Positions 1-48,824 of a stretch of 48,824 nucleotides of DNA are shown here, piece after piece. A program made the translations under genes and the position numbers. Position 1 is the stretch's first letter; every line of letters begins with the position of its first letter. This DNA is from Deltaproteobacteria bacterium RIFOXYD12_FULL_56_24 (GTDB taxonomy: Bacteria > Desulfobacterota > Desulfobulbia > Desulfobulbales > Desulfurivibrionaceae): contig MGTD01000033.1 of the NCBI GenBank assembly GCA_001799285.1, positions 1-48,824 of the forward strand. Direction: 5' to 3'. The notes beneath the pieces are model-generated. The model made no database searches and was not told the DNA's origin. It saw only the letters and a program-made list of their open reading frames with translations.

Positions 1-87
1 GTTTGTTCGGGTGAATGGTCAAATTATTATTATTTGAATTTTTCTGGGATCATTTGCAAAAATTTCTTATTTTGCGTGAGCGCTTAC
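1..87. mobile_element. end of an IS66-like insertion element (rest lies outside the window)
   Basis: The interrupted regulator gene (88-984) loses its reading frame abruptly at 87/88. Read on the minus strand, the foreign side begins GTAAGCGCTCACG and is AT-rich, unlike the gene. IS66-family elements characteristically begin with GTAA and duplicate 8 bp of target. The transposase and the other end are not visible, so the family call is inferred from the terminus and from the abrupt loss of homology. The non-coding elements elsewhere in the window share the same GTAA start. Confidence 0.55.
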
Positions 88-984
88 AGTGCCTTTGCCC
101 ACCTCTTCCTCAAGGTTACGGTTGCTGGCCGCCAAAACGCGTGCGTCAACAGCAAGGGTTTCCTGCCCCCCAACCCGTTGGACCTCGTGTTCCTGCAAGA
201 CCCGCAGGAGCTTTGCCTGCATGCCCGGTGAGGTTTCGCTTATTTCATCAAGAAAGATGGTGCCGCCATTGGCTTGGACGAATTTCCCCTCCCGCCGCCG
301 GTCGGCTCCGGTAAAGGCGCCTTTCTCATGACCGAACAGTTCCGATTCCAGAAGATTTTCAACCAGAGCCGCACAGTTGACCTTGATAAAAGGCCCATTT
401 TTTCTGGTGCTGTTGTGGTGCAAAGCTGCGGCGATCAATTCCTTACCAGTGCCTGATTCTCCGGAAATAAGAACCGTTGCCTCAGTCGGCGCAACGTAGG
501 AAACCATTTCCATAAGCTCACACATCGGCTCTGAGCTGCCGATAATTCCCCCGGTATCCGTGGCCAATGTATTATTGTTGCGGCAATAATCCTTATTTTC
601 CTGGACCTGTCGATGATCCAGGGCATGGGTCAGGGTGAGTTTGAGCCGGTCAAAGTCAAGGGGTTTGGTCAGGTAATCGTGGGCGCCGATCTTGATGGCC
701 TCTACGGCCGCATCCACCGAAGAGTACGCCGTCATGATGACCACGGGGATGGCTGGATTGTAGGCGTGAATCTGCCGCAGAGCTTCAATGCCGTCCAACC
801 TGGCCATGCGGACATCCATGAGAATGGCATCAAAGGGCATGTTGTGGACCGCCTCTATGGCGGTGATTCCGTCATCCGCCTCTTCTACCTGCCAGCCCCA
901 CTGCATCAGCATGGTCTTCAGCATGATCCGATGGGTTTTGTCATCATCGACGATGAGAATGGAAACTGGGCGGTTTTTTTTCAT
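88..984 (-). pseudogene. NtrC-type sigma54 response regulator (ZraR/AtoC-like), truncated by insertion
   Basis: Starts at ATG 984. An N-terminal receiver domain (about residues 7-120, phospho-acceptor D57, T85, K107) is followed by a sigma54-activating AAA+ domain with Walker A GESGTGKE (175-182), the GAFTGA sigma54-contact loop (222-227) and Walker B with LDE (about 245-247). Homology runs up to the GKGT at residues 296-299, where family members continue with F-R-E-D-L. Here the frame instead enters unrelated sequence and stops at 67. The last third of the AAA+ domain (sensor II, R-finger region) and the Fis-type HTH are missing at this location, so the product should not bind DNA or activate transcription normally. 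A partner histidine kinase would be expected just outside the window. Confidence 0.85.
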
Positions 985-1121
985 TGCTGCCAGGCCTGGG
1001 ATAAAATTTTAGGCATTTTGTCGCCTGGAGTACGAGAAGGGCTTGACACTTTTGGGTAAAGTTGATAGATGCAGAGCATCGTTTAAAATACGAAAAATAT
1101 CGTTATCCTGCAAGGTATAAC

Positions 1122-1197
<76 letters not shown>

Positions 1198-1206
1198 TGG
1201 TAGCAA

Positions 1207-1239
1207 GGGTTTCCGGTCGGTTGACGGAAACTCTTTTTT
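1207..1239 (+). terminator. rho-independent terminator of tRNA-Thr
   Basis: GTTTCCG (1209-1215) pairs with CGGAAAC (1225-1231) around a 9-nt loop and is followed by CTTTTTTC. It lies 10 nt after the encoded CCA. Confidence 0.8.
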
Positions 1240-1875
1240 CATTCAACCTCGTTTTGTCCAACCCCTGTCCAGCTTTTATGTTTTTCCTTCTTGAACTTTA
1301 AATGACTTTTTTTGGGTTGGCCCACCAGATGAGCCCCGCCCTTGTAAGTCGTTTCTGTTCAATGTATCACTTTACACTCCCGACTCCATAGCTAGATAAA
1401 AGAACCAACCTCCGTATCTTCTCTGTCCATCTAAAGGCCAGGGTATCAAGCAGACGATCTAGCAGTTCTTTTTCAATGGCCTTGTGAGCTCCTTTTTAGA
1501 GTGGGATCTCGAAGTACCCCTGAATGGCCATTTAAACATACTATTTTACACCCTCCTTTCTTCTCGGCCCTGTCGTTCTTCTTTGGGGCCACCACGAGCA
1601 CGGCCTCGATTTCTTTCCCGCAACCCGAGCAGCGAGCAAAGATTGTGGAAAACATCATCCATTCCACGATGCATCCCTATTTCCTGAGAAAATCGCCGGA
1701 GGAACTTGAACACTTCCGGCCCCACTATCTGCACCATATGCAAATGCTCGCCGACTACTGTCTACGGGAATATATAGGAGTTGGCATGATCAACTGATGA
1801 GATTTCGTTAAATTTCTGGCATACTGTTTTGTAAAATTACTTCATCAATCCCTTCCTACCGCCCGATAAAGAGCC
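1240..1875. other. gene-poor stretch between tRNA-Thr and rarA
   Basis: I see no confident gene here. On the minus strand a short frame at 1473-1667 has a zinc-ribbon flavour and is listed separately. Immediately after it, in another minus frame (1367-1477, ATT start, AAGGAG-like site upstream), lies a 36-codon helix-like frame with LLDRLLDTLAFRW. A plus-strand frame at 1501-1797 overlaps both. The stretch may hold decayed genes. Confidence 0.4.
1473..1667 (-). CDS. possible small zinc-ribbon-like protein (uncertain)
   Basis: A 64-codon frame from GTG 1667. It contains CSGC near residue 13 and CKIVC-LNGH near residue 45, the spacing of paired metal-binding knuckles, and its first two thirds use GC-rich third positions as the neighbouring real genes do. 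There is no clear ribosome-binding site, and plus-strand frames overlap it. It could be a small regulator, the C-terminal relic of a larger protein, or chance. I do not recognise the family. Confidence 0.22.
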   Translation of the reverse strand: MEWMMFSTIFARCSGCGKEIEAVLVVAPKKNDRAEKKGGCKIVCLNGHSGVLRDPTLKRSSQGH

Positions 1876-3195
1876 ATGGCCCGACAACCTGCCCCACACA
1901 TCGCTCCCCTGGCAGAACGCCTGCGGCCGCAAACGATAGATGATTTTGTCGGGCAAAGGCAGCTGCTGGGAGAGGACAAGCTTCTTAGACGGCTCATCCA
2001 GCAGAAATACCTGCCCTCCCTGCTGCTCTGGGGGCCGCCCGGCACCGGCAAAACCACCCTGGCCCGAATTCTGGCCCAAACAACCGGCGCTGATTTTGCT
2101 TTTTTTTCCGCCGTACTCTCCGGGGTCAAGGAGATTCGGGAGATCGTGGCCCAGGCCCAGGCAGCCAAGGAAGAGCGCAACACCGCCACCATTCTTTTTG
2201 TAGACGAAATCCACCGCTTCAACAAAAGCCAACAGGACGCCTTTCTCCCCCATGTGGAAAGCGGCCTGCTGACGCTCATCGGTGCAACCACCGAGAATCC
2301 CTCTTTCCATGTTATCGCCCCGCTTCTTTCCCGGTGCAGGGTTCTGGTTCTTGAACCGCTAGGCCCGGATGATCTGCAGACCATTCTCCAGCGGGCCGTC
2401 ACGGACCAGGACCAAGGGCTGGGCTCTTGGCAGATTGCCTTGGAGCCGGAGGCTGCCGCCCACTTGGCCAGGATTGCCGACGGCGATGCCCGCAGCCTGC
2501 TGAACAGTCTGGAAATCGCCGCCAATCTCGCCGAACCCGATGCCACCGGCATGCGGCAAATAACCCTGGGCACGGTGGAAGAAGCCATCCAGCGCAAAAG
2601 CCTGCGCTATGATGCGAACGGAGAGGAGCATTACAATCTGATCTCGGCCCTGCACAAAAGCCTGCGGGACAGCGATCCGGATGGAGCCCTGTACTGGCTG
2701 TGCCGGATGCTCGCCGCCGGAGAGGAGCCCCTGTACGTGGCCCGCCGCTTGATCCGTTTCGCCTCGGAAGACATCGGCAATGCGGACCCCCAGGCCCTCT
2801 CGGTTGCCCTGAATGCCCGGAATTCCTATCAGACCCTGGGCAGCCCCGAGGGCGAACTGGCCCTGACCCAGGCCGCAACCTACCTTGCCACCGCCCCCAA
2901 GAGCAATGCCGTCTATGCCGCCTACAACACGGTGATGCACGACATCAGACGCACCGGCAGCCTGCCGGTGCCGCTCCATCTCCGCAATGCGCCAACCGCG
3001 CTGATGAAGGACCTTGGCTATGGCCAGGGCTATCAGTATGCCCACGATGACTCGCATGCCCTGGTGGACCAACATCATTTACCGGCTGAACTTGAAGGAA
3101 AGATCTATTATCAACCCACAAACCGGGGCTACGAAGCAGTCATCCGCGATCGCCTCGGCAAATGGCGGCAGCTGCTGCGAGATCGAAAAAAATAA
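1876..3195 (+). CDS. rarA: replication-associated recombination protein A (RarA/MgsA)
   Basis: A 439-residue clamp-loader-like AAA+ ATPase acting at stalled replication forks. The N-terminal ATPase has Walker A GPPGTGKTT (53-61), Walker B FVDEIHRF with the DEIH box at 110-113, and sensor 1 GATTENPSF. The C-terminal part carries the tetramerisation region typical of the family (SEDIGNADPQAL; YQYAHDD near the end). Length is normal for RarA/MgsA. The ATG lies 13 nt after a GATAAAGAG stretch. The selenoprotein cytochrome gene starts 26 nt downstream on the same strand, so the two are probably cotranscribed. Confidence 0.96.
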   Translation: MARQPAPHIAPLAERLRPQTIDDFVGQRQLLGEDKLLRRLIQQKYLPSLLLWGPPGTGKTTLARILAQTTGADFAFFSAVLSGVKEIREIVAQAQAAKEERNTATILFVDEIHRFNKSQQDAFLPHVESGLLTLIGATTENPSFHVIAPLLSRCRVLVLEPLGPDDLQTILQRAVTDQDQGLGSWQIALEPEAAAHLARIADGDARSLLNSLEIAANLAEPDATGMRQITLGTVEEAIQRKSLRYDANGEEHYNLISALHKSLRDSDPDGALYWLCRMLAAGEEPLYVARRLIRFASEDIGNADPQALSVALNARNSYQTLGSPEGELALTQAATYLATAPKSNAVYAAYNTVMHDIRRTGSLPVPLHLRNAPTALMKDLGYGQGYQYAHDDSHALVDQHHLPAELEGKIYYQPTNRGYEAVIRDRLGKWRQLLRDRKK

Positions 3196-3221
3196 CCGTT
3201 ACCACCGAGGCGCAGACCCCC

Positions 3222-4859
3222 ATGAACAAATCTACCGTTTTACTGCTTGCTCTCCTTATCTCGCTCACGCAACCCTTCACCGCGGAAGCGGCGGGGAAAA
3301 AAACGAACGGCGGTAACCCGCCTGCCGGCTTGCATGAGCTAACGTTTTTTTTCTCCAATGATGTCCGGGGGGAGACCGAGCCCTGCGGCTGAAAGAGCAA
3401 TCAGTTGGGCGGTCTGCCCAAGAAAGCACAACAACTGGTTGAATTGCGGGAGAAAAAAAACGGGGTGCTGGCTCTGGACAGCGGCGCCCTGCTTTTCAAG
3501 GAGGAAAAAATACCGCCGGACCAGGTCCAGCGACTCACTACCACGGCGAAGGGCATTGTCTCGGCATATAGCAAGATGTCTTTTGCCGCGCTCGGCGTTG
3601 CCAGGCAGGATCTTGCTGCGGGGCTGCCCTTTCTCCTAGCACTTCAGCAGAAATCAGACTTCCCCTGGCTGAGTGCAAACCTTGCCAGCCGCACTTCGGG
3701 CAAACCGTATTTCAAGCCGCACACCTTACTCACCATGGCCGGAATGAATCTCGCTGTTATCGGGCTTACCGGCAACCAGGGCACAAATGATCTACTGACG
3801 GAAAAAGACAATGCCGTAATACTTTCCTGGGAAGAGGTACTCCCCAAAGAGATTTCCCTGCTAAAAGGAAGGGCAGATATGCTGATCCTGCTTTCCAGCT
3901 TTCCGGCCGCAGTGAACAAAAAAATCGCCGAAAGGCATCCGGAGATCCATCTCATCCTGCAAAGCGGGAGCGCCTCCGGCAATCTGCCGCCGGAACTGAT
4001 CAACAACACCCTGATCACCCAAATTGAGCAGCAGGGAAAAGCCGTCGGCATCCTGGAGATACACTGGAACGCACAAACAAAAAAATGGGGAGATCCAAGC
4101 GCGGATAATCTGCTGCTGGATAAAAGAAAGGAGTTGGACCGCCTGGGGTGGCAGATAGGCCGCTACCGAAAAAACGGGGACCCGAAGGTTGCCTTCAAGG
4201 ATCAAGCCGATGTTCTCGCCGCATATGAGGCCCTGCTTACCCAGCGCCAAAGATTGGACCAGGAGATAGCCCGCCTGCTTGCAGAACAAAACGCCAGAAA
4301 TGCCAGCCGCGCTCAGTTCTCATCCTTCAGCTACCGCTTTGAAGCCATGCGGAAGGAACTCCCCGACAACCCGGCGGTTCGCGCCATTGTCGAGACCACC
4401 ACCAACGAAGTAAACCGGCTCGGCAAGCTAGCGGCCAAGGCCAGAGCCGCAACGCCCCTCGCTCAGAGCCAGGGGGTTTTCCCGGAGAATCATGCCGGAA
4501 GCACCGCCTGCCAGAACTGCCACGCCCCGCAGTTCAAGAAATGGCTCAACACCAGACACGCCTCCGCTTACACCACCTTGGAGCGCAAAGGGCAACCGTT
4601 CAATACTAAGTGCCTTCCCTGCCATGTAACGGGCGCTTTTGGCCAATCTGAAGAAATAGTGCTCACCCTGGCTGCTGACCTCCGTCAGGTTGGCTGCGAA
4701 ACCTGTCATGGCCCGAGCAGGCAGCATGCCGCCCGGCCACAAAGCGCCAAACCTAACCGGCCGACCAAGGATACCTGCCTGCGCTGTCACACCGCAGACC
4801 AGGATGATAATTTTATTTTTCCCGAGGCTCTTGCCCGCCTCCGCTGCGGCAATCCATGA
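3222..4859 (+). CDS. selenoprotein: exported UshA-like / tetraheme cytochrome c554-like fusion (UGA-encoded Sec57)
   Basis: One reading frame is interrupted only by TGA at 3390-3392. Read through, it gives 545 residues. Residues 1-25 are a signal peptide (hydrophobic LLLALLISL, then AEA). Residues 37-65 resemble the start of UshA-type metallophosphoesterase/5'-nucleotidase domains of respiratory bacteria, with SNDVRGETEPCG-[Sec57]-KSNQLGGLPK. From memory, relatives have a second Cys at this place (EPCGC). The UshA-like part runs to about residue 350 with a coiled stretch. The C-terminus is cytochrome c554-like with four CXXCH heme sites (430-434, 464-468, 492-496, 519-523). The same frame before and after TGA, normal codon use on both sides, the fixed Cys position and a SECIS hairpin all support recoding over a nonsense mutation. 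Likely periplasmic and redox-active; substrate unknown. ATG chosen because GAGG lies 11 nt upstream and the signal peptide follows. Confidence 0.88.
3390..3421 (+). promoter_or_regulatory. bacterial SECIS element directing Sec insertion at UGA 3390
   Basis: The UGA is followed after 18 nt by a five-base apical loop GGTCT (3411-3415), closed by a perfect 6-bp stem TTGGGC/GCCCAA (3405-3410 with 3416-3421). The E. coli fdhF SECIS has the same GGUCU loop and, as I recall the sequence, the same 18-nt spacing from its UGA; SelB reads this loop. The match was made by eye, without a covariance search. Confidence 0.88.
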
Positions 4860-4890
4860 ACGGCAGAACCTGAGACGCAGCAGGTCGCAC

Positions 4891-4936
4891 AAAAAAAGCC
4901 AAGGAGGAAGCTTTTTGCTCCCCCCTTGGCTTAAAA
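4891..4936 (-). terminator. terminator of the grpE-dnaK transcript
   Basis: An inverted repeat with AAGCCAAGG on one side and CCTTGGCTT on the other encloses a GC-rich inner stem. Read on the minus strand it ends in a run of seven T, 41 nt after the dnaK stop. On the plus strand it lacks a clear T tract, so it terminates the cytochrome transcript less obviously. Confidence 0.82.
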
Positions 4937-4976
4937 ATTCTCTCGATTATGGAAACGCTTACTGCCTGGCAGCTCT

Positions 4977-6878
4977 TTACTTCACTTCTTCAAAATCAGC
5001 GTCCACCACGTCATCGTCATCCTTCTTTGCCCCACCACCGGCCTGACCAGCGTCTTCCGCCGTCTTGTCCTTGGTCGCCTGGGCATACATCATCTCAGCG
5101 AGCTTGTGGGAGGCCTGGGTCAGAGACTCAAGCCCCTTCTTGATCGCCTCGACATCCTCGGACTCCATGAGCTTCTTAAGGCTGTCGATCTCGGCCTGCA
5201 CCTTGTTCTTGGTCTCGCTGTCAACCTTGTCGCTCAGATCCTTCATGCTCTTTTCCGTGGCGTAGATCATGGAATCGGCCTGATTCTTGGTTTCGACCAA
5301 CTCCTTGCGCTTGCGGTCCTCGTCGGCATGAGCCTCGGCGTCCTTCTGCATCCGCTTGATCTCCTCCTCGGAAAGGCCGCTGGAGGCGGTGATCCGGATG
5401 GACTGCTCCTTGCCGGTCCCCATATCCTTGGCGGAAACATGGAGAATGCCGTTGGCGTCGAGATCAAAGGTAACCTCGATCTGCGGCACCCCGCGCGGGG
5501 CAGGAGGAAGATCGGTCAGTTCGAAGCGGCCGATGGTCTTGTTGTTGGCCGCCATCTCGCGCTCCCCTTGGAGCACGTGGATGGAAACCGCGGGCTGACT
5601 GTCCGCCGCGGTGGAGAAAACCTGGCTCTTCTTGGTCGGGATGGTGGTGTTCTTCTCGATGAGCTTGGTCATCACCCCGCCCAGGGTCTCGATGCCGAGG
5701 GAGAGCGGGGTAACGTCGAGGAGCAGCACGTCCTTGACATCGCCCTTGAGTACCCCGCCCTGCACTGCGGCGCCGATGGCCACGACCTCGTCGGGGTTCA
5801 CGCCTTTATGGGGATCCTTACCGAAGATCTCCTTGACCTTCTCCTGCACCTTGGGCATCCGGGTCATACCGCCGACCAGGATCACCTCGTCGATGTCCGC
5901 CGCACTGATCCCGGCATCCTTCAGGGCAATCTGGCATGGTCTAACCGTGCGCTCAATCAGGTCCTCCACCAGCCCTTCCAGCTTGGCCCGGGAAAGTTTC
6001 ATCTGCAGATGCTTGGGCCCGGAGGCGTCCGCCGTGATAAAGGGCAGGTTGATGTCGGTCTCCATGGTGGTGGAAAGCTCCATCTTCGCCTTTTCCGCCT
6101 CTTCCCGCAAGCGTTGCAAGGCCATGTTGTCGGTGCGCAGATCAATGCCCTGATCACGCTTGAACTCATCAGCAATCCAGTTGACGATACGCATGTCGAA
6201 ATCTTCGCCGCCGAGAAAGGTATCGCCGTTGGTGGATTTCACCTCGAACACGCCGTCGCCGATCTCCAGCACCGAGACGTCAAAAGTGCCGCCGCCCAAG
6301 TCGAAGACAGCGATCTTTTCCTCACCTTTTTTGTCCAGGCCGTAGGCCAGGGCCGCGGCAGTGGGCTCGTTAATGATCCGCTGCACGTTGAGGCCGGCAA
6401 TCCGGCCCGCGTCCTTGGTGGCCTGGCGCTGGGAATCGTTGAAATACGCAGGTACGGTGATGACCGCCTCGGTAACTTCCTCACCCAGATACTCCTCCGC
6501 GGTCTGCTTCATCTTGGTAAGGATCATGGCGGAGATCTCGGCCGGGGTCATAACCTTAGCGTCAACCTCAACCGCTGCGTCGCCCTCCTTGCCGTTAACG
6601 ATCTTAAACGGGCTGATCTCGATACTCTTTTTCACTTCCGCATCGCTGAATTTGCGCCCGATAAGACGCTTGATCGCATGCAGAGTGCGGGTCGGATTGG
6701 TGACTGCCTGCCGTTTGGCAACCTGGCCCACCAGCCGCTCGCCGCTGCTGGAAAAAGCCACCACCGAAGGCGTTGTTCTGTTACCTTCCACGTTAGCGAT
6801 AACCTTGGGCTCGCCGCCTTCCATCACCGCGACACATGAATTTGTTGTCCCCAAATCAATGCCAATAATTTTTCCCAT
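4977..6878 (-). CDS. dnaK: chaperone DnaK (Hsp70)
   Basis: A complete 633-residue Hsp70. The nucleotide-binding domain opens with [11 protein letters not shown] (phosphate loop 1) and carries [10 protein letters not shown] (phosphate 2). The linker [13 protein letters not shown] near residue 390 joins the substrate-binding domain, which is followed by a helical lid and the acidic C-terminal tail ending in FEEVK. It folds client proteins in the cytoplasm with GrpE and a DnaJ partner. The ATG follows AAGGAG with an 8-nt gap. It lies 39 nt downstream of grpE and is probably cotranscribed with it; no dnaJ or hrcA is adjacent. Confidence 0.99.
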
Positions 6879-6917
6879 CTCATATTCTCCTTACCTAGCG
6901 GGCTTAAACACCCTCAA

Positions 6918-7463
6918 TTATTCTTCAACATTACCCTTTGAAACGACGACCTTGGCCGCCCGGATAAGTCTATCCTTAAACATGTATCCTTTCTGATATT
7001 CCTGCAAAATCTGATTCTCCGGTACTTCCACGCTGGGTTCCATGGCCACGGCTTCATGAAAATTCGGGTCAAAGGGTTGCCCCTCACCAGCCATGGGTTT
7101 CACCCCAAATCTTTCCAGGGTATTGAGCAGCCCCTTGCAAGTCATTTCCACCCCGGCCAGAAGAGCCCCAGCATCAGGAGAACACTTGCACTGCTCAACC
7201 GCACGCTCGAGATTATCAAGGGAAGGCAGAATCTCCCGAAGAATGGTTTCTTCCGCATACTTGAGCGATGTTTCCCGCTCACGCTGCATCCTTTTTCTGA
7301 AATTATCCTGCTCAGCCGCCAAGCGAAGCAGCTTGTCTTCCAGTTCCCGATTTTTTTCCAGAGCTTTTACCAGCTGAACCGAGAGGTCGCCCGCCTCGGC
7401 CTGGTCTTCTCCGAAGCCCTCCTGCTCAATACCATCTTCTTTGTTTTCTTCTTGTTCAGCCAC
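6918..7463 (-). CDS. grpE: nucleotide exchange factor GrpE
   Basis: Releases ADP from DnaK. With GTG 7463 as start the protein is 181 residues: an acidic N-terminus, a long coiled coil (about 35-90), then the conserved four-helix bundle and beta wing with AEQDNFRKRMQRE, LPSLDNLERA, PFDPNFHEAV and a C-terminal KGY-MFKDRLIRAAKVVVS. AAAGGAGA lies 5 nt before this GTG. The frame stays open further upstream to 7568, but that part has no family match. grpE precedes dnaK in the same direction. The usual hrcA gene is absent from this position. Confidence 0.96.
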   Translation of the reverse strand: MAEQEENKEDGIEQEGFGEDQAEAGDLSVQLVKALEKNRELEDKLLRLAAEQDNFRKRMQRERETSLKYAEETILREILPSLDNLERAVEQCKCSPDAGALLAGVEMTCKGLLNTLERFGVKPMAGEGQPFDPNFHEAVAMEPSVEVPENQILQEYQKGYMFKDRLIRAAKVVVSKGNVEE

Positions 7464-7564
7464 CCGTATCTCCTTTCCGGCACGATAAAACAGTGGGATT
7501 TCAAATCCAACTGTATCCCATTGCAATAACTTGATTTTTTCAAGCAGTCTTAATTTCGTTTTCA

Positions 7565-7593
7565 ACAATAAGTATGCTCTTTTTCATTGTCAA
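7565..7593 (-). promoter_or_regulatory. sigma70-type promoter of grpE-dnaK
   Basis: On the minus strand, TTGACA (7593-7588), a 17-nt spacer and TATTGT (7570-7565) precede the grpE start by about 100 nt. No CIRCE inverted repeat and no convincing sigma32 match were seen. The rest of the gap (7594-7968) holds the ppaC terminator and an 11-bp inverted repeat near 7930-7955. Confidence 0.5.
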
Positions 7594-7785
7594 GACAGCA
7601 GACGGAATTATCGATTACCAAAAGAGTCGGCCCCGCTGCGCAGGCCTGGCGGTAACTGTCTGTTTTTACGCATTGATGATGCGCCATTCCCCTGTCTTCC
7701 CGCTACGGCATTATTTAATGAATAACAAATTTTAAACTTCCACGTAGTTACCGACAATGCCAACAGCCGCGAACTTATTGGGTGC

Positions 7786-7829
7786 CAAAAAAAAAGGCCC
7801 TCGGACGAGAAATCCCGTCCGAGGGCCTA
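7786..7829 (-). terminator. terminator of ppaC
   Basis: A 14-bp arm AGGCCCTCGGACGG and its complement enclose a short loop. On the minus strand the hairpin is followed by a run of nine T. It lies about 140 nt after the ppaC stop, and a smaller hairpin (about 7930-7955) is interposed. Confidence 0.85.
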
Positions 7830-7968
7830 AAGAAAAACGAAACAACCTGAAAACTGATGGTCTCGTAAAAAAAGAAAAAAGTTACAGGTCCGAGACACAA
7901 AATAAAATGGTTACGCAGCGACAACCGTTGTAATCGCGGCTTTCTGCGATTACAATAAATTCAGTGCA

Positions 7969-8898
7969 TTAGCAGCCGAAAACCTTCTGCAACGGCGGAA
8001 CGGTCTGTTTCTTACGGCTCATCATGCCATCTATCCACATGGAGTTACCGGCAATCTTGCCGCCGAAAGCCTGCTCAATAACCGCTGGCTCGTCGGAAAC
8101 AACCAACAGATCGGTGCCTTCTTTCACAACATCGGTGAGCATGAACAATACGGAGTGACGGCCATCTTTCTTGAGATCCTCAAGAGCCTTGTACAGGTCG
8201 GCGCGAATGCCGGCAACCTGCTCAAGAGTGGCAAGCTCGAGCTGGCCGATGCCAACCTTCTTGCCGTTCATGTCGAAATCCTTGTAGTCACGGAAGACGA
8301 GATCCTTCATGGGGATACCGTCAATGGAAGACTTGGCCTTCAGCATCTCCATGAAAAGGGCATCGGTGTCGGCAACGCCGGCAATGTCCTTCAGCGCGGC
8401 AACCGCAGCCTTGTCAGGAGCGGTGCAGGTGGGGGACTTGAAGTTCACGGTGTCACTCAGGATGGCGGAAAGCATAGCGCCGGCAATATCCTTGGGTAGA
8501 GCGACATTGTTGTTCTTGAACATCTCATACAGCACGGTGCAGGTGCAACCAACCGGCTGGGCGTTGAACACGATGGGGTTGTTGGTGGTGATGTCCCCGA
8601 TCTTGTGATGATCAACAATGGCGACAACCTCGGCGTCCTTGATGTTTGCCGGCGCCTGCCCGATATCGCTGAAATCTACCAGGGCAACCTTCTTGCCCGC
8701 AGCGTCCATCATAGTCTGGGGGGCGGCCAGGCCAAAGTTTTTGAGAACCGTGGTGCTCTCGGGGTTCAGCTTGTCTGCCTCGATCTGCATGCAGGCAACG
8801 GCGTCAGTACCGGTCGCCTTCAAGTAATGGGCGTAAGCAATGGCGGCGGCAACGGAATCGGTATCGGGATTTGAATGGCCAACAACACAAACTGACAT
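7969..8898 (-). CDS. ppaC: manganese-dependent inorganic pyrophosphatase (DHH family II)
   Basis: A 309-residue cytoplasmic enzyme that hydrolyses pyrophosphate to two phosphates, pulling biosynthetic reactions (and sulfate activation, if this is a sulfate reducer) forward. Visible metal ligands: H8, D12 and D14 in HSNPDTDS, D75 in ALVDFS, and the DHH signature VDHHK at 95-99. The substrate-binding RKKQ is at 295-298 near the C-terminus. No CBS insert, so it is the short unregulated form. A strong AAGGAGG lies just before the ATG. Monocistronic, with its own promoter and terminator. Confidence 0.98.
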   Translation of the reverse strand: MSVCVVGHSNPDTDSVAAAIAYAHYLKATGTDAVACMQIEADKLNPESTTVLKNFGLAAPQTMMDAAGKKVALVDFSDIGQAPANIKDAEVVAIVDHHKIGDITTNNPIVFNAQPVGCTCTVLYEMFKNNNVALPKDIAGAMLSAILSDTVNFKSPTCTAPDKAAVAALKDIAGVADTDALFMEMLKAKSSIDGIPMKDLVFRDYKDFDMNGKKVGIGQLELATLEQVAGIRADLYKALEDLKKDGRHSVLFMLTDVVKEGTDLLVVSDEPAVIEQAFGGKIAGNSMWIDGMMSRKKQTVPPLQKVFGC

Positions 8899-8945
8899 GA
8901 TGATCCTCCTTAAAATTTTTTATTAAACCCAAAAACACCCTGTTA

Positions 8946-8976
8946 TGATTCCAGGGCAATGATCTCTCTGGAATCA
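8946..8976 (-). promoter_or_regulatory. hairpin in the ppaC 5' leader
   Basis: TGATTCCAG (8946-8954) and CTGGAATCA (8968-8976) form a 9-bp stem with a 13-nt loop about 48 nt upstream of the ppaC ATG. It could stabilise the mRNA or bind a regulator. No known riboswitch is recognised. Confidence 0.4.
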
Positions 8977-9036
8977 GAAAAAACAAGTTCGCTTCCTGCG
9001 GAATGCGCAACACTGCATGGCAACTAAAACTCGTAA

Positions 9037-9065
9037 AGAATAGTGCGATTAGGATAGAGAGTCAA
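9037..9065 (-). promoter_or_regulatory. sigma70-type promoter of ppaC
   Basis: TTGACT (9065-9060), a 17-nt spacer and TATTCT (9042-9037) on the minus strand predict a start near 9030 and a leader of about 130 nt. The remainder of the divergent gap to the response-regulator gene (9066-9261) shows no other feature. Confidence 0.5.
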
Positions 9066-9261
9066 GAAGAAAGACACCAAGCCGGAGACAATCATTTAGC
9101 GCCACACCTGATGAGGTAACCAAATGATTTCACCTGACAATTCAAACAAACCCTGGCCAACCCGGGTTTTGTCTTGCACCATAACATTTTTTTATGTAAA
9201 AATCCGGCAAAGACTTGAATTTCCCTTTACAGGCAAACCTGCCAACCGTTGAGCCAATCCC

Positions 9262-9717
9262 ATGAAAGAAGAAGCCGCACAAGAGACAGCCACAACCAAA
9301 ACGCCAAAACGCCATAAAATTCTGGTCGCGGAAGATAACCCCGTGGTGCGCAAGGGCTTGAATAATTTTCTAGTGAAATGGGGCTACGAACCGGTCGAGG
9401 CGGATAATGGCGACATGGCTTGGAACACCCTGGAAACTGACCCAAGCATCACCATGGCCATTCTGGACTGGAACATACCGGGCCTCAGCGGCATCCAGGT
9501 CTGCCAACGAATCAGGATGCGCACGAACGGCCCCTATGTCTACACGGTCATCTTCAGTGCCCGCAGCTCCATTGAGGAACAAGTCCTTGCTCTGGAAGGC
9601 GGGGCGGACGACTACCTGGTCAAACCGGCAAAACCCTCGCTGCTCCGGGCAAGGCTGGAGGTTGGCCGGCGAATTCTGAATTTGCTGGCTGACGCCAAGG
9701 CCTGTTCCAGCAAATAA
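9262..9717 (+). CDS. stand-alone receiver-domain response regulator
   Basis: A 151-residue protein with one CheY-like receiver and no output domain. A Lys/Thr-rich N-terminal extension of about 17 residues precedes HKILVAEDN (acidic pocket E24/D25). The phospho-acceptor is D69 in ILDWNIPG; a conserved Ser/Thr sits in FSARSS and a Lys in LVKP near residue 121. The protein probably passes on phosphate or controls another protein by contact. No kinase is adjacent. The phosphatase gene follows 22 nt downstream on the same strand. Start is ATG 9262, with no strong ribosome site visible. Confidence 0.88.
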   Translation: MKEEAAQETATTKTPKRHKILVAEDNPVVRKGLNNFLVKWGYEPVEADNGDMAWNTLETDPSITMAILDWNIPGLSGIQVCQRIRMRTNGPYVYTVIFSARSSIEEQVLALEGGADDYLVKPAKPSLLRARLEVGRRILNLLADAKACSSK

Positions 9718-9739
9718 ACCCAGACACCACTGCACCCCT

Positions 9740-10405
9740 ATGACTCACCGAAAGTGTGCGCTTTTTGATTTGGACGGCACCCTCGTTGACAGCCTCGTCG
9801 ACCTGGCTGATTCGATGAATCGTGTTCTGACCGGACAGGGGCTTCCACCCCATCCAATACAAGCCTACCGCTATTTTGTCGGGGATGGAATAATCAGTCT
9901 GGTCCAGCGTGCCCTGCCGGCTGAGGCCCAGCAAGAGGACCTTGTTCAGGACTGTGCCAGAAAAATGCGGCAGGAATACTCCTTGCACTGGGCAGACACG
10001 ACCAGACCCTATCCCGGCATTGCCGAGTTGTTAGATGCTCTTACAACCCGGCAGATACCTATGGCAATCCTCTCAAACAAGCCCGACGAGTTAACCCAGG
10101 AAGTAGTCAGGAAGATTCTGCCTGACTGGCATTTTGTCGCAGTTGCAGGAGCCAGGGAAACATTTCCCAGAAAACCTGACCCTGCCGGAGCATTGCGTAT
10201 CGCTGCCCTGCTACAGCGTAAACCGGCTGACTTTATCTATCTGGGCGACACCAACACCGACATGCAAACAGCGCGGTCTGCCGGGATGTTTGCCATCGGA
10301 GCGCTCTGGGGTTTTCGCACCGCAGAAGAGCTGAAAAAAAATGGCGCCCAAGCCTTACTTTCCACGCCGCTTGAACTATGCCCGTTTCTGGACCACACTA
10401 CGTAA
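9740..10405 (+). CDS. gph: HAD-family phosphoglycolate phosphatase
   Basis: A 221-residue HAD hydrolase. Motif I FDLDGTLVDS holds nucleophile D10 and D12. Motif II is ILSNKP, motif III has K in RKPDPAGA, and motif IV is YLGDTNTDMQTA. The cap between motifs I and II is the small helical type found in Gph/PgmB. The likely reaction is 2-phosphoglycolate dephosphorylation, but related HAD enzymes act on other small phosphates, so the substrate is inferred. Probably cotranscribed with the receiver protein just upstream. Confidence 0.85.
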   Translation: MTHRKCALFDLDGTLVDSLVDLADSMNRVLTGQGLPPHPIQAYRYFVGDGIISLVQRALPAEAQQEDLVQDCARKMRQEYSLHWADTTRPYPGIAELLDALTTRQIPMAILSNKPDELTQEVVRKILPDWHFVAVAGARETFPRKPDPAGALRIAALLQRKPADFIYLGDTNTDMQTARSAGMFAIGALWGFRTAEELKKNGAQALLSTPLELCPFLDHTT

Positions 10406-10487
10406 TCAAGAAACACGGCAGACCGAGACAAAAACCCTGTCAGCACAAGGTCTCGCGCAAGTGTCGCAAAAAAAGCACAACAGCCCT

Positions 10488-10916
10488 CTAAACGCCGAGC
10501 CGTTCCGCTTCTTTTAGATTTCGGATCTCGCAGGCCATCTTGAAGGCTTTTTCCTTTCCGTTTTTATTCACGGAAACGGAAGTCTTACCCTGCTTGCCAA
10601 CACGATTAACCCAACTCACTTCATACCGGTTCAACTTCTCGTTAAACCGGACACCGACCACACCGGTGGTGGTATTGCTCACCGTTACCAGATGTTTGTC
10701 GGTTCTGATTTTCCCTATCTTTTTCTCCGTGGTATCTCGCCAGGCAAGGGCGGCAAGCAGACTTGAGTAACGTCCGCCACATTTGCCATCGGAAAAAAAT
10801 TTAGAATGCGTTGTCCCCTGAAAACGAACCCGAACATACCAGCCATGGGTCCGCTTGTCTTCCTGATCGATCCTCGCCACATCCTTATTTTTTTCAAGTA
10901 CAACCTTCTTTGCCAT
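10488..10916 (-). CDS. AP2/ERF-like DNA-binding protein with two domains
   Basis: A 142-residue basic protein. Residues about 22-70 (GWYVRVRF...KFFSDGKCGG...ALAWRD) and 83-135 (TGVVGVRFNEKLNRYEVSW...KAFKMACEIRN) each look like a three-strand sheet plus helix of the AP2/ERF type, best known in plants and in phage or homing-endonuclease proteins of bacteria. No nuclease motif is present, so this is probably a DNA-binding protein on its own. It is convergent with gph, and the gap between them (10406-10487) has a short inverted repeat CGAGAC/GTCTCG. RBS: GAGG lies just before ATG 10916. Target and role unknown. Confidence 0.75.
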   Translation of the reverse strand: MAKKVVLEKNKDVARIDQEDKRTHGWYVRVRFQGTTHSKFFSDGKCGGRYSSLLAALAWRDTTEKKIGKIRTDKHLVTVSNTTTGVVGVRFNEKLNRYEVSWVNRVGKQGKTSVSVNKNGKEKAFKMACEIRNLKEAERLGV

Positions 10917-11227
10917 GGCTACTCACCTCGCACAGGTTAAAAAAGCAATGAGAAACAAACCGTCTTCTCGATGAAGAAATGATCTATATCCAATAAAATC
11001 TCTTTTTACAAGGTATAGCAGATGGATGATTTTTTCAATCCCTGCCAGGAGAAATATTAGCAGCCGCGACAAAATGACTGAAGATTAGCGCCAATCGGGT
11101 ATATTGTTGGTTTCATGCCATTTGCATACGCTAGGAAAACCGACATATATAAAAAAAATTCAAGATCAGCCGACTGCCACGCAAACAAAAATTACCCATA
11201 CGCCATATTCCTTGGATTACGACGAGC
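10917..11227. other. AT-rich intergenic stretch upstream of MITE A1
   Basis: It carries the upstream region of the AP2-like gene (minus) and nothing else I can support. Base composition is clearly more AT-rich than the surrounding genes. Confidence 0.5.
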
Positions 11228-11434
11228 GTAACTATCCAGCTCAAGGCTAGAAACGAACAAAAACAACCCAAACTGTAACTATCCAGCAGTGCCGTTCACC
11301 CAAAGGGTATAAGTTTCGTTTGGGCAGGTAAGCTGCCCAACTCAGCTATAGCTGCCAGGCAGAAGCCTGCGAAGTGTGCTGGTGCCCATGAGCAGGTTGA
11401 TAACAACGCAGATGCGGTGCTGCTGGATAGTTAC
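11228..11434 (+). mobile_element. MITE family A, copy A1 (207 bp, carries nested R element)
   Basis: Bounded by GTAACTATCCAGC and its inverted copy GCTGGATAGTTAC. A second internal copy of the left end lies at about 11275. It is colinear with A2 (30599-30751) except for 54 extra bases at 11296-11349. The flanks CGACGAGC and CGGCGAAC match 6 of 8, consistent with an aged 8-bp target duplication. No ORF. It lies 76 nt before the mazG start. Confidence 0.82.
11296..11349 (-). repeat. 54-bp R element, copy R1 (nested in A1)
   Basis: Exactly the 54 bp by which A1 exceeds A2 at this site. Contains the hairpin GGGCAG/CTGCCC and a conserved end reading (minus) ATACCCTTTGGGTG. Orientation is opposite to R3. 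Confidence 0.85.
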
Positions 11435-11510
11435 CGGCGAACAAAATGTTTGCTGCCAGACGCACTTGCCGTTATTCACCATCTCTCGAACCTACAACAA
11501 AGGCAGGACC

Positions 11511-12311
11511 ATGACACGCACAGCGGAAAAATTCCTTGCTCTCCTTGAGATTATCAGCCGCCTCCGAGCGCCGGACGGCTGCCCCTGGGATCATAAACAA
11601 ACTCCCCAAACTTTCAAACATTATCTTGTTGAGGAAACCCACGAACTGGTTGAAGCAATCAATGAGGACGACCCTGGCCATATCTGCGAGGAACTGGGGG
11701 ATCTTCTTTTTCAGGTTATTTTTCTCAACAATCTTTACCAGGAAAAAAATCTCTTCACAATTTCCGAGGTCATTGACTCCATCTCCGCCAAAATGATCCG
11801 TCGCCACCCCCATGTGTTCGGCAGTAAAATCGTAGACTCTGAGCAGGAGCTGCGCCAGCAGTGGCAGACGATAAAGGCCGAGGAAAACGAGAAAAAAGGA
11901 CAACCCCGGCATCATCTGGATTCCATTCCTAAAAGCCTGCCAGGCTTGCGCCGGGCCCAACGGGTGGCAGACCGGGTGGCACGAGAAGGCTTTGACTGGC
12001 CTGATCTCTCAGGGGCTCTCGGCAAGGTAACAGAAGAATTACAGGAACTGCAGAAAGCCTTTGCCCATGGGTCGCGCGAACAGATCAGGGAAGAATTCGG
12101 CGATCTCCTCTTTGCCATGGCGGTGGTTGCTAGGAAGGCGGATATCGACGGAGAAGAGGTCATGCATGAGGCAACAGGCAAGTTCACGACCCGCTTCCGC
12201 ATGCTTGAAAAAATTATGGCCGTACAAGAAAAACAGATGGCTGACCTTGCCCCAGATGAACTCCTGGGGCTCTGGCAAAAGACCAAAACCGAACCTTCAA
12301 AATCCCCATAA
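11511..12311 (+). CDS. mazG: nucleoside triphosphate pyrophosphohydrolase MazG
   Basis: A 266-residue protein from ATG 11511 that hydrolyses (d)NTPs to the monophosphate and PPi as a house-cleaning and stress enzyme. Two tandem MazG domains are visible: the first with EETHELVEAI and EELGDLLFQV (about 43-75), the second with TEELQELQKAF and EEFGDLLFAM (about 170-205). The acidic EExxE and ExxD residues bind magnesium. The N-terminal LRAPDGCPWD is a family signature. The frame is open further upstream through MITE A1 (from 11376), but homology starts at MTRTAEKF, preceded by AGGCAGG. Confidence 0.96.
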   Translation: MTRTAEKFLALLEIISRLRAPDGCPWDHKQTPQTFKHYLVEETHELVEAINEDDPGHICEELGDLLFQVIFLNNLYQEKNLFTISEVIDSISAKMIRRHPHVFGSKIVDSEQELRQQWQTIKAEENEKKGQPRHHLDSIPKSLPGLRRAQRVADRVAREGFDWPDLSGALGKVTEELQELQKAFAHGSREQIREEFGDLLFAMAVVARKADIDGEEVMHEATGKFTTRFRMLEKIMAVQEKQMADLAPDELLGLWQKTKTEPSKSP

Positions 12312-12374
12312 AACGAGTAACGGTTGGGTGGTTCGAGTCATTTCCGGATTTGAGCTGAATAGTTACGAAAACGA

Positions 12375-12403
12375 TTGACAAACAAACAGTTAATTGCTAT
12401 CAA
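12375..12403 (+). promoter_or_regulatory. sigma70-type promoter of the rpsF operon
   Basis: TTGACA (12375-12380), a 17-nt spacer and TATCAA (12398-12403) lie about 95 nt before rpsF. It sits between the mazG stop and the ribosomal-protein block. Confidence 0.6.
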
Positions 12404-12440
12404 TCGCGATTGTTTTTTTACATTTTTTTCCCACATACCT

Positions 12441-12473
12441 CCTTGCTCTTCGCATGAAACGCAAAAAGCAAGG
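12441..12473 (+). promoter_or_regulatory. possible S6:S18-type leader hairpin
   Basis: CCTTGCT (12441-12447) pairs with AGCAAGG (12467-12473), 26 nt before the rpsF start codon. Many rpsF-rpsR operons have an autoregulatory leader bound by the S6:S18 dimer. The position fits, but I did not find the diagnostic bulged CCG, so this is tentative. Confidence 0.3.
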
Positions 12474-12498
12474 GCCACATGACCACAAGGAGGAATCA

Positions 12499-12876
12499 AT
12501 GCGCAGGTACGAGACAATTGTTATTGTCAGGCCGGGGGCCGGAGAAACGGAATTCTCTTCGGTTTCCGACAAGGTAACTGGAACCATCGAAGGTTTTGGC
12601 GGACTCATCGTTAGAATCGACCGCTGGGGCCTGAAAAAGTTGGCGTATCCTATCAAGAAAGAAGCCCAAGGCGATTTCCTTTATGTCGAATATGCCGGGC
12701 TGCCTGATGGCGTCAAGGAAATGGAACGACTCATCCGCATCGATGATCGGGTCCTCAAATACATGACGGTAAAAACCCAGGAAGTCTTTACTCCGGATGC
12801 CCCCAAGGCAGAAGAACTCGCTGAGCCGGAAACCAGCCCTGCAGCTGCAGAAGAAGCAGAAGAAGCCTCTGAATAG
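12499..12876 (+). CDS. rpsF: 30S ribosomal protein bS6
   Basis: A 125-residue protein from ATG 12499, seven bases after [20 protein letters not shown] opens the ferredoxin-like fold, with [14 protein letters not shown] and [10 protein letters not shown] following. The tail of about 25 residues is rich in E, A and P, as in many S6 proteins. S6 binds S18 on the platform of the small subunit, and rpsR is the next gene. First gene of the rpsF-rpsR-DUF2232-rplI-dnaB block. Confidence 0.98.
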
Positions 12877-12935
12877 TTTTTGCGCCAGGCGCGATTAAAC
12901 TATCCCAAATATTGAACCAACAAAGAGGAAAGCAC

Positions 12936-13178
12936 ATGGTTATCAAGAAAAAGAAGATCTTCAACCGGCGCAAAGTCTGCCGTTTCTGCACGGACAAGAG
13001 CCTGATGATTGACTATAAGGATGTAAAAACCCTGCGTAATTTTGTGACGGAGCGTGGCAAGATCATCCCCCGCCGCATCTATGGCAACTGCGCCCATCAC
13101 CAGAGGCAACTTACCGAGGCAATCAAGCGCGCGCGCCAGATTGCCCTGTTGCCTTATGCCGGTCAGACCCAGCAGTAG
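12936..13178 (+). CDS. rpsR: 30S ribosomal protein bS18
   Basis: 80 residues from ATG 12936, with AGAGGAAA upstream. [14 protein letters not shown] opens the protein, and [23 protein letters not shown] plus the [17 protein letters not shown] motif are the S18 core. It keeps Cys-X2-Cys and a later Cys-X-His-His, a putative zinc site, so it is the C+ form of the protein. Partner of S6. Confidence 0.98.
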
Positions 13179-13199
13179 AACAGGAACCAGCCAGGAATC

Positions 13200-14183
13200 G
13201 TGTTTTTGCGCACAGGAGCAAGCAGACAGAAAGAAACAATATGGGCTATCGCGGTCACAGCACTCGTTTTCACGGTACCCGCAGCTTTTGCCGGCCTTGA
13301 ATGGCTTCGTTGCCTGATGCCCCTGCCGGCCTACTACTTCCTGAGCGTTTACGGACAAAGACAAGGGGCAATCATTATTGCCTGGGCACTTGGCCTTGCC
13401 GGCGGCATGACTTTCTGGTTCGGAACCATGCCTGGTCTGTTTTTTTCACTGACTCTCCTGCCCGTTGGTTTCATCCTTGCCAGGGCAGACAGGGAAAAAG
13501 AGACGGTCCAGCTGGCCGGGATCCAGAGCATTGTCTATCTTGTCCTGGTCTGGCTGGTCACAGGTTGGCTGGTCGGCATGACCACCCAAAGCAATCCGTA
13601 TCTTGAACTGCGGCAGGGTCTGGACAAGGGGTTTGAAGCAACCTTTGCGATGTACCGGGATTCAGGGCGTTTCCCGGCTGGTGATCTTGAAGAAATCAAG
13701 GCCTTCATCACCCAGCTCAGGGAACAAGTTGCACGTTTTTTCCCGGCCTTGCTCCTCACCTCGATTATCAGCACCGTCTGGATGAACATTCTGGTCGGCC
13801 GCTGGTTGCTGAAAAAAAGAGAACCATCCCGGACAGAGCGGGAGGAGCTAAAAAACTGGCGGCTCCCGGAATTGTTGGTCTGGCCGGTGATAATGAGCGG
13901 CATCGCACTTCTGGTCCCGGATGAAAAGTTCAACACCGTGGGCTTGAATGTGGGCTTGGTGCTATTGGTCCTTTATCTCTCGCAAGGGTTGGCGATTGTT
14001 TCGAGCCTGATGCAAAAATGGTCGCTGCCCCTGGCGGTCAGAATTATAACGTACAGCCTTTTGTTCTTGCAGATTTACGGCATCGGCTTTGTTGCCGTGC
14101 TTGGCCTGGCGGATGTCTGGGCCGACTTCAGGAAACAACGGCTTGAAAAAGATAAAGATGTGGATGACACCTCGGTGTCTTAA
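13200..14183 (+). CDS. DUF2232 (YybS-like) integral membrane protein
   Basis: A 327-residue protein from GTG 13200 (AGGA nearby), with about eight hydrophobic segments, such as AIIIAWALGLAGGMTFWF, LFFSLTLLPVGFILA and LNVGLVLLVLYLSQGLAIV. A soluble loop lies around residues 130-175. It occupies the place between rpsR and rplI where many delta- and other proteobacteria carry this family. The molecular function of DUF2232 is not established; a transporter-like or assembly role is speculation. Spacing of 21 nt after rpsR implies cotranscription. Confidence 0.85.
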   Translation: MFLRTGASRQKETIWAIAVTALVFTVPAAFAGLEWLRCLMPLPAYYFLSVYGQRQGAIIIAWALGLAGGMTFWFGTMPGLFFSLTLLPVGFILARADREKETVQLAGIQSIVYLVLVWLVTGWLVGMTTQSNPYLELRQGLDKGFEATFAMYRDSGRFPAGDLEEIKAFITQLREQVARFFPALLLTSIISTVWMNILVGRWLLKKREPSRTEREELKNWRLPELLVWPVIMSGIALLVPDEKFNTVGLNVGLVLLVLYLSQGLAIVSSLMQKWSLPLAVRIITYSLLFLQIYGIGFVAVLGLADVWADFRKQRLEKDKDVDDTSVS

Positions 14184-14279
14184 TAAAGAAACACACCATG
14201 AAACTGGAGCCCTTTTCAAGGTCTTCATTTTTCAGAAATAATGAATCCGGCAAGGCCGGGATTCAACCGGAGGTACAAC

Positions 14280-14732
14280 ATGGAACTCATTTTAAAAGAA
14301 ACCATTGACACCCTTGGCGAGGAAGGCGATGTTGTTAAGGTAAAGGACGGCTACGGTCGCAATTTCCTGATCCCCCGTCGTCTCGCCGTGCCTGCCACCA
14401 AGGCAAACCGCACCACTCTGGAAAGGGAAAAAGCCGCCATTGTCGCAAGGAAGAAAAGCCAGCGCGACGAGGCGGAAGATCTTGCCAAGAAGGTGACGGG
14501 AGCCACGGTGGTCATTGCCCATCGTTCCGGCGACGACAACAAGCTTTATGGTTCGGTCACCTCTGCGGACATTGCGGAAAAACTTGCCGCGCTGGGCATT
14601 GAAATCGACAAGAAAAAAATCGTTCTTGACGAACCCATCAAGACACTGGGCGTCACCATGGTGCCGGTAAAGATCGGTTTCCAGATCGCCGCGGAAATCA
14701 CGGTGGAAATCGTGCCCCTGGCCGCGGAATAA
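14280..14732 (+). CDS. rplI: 50S ribosomal protein bL9
   Basis: 150 residues from ATG 14280, after CGGAGGT. The N-terminal domain begins MELILKETIDTLGEEGDVVKVKDGYGRN-FLIP, a basic connecting helix follows (about 40-75), and the C-terminal domain contains KLYGSVTSADIAEKL. It binds 23S rRNA at the base of the L1 stalk. Confidence 0.98.
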   Translation: MELILKETIDTLGEEGDVVKVKDGYGRNFLIPRRLAVPATKANRTTLEREKAAIVARKKSQRDEAEDLAKKVTGATVVIAHRSGDDNKLYGSVTSADIAEKLAALGIEIDKKKIVLDEPIKTLGVTMVPVKIGFQIAAEITVEIVPLAAE

Positions 14733-14829
14733 TTTCTGGTTCTCAAGCAGAAGGCGGACCTGAAACCTGCTGGTTAGCCGCAGAATCATTTCCCCCTTGT
14801 CTTGACCGTGAAATAACGCAGGATAACCG

Positions 14830-14860
14830 AATGGGGGGGGCAGAAAAACGCCCCCCCATT
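14830..14860. repeat. 10-bp perfect G/C hairpin between rplI and dnaB
   Basis: AATGGGGGGG (14830-14839) and CCCCCCCATT (14851-14860) with an 11-nt loop. No T tract follows on the plus strand, so it may attenuate rather than terminate transcription into dnaB. Confidence 0.6.
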
Positions 14861-14883
14861 CATTATAGCCAAAACGATACTCC

Positions 14884-16251
14884 ATGGAATCCGGACCAGG
14901 TCCTTCCAGCACCCACCGTATACCCCCGCAGAATCTTGAGGCCGAGCAATGCGTTCTCGGTTCAATCATGCTGCAACAGGGCGCCATGCCCAGAGCGGCT
15001 GAGATTCTCACCGAAGAAGACTTTTACCGCGACGCGCATAAACACATCTTTTCCGCCATGATTACCCTGTTTGACCGTGGCGAACCTCTTGACCTCATCA
15101 CCGTCTCCAACCTGTTGAAAGACAACAACCGCTTTGAGGCGATCGGCGGCCCCACCTACCTCGCCACCCTCACCGACATCGTGCCGGTTGCTGCAAACAT
15201 TGCTTATTACGCCAAAATAGTCCGGGAAAAAGCCATCCTCCGCAAGTTGATCCAGACCGGCACCGAGATCGCCGGCCGCTGCTACGAGGAACAGGACGAC
15301 ATCGACGGCCTCCTTGATGATGTGGAAACAACCGTCTTTGAGATCTCCCGGGCCAAGAGCGGCCAGTCCTACCACTCGCTCAAGTCCGTTATTTCCGACA
15401 CCTTCAAATATATCGAACAGCTCTACGAACGCAAGGAACACATCACCGGCGTTCCCACCGAATATCACGATTTCGACAAGATGACCGCAGGGTTGCAACG
15501 CTCGGACCTCATCATTTTGGCCGCCCGTCCCAGTATGGGCAAAACCGCCCTGGCCGTCAACATGGTCCAGAACGCCGCCCTGCTCCACAAGGTTCCGGTG
15601 GCGGTCTTCAGCCTGGAGATGTCCAAGGAACAGCTGGGCATGCGGATGCTCTGTTCCATCAGCCGGGTTGACGCCCAGCGGCTACGGACCGGTTTTCTAA
15701 AAGAGCATGATTGGCCCAAGCTTACCCGAGCGGTGGGCATGCTTTCGGAGGCCCCCATCTACATCGACGACACCCCGGCCATCACGGTGCTGGAGATGCG
15801 GGCCAAGTGTCGGCGCCTGAAAACCGAACACAACATCGGCATGGTGGTGGTCGACTACCTGCAGTTGATGCGGGGCAAAGCAAACACCCAGTCCCGCGAA
15901 CAGGAAATCAGTGACATCTCCCGCTCGCTCAAAGCCATGGCCAAGGAGCTCCGCATCCCGGTGCTCGCCCTTTCCCAGCTGAACCGCAGCCTGGAAAGCC
16001 GACCCAACAAAAGACCGCAGCTTTCCGACCTGCGCGAATCCGGCGCCATCGAACAGGATGCCGACGTGATCGTTTTCATCTACCGCGACGAGGTGTATAA
16101 TAAGGCAGAAGACAACCCGAGAAAAGGCATTGCCGAGATCATCATCGGCAAACAGCGCAATGGGCCAACCGGCACCGTAGAGCTGGCCTTTATTGACCGC
16201 TTTACCTCCTTTGAAAATCTTGCCCGCCATGATTTTCCCTCAACTGAATAA
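14884..16251 (+). CDS. dnaB: replicative DNA helicase DnaB
   Basis: A 455-residue hexameric helicase that unwinds DNA ahead of the replisome. The N-terminal primase-interacting domain (IPPQNLEAEQCVLGSIML) is joined by a linker to a RecA-like domain with Walker A ARPSMGKT (214-221), Walker B VVVDYLQLM and the LRESGAIEQDADVIVFIYRDE arginine-finger region. Length is normal and there is no intein. Last gene of the ribosomal-protein block. A weak ribosome site precedes ATG 14884. Confidence 0.98.
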   Translation: MESGPGPSSTHRIPPQNLEAEQCVLGSIMLQQGAMPRAAEILTEEDFYRDAHKHIFSAMITLFDRGEPLDLITVSNLLKDNNRFEAIGGPTYLATLTDIVPVAANIAYYAKIVREKAILRKLIQTGTEIAGRCYEEQDDIDGLLDDVETTVFEISRAKSGQSYHSLKSVISDTFKYIEQLYERKEHITGVPTEYHDFDKMTAGLQRSDLIILAARPSMGKTALAVNMVQNAALLHKVPVAVFSLEMSKEQLGMRMLCSISRVDAQRLRTGFLKEHDWPKLTRAVGMLSEAPIYIDDTPAITVLEMRAKCRRLKTEHNIGMVVVDYLQLMRGKANTQSREQEISDISRSLKAMAKELRIPVLALSQLNRSLESRPNKRPQLSDLRESGAIEQDADVIVFIYRDEVYNKAEDNPRKGIAEIIIGKQRNGPTGTVELAFIDRFTSFENLARHDFPSTE

Positions 16252-16320
16252 AAATGGGTGGGTAGTCTGTAGTGGTTAGCCTGTTAGCAACTGAGCTTCT
16301 CGCAACCGCTCCTAAAAGTT

Positions 16321-16422
16321 CCCTCCCCCTTGGCGGGGGAGGGGTAGGGAGAGGGGGAAACAGCCAGAGCGGCAGGATGCAACTTCACCCTCCCCCTAAC
16401 CCCTCCCATCAAGGGAGGGGGG
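16321..16422. repeat. CCCTCCCCC palindromic repeat between dnaB and leuS
   Basis: A G/C-only arm at 16321-16357 is repeated in inverse at 16388-16422. Each arm is itself a hairpin (CCCTCCCCC...GGGGGAGGG). Elements of this look are scattered between genes in many bacterial genomes. It could stop transcription between dnaB and leuS. Confidence 0.6.
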
Positions 16423-16453
16423 ATTAAATGCAAAAAAACCCGGATCAACTAAT

Positions 16454-18928
16454 ATGAAATACGATTTCAAGGCCATCGAAGATAAATGGCGCAGCCACTG
16501 GCTTGCAAACAAAACCTACACCGCAAGCGAAGACTCCAGCCGGCCCAAATACTATCTCCTGGAGATGTTCCCCTACCCTTCGGGCCGCATCCACATGGGC
16601 CATGTCCGCAACTATACCATCGGCGATGTGGTGGCCCGCTACAAGCGGATGAAGGGCTTCAATGTCCTTCATCCCATGGGCTGGGACGCCTTCGGCCTGC
16701 CCGCCGAAAATGCGGCGATCAAGCACGACACTCATCCGGCCAGGTGGACTTACGAGAACATCGACTACATGAAGCAGCAGTTGCAGCGCATGGGCTTCAG
16801 CTACGACTGGGGCCGGGAGCTCGCCACCTGTAACGATAAATACTACCGATGGGAACAGCTGCTTTTTATCAAGATGTACGAAAAAGGGCTGGTCTATCAG
16901 AAGGTGACCACGGTCAACTGGTGCGAGACCTGCCAGACGGTGCTGGCCAACGAGCAGGTCATCGACGGCGCCTGCTGGCGCTGCGACCAGGCCGTGCTGC
17001 CCAGAGAGATGAACAGCTGGTTCTTTAAGATCACCGACTATGCCGAAGAGCTGCTGGTCGGTTGCGACAACCTCCCCGGCTGGCCGGAAAAGGTGCTCAC
17101 CATGCAGCGTAACTGGATCGGCAAGAGCGTGGGCGCCGAGGTTAACTTCCCCCTCGAAAACTCTGAAAAAACTCTGACCATTTTCACCACCCGGCCGGAT
17201 ACGATCTTTGGCGCGACTTTCATGTCCATCGCTCCGGAACATCCCCTGGCCCTTGAGTTGAGCGCGGGCACTACCCAGGAAACCTCAGTCAAGGAGTTTG
17301 TGGCTCGTATCAAGATCGAAAAACAGCGGCAGAGCCCGGAAGATGAGGTGGAAAAGGAGGGGGTTTTCACCGGCGGCTACTGCCTCAACCCCTTCACCGG
17401 CCTGAGATTGCCGGTGTACGTGGCCAATTTCGTCCTTATAGAATACGGGACCGGCGCGGTGATGGCAGTCCCGGCCCATGACCAGCGCGACTTCGAGTTC
17501 GCCAAAAAATACGGGCTTGAAATCAAGGTCGTCATCCAACCCGATGGCGCTCGTCTGGAGCCGGCCGCCATGACCGAGGCCCACGAAGAGACCGGCACCT
17601 TGGTCGGATCCGGGGAGTTCACCGGCCTGGCTTCGGAAAAGGCCAAGACCGCCATCACCACGGCGGCCACGGAAAAAGGCTTCGGCTGCCAGCGCACCAC
17701 CTTCCGCTTGCGCGACTGGGGCATCTCCCGCCAGCGCTACTGGGGCGCCCCCATTCCCATGCTCCACTGCGCCCACTGCGGGGCGATGCCGGTACCGGAA
17801 CAGGATCTGCCCGTCAGCCTGCCCACCGATATCCAGTTTGACAAATCCGGCAAATCGCCCCTGCACACCCTGGAGAGCTTCTACCAGACCACCTGCCCGG
17901 TCTGCCACGGCCCGGCCCGGCGCGAAACCGACACCATGGATACCTTTGTGGAATCCTCCTGGTATTTCGCCCGATACACCTCCCCACGGTTCACCGAAGG
18001 AATGTTGGCTAAAGAAAAGGCCGACTACTGGCTACCGGTGGATCAGTACATCGGCGGGGTAGAACATGCCATCCTCCACCTGCTCTACTCACGCTTTTTC
18101 ACCAAGGTTCTGCGCGATCTCGGCTATCTGTCCATCGATGAGCCATTCACCAACCTGCTCACTCAGGGCATGGTTATCAAGGACGGCACCAAGATGTCCA
18201 AATCCAAGGGCAACGTGGTGGACCCCAACGAGCTGGTGGAAAAATATGGGGCCGACACGGTTCGCCTCTTCAGCCTGTTCGCTGCCCCGCCGGAACGGGA
18301 TCTGGAGTGGAGCGACCAGGGGGTTGAAGGGGCTTACCGCTTTCTGAACCGAGTCTTCCGCCTGGTGGACGACAACCTCGGGGTCTTTGATGCGCCCGCC
18401 TCCTCCCTGCCCCAGGAGATGAATGCGACAAGTGTTGCCCTGCACCGAAAAACCCATCAGACCATCCGCAAATTCGGGGCCGACATCGAGGCAAAATTTC
18501 ATTTCAACACCGCCATCAGTGCGGTGATGGAACTGACCAACACCCTCTACAGCCTGGCCGCAGACGAGACGAACGAAGCCCCGCATCCCGCGGTAATCCG
18601 CGAGGCCATCGAGGCGGTGCTTGCCCTGCTCTCCCCCATGGTTCCGCATCTGACGGCCGAACTCTGGGAGCTGACAAAACATCCCACCCCCCTTGCCGAA
18701 GTACTCTGGCCGGAGTACGATGCCGAAGCGGTCAGGGAGGATGCGATCACCATCGTAGTCCAGGTGAAGGGCAAGGTCCGCAGCCAGCTTCAGGTTGCTC
18801 TCGACACCAGCGAAGCAAACCTGGAAGCTATGGCCCTGGCCGATGAAAAGGTGCAAAAATTTCTGGAAGGCAAACCTGTACGCAAGGTGATTGTCGTGCC
18901 AAACAAACTAATCAATATTGTAATTTAG
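16454..18928 (+). CDS. leuS: leucyl-tRNA synthetase
   Basis: A class I synthetase of 824 residues. HMGH (47-50) is the HIGH motif, with a Rossmann fold on either side of the editing domain CP1 ([21 protein letters not shown], then [20 protein letters not shown]). KMSKS is at 580-584. The zinc-ribbon Cys pairs CETC/CWRC and the C-terminal tRNA-binding domain are present. It charges tRNA-Leu in the cytoplasm. lptE follows directly, a common proteobacterial order. Confidence 0.99.
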
Positions 18929-18944
18929 GGTGACGAGCCTGACC

Positions 18945-19472
18945 ATGAAGATCATTTCCATTAACGGACTGAGCCTGCTCCTTCTCCTGCTGCTTGCAGC
19001 CGGATGCGGCTACCACAATCCCAATATGCTGCCGCCGGACAAGCAGGGCAAAGTCCTCAAGCTCCATATTCCAATCTGGCCCAACCCGACCAATGAAATC
19101 AGGCTTACTTCCGACATCCGCAATGCCCTCCAGGACTGGCTCGGTCAAAGCAAACAGTTCACCCTGGTGAACAGCGCCGGGGAAGCCGATTATGTCTTGA
19201 ACGGCAAAATCAACGCGATAAGCTATACCGGCCGGGCCTACGACGCCAAAGATCGGGCCCAGGCGCTCATTGCCACCCTTAACGTCAGCTACACCGTCGT
19301 CGACACCAGTAACGGGAAGACCGCCTGGCAGGCCAACTTTGCCCTCTCAGAATCTTATTCCCTCCAGACCGAGGCCCACAAAAAACAGGCAATGGAAACC
19401 CTGGTGGGAAATCTGGGCGAGGATATATACATCCGACTTTACAGCGCCATCTCCCGGTATGAAAAAAAGTAA
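18945..19472 (+). CDS. lptE: LPS-assembly lipoprotein LptE (RlpB)
   Basis: A 175-residue lipoprotein from ATG 18945, 16 nt after leuS. Hydrophobic LSLLLLLLLAAGC is a signal-peptide II lipobox, with the lipidated Cys next to GYH. Then comes the small two-layer LptE fold with NEIRLTSDIRNALQDWL and ADYVLNGKI. LptE plugs the LptD barrel and helps place lipopolysaccharide in the outer leaflet. holA, which often follows lptE, is not here. The TAA stop overlaps the first bases of mobile element C, which may have replaced the original 3' context. A GTG at 18930 is possible but less likely. Confidence 0.88.
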   Translation: MKIISINGLSLLLLLLLAAGCGYHNPNMLPPDKQGKVLKLHIPIWPNPTNEIRLTSDIRNALQDWLGQSKQFTLVNSAGEADYVLNGKINAISYTGRAYDAKDRAQALIATLNVSYTVVDTSNGKTAWQANFALSESYSLQTEAHKKQAMETLVGNLGEDIYIRLYSAISRYEKK

Positions 19473-19574
19473 CCGTAGCAGCACCACATCTTCGGACGAT
19501 CGTCCCGGCTTACGTACATGAAGTACGCAGCGCCGGTCCGCTTGTCCAAATCTGCACCACTGCTGAACGGTTAC
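19469..19574 (+). mobile_element. short GTAA-ended element C (106 bp), overlapping the lptE stop
   Basis: Ends GTAACCG-TAGCAG and CTGCTGAACGGTTAC form terminal inverted repeats. The inside resembles reversed family B (CCACATCTTCGG; GGCTTACGTACATGAAGTACGC; CCGCTTGTC). The A-rich flanks (GAAAAAAA before, TGGAAAAA after) are too low in complexity to define a clean target duplication. The lptE stop codon TAA (19470-19472) uses the second to fourth bases of the element. Confidence 0.65.
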
Positions 19575-19606
19575 TGGAAAAAAACAAGGTCCGGGTGAAT
19601 TGAGTA

Positions 19607-19679
19607 CTATCAGCTATCAGCTATCAGCTATCAGCTATCAGCTATCAGCTATCAGCTATCAGCTATCAGCTATCAGCTA
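19607..19679 (+). repeat. tandem heptamer CTATCAG, 10.4 copies
   Basis: Ten perfect copies of CTATCAG plus CTA, about 105 nt before transketolase. The unit length is not a multiple of three and no ORF crosses it. Perfect copies suggest recent slippage and probable length variation among strains. An effect on tktA expression is possible but unproven. Confidence 0.95.
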
Positions 19680-19783
19680 AATATGATTGGCAATATCCCG
19701 CAGGGAAAGGTATATAGCAACGTTTTGTAATCATCATTGCCCCGACACCACATCATCGCAGAACCAAAACCCGGAGGTCTTCC

Positions 19784-21781
19784 ATGCCATCCCGCAGAGA
19801 ACTTGCCAACGCCATCCGCGCCCTGAGCATGGATGCCATCCAGAAAGCCAAATCAGGTCATCCCGGCGCGCCCATGGGCATGGCCGACATCGCCGAAGTG
19901 CTGTGGAACGACTTTCTTTGTCATAACCCCGCCAACCCCAAATGGGCCAACCGCGACCGCTTTGTCCTTTCTAACGGCCACGGCTCCATGCTGCTCTATT
20001 CCCTGCTCCACCTCAGCGGTTACGACCTGCCCATTGAAGAAATCAAAAACTTCCGCCAGCTCCACGCCAAAACTCCCGGCCACCCGGAATACGGCTACGC
20101 CCCCGGCATAGAAACCACCACCGGCCCCCTTGGCCAGGGGATCGCCAACGCGGTGGGCATGGCCATTGCCGAGAAAACTCTGGCCGGGCAGTTCAACCGA
20201 CCGGACCATGCTATTATCGATCATCATACTTATGTTTTCCTGGGCGACGGCTGCATGATGGAGGGCATCTCCCACGAAGTCTGCTCCCTGGCCGGCACCC
20301 TGGGCCTGGGCAAGCTCACCGCTCTCTACGATGACAACGGCATCTCCATCGACGGCGAGGTCCACGGCTGGTTCACCGACAACACTCCCATGCGTTTTCG
20401 CGCTTACGGCTGGCATGTCATCGAGGGTGTGGATGGTCATGACGGGGAAGCGGTGAAAAAGGCCATTGCCGAGGCAAAGGCTGTTACGGACCAGCCCTCG
20501 CTCATCTGCTGCAAGACCGTAATCGGCTGGGGCTCCCCCAACAAGCAGGGCAAGGAAGACTGCCACGGCGCCCCCTTAGGCGACGCCGAGATCGCCCTGG
20601 TTCGCCGGACCATCGGCTGGTCTCACCCCGCCTTTGAGATTCCGGCGGAGATCTATGCCGGCTGGAATGCCAAAGACAAGGGTGCCGCCCGTGAAGCAGA
20701 ATGGGATACCCGGTTTGCCGCCTATAAAGCCGCGCACCCGGAACTTGCTGCCGAGCTGGAGCGGCGGCTTTCCGGCACGCTGCCCGCCGACTGGCAGGCA
20801 CAGGCCGGGGCCTATGTCGATGCGGTAAACGCCAAGGCGGAAAAGGTCGCTACCCGCAAGGCCTCGCAAAACTGTCTCAACGGCTACGGCCCCCTGCTGC
20901 CGGAACTTCTCGGCGGCTCGGCCGACCTGGCTTGCAGCAATCTTACTCTCTGGTCCGGCAGCAAGGGGATCAATACGGAGACCGGCGGCAACTACATCTA
21001 TTACGGGGTCCGCGAGTTCGGCATGTGTGCCATTGCCAACGGCCTCGCCCTGCACGGCGGTTTCATCCCCTACACCGCCACCTTTCTGATCTTTTCCGAA
21101 TATGCCCGCAACGCCCTGCGCATGGCGGCGCTGATGAAGCAGCGCTCGGTGTATGTTTTCACCCACGACTCCATCGGCCTGGGCGAAGACGGCCCCACCC
21201 ACCAGCCGGTGGAGCAGGCCGCCACCCTGCGACTGATCCCGAACATGGGGGTATGGCGCCCCTGCGACGCGGTGGAAACGGCGATGGCCTGGAAGGTGGC
21301 GATTGAACGCAGCACCGGCCCCACCTGCCTGCTGCTCTCCCGGCAGAACCTGCCCCACCAGCCCCGCACCGCCGAGCAGCTGGCCGACATCGCCAAGGGC
21401 GGCTATGTCCTCCTCGACTGCGACGGCAGTCCGCAGGCCATCCTGATCGCCACCGGCTCCGAGGTCGAGCTGGCGGTGGCGGCAGCCAAAGAGCTTACCG
21501 CCAAAGGCAGGAAGATCCGGGTGGTTTCCATGCCCAGCACCGACTGCTTTGATAGTCAAAGTGAAGCTTACCGTGAGGCCGTACTCCCCAACGCAGTCCA
21601 GGCCAGGGTGGTGATCGAGGCCGGGGTAACCGGCGGCTGGTACAAGTATGTCGGCTGCCGGGGAAAAATCATCGGCCTGGACCGCTTCGGCGAATCAGCC
21701 CCGGCGGAACAGCTCTTCCCCTACTTCGGCTTCACCGTGGATAAGGTGATCAAGGCGGTGGAGGAAGTTGTCGCCAGATAG
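19784..21781 (+). CDS. tktA: transketolase
   Basis: A 665-residue thiamine-diphosphate enzyme moving two-carbon units in the non-oxidative pentose phosphate pathway. The Pyr/PP domain contains [18 protein letters not shown], the pocket [17 protein letters not shown], and the TPP/metal motif [18 protein letters not shown]...LYDDN. The central domain has [20 protein letters not shown]. Full length. Preceded by the heptamer repeat and AGGT. It probably forms its own transcript, since a palindrome follows it. Confidence 0.97.
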
Positions 21782-21818
21782 GCACAACTCCATCCCAAAA
21801 TATGAACGCCCCTCTTTT

Positions 21819-21869
21819 GTAGGAGGGAGCTTGCTCGCGATTTTTTTTCGCGAGCAAGCTCCCTCCTAC
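21819..21869. repeat. perfect 22-bp palindrome (REP-like) between tktA and dusB
   Basis: GTAGGAGGGAGCTTGCTCGCGA (22 bp, 21819-21840) and its exact complement (21848-21869) flank seven T. The loop T run is not placed after the stem, so it is not a standard terminator. It resembles REP repeats of Pseudomonas. It lies 11 nt before the dusB start codon. Confidence 0.85.
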
Positions 21870-21879
21870 CCTCAAACCT

Positions 21880-22821
21880 ATGCACATCGGCACCCTTAAC
21901 CTCGATACCACCTTCATCCTCGCGCCATTGGCCGGTTACAGCGATCTCGCCTTTCGCCTGCTCTGCCGGGAATACGGCGCCTCTCTTTGTGTTTCCGAGA
22001 TGATCAGCTGCCACGGCCTTCATTTCCGGCAGAAAAACACCCTGGAGATGCTAAAAACCGTTTCCGAGGAACGCCCGGTGGCCATGCAGCTTTTCGGAGC
22101 CGAGCCGGAGGTGATGGGTGAGGCTGCGGCCATCCTTTCGGAACTGCCCATTGATCTCATCGACCTCAACATGGGCTGCCCGGCAAAAAAAGTGATCAAG
22201 AAAGGAGCGGGATGCGCCCTGATGAAAGATCCCGCCCTGGCAGCAGAGATCATTCGCGCCGTTGCAAAAAACTCCAAAGTGCCGGTTACGGTCAAATTCC
22301 GCTCCGGCTGGGACCACCAGAGCATCATAGCCGGCGACTTCGCCAGAATGGCCGAAGATAGTGGCGCCGCGGCAGTCACGGTCCACGCCCGAACCTGGAG
22401 CGACGGCTTTAGCGGCACAGCGGACTGGCGGATCATCGGGGCGGTGAAACAGGCGGTGTCCATCCCGGTGATCGGCAACGGCGATATTCAATCCCATGCC
22501 GACGGATTGCGGATGCTGGCGGAAACCGGCTGCGACGCGGTAATGATCGGCCGAGCTGCTCTGGGCGCCCCCTGGATTTTCTCCGCCGAGGCGCCAGAAA
22601 ACCCATCCCTTGATTACAGGCAAACGGCCCTGAAGCGCCACCTGGCCCTCATCGCAAAACACCAGCCCGACACCCCGCCTTCGCAAATAAAAAACCACGC
22701 GGGCCGTTATTTCAAGGGGTTTCCAGGCGGGGCGGAAATCAGACGCCAAATCTTCAACCAGACCTCCTTTACCGGCGTGGAGGAAATCGTTGGCTTTATT
22801 GCCACGGTTAATCTTTCTTGA
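21880..22821 (+). CDS. dusB: tRNA-dihydrouridine synthase (DusB family)
   Basis: A 313-residue flavoenzyme reducing uridine to dihydrouridine in the tRNA D-loop. The TIM barrel shows the signature LAPLAGYSDLAFRLLCR, then the catalytic Cys motif IDLNMGCPAKKVIKKGAG, the FMN-binding VTVHAR and the phosphate-binding GNGDIQ and GRAALGAPW. The C-terminal helical RNA-binding domain is present. The palindrome at 21819-21869 covers its upstream region. Confidence 0.96.
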   Translation: MHIGTLNLDTTFILAPLAGYSDLAFRLLCREYGASLCVSEMISCHGLHFRQKNTLEMLKTVSEERPVAMQLFGAEPEVMGEAAAILSELPIDLIDLNMGCPAKKVIKKGAGCALMKDPALAAEIIRAVAKNSKVPVTVKFRSGWDHQSIIAGDFARMAEDSGAAAVTVHARTWSDGFSGTADWRIIGAVKQAVSIPVIGNGDIQSHADGLRMLAETGCDAVMIGRAALGAPWIFSAEAPENPSLDYRQTALKRHLALIAKHQPDTPPSQIKNHAGRYFKGFPGGAEIRRQIFNQTSFTGVEEIVGFIATVNLS

Positions 22822-22901
22822 ATTTTTAGAGCAGGCTACTCAGGGTAAAATTGTGAGTGTAGAAAGAATAGTGCGGAGAGCGGAGAGCTGCGTGCTGAAT
22901 G

Positions 22902-23040
22902 CGAAGTGCTGAATGCTGAGTGCCGAGTCTTGACTTGCCGGGCTTTCTTTTTATTTGTTGCCCCTCTTGGCTGGTGAGCGCAAAAAAATAGCCAGGCAGC
23001 TCTCTCCTGGGGTAGGCAAAACTCAACACTCAGCACTTCG
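22902..23040. repeat. inverted repeat in the gap after mshA
   Basis: 22902-22921 and 23021-23040 are 20-bp inverted copies matching at 18 positions, with TGCTGAATGCTGAG-like low-complexity units. The stretch 22822-23046 holds no gene. It may act as the 3' end of the pilus transcript and of dusB. Confidence 0.6.
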
Positions 23041-23046
23041 TATATT

Positions 23047-23460
23047 CTACCAGCTTTTACTTAAGACCGCCTTGGCAGTTGCCGTCTGTGCCGTGGCCAC
23101 GGTGATAACGTAGGTGTCCTTGACAATGGTCGCGCCACTAGCGGCCCATCCTTCGGGAGTGCCTTCCAGGGCTGCCATCAGACAGGCACCGTCAATAATC
23201 AGGCCGCCGGCACAATTTGTCGCGTGATAAGCCGGCCTGTCAGCAGCTGCCTTGCCCATTAACACTGCGGCATGATTGATAACGGCGGCGGACTGAGAGG
23301 CGGCATATACCCCTTCGGCTGCCGACTTTGCGGCCTCGGTGCGCATGTCGATAAACTTGGGAATTGCTACTACCGACAGAATTGCCAGAATAACGATGAC
23401 CATGATTAATTCGATCATGGTAAAGCCCTGTTGACCAAGTTTTGCCTGTTTCATGCTCAT
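23047..23460 (-). CDS. mshA: MSHA-type major prepilin (MshA-like)
   Basis: A 137-residue type IVa prepilin; last gene of the pilus operon. ATG 23460 follows a strong TAGGAGGAA. The leader MSMKQAKLGQQG is cut before F-TMIELIMVIVILAILSVVAIPKF, with Glu at +5; this hydrophobic helix is the pilin core. The globular part has AEGVYAASQSAAVINHAAVLMG and two Cys (in NCAGG and ACLMA) that may form the C-terminal disulfide. The size and features fit a pilus subunit rather than a minor pilin. It may also have its own promoter (see findings). Confidence 0.9.
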   Translation of the reverse strand: MSMKQAKLGQQGFTMIELIMVIVILAILSVVAIPKFIDMRTEAAKSAAEGVYAASQSAAVINHAAVLMGKAAADRPAYHATNCAGGLIIDGACLMAALEGTPEGWAASGATIVKDTYVITVATAQTATAKAVLSKSW

Positions 23461-23550
23461 TTGTTCCTCCTAAGAGTTGTGTTTAGGGTAGATCCCTTTA
23501 TTTGCCCAGCTGTTTCCAACGCTGCTTGTCACTATCTGTCTCCGGCAGTT

Positions 23551-24786
23551 TTAACCGCCGCCTTTGACCACGTTCATCATATCCCACATGGGCATGAAAA
23601 TGGCAAGGGCGAAAATAGCCACCACCCCACCTAAAGCCAGTAACAGAACCGGTTCGATCAGGGTAGAAAGATTCTTGATGGTGTAGTCGCTTTCCGTGTC
23701 GTAGAAATCCGCCACCTTGACCATCATTTCATCCATCCGGCCGGATTGCTCGCCCACCGCCAGCATCTCTCTCACCAGAGAAGGCAGAATCGGATAATCG
23801 GCCATAGCCTCAGACAGATGCCGGCCTTGCTCCACCTCGTGGCGAATCTTTTCCATCATCCCGGCAAGGACTCGATTTCCCAGGGCGGCCCCAGCCAGAT
23901 CCAAGGCGCGGACAATGTCTACGCCGCTTACGGTAAGTACGGCAAAAACCCGGCAGAAACGGGACATGTAAATCTTGATTCCCAGGGGTCCAAAAATCGG
24001 CAGCCGCAGCCGCAGCCGATCCTGGGCCAAGATGAAGCTCTCATTGCGCAAGGCCATCCGATAGGCGGTGATCAGGGCCGCGGTTATAAAAAACAGAATG
24101 ATGAAATTGCCGGTGATAAAGTTGCTGCCTGCGATCAGGATTTTCGTCGGTAAAGGCAGTCCATGCTTGGAAGAAGCAAAAAGGGTGACAAACTTGGGCA
24201 TCACAAAGGTCATCAGAAAGAGAATGGCCACGACCAGCGCACTGATGACGATCTTGGGATAACTGGTGGCGGCTTTTATCTTGGTCTGGATATTTTTTTC
24301 ATTTTCATTCAGTTTGGACAAATAGTCGAAGGAACGATCCAGGCTGCCGGTTTCCTCGCCGACCCGCACCATATTATAAAAAAGAGGGGTGAAAACTTTG
24401 TGATGGACGGCGAAGGCGTCACTTAATTTTGTCCCACCCTCCACTTGATCGGCGATATCCAGGGCGGCTATGCGCAGCAAAACATTTTGCGCCTGGCGGC
24501 CGATAATCCGCAGGGCCTGAAGAATGACGATGCCGGCAGCCAGCATGGTGGAGAGCTGGCGGCAGAAAAGAATCAGATCGTCGATTTTGATGCCATGCAA
24601 ACGCTCCATCAGGGTTGGGATATTGAGGTTTACGGGGCCGTCCTGGTTAGAGCTGATTTGGATTTTGAGCGGACTGAGACCGCTCTGAGCCAGGCGGGCC
24701 TCCACCTCAGCCACGGTTTCGACGGCAAAAAAACCGGTGATAATCTCACCTTTTTGGTTCATCGCTTCATATTGAAATCCGGGCAT
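23551..24786 (-). CDS. mshG: MSHA inner-membrane platform protein MshG (PilC/GspF family)
   Basis: A 411-residue polytopic protein. Two T2SSF repeats (about 70-190 and 275-395) each hold FCRQLSTMLAAGI-like and VREMLAVGEQSG-like motifs, and there are three or so membrane segments (for example VISALVVAILFLMTFVMPKF). The N-terminus FQYEAMNQKGEIITG is the standard PilC/GspF opening. It links pilin to the assembly ATPase MshE, whose gene is directly upstream (22 nt). ATG 24786 has a nearby AAGGA. Confidence 0.95.
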   Translation of the reverse strand: MPGFQYEAMNQKGEIITGFFAVETVAEVEARLAQSGLSPLKIQISSNQDGPVNLNIPTLMERLHGIKIDDLILFCRQLSTMLAAGIVILQALRIIGRQAQNVLLRIAALDIADQVEGGTKLSDAFAVHHKVFTPLFYNMVRVGEETGSLDRSFDYLSKLNENEKNIQTKIKAATSYPKIVISALVVAILFLMTFVMPKFVTLFASSKHGLPLPTKILIAGSNFITGNFIILFFITAALITAYRMALRNESFILAQDRLRLRLPIFGPLGIKIYMSRFCRVFAVLTVSGVDIVRALDLAGAALGNRVLAGMMEKIRHEVEQGRHLSEAMADYPILPSLVREMLAVGEQSGRMDEMMVKVADFYDTESDYTIKNLSTLIEPVLLLALGGVVAIFALAIFMPMWDMMNVVKGGG

Positions 24787-24808
24787 TTAACAAGTCCTTA
24801 GCGCTGAG

Positions 24809-26452
24809 TTAGTCAACCGCATCCAAGGTCACTCGTAGCACCTCGTCAAGAGAGGTGTGGCCGGCCAATACCTTGGCGATTCCGGCTCGGCGCAACGAAA
24901 TCATGCCCTCCCTCTCGGCCTGGCGAAAGATGTCATGGCTGGAGGCCCGAGACATGATCAGCTCTTCGATGGCCGGGGAAACCGACAGAGTCTCATGCAC
25001 CGCCAATCTGCCCTTGAAGCCATTACCGTCGCACCTTGGGCAACCCTTGGGCCGGTAGATGATCAGCCGGGCATCGTAGACCAGGCCCATTTCCTTCTGG
25101 ACTGTTTCCGGCGGGGTAAAGGCTTCGCGGCAGTCGGGGCAGAGCCGCCGAACCAACCGTTGCGCTACTACCATCCCCACAGCGGTGGCAATCAAAAAGG
25201 GGGGAATTTCCATGTCAGTCAGTCTGGCAATCGCTCCAGCTGCGTCGTTGGTATGGAGGGTGGACAGTACCAGATGGCCGGTGAGAGCCGACTGGATGGC
25301 GATTTCTGCAGTTTCCGGATCGCGGATTTCGCCGATCATGATCACATCCGGATCCTGACGGAGAATAGCGCGCAGGGCGTTGGCGAAGGTAAGGTCAGCC
25401 TTGCGGTTGACCTGAACCTGGTTGACCCCGGCCAGCTCATATTCGACGGGGTCCTCAACCGTGATGACATTGCGGTCTACGCTGTTGATCCGATGGAGGG
25501 CGGCGTAGAGGGTGGTAGTTTTGCCGCTGCCGGTTGGACCGGTAACCAGGACAATTTCGTGCGGACGGGCAATATGTTGTTCGAACTGCGCCAACTGGGC
25601 GGCCTCAAAGCCTAAGACCGAAAGGTCGATCTTCACCTTGCTCTTATCAAGCAGCCGCATCACCACCTTCTCACCCTTGTTCAAAGGCAGGACCGAAACC
25701 CGGATATCAATATCCCGGCCGGAAACCGGAATTTCGCAACGACCATCCTGGGGTTTGCGCCGCTCGCCGATATCGAGCTGGGAAATGATCTTGATCCGAG
25801 AAACCAGAGGGGCATGCATTTCAAGAGGAAATTCCTTTACCTGACGAAGCAGGCCATCCACCCGCAGCCGAACTCTTACCTTAGTATCCGTCGGTTCGAG
25901 ATGCAGGTCGCTGGCTCCGGAGAGCACCGCCTGGAGGATCATTTCATTAACCGCGGCCACCGCTGCCGATTCATCTTCGCCCTTGGCAACCGGCTCTCGC
26001 GGTTTTTGCATGTTGTAAACCTGGTCCACCGCAGCACTGATCAGAGAAGCCACCCCGGTACAGATAACCAGTTTTTCATTGTTGATATAACGGGATATCT
26101 CATCAGTGACAAAGATGTTCAAGGGGTCGGCGAAGGCAACCAGAATTTCGCCGGGCCGGCGGCCCAGGGCTATTACCTTGTGTTTGCGGGCCACCATTTC
26201 CGGTATGATTCTAGCCGTTTCCGGATCAACCACCACCCTGGTAAAATCAATAAAGAGGATATCGAGCTGTTTGGCCAGGGTCCGGGCAATGGAATTTTCG
26301 TTGATAAAACCCAGGCCTTGCAGAGCATCCCCCAGTTTCAGGCTATGCTCCTTGCCGTAAACAAGGCCTTGCTGAAGCTGGGTGGCAGAAATCAGACCGC
26401 TTTCTACCAGAATATCACCGAGCTTTTTTTTCTGGGTAAGTTTAGCGCTCAT
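24809..26452 (-). CDS. mshE: MSHA pilus extension ATPase MshE (PilB/GspE family)
   Basis: A 547-residue hexameric ATPase. The N-terminal MshEN-type domain (LGDILVESGLISATQLQQGL) is the fold that binds cyclic-di-GMP in some homologues, and its partial repeats lie at about 10-60 and 85-120. Walker A GPTGSGKT (305-312) and Walker B VIMIGEIRDPET (370-381) are intact. The Cys4 zinc motif is C438/C441 and C471/C474. Drives pilus extension. The ATG overlaps the mshM stop (ATGA). Confidence 0.96.
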   Translation of the reverse strand: MSAKLTQKKKLGDILVESGLISATQLQQGLVYGKEHSLKLGDALQGLGFINENSIARTLAKQLDILFIDFTRVVVDPETARIIPEMVARKHKVIALGRRPGEILVAFADPLNIFVTDEISRYINNEKLVICTGVASLISAAVDQVYNMQKPREPVAKGEDESAAVAAVNEMILQAVLSGASDLHLEPTDTKVRVRLRVDGLLRQVKEFPLEMHAPLVSRIKIISQLDIGERRKPQDGRCEIPVSGRDIDIRVSVLPLNKGEKVVMRLLDKSKVKIDLSVLGFEAAQLAQFEQHIARPHEIVLVTGPTGSGKTTTLYAALHRINSVDRNVITVEDPVEYELAGVNQVQVNRKADLTFANALRAILRQDPDVIMIGEIRDPETAEIAIQSALTGHLVLSTLHTNDAAGAIARLTDMEIPPFLIATAVGMVVAQRLVRRLCPDCREAFTPPETVQKEMGLVYDARLIIYRPKGCPRCDGNGFKGRLAVHETLSVSPAIEELIMSRASSHDIFRQAEREGMISLRRAGIAKVLAGHTSLDEVLRVTLDAVD

Positions 26453-27363
26453 AGTAGCCCGGCAGTCATAGATTGAGGTTTAGAGGGCGTGTTGGACAAC
26501 CCGTTTTCCCAGAAAAAGTCTGATTCATCCAGGGAGGCGATGGCCTCCTGAAGAATGGCCTTGGTAATGGTGAGACTGTGCTGGCTGTAAGCAATCAATA
26601 AAGCCCGGCTGAAGGCCTTATTAATCAACCGGGGAATGCCCTGGCAATAACGCTGGAGCAGGGTGAGGGCGGGACGGCTGATCTCCAGCCTGGTTGCTCC
26701 GGCCCAGCTCAAACGGGTATCAACATAATGGATGATTTCCTCACTGGCAAGAGGCTGTAACTGTTCAACTACCGCGATCCGTTGCCGGAGCTGGCGCAGT
26801 TCATGACGGTTAAGCCGGTCCCGCAATTCCGGCTGACCAACCAGAATGATCTGAATCAGCTTGCTGGTATCCGACTCAAAATTTGACAGCAGACGTAATT
26901 GTTCCATACTCTCCAGAGGTAGATTCTGGGCTTCATCAATGACTACCACCAGACGGCGGCCCTGAGCGGCCAGCTCGGCGAGATGGTCGTTGAGCTGACG
27001 TAACAGACGATCCATACCGATCCCGGTATTTGGTTCGACAGCCGGTGTTTGACCGAGATCGTGGAAAATAGCCGGTAGCAGTTCTTGTGGCGTTAGGTTT
27101 GGTGAGAGAATCAGGGCTGTCTCGTAACGTTGCGGCAATCCGGCCAGTAGTCGTCGCAACAGCAGGGTTTTACCAGTGCCCACCTCGCCGGTCAGAACCA
27201 TGAACCCCTCTCCTTGGTCAAGACCGAAACGTAATGCCCCCTCGGCTCCGCGATGGCCCGGAGAAGGATAAAAAACATCCCGGTCCGGGGGAATGAGAAA
27301 CGGTTCCCGGACCAACCCGAAAAAAGGCAGATAATTTATCAGGAAACTGCCCGTCTCATTCAC
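26449..27363 (-). CDS. mshM: MSHA accessory AAA ATPase MshM (ExeA-like)
   Basis: A 304-residue protein from GTG 27363, overlapping the mshL stop by GTGA. The opening FFGLVREPFLIPPDRDVFYPSP is typical of the ExeA/MshM AAA family. Walker A GEVGTGKT (59-66), Walker B LVVVIDEAQNLP and sensor VGQPELRDRL are present. Unlike ExeA it has no C-terminal peptidoglycan-binding domain. It probably helps secretin placement or energises assembly. Confidence 0.92.
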   Translation of the reverse strand: MNETGSFLINYLPFFGLVREPFLIPPDRDVFYPSPGHRGAEGALRFGLDQGEGFMVLTGEVGTGKTLLLRRLLAGLPQRYETALILSPNLTPQELLPAIFHDLGQTPAVEPNTGIGMDRLLRQLNDHLAELAAQGRRLVVVIDEAQNLPLESMEQLRLLSNFESDTSKLIQIILVGQPELRDRLNRHELRQLRQRIAVVEQLQPLASEEIIHYVDTRLSWAGATRLEISRPALTLLQRYCQGIPRLINKAFSRALLIAYSQHSLTITKAILQEAIASLDESDFFWENGLSNTPSKPQSMTAGLL

Positions 27364-28766
27364 ATTCCACCTTTGCCGCCGGCATTATCCTTGTGCAGAC
27401 CAAATTCTTTGCGGATGTAGTCAGGGTTGGTGTTGTCTGCTTCACTTAACTGTTCAATATTGACCACAGTGGTGGTGATAAAGACCAACAATTCGCGCTT
27501 GCTGTCTTCATGTTCGTTACTTTTGAATAGATGCCCCAGAATCGGAATATCGCCAAGACCAGGCACCTGATTGGAATAATTACTTTTGTTTTGCTTGAGA
27601 ATTCCGCCGATCACCACGGTAGTGCCGTTTTTTAGAAAAAGTCGGGTGTTGATCTCCTGCTTATTGATCAATGGCTGATCCCCGACTGTGCTGACTGTGT
27701 CCACGCTGTCGTTGGTGACATGGACCTTCAGGTTGACGAAGGCGTCCTGAATGACCCTGGGCGTAACCTTGAGGCTGAGGGTTGCTTCCCGAAATAAAGT
27801 GTTGCTCTGCACACCGGTGCCGGCAGTGGTGCTGCTTGTATAAGGAACCTCTTGGCCCTGCTTGATTATCGCCTCCTCGCCGTTCAGTACCAGAACGCTT
27901 GGAGCGGAAAGCAGGTCAGCAATGTTTTCGTCCTGCATGGCCTGGAGTTTGACATTGAGATCTAAATTATCCCGGAGAAAGCCAAAGGTGATATTGGTGG
28001 TAGGCGAAGTTGCGGACATTAGAGCTTCGGCCTTCAACGGATTGCGGGTAGACAGATTATCGTAATTCCAATCCACCCCCAAACGTCTTTTGGCTTCGTT
28101 ATTGACCGTGACTATTCTGGCCTCAATGTGAACCTGAGGTATTGGCCGATCAAGCTCGATCAGCAATTCTTCAAGACGTTGCAGGTTTTCTTTCCGATCT
28201 TTGAGCAGCAGGCAGGCGTCACGGGCGGTGACGGTGATGCTTCCGCCGGTGGCGGTGGAGACCAGAGGGCGAAGTTGTTCAATAAATTCACTTGCTTGAC
28301 CATAACGGGGACAGACCCGCACGGTCAGCAACTCCTGCTGCAGAGCCGCAGCCTCAGTCTTGTCCTTAACCTTGTCCTTTTCTACCAGAATAACATTATT
28401 CAATTGCCGGTAACGTAATTGCCGAGTCTCCATAATGAAATGAAAAACTTCATAAAAAGAGATATCTCTGACATCGAAGGAAATGGTATCGGTAATATCA
28501 GCGGCCACTACGATGTTGATCCCGGCCTGACGACCGATGGCCTGCAGAAGTTGATCCACCCGGAGTTCCTCTGCCCGCACGGTGGCCTTATGGGCCTTGA
28601 GCCGCTCGATCAAGGGCGGCGCCTCGCTTTCGCCGACGGTCGCGGAAACCGGGGGCTTAAGTTCTGTTGCTTCTGTCGGGTTTTCTGCCGCCGTACCAGG
28701 GTTTGCAACCGCCAACAACGTGGTCATGGTCAGGATAAAGGTCAGCAGGGTCAGCGGTCTGTTCAT
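27360..28766 (-). CDS. mshL: MSHA outer-membrane secretin MshL (PilQ/GspD family)
   Basis: A compact secretin of 468 residues from ATG 28766, which overlaps the mshK stop (ATGA). A signal peptide (LTFILTMTTLLAVANPGTAAE) precedes an N0/N1 region (GINIVVAADITDTISFDV) and the secretin beta-barrel domain with VPYTSSTTAGTG and the C-terminal QVPGLGDIPILGHLFKS motif. Unlike many PilQ proteins it lacks AMIN domains. It forms the outer-membrane gate for the pilus. A longer frame reaches 28859 but would lie inside mshK. Confidence 0.94.
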   Translation of the reverse strand: MNRPLTLLTFILTMTTLLAVANPGTAAENPTEATELKPPVSATVGESEAPPLIERLKAHKATVRAEELRVDQLLQAIGRQAGINIVVAADITDTISFDVRDISFYEVFHFIMETRQLRYRQLNNVILVEKDKVKDKTEAAALQQELLTVRVCPRYGQASEFIEQLRPLVSTATGGSITVTARDACLLLKDRKENLQRLEELLIELDRPIPQVHIEARIVTVNNEAKRRLGVDWNYDNLSTRNPLKAEALMSATSPTTNITFGFLRDNLDLNVKLQAMQDENIADLLSAPSVLVLNGEEAIIKQGQEVPYTSSTTAGTGVQSNTLFREATLSLKVTPRVIQDAFVNLKVHVTNDSVDTVSTVGDQPLINKQEINTRLFLKNGTTVVIGGILKQNKSNYSNQVPGLGDIPILGHLFKSNEHEDSKRELLVFITTTVVNIEQLSEADNTNPDYIRKEFGLHKDNAGGKGGM

Positions 28767-29317
28767 CGTCGGTCTGTTCCTCTGGTTTGGTTCCCGATCG
28801 GGCCTTGGCTGGGCAATACTTTTGGGGCGGACGGCAGGCCGGAACCTGGTTCCAGCCACAAGGTATGATAAGCGCCATCGAATTCGAAGACCACTTTTTC
28901 TATCATGATCTCTAAAATGGTAGCCTGCCTTCGCCGCTCACCTGCCGGCAGGATTTTATCTCCTACCCCGGTGGTCTTGCCGTTAATGACCGCCAAAGCC
29001 TGGTGGGGCTCCCAGATAATGGCGTTTAAGGTCAGGCCTGCGGCAATGGCGGCTTTGATCGGGGGATCACGTTCCCGAAATTCAGCGATTTGTTTCTGCG
29101 ACCAATTAAAAGGATCGCGCGAGGGTGGCGCGTTTTTTTTCTGGTCGGCGGTTATCGGGCGGAGACGGAGCACCTTGGCTGGCAGAGCATCGGCCGCGGC
29201 CACTATAACGAAAAAGGCGCTAACCATCAGCAAGCTCAGCAACCAAATGAACGCTGTTCTTCGAACCTTCGCCGATCCAACCTGCTCGGGGCCCTTAATC
29301 CTGAAACGCGGTTTCAT
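28763..29317 (-). CDS. mshK: MSHA biogenesis protein MshK (PilP/GspB-like)
   Basis: 184 residues with one N-terminal membrane anchor (about 22-43, FIWLLSLLMVSAFFVIVAAA) and a periplasmic domain with RDPFNWSQKQIAEF and a C-terminal AIIWEPHQALAVINGKTTGVGDKI. This is the HR/GspB-like fold that joins the alignment subcomplex to the secretin. ATG 29317 overlaps mshJ (ATGA). Sequence identity of this family is low; the name rests on position and architecture. Confidence 0.82.
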   Translation of the reverse strand: MKPRFRIKGPEQVGSAKVRRTAFIWLLSLLMVSAFFVIVAAADALPAKVLRLRPITADQKKNAPPSRDPFNWSQKQIAEFRERDPPIKAAIAAGLTLNAIIWEPHQALAVINGKTTGVGDKILPAGERRRQATILEIMIEKVVFEFDGAYHTLWLEPGSGLPSAPKVLPSQGPIGNQTRGTDRR

Positions 29318-29985
29318 TTTGCCTCCCGTAATTCCGGAGTAACCCGGCCTACTGTCAGGCTGTAGGTGATTTTTCCTGCTTTTTCGTAACCCTCCACCGG
29401 CACCAGTTCAAGAGCCAGATCATCTATAATGCCGACCTCCGGTCGTTCTTCAAGATAACGCAAATAGGAGAGAAGTTCCGGAAAGGCTGCAACCCCGGTC
29501 AGTCTGATCGGGTGGACGATGAAATCTTCTCGGATCTGAGGATCGAGATAGTTTAATTTTTTGAAACGTCCCTCCAGAGAAACCGGCGCCGTGGAATCCA
29601 GGGTCATGATCAACCGGGTGAAGAGCTCTTCATCGCCCAACCCCCGCCACTGTTCGTTCAAAAAATTCTTTTTAAGTTCCAGAACCGCTTTTTCCTCTTG
29701 GATCTGCATGATTTCTTGGTTTAATTTCCGGCGGCCGGCATCCAGTATCGGGGTAATTTCTCCGGCGGCGGTGCTGCGCAGTTGCTGCAGGGTGGCAAGC
29801 TGTTTATGGATTTTTCGCTGTTGTGGCTCCAGCAACAAGCTGTGGACACCATAAGCCACAGCCAGGCAGACTAACAATCCCAGGCCAAGTTGGCGGAGTT
29901 CGGCCAAGAGAGATGGATCATTCTGGAGCTTGGAAAATAACTGCCGCAGCTGTTCCAGGCTTTGCTTGAGATCAAAAGCTGGCAT
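29314..29985 (-). CDS. mshJ: MSHA biogenesis protein MshJ (PilO-like)
   Basis: A 223-residue bitopic protein: cytoplasmic start, one transmembrane segment (LGLGLLVCLAVAYGVHSLLL, about 31-50), a coiled coil with Q/E/L heptads (about 60-115) and a C-terminal ferredoxin-like domain (RLTGVAAFPELLSYLRYLEERPEVGIIDDLALELVPV). Together with the PilN-like and MshK proteins it forms the inner-membrane alignment complex. 14 nt after the PilN-like gene. Confidence 0.85.
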   Translation of the reverse strand: MPAFDLKQSLEQLRQLFSKLQNDPSLLAELRQLGLGLLVCLAVAYGVHSLLLEPQQRKIHKQLATLQQLRSTAAGEITPILDAGRRKLNQEIMQIQEEKAVLELKKNFLNEQWRGLGDEELFTRLIMTLDSTAPVSLEGRFKKLNYLDPQIREDFIVHPIRLTGVAAFPELLSYLRYLEERPEVGIIDDLALELVPVEGYEKAGKITYSLTVGRVTPELREAK

Positions 29986-29999
29986 CCGTCTCCTCAGGT

Positions 30000-30578
30000 T
30001 TATGTTTGCGGCCGCTGGTCAGAGCGCAGTTGAAAAGTGATGGCAAAGCGAAAGGGGCTGTCGTTCGCTTCGCTGGTCCGGTCAATCTCTTTGATCAACA
30101 CGGAGGTGAAACGTTTGTTCCGGCGCAGTTTGTCGGCCAACTGCGGCAAATCAGGATAATGCAAGGCCAGGCCTTCAATGCTGCCGCCATCCCGGTTAAT
30201 GGCGATTTTTTCAGCGCGCAAAGACGACGGCATGACCTGACCGACCTCCGCCAGGATATCAGAGAAATCCGTTTTCAGAAAAAGATGCCCGGCCAGGCGG
30301 TCGGCCTGATCGGCGGTCAGGGTCACTTGCTTGCGCAGCGTTTCAATCTGGTTGGTCAACTGCTGAACGGAACTCTGCAATTCCTCGCTTTTTCCGGCCG
30401 CGCTCTCCAGAGAGGTAATTTCCTTTGCCAGCAAGGCGCTGCGCCGTTGCAGCCACCAGTATTCTCCCGAGAACAGAGTGGCGATAAGCAGCAGGGCAAC
30501 AGCCAACAACAGCGGCATGAGCCTGCGCAGGCGGGCGGTAGCGGAAACGCCGGGGACCAGATTGATACGTTGCAGCAT
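30000..30578 (-). CDS. PilN-like assembly protein of the MSHA locus
   Basis: A 192-residue protein with the PilN signature near the start (MLQRINLVPG), one transmembrane segment (about 20-44, LMPLLLAVALLLIATLFSG), a coiled coil (about 48-92) and a periplasmic ferredoxin-like domain (SIEGLALHYPDLPQLADKL). In Vibrio this role is filled by the C-terminal part of MshI/MshI2. AAGGATAAAACT precedes the ATG. MITE A2 now sits between it and mshI. Confidence 0.85.
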   Translation of the reverse strand: MLQRINLVPGVSATARLRRLMPLLLAVALLLIATLFSGEYWWLQRRSALLAKEITSLESAAGKSEELQSSVQQLTNQIETLRKQVTLTADQADRLAGHLFLKTDFSDILAEVGQVMPSSLRAEKIAINRDGGSIEGLALHYPDLPQLADKLRRNKRFTSVLIKEIDRTSEANDSPFRFAITFQLRSDQRPQT

Positions 30579-30598
30579 AGTTTTATCCTTGTCTCCGC

Positions 30599-30751
30599 GT
30601 AACTATCCAGCTCAAGGCCGGAAACGAACAAAAACAACCCAAACCGTAACTATTCAGCAGTGCCGTAGCTGCTAGGCAGAAGCCTGCGAAGTGTGCTGGT
30701 GCCCATGAGCAGGCTGATAACAACGCAGATGCGGTGCTGCTGGATAGTTAC
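30599..30751 (-). mobile_element. MITE family A, copy A2 (153 bp, empty of R)
   Basis: Starts GTAACTATCCAGC, ends GCTGGATAGTTAC, and is flanked on both sides by the perfect 8-bp direct repeat GTCTCCGC (30591-30598, 30752-30759). The youngest-looking copy and the reference for the R-free state. It separates mshI from the PilN-like gene. Without it the stop and the next ATG would be about 20 nt apart. Confidence 0.93.
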
Positions 30752-30758
30752 GTCTCCG

Positions 30759-31949
30759 CTACCTTATCCCTGCCCCAAGAGCAAGAGCCCGCAACAGGGA
30801 GGGGAACGACTCGGAATCCGGATCATTCTCGCCGGCAAGCGGCAACAGGTCCAGACCGAGAAACTCAATGTTGTCGGACTTCAGTTCCTGCCTGAGACCA
30901 TCACTACTGCCAAGATAAATCTGGTTGATCGGGCGTCCTTTCATTACCGAGACATAATAATCTCGAGTACGCATGATTTCGAGCACTACCTGCCGACAAT
31001 AGTTCCTGCGGCAATCCTCGGCGGTAGAAGCTATCTTGGGAGGAGGGGCAGAAGCTAGCGGGATGTCATTGCTGCTGCCGCCTGGATTTAAAATATCCCA
31101 GCCGGCCATGAGCAACTCTGCATCGTCATCGCTTGCCCAGCCATGAGCATCAACAGCTGTCTGATCCGCAGCAGGTGTGAAATCCCCAACTATCGATTCC
31201 ATGGACAGATCTGGTTCCAGGAGGTCCGTCAACGTTGTTTCGACCTCGGCCGCCAGGGGGGTGCTGTCTGCCTGCACGATTTCAGTTTGTTCAGCCACTG
31301 TTTGCTCTAAGGCCGTTTTTTCCGTTGCCGGAGGCGGCTGGGCAACCTTAATGGTCCGGACCAGGGCCAGCCGGTTATGGTCATAAACGGCCAGCGAAAT
31401 ATGATTCTGCCAGATCAGAATGATGAGGCTGGCATGATCGGCGGACAGCCGCTGCTCCTTTTCCAGAAGGGCACAGGCGGCAAAAACGTCGGCTTCCAGA
31501 TATTTAATTTCCAGACGCCCGCTGGGCAAAGAGGCCTTAATTTTCTCGAAGTCCTTGGCAGGGTAAAGATAGACCATGAGTTGCAAACTATCCCGGAGAC
31601 GCTCAGTAATCTGCCAGTCATAAATGTAGTCGCTGATCGGTAGCGGCACCAACTTGGCCAATTGATAGGGAAGGGCTTGGGCTATGGCGCCGTCTGGAAT
31701 GGCAGGCAGAGAAACGGACACGGTCTCAAAAAAATGCAGTGGCAGAACCACGGCCAGGCTGCCCCGCAGAGAGCCTGCGGTGGTCAGGAGTCTGGGCAGA
31801 GAGACATCGGCGATAGGAGGGGTGTCGGTCCTGCCCAGCACTTCCAGGGGCGAAATAGGACTGCCGGGCTGAACAACCTCCAAAAGCAGCGATAACTGAT
31901 CGTTGCCGGTGAACACAAACAGCCGATTTTTTAGCGAACGTCCTAACAT
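30759..31949 (-). CDS. mshI: MshI-like actin-fold assembly protein (PilM/GspL-like)
   Basis: A 396-residue protein without membrane segments. The N-terminal half has the divergent actin-like fold of MshI/GspL (DGAIAQALPYQLAKLVPLPISDYIYDWQI; ASLIILIWQNHISLAVYDHNRL). A low-complexity acidic linker (about 210-300) separates it from a final conserved block (SAPPPKIASTAEDCRRNYCRQVVLEI...QIYLGSSDG). It recruits the PilN/PilO pair on the cytoplasmic side. The ATG is preceded by AGAGG. MITE B1 is inserted just before it. Confidence 0.83.
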   Translation of the reverse strand: MLGRSLKNRLFVFTGNDQLSLLLEVVQPGSPISPLEVLGRTDTPPIADVSLPRLLTTAGSLRGSLAVVLPLHFFETVSVSLPAIPDGAIAQALPYQLAKLVPLPISDYIYDWQITERLRDSLQLMVYLYPAKDFEKIKASLPSGRLEIKYLEADVFAACALLEKEQRLSADHASLIILIWQNHISLAVYDHNRLALVRTIKVAQPPPATEKTALEQTVAEQTEIVQADSTPLAAEVETTLTDLLEPDLSMESIVGDFTPAADQTAVDAHGWASDDDAELLMAGWDILNPGGSSNDIPLASAPPPKIASTAEDCRRNYCRQVVLEIMRTRDYYVSVMKGRPINQIYLGSSDGLRQELKSDNIEFLGLDLLPLAGENDPDSESFPSLLRALALGAGIR

Positions 31950-31971
31950 ATGTCCTCTGTGCTCATAACTC

Positions 31972-32152
31972 GTAACAGATCACGGGATGAATGCCCCGGG
32001 AGTCAAATAACCACGGAATGAGCGGCCACAGGGTGCCGCAGGTTGCGGCAAGCGGGACGGCGATGCGTACTTTTGTACGTGAGCCGGGCCGATCGCCGCT
32101 GTCAATCGTCGGCAGAAGTGCCGACAACATGTGGTGCCCAGTGACTGCTTAT
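31972..32152 (-). mobile_element. MITE family B, copy B1 (181 bp) at the mshN stop codon
   Basis: GTAACAGATCACGG at one end and a degraded GACTGCTTAT at the other. The core is shared with B2 (CCACAGGGTGCCGCAGGTTGCG; GGACGGCGATGCGTAC; TTGTACGTGAGCCGG). Flanked by CATAACTC and CATAACTT (7 of 8). B1 has an extra part around 32103-32128. The mshN stop TGA is formed by TG of the target plus the first base of the element. Confidence 0.88.
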
Positions 32153-32958
32153 CATAACTTGTCCAATCCGCGACCAGCAAGGTTCTCCAGATTGTAGCGT
32201 AAATCAGGATGATTCGGGGCCATGGCGTGAGCTTCCTTGAAAATCCGCACCGCTGGGGCAAAAAGGCCGAGTTCGCTCAGGGTAACTCCCATATTGATTA
32301 ATGGTTCCACCGCCATGGGGTCGGCCAGGCGGGCCAGGTCAAAGTAATAAAGGCCGCGCCAGAGGTCGTTGTCGGCAACCAGTTCTACCCCCCGATTGTT
32401 CAACTCGGCCATGTTGCGGGGGATAACGGCTGGGGCCGGTTCTTTGGGGGCACTGGCTGGAGGTTTAGTCGATGTCTCCTCCGGCAGAACGGGTTTGGGC
32501 AGGGCTGGTGTCGGGATAAGCGCAACTGGGCCATCCTTTGCCATCCGCCGGCCACTATTTGAACTTATGGTCGGCATAGTGCCGGGAAAAACATACCAAG
32601 AAATCGTCGCCAACAAACTAATGGCGAACGTCAGACGGATGATCAGTGCCGAGCGGCGGCTTTTTTCTGCCGGCTGCTGGGTTTTTCCTTTACCCCACAA
32701 CCTTCTTGGTGGGGGCATGGGCAGTGGTGAAGCGAGGTCTTTGTCTGTCTGGTCACGCGGCGCGACGACGATTTTGCTTGCCTCGTCCTCTGCCGAGGCG
32801 ACAGCTTCTTTTGCGATGTCTGTGGGGGAAGCGACGGTATTGGCGGCTTCGTTCTGTGGCGATATGAGCGTTTCTCTTATTTCGTCAGGCTGCGAGATAA
32901 CGGCATTGCCTGCTTCATTATGACGAATTCGCTCAATGGCGTCAAAAAGCTTGCTCAC
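32152..32958 (-). CDS. mshN: MshN-like TPR protein with internal 11-residue repeats
   Basis: A 268-residue protein from GTG 32958. A single membrane anchor (about 104-125, ALIIRLTFAISLLATISWYVF) separates an unusual cytoplasmic N-terminus from a Pro/Ala-rich linker and two or three TPR units (AELNNRGVELVADNDLWRGLYYFDLARLADPMAVEPLINMGVTLSELGLFAPAVRIFKEAHAMAPNHPDLRYNL). Residues about 20-76 contain five 11-residue repeats of the type V-A-S-P-x-D-E-x-x-x-x. TPRs probably dock to other pilus components. Orthology to MshN rests on the anchor-plus-TPR layout and locus. Confidence 0.78.
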   Translation of the reverse strand: MSKLFDAIERIRHNEAGNAVISQPDEIRETLISPQNEAANTVASPTDIAKEAVASAEDEASKIVVAPRDQTDKDLASPLPMPPPRRLWGKGKTQQPAEKSRRSALIIRLTFAISLLATISWYVFPGTMPTISSNSGRRMAKDGPVALIPTPALPKPVLPEETSTKPPASAPKEPAPAVIPRNMAELNNRGVELVADNDLWRGLYYFDLARLADPMAVEPLINMGVTLSELGLFAPAVRIFKEAHAMAPNHPDLRYNLENLAGRGLDKL

Positions 32959-33115
32959 GACCCTTAGCGCCCCTTTCCGATTAGTACCTTGGTAAGCTGT
33001 GCTTGAATTAGTCTCACAACCTCGACAAATATGCTATATATTTAATATATTTTTCTTTTACAAGATTTTTCCTGACGTGCTTCTAAAGTAAGTCAATTGC
33101 TGAGAGCTGTATTTT

Positions 33116-33502
33116 TTAATTGAGGTCCAGCAGATATTTCGCTTCCACGGTGCGGCTGACTTCCGTTGCATGGTCGGCCCGCACCCGGATAATGGCCGGG
33201 GTGCCTGCCGCCACAAAGGTATCGGCCTCAATATGGGTGCTGATATTTTCCACTGACGGTACGGGGGGGGCACTTAAGCCGCCGCCTCCGTCACGATAGA
33301 GGATATTGAGACTGACGACGGATTCTGCGCTGTGCAAGGCCTGCGCCCAGAGATAATCCTCAGCCGAAACAGCTTGGGTGGTGGTGGTGTAACGGGCAAT
33401 TAGCAACCCAAAAACCGCCATAATGACGATGGCGAACAAGGCGATAACCAAGGCAAAGCCTCGCTCAGCGGATTGTTTGCAGCTGCTTGGCTCAGGGCAC
33501 AT
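33116..33502 (-). CDS. mshP: MshP-like minor prepilin-like protein
   Basis: A 128-residue protein from ATG 33502, overlapping the mshO stop by 11 nt. The leader MCPEPSSCKQSAERG precedes FALVIALFAIVIMAVFGLLIARY, which resembles the PilX/MshP N-terminal helix. It lacks the Glu+5 of true pilins and has A instead. The remainder is beta-rich (VENISTHIEADTFVAAGTPAIIRVRADHATE). Likely part of the priming pilin complex. A longer start at 33553 would lie wholly inside mshO. Confidence 0.8.
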   Translation of the reverse strand: MCPEPSSCKQSAERGFALVIALFAIVIMAVFGLLIARYTTTTQAVSAEDYLWAQALHSAESVVSLNILYRDGGGGLSAPPVPSVENISTHIEADTFVAAGTPAIIRVRADHATEVSRTVEAKYLLDLN

Positions 33503-34322
33503 TTCTGATCTTGATCTCCTTGTGAAAGTTAACCACCTCCCCGTCTCGATCAATGGCGAAATGCACTACCACAATGGAGCTGCGGGTAGAGGTTCCTGGA
33601 AAATAGAAAAAATAGCCATTAGGATCACTTGGCACCACATGATCAACCAAGGGAAACCGACCAGCAAACGCCCCCAGGGCTCCGCCAGGGTTCACGGTGG
33701 CTGTTTCCCGGAAAATTCTTCCCCCGCTGACCACAAAGCGAACCGCCTGCGGCCGCACGACAAAATAGCGTTGATACGGAGATACCCGATCTATGGCCCG
33801 GTTAAGGGTCATGACCCTTGTAGTCCCATCAACTGAGGTTACTCGATAAAGACTGTTACCAGCCGCAGTTGCGAAGGCATCCCAGCTGGTATTGTAGATC
33901 GATACAATGGCCTGAGCTGCTAACATGCCGGATATATCCTTTAGCGTTGTTTGCCCGCTGGGATGTTCTTCCTCATACCGGCCGGATACCCCGGCCATGG
34001 CAGATTCGTTGATTACCCCAAAGGAGATAGCATTACTATTCCCGCTCTCTACGGAAGAAACATCGACCGCATTGGGGACTGCTCCTTGCAGTTCTCGCTC
34101 CAGGCGGGTTAATGCCAAACGTCCTTCCTCATACATTTCAATCCGATTGCCGGTTTCTTTAAAGCCTTTAAACGCCTGGGAGATGAATTCCGCTCCCATA
34201 CTGCCCAAAACACCCAGGATCACGATAACGATGATCAGCTCTAACATGGTGAAGCCGCAGGGGCAAGATGCCAGACTGAGACAAGGAAAGTCCCGGTGGG
34301 TATTTTTATTCGTATTTGTCAT
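33492..34322 (-). CDS. mshO: MshO-like minor prepilin
   Basis: A 276-residue protein; ATG 34322 overlaps the mshD stop (ATGA), and a second ATG at 34331 is possible. Leader ending SCPCG, then FTMLELIIVIVILGVLGSMGAEF with Glu+5. The large C-terminal domain contains ERELQGAVPNAV and IYNTSWDAFATAAGNSLYRV, which suit a GspJ/PilW-type minor pilin. Expected in the pilus tip or priming complex. Confidence 0.87.
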   Translation of the reverse strand: MTNTNKNTHRDFPCLSLASCPCGFTMLELIIVIVILGVLGSMGAEFISQAFKGFKETGNRIEMYEEGRLALTRLERELQGAVPNAVDVSSVESGNSNAISFGVINESAMAGVSGRYEEEHPSGQTTLKDISGMLAAQAIVSIYNTSWDAFATAAGNSLYRVTSVDGTTRVMTLNRAIDRVSPYQRYFVVRPQAVRFVVSGGRIFRETATVNPGGALGAFAGRFPLVDHVVPSDPNGYFFYFPGTSTRSSIVVVHFAIDRDGEVVNFHKEIKIRNVP

Positions 34323-34939
34323 ATATTGCATACCACTGAAACCAGGCGCAGGGTCTCGTTGGTGGGAGTTGTGACGGTAACTACGATAAGTTTGCTGTCC
34401 GTGGTGCTGCCGGTTACACAGGTGGTTGCGTGAGTGATGGGGTTGCTGGTGCTGGCTATATAGCAGACTTGTACCTGGCGGCTGTATCCCGTCATCGTAA
34501 AACTATCTTCGTTTTGATCATAAAAAACATCAGTCTCTGAATGGGCGGCATAGTCGTCAACGGCCGCATAATTTCCGCGAGTTGCCTCCGTATCCAAGCC
34601 CACTATCGGAGAGGTTGCCACTTCCGTGCCACGTGAACTCTCTGCGGTGTTTATCGGGCCACCACCCACCGGGGAGTTGTTATCCCACTTCTTGCTTAAA
34701 ATTTCATCCATCAGCCCCTGGCCCAGGGCGATGCCCCGCTGGCGGATAACCGGATCGGGACTATGGGCGATGGACTGGTAAAAGGGGATGAACATGATAG
34801 ATACGCTACCGAGAATGACGATGGCCAGCACCAGTTCGATAAGGGTGAAGCCGGTCTGGCCCTGCTTGGGTGGGTGGGCGAATTTGCCAAAGACCACAAC
34901 TTTCTTGGCCAGGGATTTTTTGAGGCCTCTCACGAGCAT
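34319..34939 (-). CDS. mshD: MshD-like minor prepilin
   Basis: A 206-residue protein from ATG 34939 (AGGGA site), overlapping the mshC stop by 10 nt. The leader ends PKQGQTG, followed by FTLIELVLAIVILGSVSIMFIPFYQSI with Glu+5. The conserved ALGQGLMDEILSKKWD is typical of MshD/PilV-like minor pilins. Ends with C-terminal beta strands. A TTG start at 34969 would also work but has no ribosome site. Confidence 0.88.
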   Translation of the reverse strand: MLVRGLKKSLAKKVVVFGKFAHPPKQGQTGFTLIELVLAIVILGSVSIMFIPFYQSIAHSPDPVIRQRGIALGQGLMDEILSKKWDNNSPVGGGPINTAESSRGTEVATSPIVGLDTEATRGNYAAVDDYAAHSETDVFYDQNEDSFTMTGYSRQVQVCYIASTSNPITHATTCVTGSTTDSKLIVVTVTTPTNETLRLVSVVCNI

Positions 34940-35520
34940 GAATTCCCTATGTAGCCGGTTTGCGGACAAACTACCAGAGGGGTGCCACCACCGTCTACGG
35001 TTATGGTGAAGGTGGCTATCGGGTTAGCCGTCAAGGCTTGACAGGTAGAGGCATCAATCGGCTCTCCCAGACCGTTGAACCAGATTGCCCCGGCGCTAAG
35101 GCTTGCTGAAGCAGCATTATTTAGATTGCGGTTACGGTACTCGATCTCTGCGCATTCATCCGCTGCCGTACAACCAGCCCCCTGACGTTTCACCGTGTAC
35201 TGATTGGTAACCACCTCTATGCCCCATGGTTTTTTGACGCAAGTCTCATCAAACCCTCTGGTCATCGCCTTGTGCTGGGCGTAGCGTACCGCCCGCTTAA
35301 ACTCCTCGACCGCGGCTGCTTCTTTTAACCCGCTGGGCCATTTGAACGCCACCGTAATCCCCAGGACCCCGAGAATGACAATGACCATGATCAGTTCGAC
35401 CATGGTAAAACCTCCCCTTATATAATCGTGGGGAAAAGGTTTATAGCCAAAGGGCATAAGTTTTGTTTGAGCAGGCAAGCTGCTCAACTCAGCTTTATTT
35501 TGCTGGCTTGCGATCCTCAC
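34930..35520 (-). CDS. mshC: MshC-like minor prepilin with R element in the leader
   Basis: A 196-residue prepilin from GTG 35520, overlapping the mshQ stop (GTGA), with GGGAG 8 nt upstream. Leader of 37 residues, cut after G37: then FTMVELIMVIVILGVLGITVAF with Glu+5. The GspH-like C-terminal domain contains FKRAVRYAQHKAMTRGF and several Cys. Residues 9-26 of the leader come from the 54-bp R element (35443-35496). Leaving them out in frame gives a 19-residue leader of normal length. The removable leader may explain why the insertion was tolerated. Confidence 0.87.
   Translation of the reverse strand: MRIASQQNKAELSSLPAQTKLMPFGYKPFPHDYIRGGFTMVELIMVIVILGVLGITVAFKWPSGLKEAAAVEEFKRAVRYAQHKAMTRGFDETCVKKPWGIEVVTNQYTVKRQGAGCTAADECAEIEYRNRNLNNAASASLSAGAIWFNGLGEPIDASTCQALTANPIATFTITVDGGGTPLVVCPQTGYIGNSCS
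35443..35496 (-). repeat. R element, copy R2 (in frame in the mshC leader)
   Basis: 54 bp with hairpin GAGCAG/CTGCTC; on the minus strand it reads AAAGCTGAGTTG ... ACTTATGCCCTTTGGCTAT. It adds 18 codons with no stop, starting 21 nt after the mshQ stop codon. Confidence 0.85.
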
Positions 35521-38500
35521 CGGATAATCTCCCGCCAGTTGATGATCCGGTCGTTGCCTCGGTAGATGCCGAAATTAGCTCGAGCGAATGGGTTTTCGTT
35601 GTAGTCGTTGCCCGCATTGTCCCATTCGTATTGCAACCAGGCGGCAACGGTCAGGGTGTAGAGGAGAGGTCCTGTTTTGTTAGGGGCGGAAAGTGTGAAA
35701 TCCTGCCCGTTACCCACATTGGTGCCACTGGCCGTGACATCGGTGCAGATCAGAGTGTCGGCCGCGTTTGCATCTGTGCAGGCCAGAGCGGCCGCGCTGA
35801 AACTTACGCAGGAATCATCGGCATTGGTGATAAAGGCGGAGCCGTTGTAGTATTGGCTCTGTAGACGCATCTTGAGCGCTTCTCTTTCAGTGCCATAGGC
35901 ATTTTTCAGCACCAGACGGCCATAACGAAGCGGCGTGGCGGCTGTTTGCACTGAAGTGGCCGTAGCTATGGTTACGTCATCTGTGTCGGTGGGCTTGGCG
36001 TTGATCGTAATATTGGCTGGGACAACGGGCGAGGCAGGACGGCTTGCCTGGTGAATGGCGGCTACTGAGGCTATGCCATTGCTCCAGCTGCCGGTTGGCG
36101 CTGTGGCGCTTGCTAAAAGAGTTGAGCTTGGGTTAGGGGTGGTATCCCAGGTTGCGGTGAAGTTGTAGTTGTTCCAGCTGGTCAGGTCGAGCTTGGCGAA
36201 ATTACCCGTGTAGTTCTGGGTTGTCCCGTTTGCGGCATTTTGCGCGGTCAGGGTAAAGGGAGTGGCAAAACCATCCTGGCCGAAGTAAGTAAAATTGCCA
36301 GCGTCACAGCCCTCTGTTACCGCGCCAGGGGTAATGGCAAAATGATCGGGGATGAAGCGGCCCAGGTTGGCGGAGGCGCCGGTGGTGGAAAGCGAAGCCC
36401 CAAGAAAGGTGCTGTTGGTGGCGGTGAGACTAATAACCCCGACCTCACTCCAGGCGAGGTTGCTTACCGTGGCCACTCCGCTGCTGAAGTCCGATCGGTG
36501 GATGGCGATGGTGCCGCTCAAGGCTCCGTCCGCGGTCCCGGCCCCGGTGGGGGCAAGCCGGTTATGGGTGAGATTCACCGTCTCCGTGGCGTTGTTGCTG
36601 CCTGAACCGAAACTTGGGGTGATAGTGGGGGGGGTGGTGGAGGTCCGGGCGGTGATTGTGGCCTTGAATTGCTCACCGGCCTTGGCAAAGGCGCTGCCGC
36701 CGCCGACCAGCTCCGGGTCGGTGGGCGCGGCCGTGCAGGCGCCGACCACCGAGGCAGCGCAGGGGATTACCGAAAAATCGTAGGGCTTGACGATAAAAGC
36801 ATTGGTGGCGCCGGAAAGGAGGACAGAGCTCACGGTTTTCCTCGCATGCAGGGTCACCCTGCCAACATCGCCGTAATTAAAGGTAAACGGAGCGTTCCCG
36901 CCTGCATCAAAAGTCATGGGTACGGAGGGAGTGTAGCTGGTTACGCTCCCGTTGTTGTTTCGGGCGATGGTTGTGGCGGTGCCGCCGTTGATGTTCATCA
37001 GGTCGGCGGCGTAGCAGGTGGCGGGGTCGTTGCACTCATAGGCCAGGTCAACGGAGTTGGCTCCAACCAGCGCAGCCTCGCAGGCCCCGGTGGTGGTGCT
37101 GGTTTTGATCGCCCGCAGGTAATAGGGGCCCGAAGGGGTGCCGGCGGTCTGGCTTGGGATGGTGAGTCCGCTGCCGCCGGTTGTGGCGGCAAAGATGAAA
37201 CCGACATCGGAAAAAATCAGATTGCAGTCCTGAGTTGCCCCGATGTAGCAACGGGTGGCCCCGGCAGGGGAGGGGCTGACCGCGCTGGTCCCCAGGGTCA
37301 CGGTTGTGGGGATGGTTTTGCTTAAATCTACCATGGTCGAGCCGATGAAGGTAATGGGGTTGCTCGACCAGCCCGTGCCGGACAGAGTGACCGTGGTGCT
37401 GCTTGTAGCATTCGAGGTGCAGTTTACATCGGCGCAGGCCTTGACGGTGATGGTCTCCGGCATACAGGTCAGGCCGTCGCCGTCGTGTTCTAGGCGGATA
37501 TGGTCCAGACTGCTGCTTGTCGTACACGCTTCGATCTGGACATTGTCGATATAGAACTCATCATCACCGCCATTTGCGCTCGTTACCACGAAGGCAAGGC
37601 GGAAGTTGCCGGCGATATAAGCAGTGATATCTTGCGAGAAGGTGCCTCCTGCACCCTGGTCGTTATTGAACGTCTGAATGGTCGTCCAGTCCGCTCCCCC
37701 ATTGGCGGAAACGCGAACCTCCAGGGTGTCATGGCTATCCCAGCCGGACTCGCTGTAATCAAAACTCAGGGTCGCGCTGGTATAGCCGGAAAGGTCGGCT
37801 TCTCGATAGATGGAGGTGTTGTTATCGGCGTCACCCTCGAATTGCAAGCGGTTGCCGGCGATTTCGATATCGCCGTTCGACGATGAGCCGTTGTCGCCGA
37901 CCTCGGTCCAGTTGCCTGTCCAGCTTGCCGTGCCATCGTTGCGACCATAACTGTCCGAGGAAAATTCGTCGCGGAAGGTCGCGCAGTCCGTCGACGCGTT
38001 GTAGCGCAGGACGACAATACCCGCCCCGCCCTCGCCACCATTGTAAGCAGAGCCGCTGTCCGACCCAGTGGCGCCGCCACCACCGCCGCCCGTGTTGGCC
38101 GTACCGGAATTGCCGGCGCCGCGTCCAGTGGGGGCGGACCCACCGCCACCCAACCCCGCTGCCCCACCCGCTCCGCCGCCGTCCGCGCCACCGCCGCCGC
38201 CACCACCGTAGTAGACACTCGCACCCGTAATGTTGTTCTCCACGCCATCGCCACCATCGCCGCCGGTAGTATCAGTGCCATTCGCGCCTGCCTCTCCGGC
38301 GCCGCCGCCGCCGCCACCACCGTCGTTATTGTTGCCGTCGCCACCGTCGTTGCCTTGGCCGGCAGTGCCGTCGCCGCCGTGATCATTGTCGCTGCCGCCG
38401 CCGCCTGATCCGCCGTCCCTGCCATTATGCCCGCCCTCGCGCGCACCGCCGCCGCCGCCGATCGCCGTCAATGTCGAGAATGTTGAATCCCCGCCGTTCC

Positions 38501-39977
38501 CGCCATTGTCAGAACCCGTTCCGGCCGCACCACCGCCACCGACAATGATGCTGTAGCTTGTGCCCGGCGTCACGGCAACACTCGTACCGCTGAGTATGCC
38601 CCCAGCACCGCCGCCTCCTGCGCCATCCTCGTCATCGCTTCCAATGCCGCCGCCACCACCGCCGCCCGCCACGACCAGATAGCGAACATGCGTCACTCCG
38701 GCGGGCGGCGTGAATGTCCCGTTGCCGGTACAGGTGATAAGGGTATCGGCGCCCACCGTACTCTCGGTACAGCCGCCGGAGACAACAGTGCCATCGTCGA
38801 TAGGGCAGGGGTTGCTCCGGGCGCTTCCGTCCCAATTGTTGCCGGCAAGTTCGTTGGCATAGATGCTGCTGATCGAGCTGGCGGAAAGAGCGGCAGCAAA
38901 TACCTTGAACTCGTCGAGCTGCGCTTCCAGCGCCTGGCTGCTGGTAAAACCGCCGCCGAAGGAGTCCTGCTCCTGGCCAGTCAACAGGGCGTTGCTGTTG
39001 GTGATCGACAAGGCATTTGAGCTGCGGGTGTTGCAGTCCAGCAGGGTCGCGTCGAGATAGACGCAGACGCTGGTGCCGGAACGGGTGACCGCCAGGTGAT
39101 GCCAGGCGCCGTTGGCAAAGGACGAAGCAGCATTGTAATTGTTGCCCTCGTCGCGAATGTTTACCCGGATCCCCGTGCTGTTGACGAGATAAATTTCTAT
39201 CTCATCGTCTCCCGAACCACTACCCAGGCCGTGGAAAATTTCCTGCTGCGATTTATTGGCCGAGGTTTTGAACCACAGGCTGATGGTAAAATTGGTGCGC
39301 CCGTTTAAGAGCGAGATCGGCCAGCGGATGTAGTCGCTCGTGCCTGAGGCGGAAAGATCGGCGGCATGATTGACCACTCCGCCGGAAACCGTGTTCGTGC
39401 TGTAAGGAGTGCCGTGATAACTGCCGGCTGAATCGCTTACTGCGCCGCTTGTCCCGCTGGTCCAGGAGCATTCATCAAAACGGTAATCGGCAACCGGGGT
39501 CGGTTGCTGGACGGTGATCGCGTTGTTCAGGTCAAAGTTGCTGCCGGTCTGGCCGCCGCAGTTGTCATTGGAATAAGGCTTGAGGGTGAGGGTATGGGTG
39601 CCGGGAGTTGTCGGGGCGGTGATGCTGAAGCTGACACTGTCCGGGCCTGGTTCTTCCCGGTCAGAATGATTGCTGCAGGTGTCGACCCCGTTGACCGTCC
39701 ATTTGGTTGATTCCCACTCACCGTTTGCGCCGCTGGTGTTGCCGGAGTAGTTCAGGGTGACGGCAACGTCGATCGATTCGCTGGGAGCAACGGTTACCGA
39801 ACTTCCGCTATTGACGGTGGCGGAGGTGATGTCGAAATCAGCTCGGGCCAGGCCGGGGATAAACAGCGCCAATAAAAACAGGGACACTCCCCATATTTTG
39901 ACCAGAGCGGCGTGTGGCAACGCAGCTGGGTTCGCAGCATTTTCTTGTGTCGGCTGGGGAGAAGTAATTGAGCTCAT
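35517..39977 (-). CDS. mshQ: MshQ-like giant putative pilus-tip protein (LamG, Gly-rich and DUF6701 modules)
   Basis: With ATG 39977 it has 1,486 residues. A signal peptide (IWGVSLFLLALFIPGLARA) follows a 25-residue N-terminus. In order: a beta domain (about 47-160), a LamG/concanavalin-like sandwich (about 164-376, WHHLAVTRSG; LDEFKVFAAALS), a Gly-rich domain (about 420-659, TFTPPAGVTHVRYLVVAGGGGGG and many G-G-D/N-G runs), a jelly-roll-like domain (about 665-825, SFDYSESGWDSHDTLEVRVS), then the C-terminal DUF6701/MshQ region with many Cys (RFIPDHFAIT; RYGRLVLKNAYGTEREALKMRLQSQYY). First gene of the operon. Likely at the pilus tip, binding glycans or surfaces. The frame is open to 40049, but that start lies in the promoter. 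Confidence 0.87.
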   Translation of the reverse strand: MSSITSPQPTQENAANPAALPHAALVKIWGVSLFLLALFIPGLARADFDITSATVNSGSSVTVAPSESIDVAVTLNYSGNTSGANGEWESTKWTVNGVDTCSNHSDREEPGPDSVSFSITAPTTPGTHTLTLKPYSNDNCGGQTGSNFDLNNAITVQQPTPVADYRFDECSWTSGTSGAVSDSAGSYHGTPYSTNTVSGGVVNHAADLSASGTSDYIRWPISLLNGRTNFTISLWFKTSANKSQQEIFHGLGSGSGDDEIEIYLVNSTGIRVNIRDEGNNYNAASSFANGAWHHLAVTRSGTSVCVYLDATLLDCNTRSSNALSITNSNALLTGQEQDSFGGGFTSSQALEAQLDEFKVFAAALSASSISSIYANELAGNNWDGSARSNPCPIDDGTVVSGGCTESTVGADTLITCTGNGTFTPPAGVTHVRYLVVAGGGGGGGIGSDDEDGAGGGGAGGILSGTSVAVTPGTSYSIIVGGGGAAGTGSDNGGNGGDSTFSTLTAIGGGGGAREGGHNGRDGGSGGGGSDNDHGGDGTAGQGNDGGDGNNNDGGGGGGGAGEAGANGTDTTGGDGGDGVENNITGASVYYGGGGGGGADGGGAGGAAGLGGGGSAPTGRGAGNSGTANTGGGGGGATGSDSGSAYNGGEGGAGIVVLRYNASTDCATFRDEFSSDSYGRNDGTASWTGNWTEVGDNGSSSNGDIEIAGNRLQFEGDADNNTSIYREADLSGYTSATLSFDYSESGWDSHDTLEVRVSANGGADWTTIQTFNNDQGAGGTFSQDITAYIAGNFRLAFVVTSANGGDDEFYIDNVQIEACTTSSSLDHIRLEHDGDGLTCMPETITVKACADVNCTSNATSSTTVTLSGTGWSSNPITFIGSTMVDLSKTIPTTVTLGTSAVSPSPAGATRCYIGATQDCNLIFSDVGFIFAATTGGSGLTIPSQTAGTPSGPYYLRAIKTSTTTGACEAALVGANSVDLAYECNDPATCYAADLMNINGGTATTIARNNNGSVTSYTPSVPMTFDAGGNAPFTFNYGDVGRVTLHARKTVSSVLLSGATNAFIVKPYDFSVIPCAASVVGACTAAPTDPELVGGGSAFAKAGEQFKATITARTSTTPPTITPSFGSGSNNATETVNLTHNRLAPTGAGTADGALSGTIAIHRSDFSSGVATVSNLAWSEVGVISLTATNSTFLGASLSTTGASANLGRFIPDHFAITPGAVTEGCDAGNFTYFGQDGFATPFTLTAQNAANGTTQNYTGNFAKLDLTSWNNYNFTATWDTTPNPSSTLLASATAPTGSWSNGIASVAAIHQASRPASPVVPANITINAKPTDTDDVTIATATSVQTAATPLRYGRLVLKNAYGTEREALKMRLQSQYYNGSAFITNADDSCVSFSAAALACTDANAADTLICTDVTASGTNVGNGQDFTLSAPNKTGPLLYTLTVAAWLQYEWDNAGNDYNENPFARANFGIYRGNDRIINWREIIR

Positions 39978-40025
39978 TACGATCTCATGATCGATCCTTT
40001 GTCTGCTGCTGGTTGCGATCAAAGC

Positions 40026-40054
40026 AGTGTACTTAAACGTGATGATCATGTCAA
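40026..40054 (-). promoter_or_regulatory. strong sigma70 promoter of the MSHA operon
   Basis: TTGACA (40054-40049), a 17-nt spacer and TACACT (40031-40026) on the minus strand. Transcription should start near 40019, about 40 nt before ATG 39977. This rules out the farther ATG at 40049 as a start. It is the only good promoter seen ahead of 17 kb of overlapping genes. Confidence 0.7.
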
Positions 40055-40212
40055 CGGAAGGCTGGGGTAAGAATGATGAAACCTTATAACTTCATAGCCT
40101 GAGGGCTAGATTGGCAAATGAGCCAACCGATAAAACTGCAAAAATATTACCCGCAATCCCACCACGCTTATAATTGAATATAATTCCAGTCAACCTCAAT
40201 TTGTAGACCAGC

Positions 40213-40394
40213 ATGAAGGCCCAACCTCTTTCGGATGTAAAAATTAAACTCGGCGTCTTGGTCAATGCGTTAAATTCCACCGAGCAGAAATGATCATCAC
40301 CAAGAATGGCAGGCGTGGCGTGTTGGTGAACCATGCCGAATTTGAAAGCTGGAGGGAGACCTTGATGGTTAAATCCGCTTCAAGCTGTTCATAA
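40213..40394 (+). pseudogene. Phd/YefM-type antitoxin remnant (frameshifted)
   Basis: ATG 40213 gives MKAQPLSDVKIKLGVLVNALNSTEQK and then TGA at 40291. Two frames over, IITKNGRRGVLVNHAEFESWRETL continues the antitoxin pattern (ITKNGxxxxVLVxxxEFES). One lost base at about 40290 explains it. The tail after 40345 is not antitoxin-like, so a deletion fused it to the toxin remnant. Confidence 0.7.
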
Positions 40395-40475
40395 TCATCT
40401 ATAAAGGTGCGGTAGAGGTACACATCATTGTCCCAATTGGCCCTGGGCGATATATATAAAAAGATACTTTCCTGA
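40382..40475 (+). pseudogene. RelE/ParE-type toxin C-terminal remnant
   Basis: FIIIYKGAVEVHIIVPIGPGRYI in one frame and then GDIYKKILS-stop one frame on recall the strand-and-tail end of RelE-like toxins (YRVEGxxVEVHIxxVGPRxDIY). It sits just behind the antitoxin relic and lacks the toxin N-terminus. The remaining gap to 40636 holds nothing else clear. Confidence 0.5.
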
Positions 40476-40636
40476 TCATCAGCAGGGGAAATCCGTAACC
40501 TTAGAGAGCCAATTTTACAAAAAAAACCTCCTTTGATAAATTGACTTTCCAGAGATTTTCCTATACTTATTAGCCTTTCCTAAAAATATTTATCTCTGGA
40601 ACAGACTACCGATACCCTTTGCGAGCAGACTTTCAT

Positions 40637-41137
40637 ATGTCAACTGATCAGTCCACGCCAGCCCCAAAAAGACTCAGCGCCAGCCTGGAAGACTATCTGG
40701 AAACCATCTTTCACATCATCGCCGAAAAGCAGGTGGCCAGAGCCAAGGAGATTGCCAGCACCCTCAAAGTCAGCCGTTCCTCAGTCACCGAAGCCTTTCG
40801 CTCCCTGTCCCAAAAGGGGTTGATCAACTACGCACCTTACGAGGTCATCACCCTTACCCCTGCCGGGCGAGAAATGGCCAAGGATGTCATCCTCCGTCAT
40901 CGGGCACTAAAGGACTTCTTTATCAAGGTTCTGGCGGTCGGGGAAAAGATTGCGGAAGAAGGGGCCTGCAAGATTGAGCATGCCGCGCCAAGGGAGATCA
41001 TCGACCGGTTGACCAAGTTTGTCAATTTCATCGAGCAATGCCCACGGGGCGGCAACGATCTGATCTCGGAATTCAGCAAGTATTGCCAGACCGGAAAAAT
41101 AGACAAGGAAAGTATTGCCCACTGTCTGAAAAAGTAG
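40637..41137 (+). CDS. DtxR/MntR-family metal-dependent regulator
   Basis: A 166-residue protein from ATG 40637. The N-terminal winged helix LEDYLETIFHIIAEKQVARAKEIASTLKVSRSSVTEAFRSLSQKGLINY is the DtxR DNA-binding domain, followed by the dimerisation/metal domain (RHRALKDFFIKVLAVGEKIAEEGACKIEHAAPREIIDRL), with metal-binding E, C and H in EEGACKIEH. A final CPRGGN is as in the FeoA-free short members. It probably senses Fe2+ or Mn2+; the target is unknown. The ribosome site is weak, and a TTG at 40619 is possible. Confidence 0.88.
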   Translation: MSTDQSTPAPKRLSASLEDYLETIFHIIAEKQVARAKEIASTLKVSRSSVTEAFRSLSQKGLINYAPYEVITLTPAGREMAKDVILRHRALKDFFIKVLAVGEKIAEEGACKIEHAAPREIIDRLTKFVNFIEQCPRGGNDLISEFSKYCQTGKIDKESIAHCLKK

Positions 41138-41190
41138 CCACAGTCAGGTGGGATTACAGGAAGGCAACACCCAAAAGAAAGAGAGCGCAG

Positions 41191-41391
41191 ATGGACGGCA
41201 CATTCACGGAAGGCTGGTTTATCCACCCCAATCATGGACTTATCAGGGTTTTCTCCAAAAGCGGGGGATGGCTCTACCAGTGTTACTCAAAAAACGGCCA
41301 GAAGGCGCTCTCCAAGGCGCGCCCCATGGATAACTGGGTCTGGGCCTTGAGCGAGGCAGCAGACCAGGATTTAGGGGCCGTTATAAAATAA
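41191..41391 (+). CDS. small protein of unknown function after the DtxR-type gene
   Basis: 66 residues from ATG 41191 (GAGAG upstream), starting 53 nt after the regulator on the same strand. Aromatic-rich sheet-like sequence: GWFIHPNHGLIRVFSKSGGWLYQCYSK, then NWVWALSEA. No transmembrane segment or known motif. The conserved-looking codon use and spacing suggest it is real and cotranscribed. Its stop overlaps the left arm of the inverted repeat at 41373-41425. Family not recognised. Confidence 0.5.
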   Translation: MDGTFTEGWFIHPNHGLIRVFSKSGGWLYQCYSKNGQKALSKARPMDNWVWALSEAADQDLGAVIK

Positions 41392-41425
41392 TCATTACAT
41401 TCTCATCTATTTTATTACGGCCCCT
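41373..41425. terminator. 18-bp inverted repeat between two gene ends
   Basis: 41373-41390 and 41408-41425 match at 17 of 18 positions with a 17-nt loop. It lies between the stop of the small gene and the stop of aspC, at a convergent junction. There is no long T run on either side, so a bidirectional terminator is likely but unproven. Confidence 0.5.
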
Positions 41426-41501
41426 TATGCCGCTTACGATATGATAATGTTACAGTTATTTAATTACGACGGCTTAGTCAGCCCAGGCTGAGGCCGGTCT
41501 T

Positions 41502-42710
41502 CTAAGAGAGTTTCCCCAGAGCCTCGGCCAGCCGCTTCATGCCCTCTTCGATGGTCCCCATCCCGGTGGCAAAGGAGAAACGGATAAAGGCATCCGCCCC
41601 GAAAGCCGCCCCCGGCACCGTGGCCAGCAAGGCCTCGTCCAGCAGATAATCCGCCAGATCAAGCGAGTTTGCCATCACCTTCCCCTGGAAACTCCGGCCA
41701 TAGTAAGCGGAAACATTAGGGAACACATAGAAAGCGCCCTTGGGCCGCACACAGGTAACGCCGGGGATATTGCCCAGCGCACTCATGATGAAATCAAGGC
41801 GCGGCACGAAGGCGTCCCGCATCATGGTCGGGAAATCCTGAGGACCGCTCACTGCGGCCAGCGCCGCCTTCTGGGAGATAGAGCAGGGGTTGGAGGTGCT
41901 CTGACTCTGGATCTTGTTCATGGCCGCAATAATTCTCTTGGGCCCGGCCGTATAGCCGATGCGCCAGCCGGTCATGGCAAAGGATTTGGAAACCCCGTTA
42001 AGCACCAGGGTCTGCTCGGCGAGCCGTTTGTCCACATCCAGGATATGGGGCAGCTTTTCAGCGCCGTAAACGATGGTGTCGTAAATATCGTCGGAGATGA
42101 TCAACCACTTATTGGCCAGAGCCATCTTGGCCACCGCTTCAAGCGCCTGGGCGGAAAATACGGCACCGGTCGGGTTGGAAGGGCTGTTGAGGATAATGGC
42201 CTTGGTCTTCGGAGTGGCGTAGCGGGTCAGTAGCTCCTCGCTCAGGTCAAAGCCGTTGACCTCGGAGAGCGGCACCTCCACCGGGGTTCCGCCTGCCAGC
42301 AGAACGATGGGCGGATAGGAAACCCAGTACGGGGTCGGGATCAGCACCTCGTCGCCGGGGCCGAAGAGGGCCTGGGCCATGTTGTAGAGCCCGTGCTTGC
42401 CGCCGCAGCAGACCTGGATCTGATCGGGCTCATAGCTCCAACCCTTGTCCTGTGCCAACCGGTTGGCGATTGCCTCCCGCAGCTCCGGAATCCCCGGCAC
42501 CGCGGTGTAGCGGGTAAACCCCTCGTCGATGGCCTTTTTCCCGGCCTCGCACACATGGGGCGGGGTATCAAAATCAGGCTCGCCCACACTGAAATTGAGG
42601 ATGTCGGCGCCCGCCGCCTTGAGGGCCTTGGCCTTGGCGTTCACGGCCAGGGTGGGCGAAGGCTTGATCTGCTTGACTCGTTGCGCAAGAGCAATAATTT
42701 CCGCTTCCAT
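41502..42710 (-). CDS. class I PLP-dependent aspartate aminotransferase
   Basis: 402 residues. The PLP Lys is K242 in LNGVSKSFAMTGWRIGYTAG. Also visible: FSVGEPDFDTPPHV, the NSPSNPTGAVF stretch (N binds PLP) and C-terminal RFSFATG with the carboxylate-binding Arg. This is the type I-gamma (Thermus/Bacillus AspB-like) group, which makes aspartate from oxaloacetate and glutamate; some members also act on prephenate or other acids. The initiation region has AAGGAA. MITE A3 sits between it and truA. Confidence 0.92.
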   Translation of the reverse strand: MEAEIIALAQRVKQIKPSPTLAVNAKAKALKAAGADILNFSVGEPDFDTPPHVCEAGKKAIDEGFTRYTAVPGIPELREAIANRLAQDKGWSYEPDQIQVCCGGKHGLYNMAQALFGPGDEVLIPTPYWVSYPPIVLLAGGTPVEVPLSEVNGFDLSEELLTRYATPKTKAIILNSPSNPTGAVFSAQALEAVAKMALANKWLIISDDIYDTIVYGAEKLPHILDVDKRLAEQTLVLNGVSKSFAMTGWRIGYTAGPKRIIAAMNKIQSQSTSNPCSISQKAALAAVSGPQDFPTMMRDAFVPRLDFIMSALGNIPGVTCVRPKGAFYVFPNVSAYYGRSFQGKVMANSLDLADYLLDEALLATVPGAAFGADAFIRFSFATGMGTIEEGMKRLAEALGKLS

Positions 42711-42791
42711 TTTCCTTCCTTGTAATGGCGTTTACAGGATGGGAGAAGTGCCGAACCAGAATGCTTCATCCCGTAATTGGTTACACACAAA

Positions 42792-42998
42792 GTAACTATC
42801 CAGCTCAAGGCCGGAAACGAACAAAAACATCCCAAACCGTAACTATCCAGCAATGCCGTAGCTGCTAGGCAGAAGCCTGCGAAGTGTGCTGGTGCCCATG
42901 AGCAGGCTGATATAGCTGAGTTGAGCAGCTTGTCTGCTCAAACGAAACTTATACCCTCTGGGTGCAACAACGCAGATGCGGTGCTGCTGGATAGTTAC
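42792..42998 (-). mobile_element. MITE family A, copy A3 (207 bp, carries nested R element)
   Basis: The same ends and body as A1 and A2. Flanking direct repeats ACACAAA are on both sides (42785-42791, 42999-43005), 8 bp if the terminal C is shared. It contains R3 in the opposite orientation and at a different site from R1. Confidence 0.88.
42912..42965 (+). repeat. R element, copy R3 (nested in A3)
   Basis: 54 bp with hairpin GAGCAG/CTGCTC, inserted after the CAGGCTGAT stretch of the A body. A2 shows the empty site (GGCTGATAACAACGC). The exact boundary is ambiguous by one base. Confidence 0.85.
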
Positions 42999-43005
42999 AC
43001 ACAAA

Positions 43006-43767
43006 TCAGTACAAAACATTCTTCAAGGTCAAGCCCCTGGCGGGTGCAGTCATCCCCGCCTGCGACCGATCCCGGGCCACCACGATTTTCTGAAAATCAA
43101 GGGGCGCCAGCCGACCGCGCCCCACGGCAAAGAGGGTGCCGACAATATTGCGCACCATATGACGCAGAAAGCCGTCCCCCCCGATGGTCAACCGATACAG
43201 CCGACCATCTTTTCCCTCGGCGGTAAGGCGGGCGGTAAAAATGGTCCGCACGGCGCCCCTGCCCCCGGTAAGAGAAAGATCACGGGAGCCGGCGGTCTCA
43301 AAGCTGCTGAAATCATGGGTTCCGACCAGCATCGGCAGACAGAGCTGCACGGCCTCGCAATCGAAATCCCTCCGGACCTGGACGGCATACAGCCGCAGAC
43401 AGGGCGGCATGATCTCCGTGGCCATAAAGGTGTATTCATACACCTTGCCCGTGGCGTTATAGCGCGCATGAAAATCATTGGCAACATTTTCAGCAGCAAG
43501 CACCCTGATTGCCTCGGGCAGCATGCTGTTCAATCCCTTCACCAGGCCGGGAAGTGGAATGGCCGACTCGGTCTGAAAATTGGCCGCCATCCCCTCGGCA
43601 TGCACCCCGGCATCGGTGCGCCCGGCCCCGTGGAGAATAACCGGAGCCTGGGTCAACCGGACAAGGGCCTCTTCCACGACCTGCTGGATGGAGGGCTGAC
43701 CAAGCTGCCTCTGCCAACCGGCGTAACCGGTCCCGTCATAACCCAGGACAAGCTTAATGTTTCGCAC
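43006..43767 (-). CDS. truA: tRNA pseudouridine(38-40) synthase TruA
   Basis: 253 residues from GTG 43767. The catalytic Asp is D52 in GAGRTDAGVHA. MRNIKLVLGYDGTGYAGWQRQ opens the fold, and DGFLRHMVRNIVGTLFAVGRGRL closes the active site. Modifies the anticodon stem of several tRNAs. argC lies 6 nt upstream on the same strand, so they are cotranscribed. Confidence 0.97.
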   Translation of the reverse strand: MRNIKLVLGYDGTGYAGWQRQLGQPSIQQVVEEALVRLTQAPVILHGAGRTDAGVHAEGMAANFQTESAIPLPGLVKGLNSMLPEAIRVLAAENVANDFHARYNATGKVYEYTFMATEIMPPCLRLYAVQVRRDFDCEAVQLCLPMLVGTHDFSSFETAGSRDLSLTGGRGAVRTIFTARLTAEGKDGRLYRLTIGGDGFLRHMVRNIVGTLFAVGRGRLAPLDFQKIVVARDRSQAGMTAPARGLTLKNVLY

Positions 43768-43773
43768 CGATCT

Positions 43774-44805
43774 TTACGGAAAAAGAGGAACGATTCGAAG
43801 TCCGGTATTCTCAGGAAAGCCACACATGAGATTCATGTTCTGCACGGCTTGCCCGGAAGCGCCCTTGACCACGTTGTCTATGGCGGAAAGAATAACAACC
43901 CGGCCGGTGCGCGGATCAAACTTAAGGCCGATATCGCAGTAATTGCTGCCCCGGAGATACTGGGTCGCCGGATATTGTCCAGCTTGGCAAACCCGAACAA
44001 ATTCCTCGTCCCGATAATAATCCTGATAGAACTCGGTCAACTCGGGGAGCTGCTTGCCTGCCATGGCGTAAATCGTGCTGAGAATGCCCCGCGACATCGG
44101 CACCAGATGCGGGGTAAAAGATACCGTCACCGACCTACCGCACAACCCTCCCAGCTCCTGCTCGATCTCCGGGGTGTGCCGATGCTCACCCACCTTGTAA
44201 GCCTTGAAGCCATCGGCCACCTCGCAGTAGAGCGAGCCTACCTGCGCCGCCCGCCCTGCCCCGGAGGTCCCTGATTTTGAGTCAATGATGATGGTTTCCG
44301 GCTCAACCAGCCCGGCCTTGAGCAACGGCGCCAGCCCCAGGATAACGCTGGTCGGGTAGCAGCCGGGATTGGCCACCAGCTGCGCCTTGCGGATCGCCGC
44401 CCGATGCAGCTCGGGCAGACCGTACACCGCCGTGGCCAGCAGATCCTTGGCGCTGTGCGCCTGGTACCATTGCTCATAGACCTGCACGTCATGGAGGCGA
44501 AAGTCGGCGGAGAGATCAACAACCTTCTTGCCTGCGGCCACCAGCAGCGGCACGATATCCATCGCGGTCTGATGGGGCACCGCGGTAAAGAAAAAATCAG
44601 CCCGGTCGACAAGCGCCTCAACAGGCAGATCTTCGCAGAGGATGTCCGCCCTGCCCTGCAGGCTGGGAAAGACCTGGGAAAGCGGTTTCCCCGCATATTG
44701 CCGGGAAGTCGCCACCGTCAGCTCTACCTCGGGATGATTGCACAGAATCCGGGCCAGCTCCGCCCCGGTGTAGCCGGATGCCCCAACAATGGCGATTCGT
44801 ACCAT
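43774..44805 (-). CDS. argC: N-acetyl-gamma-glutamyl-phosphate reductase
   Basis: 343 residues from ATG 44805 (GGAG about 6 nt upstream). Third step of arginine biosynthesis, NADPH-dependent. Rossmann motif [15 protein letters not shown]; catalytic Cys149 in NPGCYPT; further [10 protein letters not shown] and [12 protein letters not shown] start at GTG 44817 is possible. argC probably heads its own unit with truA, since a terminator lies between it and rpsI. Confidence 0.97.
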
Positions 44806-44850
44806 TTTTGTCTCCACTCACCCAAGAACACAGTAGGCCTGATTCAGGCC

Positions 44851-44891
44851 AAAAAAAATCAGGGGAAGAGCGATAGGCGCCTTCCCCTGAT
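44851..44891 (-). terminator. terminator of rplM-rpsI
   Basis: ATCAGGGGAAG and CTTCCCCTGAT enclose a 12-nt loop; on the minus strand the hairpin is followed by eight T, about 50 nt after the rpsI stop. Confidence 0.88.
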
Positions 44892-44940
44892 GAGATTACA
44901 ATGGTGTCGATGATATTGACCAGGCAATACCAGGCAACAA

Positions 44941-45336
44941 TTAACGCTTGGAGAACTGGAACCTTGCTCTGGCACCCTTCTGACCATATTTTTTCCGCTC
45001 CTTGACACGCTGATCACGGGTCAGAAATCCCGCTTTTTTCAGGGTGATCCGGTGCTCTGGATCAACAACCAGCAAGGCGCGGGAAATTCCGTGCCGTAAG
45101 GCCTCGGTCTGGGCAATCTTGCCGCCGCCGGTCAGGGTGGCTAGGATATCAAACTTTGCCGCAGTGTCAGTCAGGGCCAGAGGCTTGGAAATCTTCTGCA
45201 GGTAGTCAAATCCACCGCCGAAATAATCCGGCACGCTCATCTTGTTGACCTGAATGTTACCGGAACCAGGTTTCAACCACACTCTGGCTATAGCGGTCTT
45301 TCTTTTTCCGGTCGCGTAAAAACTATTATCTGCCAT
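44941..45336 (-). CDS. rpsI: 30S ribosomal protein uS9
   Basis: 131 residues from ATG 45336 (GGAG upstream). [24 protein letters not shown] is the S9 start and the C-terminal [17 protein letters not shown] is the P-site-contacting tail. It stands directly after rplM as in most bacteria. The frame is open upstream through the R element to 45405, but that part is not S9. Confidence 0.98.
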
Positions 45337-45360
45337 GTTCAAGCTCCAATATCCTGTTTT

Positions 45361-45414
45361 GCACCCAGAGGGTATAAGTTTTGTTTGTGCAGGCAAGCTG
45401 CTCAACTCAGCTTA
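45361..45414 (-). repeat. R element, copy R4 (between rplM and rpsI)
   Basis: 54 bp, same hairpin body (TGCAGGCAAGCTG) and the ACCCAGAGGGTAT end. Its first bases on the minus strand supply the TAA stop of rplM. Confidence 0.8.
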
Positions 45415-45840
45415 TAATTCCAGAGACTGAGGCTGCTGGGCGGCATGGGGATGGTCCGCTCCGGCATATACCTTTAATTTCTTCAATTGAGTCCGGCCCA
45501 AGGTGTTCTTGGGCAACATGCCGCGAACAGCCTTGCGCAACAGCTCTTCCGGTTTTTGCTCCAGAAGCACCTTGGCGGTCTTTTCCTTCAAGCCGCCCAT
45601 AAAACCGCTGTGATGACGATAAACCTTGTCATCCCACTTCTTGCCGGTCAGACGAACCTTGTCCGCATTGATCACGATGACAAAGTCACCGACATCAAGA
45701 AAGGTGCAGTAATTAGCCTTATGCTTGCCGCGCAGACGCGTGGCAATCTCGGAAGCCAGACGGCCAAGCACCTTATCTTGCGCATCAACGATCAGCCACT
45801 TGCGCTCAATATCTTTGACCGGGGTCAAATATGTTTTCAT
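45412..45840 (-). CDS. rplM: 50S ribosomal protein uL13
   Basis: 142 residues from ATG 45840 (GAGGG upstream). [30 protein letters not shown] opens the fold; [32 protein letters not shown] and MLPKNTLGR are diagnostic. An early assembly protein of the 50S subunit. The extreme C-terminus (SLEL) ends where R4 begins, so its last residues may have been set by the insertion. A longer frame to 45906 is not conserved. Confidence 0.98.
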
Positions 45841-45859
45841 TTCAAAGCCCTCGCAAAAC

Positions 45860-45888
45860 TCAATAAAGAATAGATCTATATAAGTCAA
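45860..45888 (-). promoter_or_regulatory. possible rplM promoter
   Basis: TTGACT (45888-45883), a 17-nt spacer and TATTGA (45865-45860) on the minus strand, 20 nt before the ATG. The -10 match is weak, so transcription may also come from upstream of tRNA-Gly. Confidence 0.3.
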
Positions 45889-45892
45889 AATG

Positions 45893-45924
45893 GCCCGCTC
45901 TGCCATGAAAAAATGCAGACGGGC
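45893..45924 (-). terminator. hairpin between tRNA-Gly and rplM
   Basis: GCCCGTCTGC and GCAGAGCGGGC (minus strand) form a stem with one extra base and an 11-nt loop, followed by CATTTTGAC. It could end the tRNA transcript or be part of a leader for L13. Confidence 0.5.
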
Positions 45925-45974
45925 TGTCGATCAATGCAAATATTTCTATAATGACTCGAAGCGCAAGCTAAATA

Positions 45975-46049
<75 letters not shown>

Positions 46050-46290
46050 TCATTTTCAGGATGTGAAAAACGCCAGATGTATAACAATGCGGGAAAGGGT
46101 TGTCAACAAAAAACCAGGAGGCCGGGATAATTTTATCCCCTTGACCGTTCATGCTCTCCGTTCTCTTTGCGGAGAGAAGCTCATGGATGTACGCACGACT
46201 TTACAAACCATACCTGACGTGGCATAGTGCATAGGTTTCATTCACAATCGGTGCCGGCCAATCAGGCATAGCTTTATCCCACCTTTAAGG

Positions 46291-46444
46291 GTAATCAATC
46301 GCAGGGTAAGCCCACAAAGGTCAAATAACCACGAAACAAGCGGCCACAGGGTGCCGCAGGTTGCGACAAGCGGGACGGCGATGCGTACTTTTGTACGTGA
46401 GCCGGACCGAGCGCCGCAAGATGTGGTGCCCTGTGATCGCTTAC
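46291..46444 (-). mobile_element. MITE family B, copy B2 (154 bp)
   Basis: Ends GTAATCAATCGCA and TGTGATCGCTTAC match as inverted repeats at 9 of 13 positions. Perfect 8-bp duplication CTTTAAGG on both sides (46283-46290, 46445-46452). The body is shared with B1. The only frame across it (46242-46526, minus) is noise. The remaining gap 46050-46290 shows no gene. Confidence 0.93.
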
Positions 46445-46537
46445 CTTTAAGGTAATGAACAGGCGGTTTAGCGAAGCATTTTAACAGGCCGCCGCCGACC
46501 CAAACCTGAACCCACGAAGTCAGCAATGAGGCTCCAG

Positions 46538-47041
46538 ATGGCCAAGAAGATAGGAAGAAATGATCCCTGTTTCTGCGATAGCGGCAAGAAATTCAAAAAA
46601 TGCTGCCTGGGCACCGGGGCCAGCGCTCAGGCCCGCCCCGCTCTCCCCTCGATAAAAACCGAAGTTGCAAAAATCCAGGCAAACGCCGGCGCCGGAAAAG
46701 CCGGCGTCCTAACCCTGGGTGTTTTCGTTCTCTTCTCCACTCCCAGCGGCGATGCCTGGCTCCTGGAGGTCACGGACATGGACGCCATCCAGGTGGCGCA
46801 GGATGGGAAGAAACTGGCGGTTGAGATCGAGGAAAATCCGGAAACCATCGAGATCAACTGGACCCACAAGTTCGAGATCAAAAACAAAAAATTTAGCCTC
46901 ACTTCCTACAAAGACAACAGTGAAGAAACCCGGGAAGATTACCCGACCCACGCCATTCTTGCCATGGTGAAAAAAATCTGCCGCCGCATCCCGCCGGAAC
47001 TAGCAGGCGCCCTTCATCTTGATACCAGCGAAGCTGAATAA
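46538..47041 (+). CDS. SEC-C motif protein of unknown role
   Basis: 167 residues from ATG 46538 (GAGG upstream). N-terminal IGRNDPCFCDSGKKFKKCC is the SEC-C zinc motif (C-x-C...CC), as at the SecA C-terminus, which binds zinc and partners such as SecB or the ribosome. The rest is a small alpha/beta domain (VLTLGVFVLFSTPSGDAWLLEVTDMDAIQVAQDGKKLAVEIEENPETIEINW) with a helical end. No SecA core. Possibly chaperone- or translation-linked, but unproven. Confidence 0.85.
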   Translation: MAKKIGRNDPCFCDSGKKFKKCCLGTGASAQARPALPSIKTEVAKIQANAGAGKAGVLTLGVFVLFSTPSGDAWLLEVTDMDAIQVAQDGKKLAVEIEENPETIEINWTHKFEIKNKKFSLTSYKDNSEETREDYPTHAILAMVKKICRRIPPELAGALHLDTSEAE

Positions 47042-47083
47042 AAGCCCCTGCGTCATATTATCGGGCAGGGACTCTAAACATTA

Positions 47084-47327
47084 CCTGATTAGCATCCCAC
47101 GCCGCCTGCGGCGGCGGTTTGTCGGCAAGAAACCGTTCCCTGGCGGATAATGTTTTCGCTCATGATCGGCACTGCTGCCGACAATTGACACTCGGCAGAC
47201 ATCCTGTCTGCCTCCGAGGCGTCTGCTGTCCCGCCCGTCCCTGGACGGGACAACGCAGCCGAAACCGCGAAAACATTATCAGCCAGAGAACTCCCTGCGG
47301 TGAAGTTACTTGAAAGTGCTAATCAGG
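47084..47327. mobile_element. 244-bp palindromic structured element D
   Basis: CCTGATTAGCA (47084-47094) and TGCTAATCAGG (47317-47327) are exact inverted ends. A second pair, 47140-47159 and 47267-47286, matches at 19 of 20 positions. Hairpins CGCCGCCTGCGGCGG, CGGCACTGCTGCCG and GTCCCG/CGGGAC are nested within. No ORF. It may be a MITE-like element or a structured RNA. Confidence 0.6.
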
Positions 47328-47344
47328 AAACATTATAGTAGACG

Positions 47345-47390
47345 AGCAGGCCGATAACAAAGCAGATGTTGCCGCCCCGTGATCGCTTAC
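47345..47390 (-). repeat. truncated A/B hybrid element end
   Basis: GAGCAGGCCGATAACAAAGCAGATG resembles the A body (GAGCAGGCTGATAACAACGCAGATG), whereas the last part CCCCGTGATCGCTTAC is the family B end. No matching left end or flank was found. The rest of the gap to 47560 shows no gene. Confidence 0.6.
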
Positions 47391-47560
47391 ATACCAATAG
47401 CTCCCTGAATGTCGAACTGCTCAAATAAGAGCTTCAAGACGGAGCAACCCCGGAGGCGGGCCTCGATAAACGGTTCGCCGATCGGCAGGCTCATCACCAT
47501 CAGCACCAGCAGTCAAAACGGAGAGGCTCTGCTCGCCGTCGCCGATCACAAAGGGGAAAA

Positions 47561-48211
47561 ATGACTGAAATCATGGTGGTGGACGATGATCAGGATCTGC
47601 GGGAAAGCATGGCCGAGGTGCTGGAAGGGGCCGGCTTTTCCGTCACCCTGGCCTGGCGGGGGGAGGAAGCCCTGGAACATCTGGCCCGCAAAAATTTTGA
47701 TCTGATCCTGCTCGATCTGGTCATGCCCTGCCTAGGCGGCCTGGAGCTGCTTGGCCGCATCAGGGACAAAGCGCCCCGGCTGCCAGTGATCATGATCACC
47801 GCCTTTGCCAGCGTGGAGAACGCGGTGGCGGCCATGCGCCAAGGAGCCTCGGACTACGTGACCAAGCCGTTTCGCATCGACGCTCTGCTTGCCTCGGTGG
47901 GCCGCGTCCTGGAAGAGGCCCGCTTCGAAAGCTGCCGGACTTCGCTGGATCTGGACAGCGTCCTGAGCAGCCTCTCCAACCCCTTCCGGCGAAAGATTCT
48001 CGCCCAACTCGAACAAGCCGGCGCTCTGCGCTTTATGGATCTCTGCAGGCGGCTGGAACTGAAAGACCACACCAAGATGAATTTTCACCTGAAAATCCTA
48101 AAGGAGGCGGGCTTTCTGGAGCAGAACGAAGACAAACTCTATCTCCTGACCACGCAAGGCACCCAGGCCCTGGACTGCGTCCGCTTCCTGATGAAAAAAC
48201 TGGGCGACTGA
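47561..48211 (+). CDS. response regulator with ArsR-like winged-helix output
   Basis: 216 residues. Receiver (1-125) with acidic pocket D8-D10, phospho-acceptor D52 in LILLDLVMP, T in MITAFASVE and K in VTKPFRID. The output part (about 135-216) is SLDLDSVLSSLSNPFRRKILAQL, then MDLCRRLELKDHTKMNFHLKILKEAGFLEQ, which resembles the ArsR/HTH_20 winged helix, unusual for response regulators (OmpR, NarL, Fis types are the norm). Probably a DNA-binding repressor or activator. AAGGGGAAAA precedes the ATG. No kinase gene is in view. Confidence 0.86.
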   Translation: MTEIMVVDDDQDLRESMAEVLEGAGFSVTLAWRGEEALEHLARKNFDLILLDLVMPCLGGLELLGRIRDKAPRLPVIMITAFASVENAVAAMRQGASDYVTKPFRIDALLASVGRVLEEARFESCRTSLDLDSVLSSLSNPFRRKILAQLEQAGALRFMDLCRRLELKDHTKMNFHLKILKEAGFLEQNEDKLYLLTTQGTQALDCVRFLMKKLGD

Positions 48212-48444
48212 GCTAAAATCCATTGTCGCGGTATGCAGCCTCCAGTCTGATCGTCTTTGTGAAGAAAACTTCACAACCATCCTCCGTCTGGTGAGTAAAT
48301 TTATCTGGATTACTCCTCTTTTTCCAGTGTTAATGAGTGAAGTTTTATTAAACGGTTGACTGATGACTGCACCCCGACCATATCGTTGCTCGGGGTCAGC
48401 TGTCGGCAAGACCATTTACTATTTTTTCTGAAGAAGGAGAGCAG
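48212..48444. other. intergenic region before the last gene
   Basis: It contains a ribosome site AAGGAGA just before 48445 and a short GACC/GGTC-type hairpin near 48380-48405. No confident promoter was found. Confidence 0.3.
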
Positions 48445-48824
48445 ATGCAACCAATGAAGCGCAGTATAAGTTTAGCTGCCGTGCTGGTGCTTGGCGGCGC
48501 CATAGCTGCAGGCTCGGCTTTGGCCGCGAAGCAGGCCTCAATCAAGGGGGTTGTTACCGACGGCTCGAAACAGGCAGTGTCCGGCGCAGTGGTTTATCTT
48601 GTGCCAGCCGCAGACGTGGCAAAGCTCGCCAAGACCCCGTCCATCGAAATTCGCAAAGATGTGCCCAATGACGAGCCCCTGGAAGACAATCTCGCCAACA
48701 ACAGAGACAACTACCCCAAAGGCACCACCGATAAGAAGGGTGCCTTTGCCATCAGCGGCGCGGGTGGAGGCAAGTATTTCGTCTACGTGGAGCCGGCGAA
48801 CGGCACATATCTGCCCGGCGGCAC
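48445..48824 (+). CDS. exported protein with carboxypeptidase-regulatory-like domain (5' part only)
   Basis: At least 126 residues, cut by the window end. ATG 48445 follows AAGGAGA. A signal peptide (KRSISLAAVLVLGGAIAAGSALAA) is followed by ASIKGVVTDGSKQAVSGAVVYLVPA, the Ig-like beta fold of CarboxypepD_reg domains. A later GAFAISGAGGGKYFVYVEPANG closes that sandwich. Proteins starting this way in related bacteria can carry heme or repeat domains further on. The remainder is unseen, so the function is open. Confidence 0.7.
   Translation, partial: MQPMKRSISLAAVLVLGGAIAAGSALAAKQASIKGVVTDGSKQAVSGAVVYLVPAADVAKLAKTPSIEIRKDVPNDEPLEDNLANNRDNYPKGTTDKKGAFAISGAGGGKYFVYVEPANGTYLPGG

Follow-up and report, generated by a model that had tools for sequence, protein, structure and literature searches.

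A 2008 paper on the Global Ocean Sampling data (PMC2398784) listed an UshA-like CxU selenoprotein (COG0737), which appears again in a review table of 2022 (PMC9312934) and, together with the profile NF041198, in a review table of 2026 (PMC13188914). The latter table also holds a second entry, NF049981 (UshA-like (seleno)protein family 2), with a CxxU motif. As given in these tables, the family and its selenocysteine (Sec) are already known and published.

We compared these systems with a protein encoded in the window, which is the whole stretch of 48,824 nucleotides that was analysed. The read-through translation matched the curated model NF041198 (UshA_like_PCGU, "UshA-like (seleno)protein") with 603 bits over residues 29-533, against a cut-off of 275, and carried EPCGU at the position of the family motif PCG(U/C). 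It shares with the family the near-whole-length match, the CxU motif and the domain order; nothing sets it apart, and it is an ordinary member. We consider it highly likely that the gene encodes a selenoprotein of this known family, as regards both its identity and its predicted Sec decoding. The initial annotation, a tool-free reading of the raw sequence, had proposed one selenoprotein rather than two open reading frames (ORFs), and the NF041198 match, the sel genes, the TGA/Cys column and the hairpin conservation agree with it; it thereby recovered what appears to be a genuine selenoprotein, of a family and with a Sec already in print.

The remaining systems are more distant. NF049981 describes a related UshA-like domain, which matched residues 40-289 of the window protein with 34.1 bits, far below its cut-off of 140, and a search for an NF049981 copy in the genome found none. 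The SoxB profile (TIGR04486) scored 28.6 bits against a cut-off of 550. The UshA and CD73 5'-nucleotidases and SoxB have their fold in common with the window protein; however, the latter lacks nearly all of their metal ligands and the catalytic pair, and its C-terminal part is a helical linker followed by a tetraheme domain. This domain contains four CXXCH motifs and matched the cytochrome c554 domain (PF13435) with 54.4 bits in the read-through protein, above the gathering cut-off of 20.8, although here it is fused behind the UshA-like Sec domain. The features of the locus are as follows, each with the evidence for it.

1876..3195, + strand: rarA/mgsA (AAA+ ATPase), the upstream neighbour; MgsA_C, 227 bits
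3222..4859, + strand: predicted selenoprotein gene, 545 codons and a terminal TGA; single in-frame TGA (U57)
3222..3296, + strand: predicted signal peptide, residues 1 to ~24; translation, model helix 4-15
3333..4448, + strand: UshA/SoxB-like phosphoesterase fold (residues ~38-283) with a long helical linker to residue ~409; model, structure and profile alignments
3378..3392, + strand: EPCGU motif (residues 53-57) with Cys55-Gly56-Sec57 (Sec predicted); homolog alignment
3390..3392, + strand: UGA codon predicted to be decoded as Sec, residue 57; frame, homolog codon column, hairpin
3405..3421, + strand: SECIS-like hairpin, 6-bp stem TTGGGC/GCCCAA with loop GGTCT; pair conservation, synonymous entropy
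4509..4790, + strand: tetraheme cytochrome c554-type domain; PF13435, CXXCH motifs

Translated with TGA as Sec, the frame 3222-4859 is open except for the TGA at 3390-3392 (codon 57), which bears out the statement of the initial annotation that the frame is the same on both sides of this codon. The parts follow in the order it described: a signal-peptide-like segment of ~24 residues, read from the translation as probably cleaved near AEA-A, the internal TGA, and then four CXXCH heme motifs at residues 430, 464, 492 and 519. The same stretch could be read as two genes or a decaying pseudogene, with a 56-residue peptide ending at the TGA and a separate ORF from the TTG at 3405, and a plain ORF list indeed shows only the downstream ORF, 3405-4859. 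We regard this reading as practically negligible. The hemes of c-type cytochromes need export for maturation, and the downstream ORF has no signal peptide; moreover, every same-genus copy recovered over most of its length can be read on through the TGA, as can the copies of nearly all relatives. The expectation that a gene caller would split the gene thus holds for an ordinary ORF caller, whereas an annotation pipeline using NF041198 would probably recognise it.

For the codon column, 146 relatives were searched with the read-through protein. Matches were obtained in 143 of them, and the great majority of the long matches contain exactly one TGA. Among the 71 full-length homologs compared codon by codon, column 57 holds TGA in 61 and a Cys codon (TGC or TGT) in 10, with no other residue. 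A TGA copy is also carried by the cultured relative Desulfurivibrio sp. AMeS2. Cys relatives with EPCGC, which the initial annotation had named, were found among the homologs, and the proposed alignment for Cys at residue 57 gave the result anticipated. Additionally, 41 homologs, each of them matching NF041198, show no variation at C55, G56 and U/C57, and the distant homologs from Myxococcota, Planctomycetota and Verrucomicrobiota have Cys at this column. UGA 57 is almost certainly read as Sec. Recoding or readthrough that inserts another amino acid without selenium would also keep the frame open; nevertheless, Cys is the sole alternative at the column, and we judge such recoding to be very improbable.

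The position of Sec varies in one branch of short homologs without a heme domain (L063, L066, L067 and L070), in which the TGA stands one codon later, in CGGU, RGGU or CGSU. Some of the short relatives with CGGU may belong to NF049981. Two further TGA copies, L130 and L144, come from MAGs, one of them labelled Oligoflexia, and lie in the tree far from the Desulfobulbales set; they would represent either a separate gain of Sec or a transfer.

The genome contains all the sel genes, which also counts against recoding without selenium. The search for selA, selB, selC and selD suggested with the initial annotation returned a tRNA-Sec with a UCA anticodon (70.4 bits, cut-off 47) and, in the genome profile search, SelB (359 bits, cut-off 242), SelA (609 bits, cut-off 268) and SelD (386 bits, cut-off 125). 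In this genome selD, too, is a selenoprotein gene, as the match contains a single in-frame TGA (L048 1501-2424; G000:C7:155886-156809).

Shortly 3' of the UGA lies a hairpin with G in its apical loop (GGUCU), as expected of a SECIS element. Its stem is formed by 3405-3410 and 3416-3421 and its loop by 3411-3415. The GGTCT loop, the 6-bp stem and the distance of 18 nt were all described beforehand; however, the 18 nt separate the TGA from the loop, and the stem itself starts at 12 nt. Of the 72 Sec copies, 70 can form the five inner pairs and 64 have the GGTCT loop; among the 10 Cys copies, 2 form these pairs. Codon choice is similarly restricted: in the Sec copies, the two Gly codons of the hairpin are GGC (71/72) and GGT (64/72) and the second Leu codon is CTG (70/72), compared with ~47% GGC and ~16% GGT among Gly codons and ~38% CTG among Leu codons elsewhere in the same genes. 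Codons 62-65 (LGGL), all four of them within the hairpin, have the lowest third-position entropy of the 47 conserved-residue columns tested, which come from one sequence set and hence share a common phylogeny. No synonymous sites of the gene are more constrained than those right after the TGA, which speaks against two genes; that the hairpin goes with TGA speaks against recoding without selenium.

Compensatory changes are few, because the stem lies within codons of conserved residues: one C-G pair is replaced by A-U, and two sequences pair in a shifted register. In folding energy the hairpin does not stand out (z = -1.17): 28 of 200 shuffled sequences folded equally well or better. When the 45 nt after each in-frame TGA of the window were folded, 12 other places gave lower values than codon 57; folding energy therefore does not discriminate the true site. 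A scan of 3300-3600 against Rfam gave sub-threshold chance matches only. The evidence that this predicted hairpin matters is evolutionary, not energetic. SelB with Sec-tRNA(Sec) would decode UGA 57 under the guidance of the hairpin starting 12 nt downstream, a step that the comparisons strongly support.

For the fold, we used an AlphaFold2 model with a mean pLDDT of 88 and a pTM of 0.84. Structure matching (VIA-align) gave Z scores of ~33 to 5'-nucleotidases and 31 to SoxB, with an rmsd of 2.2-2.6 over ~280 residues. In the profile alignment to PDB nucleotidases, Arg49, Ala89, Arg128, Gln129, Ser226 and a Ser/Gly near 248 occupy the ligand and catalytic places, which in nucleotidases (CD73/UshA) we take to be His, Asp, Asn, His, His and His, with Asn-His as the catalytic pair. 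Neither the set of dimetal ligands nor the catalytic Asn-His of a 5'-nucleotidase/UshA enzyme is present in the window protein, in which Asp47 is the sole matching metal-ligand position.

One alternative is that the UshA-like domain of the selenoprotein has kept a hydrolytic function, either as a phosphoesterase that depends on metal or on sulfur substrates in the manner of SoxB, and that Sec has an auxiliary role. The common fold, the SoxB and UshA profile matches, though far below their cut-offs, and the retention of Asp47 in many copies point in that direction. We nonetheless consider a working hydrolase unlikely, since the other metal ligands and the Asn-His pair are replaced and the family does not keep ligand residues at these columns. 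By comparison, CG(U/C), which is placed just after the first strand and next to the former metal site, does not vary across several phyla. The loss of the ligand columns together with this invariance indicates that the nucleotidase/metallophosphoesterase chemistry is very probably gone and makes the CG(U/C) pair the best candidate for the active site.

An invariant CG(U/C) in a seemingly dead phosphoesterase fold, together with hemes, suggests an extracytoplasmic redox enzyme. The product would be exported, as its signal peptide and CXXCH motifs imply, and the four C-terminal heme sites would be filled outside the cytoplasm. There, the UshA/SoxB-like domain very probably no longer acts as a metallophosphoesterase, and the Cys-Gly-Sec by the former metal site would most likely be a redox centre trading electrons with the tetraheme domain; its substrate is possibly a sulfur compound. 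For electrons to pass from Sec to heme, the two domains would have to lie close together. We accordingly describe the product as most likely a putative periplasmic redox protein, and from sequence and model its putative heme-coupled role seems to us moderately probable. The chances are about even for the wider proposal of a putative type of heme-coupled thiol/selenol enzyme, in which a Cys-Gly-Sec/Cys-Gly-Cys redox centre wired to a tetraheme cytochrome has taken the place of the lost metal site in a metallophosphoesterase fold. Such a type would span Desulfobacterota, Myxococcota, Planctomycetota and Verrucomicrobiota, and we found no characterised enzyme of this type in the literature searched, the coverage of which was incomplete.

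The distribution of Sec and Cys provides a natural control. The tree requires four Sec/Cys label changes, which is the number forced by well supported branches. Within the order, the pattern suggests that Sec gave way to Cys three times. Two of these changes would belong to families f3 and f5, some genomes of which retain a Sec copy as well, and the third to genus g47, in which three genomes (G105, G139 and G141) have Cys copies only and no SelB detected above the cut-off. That these three genomes have Cys copies is a further point against recoding without selenium. Other relatives likewise yielded no SelB over the cut-off, which is weak evidence of absence because many of them are fragmented MAGs. 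Two of the g47 genomes, G139 and G141, belong to the cable bacteria (Candidatus Electronema), and a literature search combining cable bacteria with selenocysteine returned nothing relevant. For asking what Sec adds, the three changes supply natural pairs; one of the three took place in a clade in which selB was not detected. In the literature searched, the coverage of which was partial, we found neither the lost metal site nor the Sec/Cys switch in genomes where selB was not detected; relative to the sources available, both are small additions to a published family.

The Cys-only copies of g47 are L055 (G139), L057 (G105) and L059 (G141). L055 retains much of the hairpin sequence (TTA GGC GGT CTG TCC), which is possibly a remnant of an earlier SECIS.

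In the neighbourhood, rarA ends 26 nt before the selenoprotein gene, and in 39 of 61 loci the immediate upstream neighbour, in the same orientation, belongs to the rarA cluster. This adjacency is conserved synteny without a clear functional hint; we weighed it as a pointer to function but discarded it, given that rarA is a DNA-repair housekeeping gene. Downstream of the selenoprotein gene, dnaK lies on the opposite strand. Elsewhere in the window, positions 35517-40049 (- strand) encode a 1510-residue protein with laminin-G-like, glycine-rich and DUF6701 domains.
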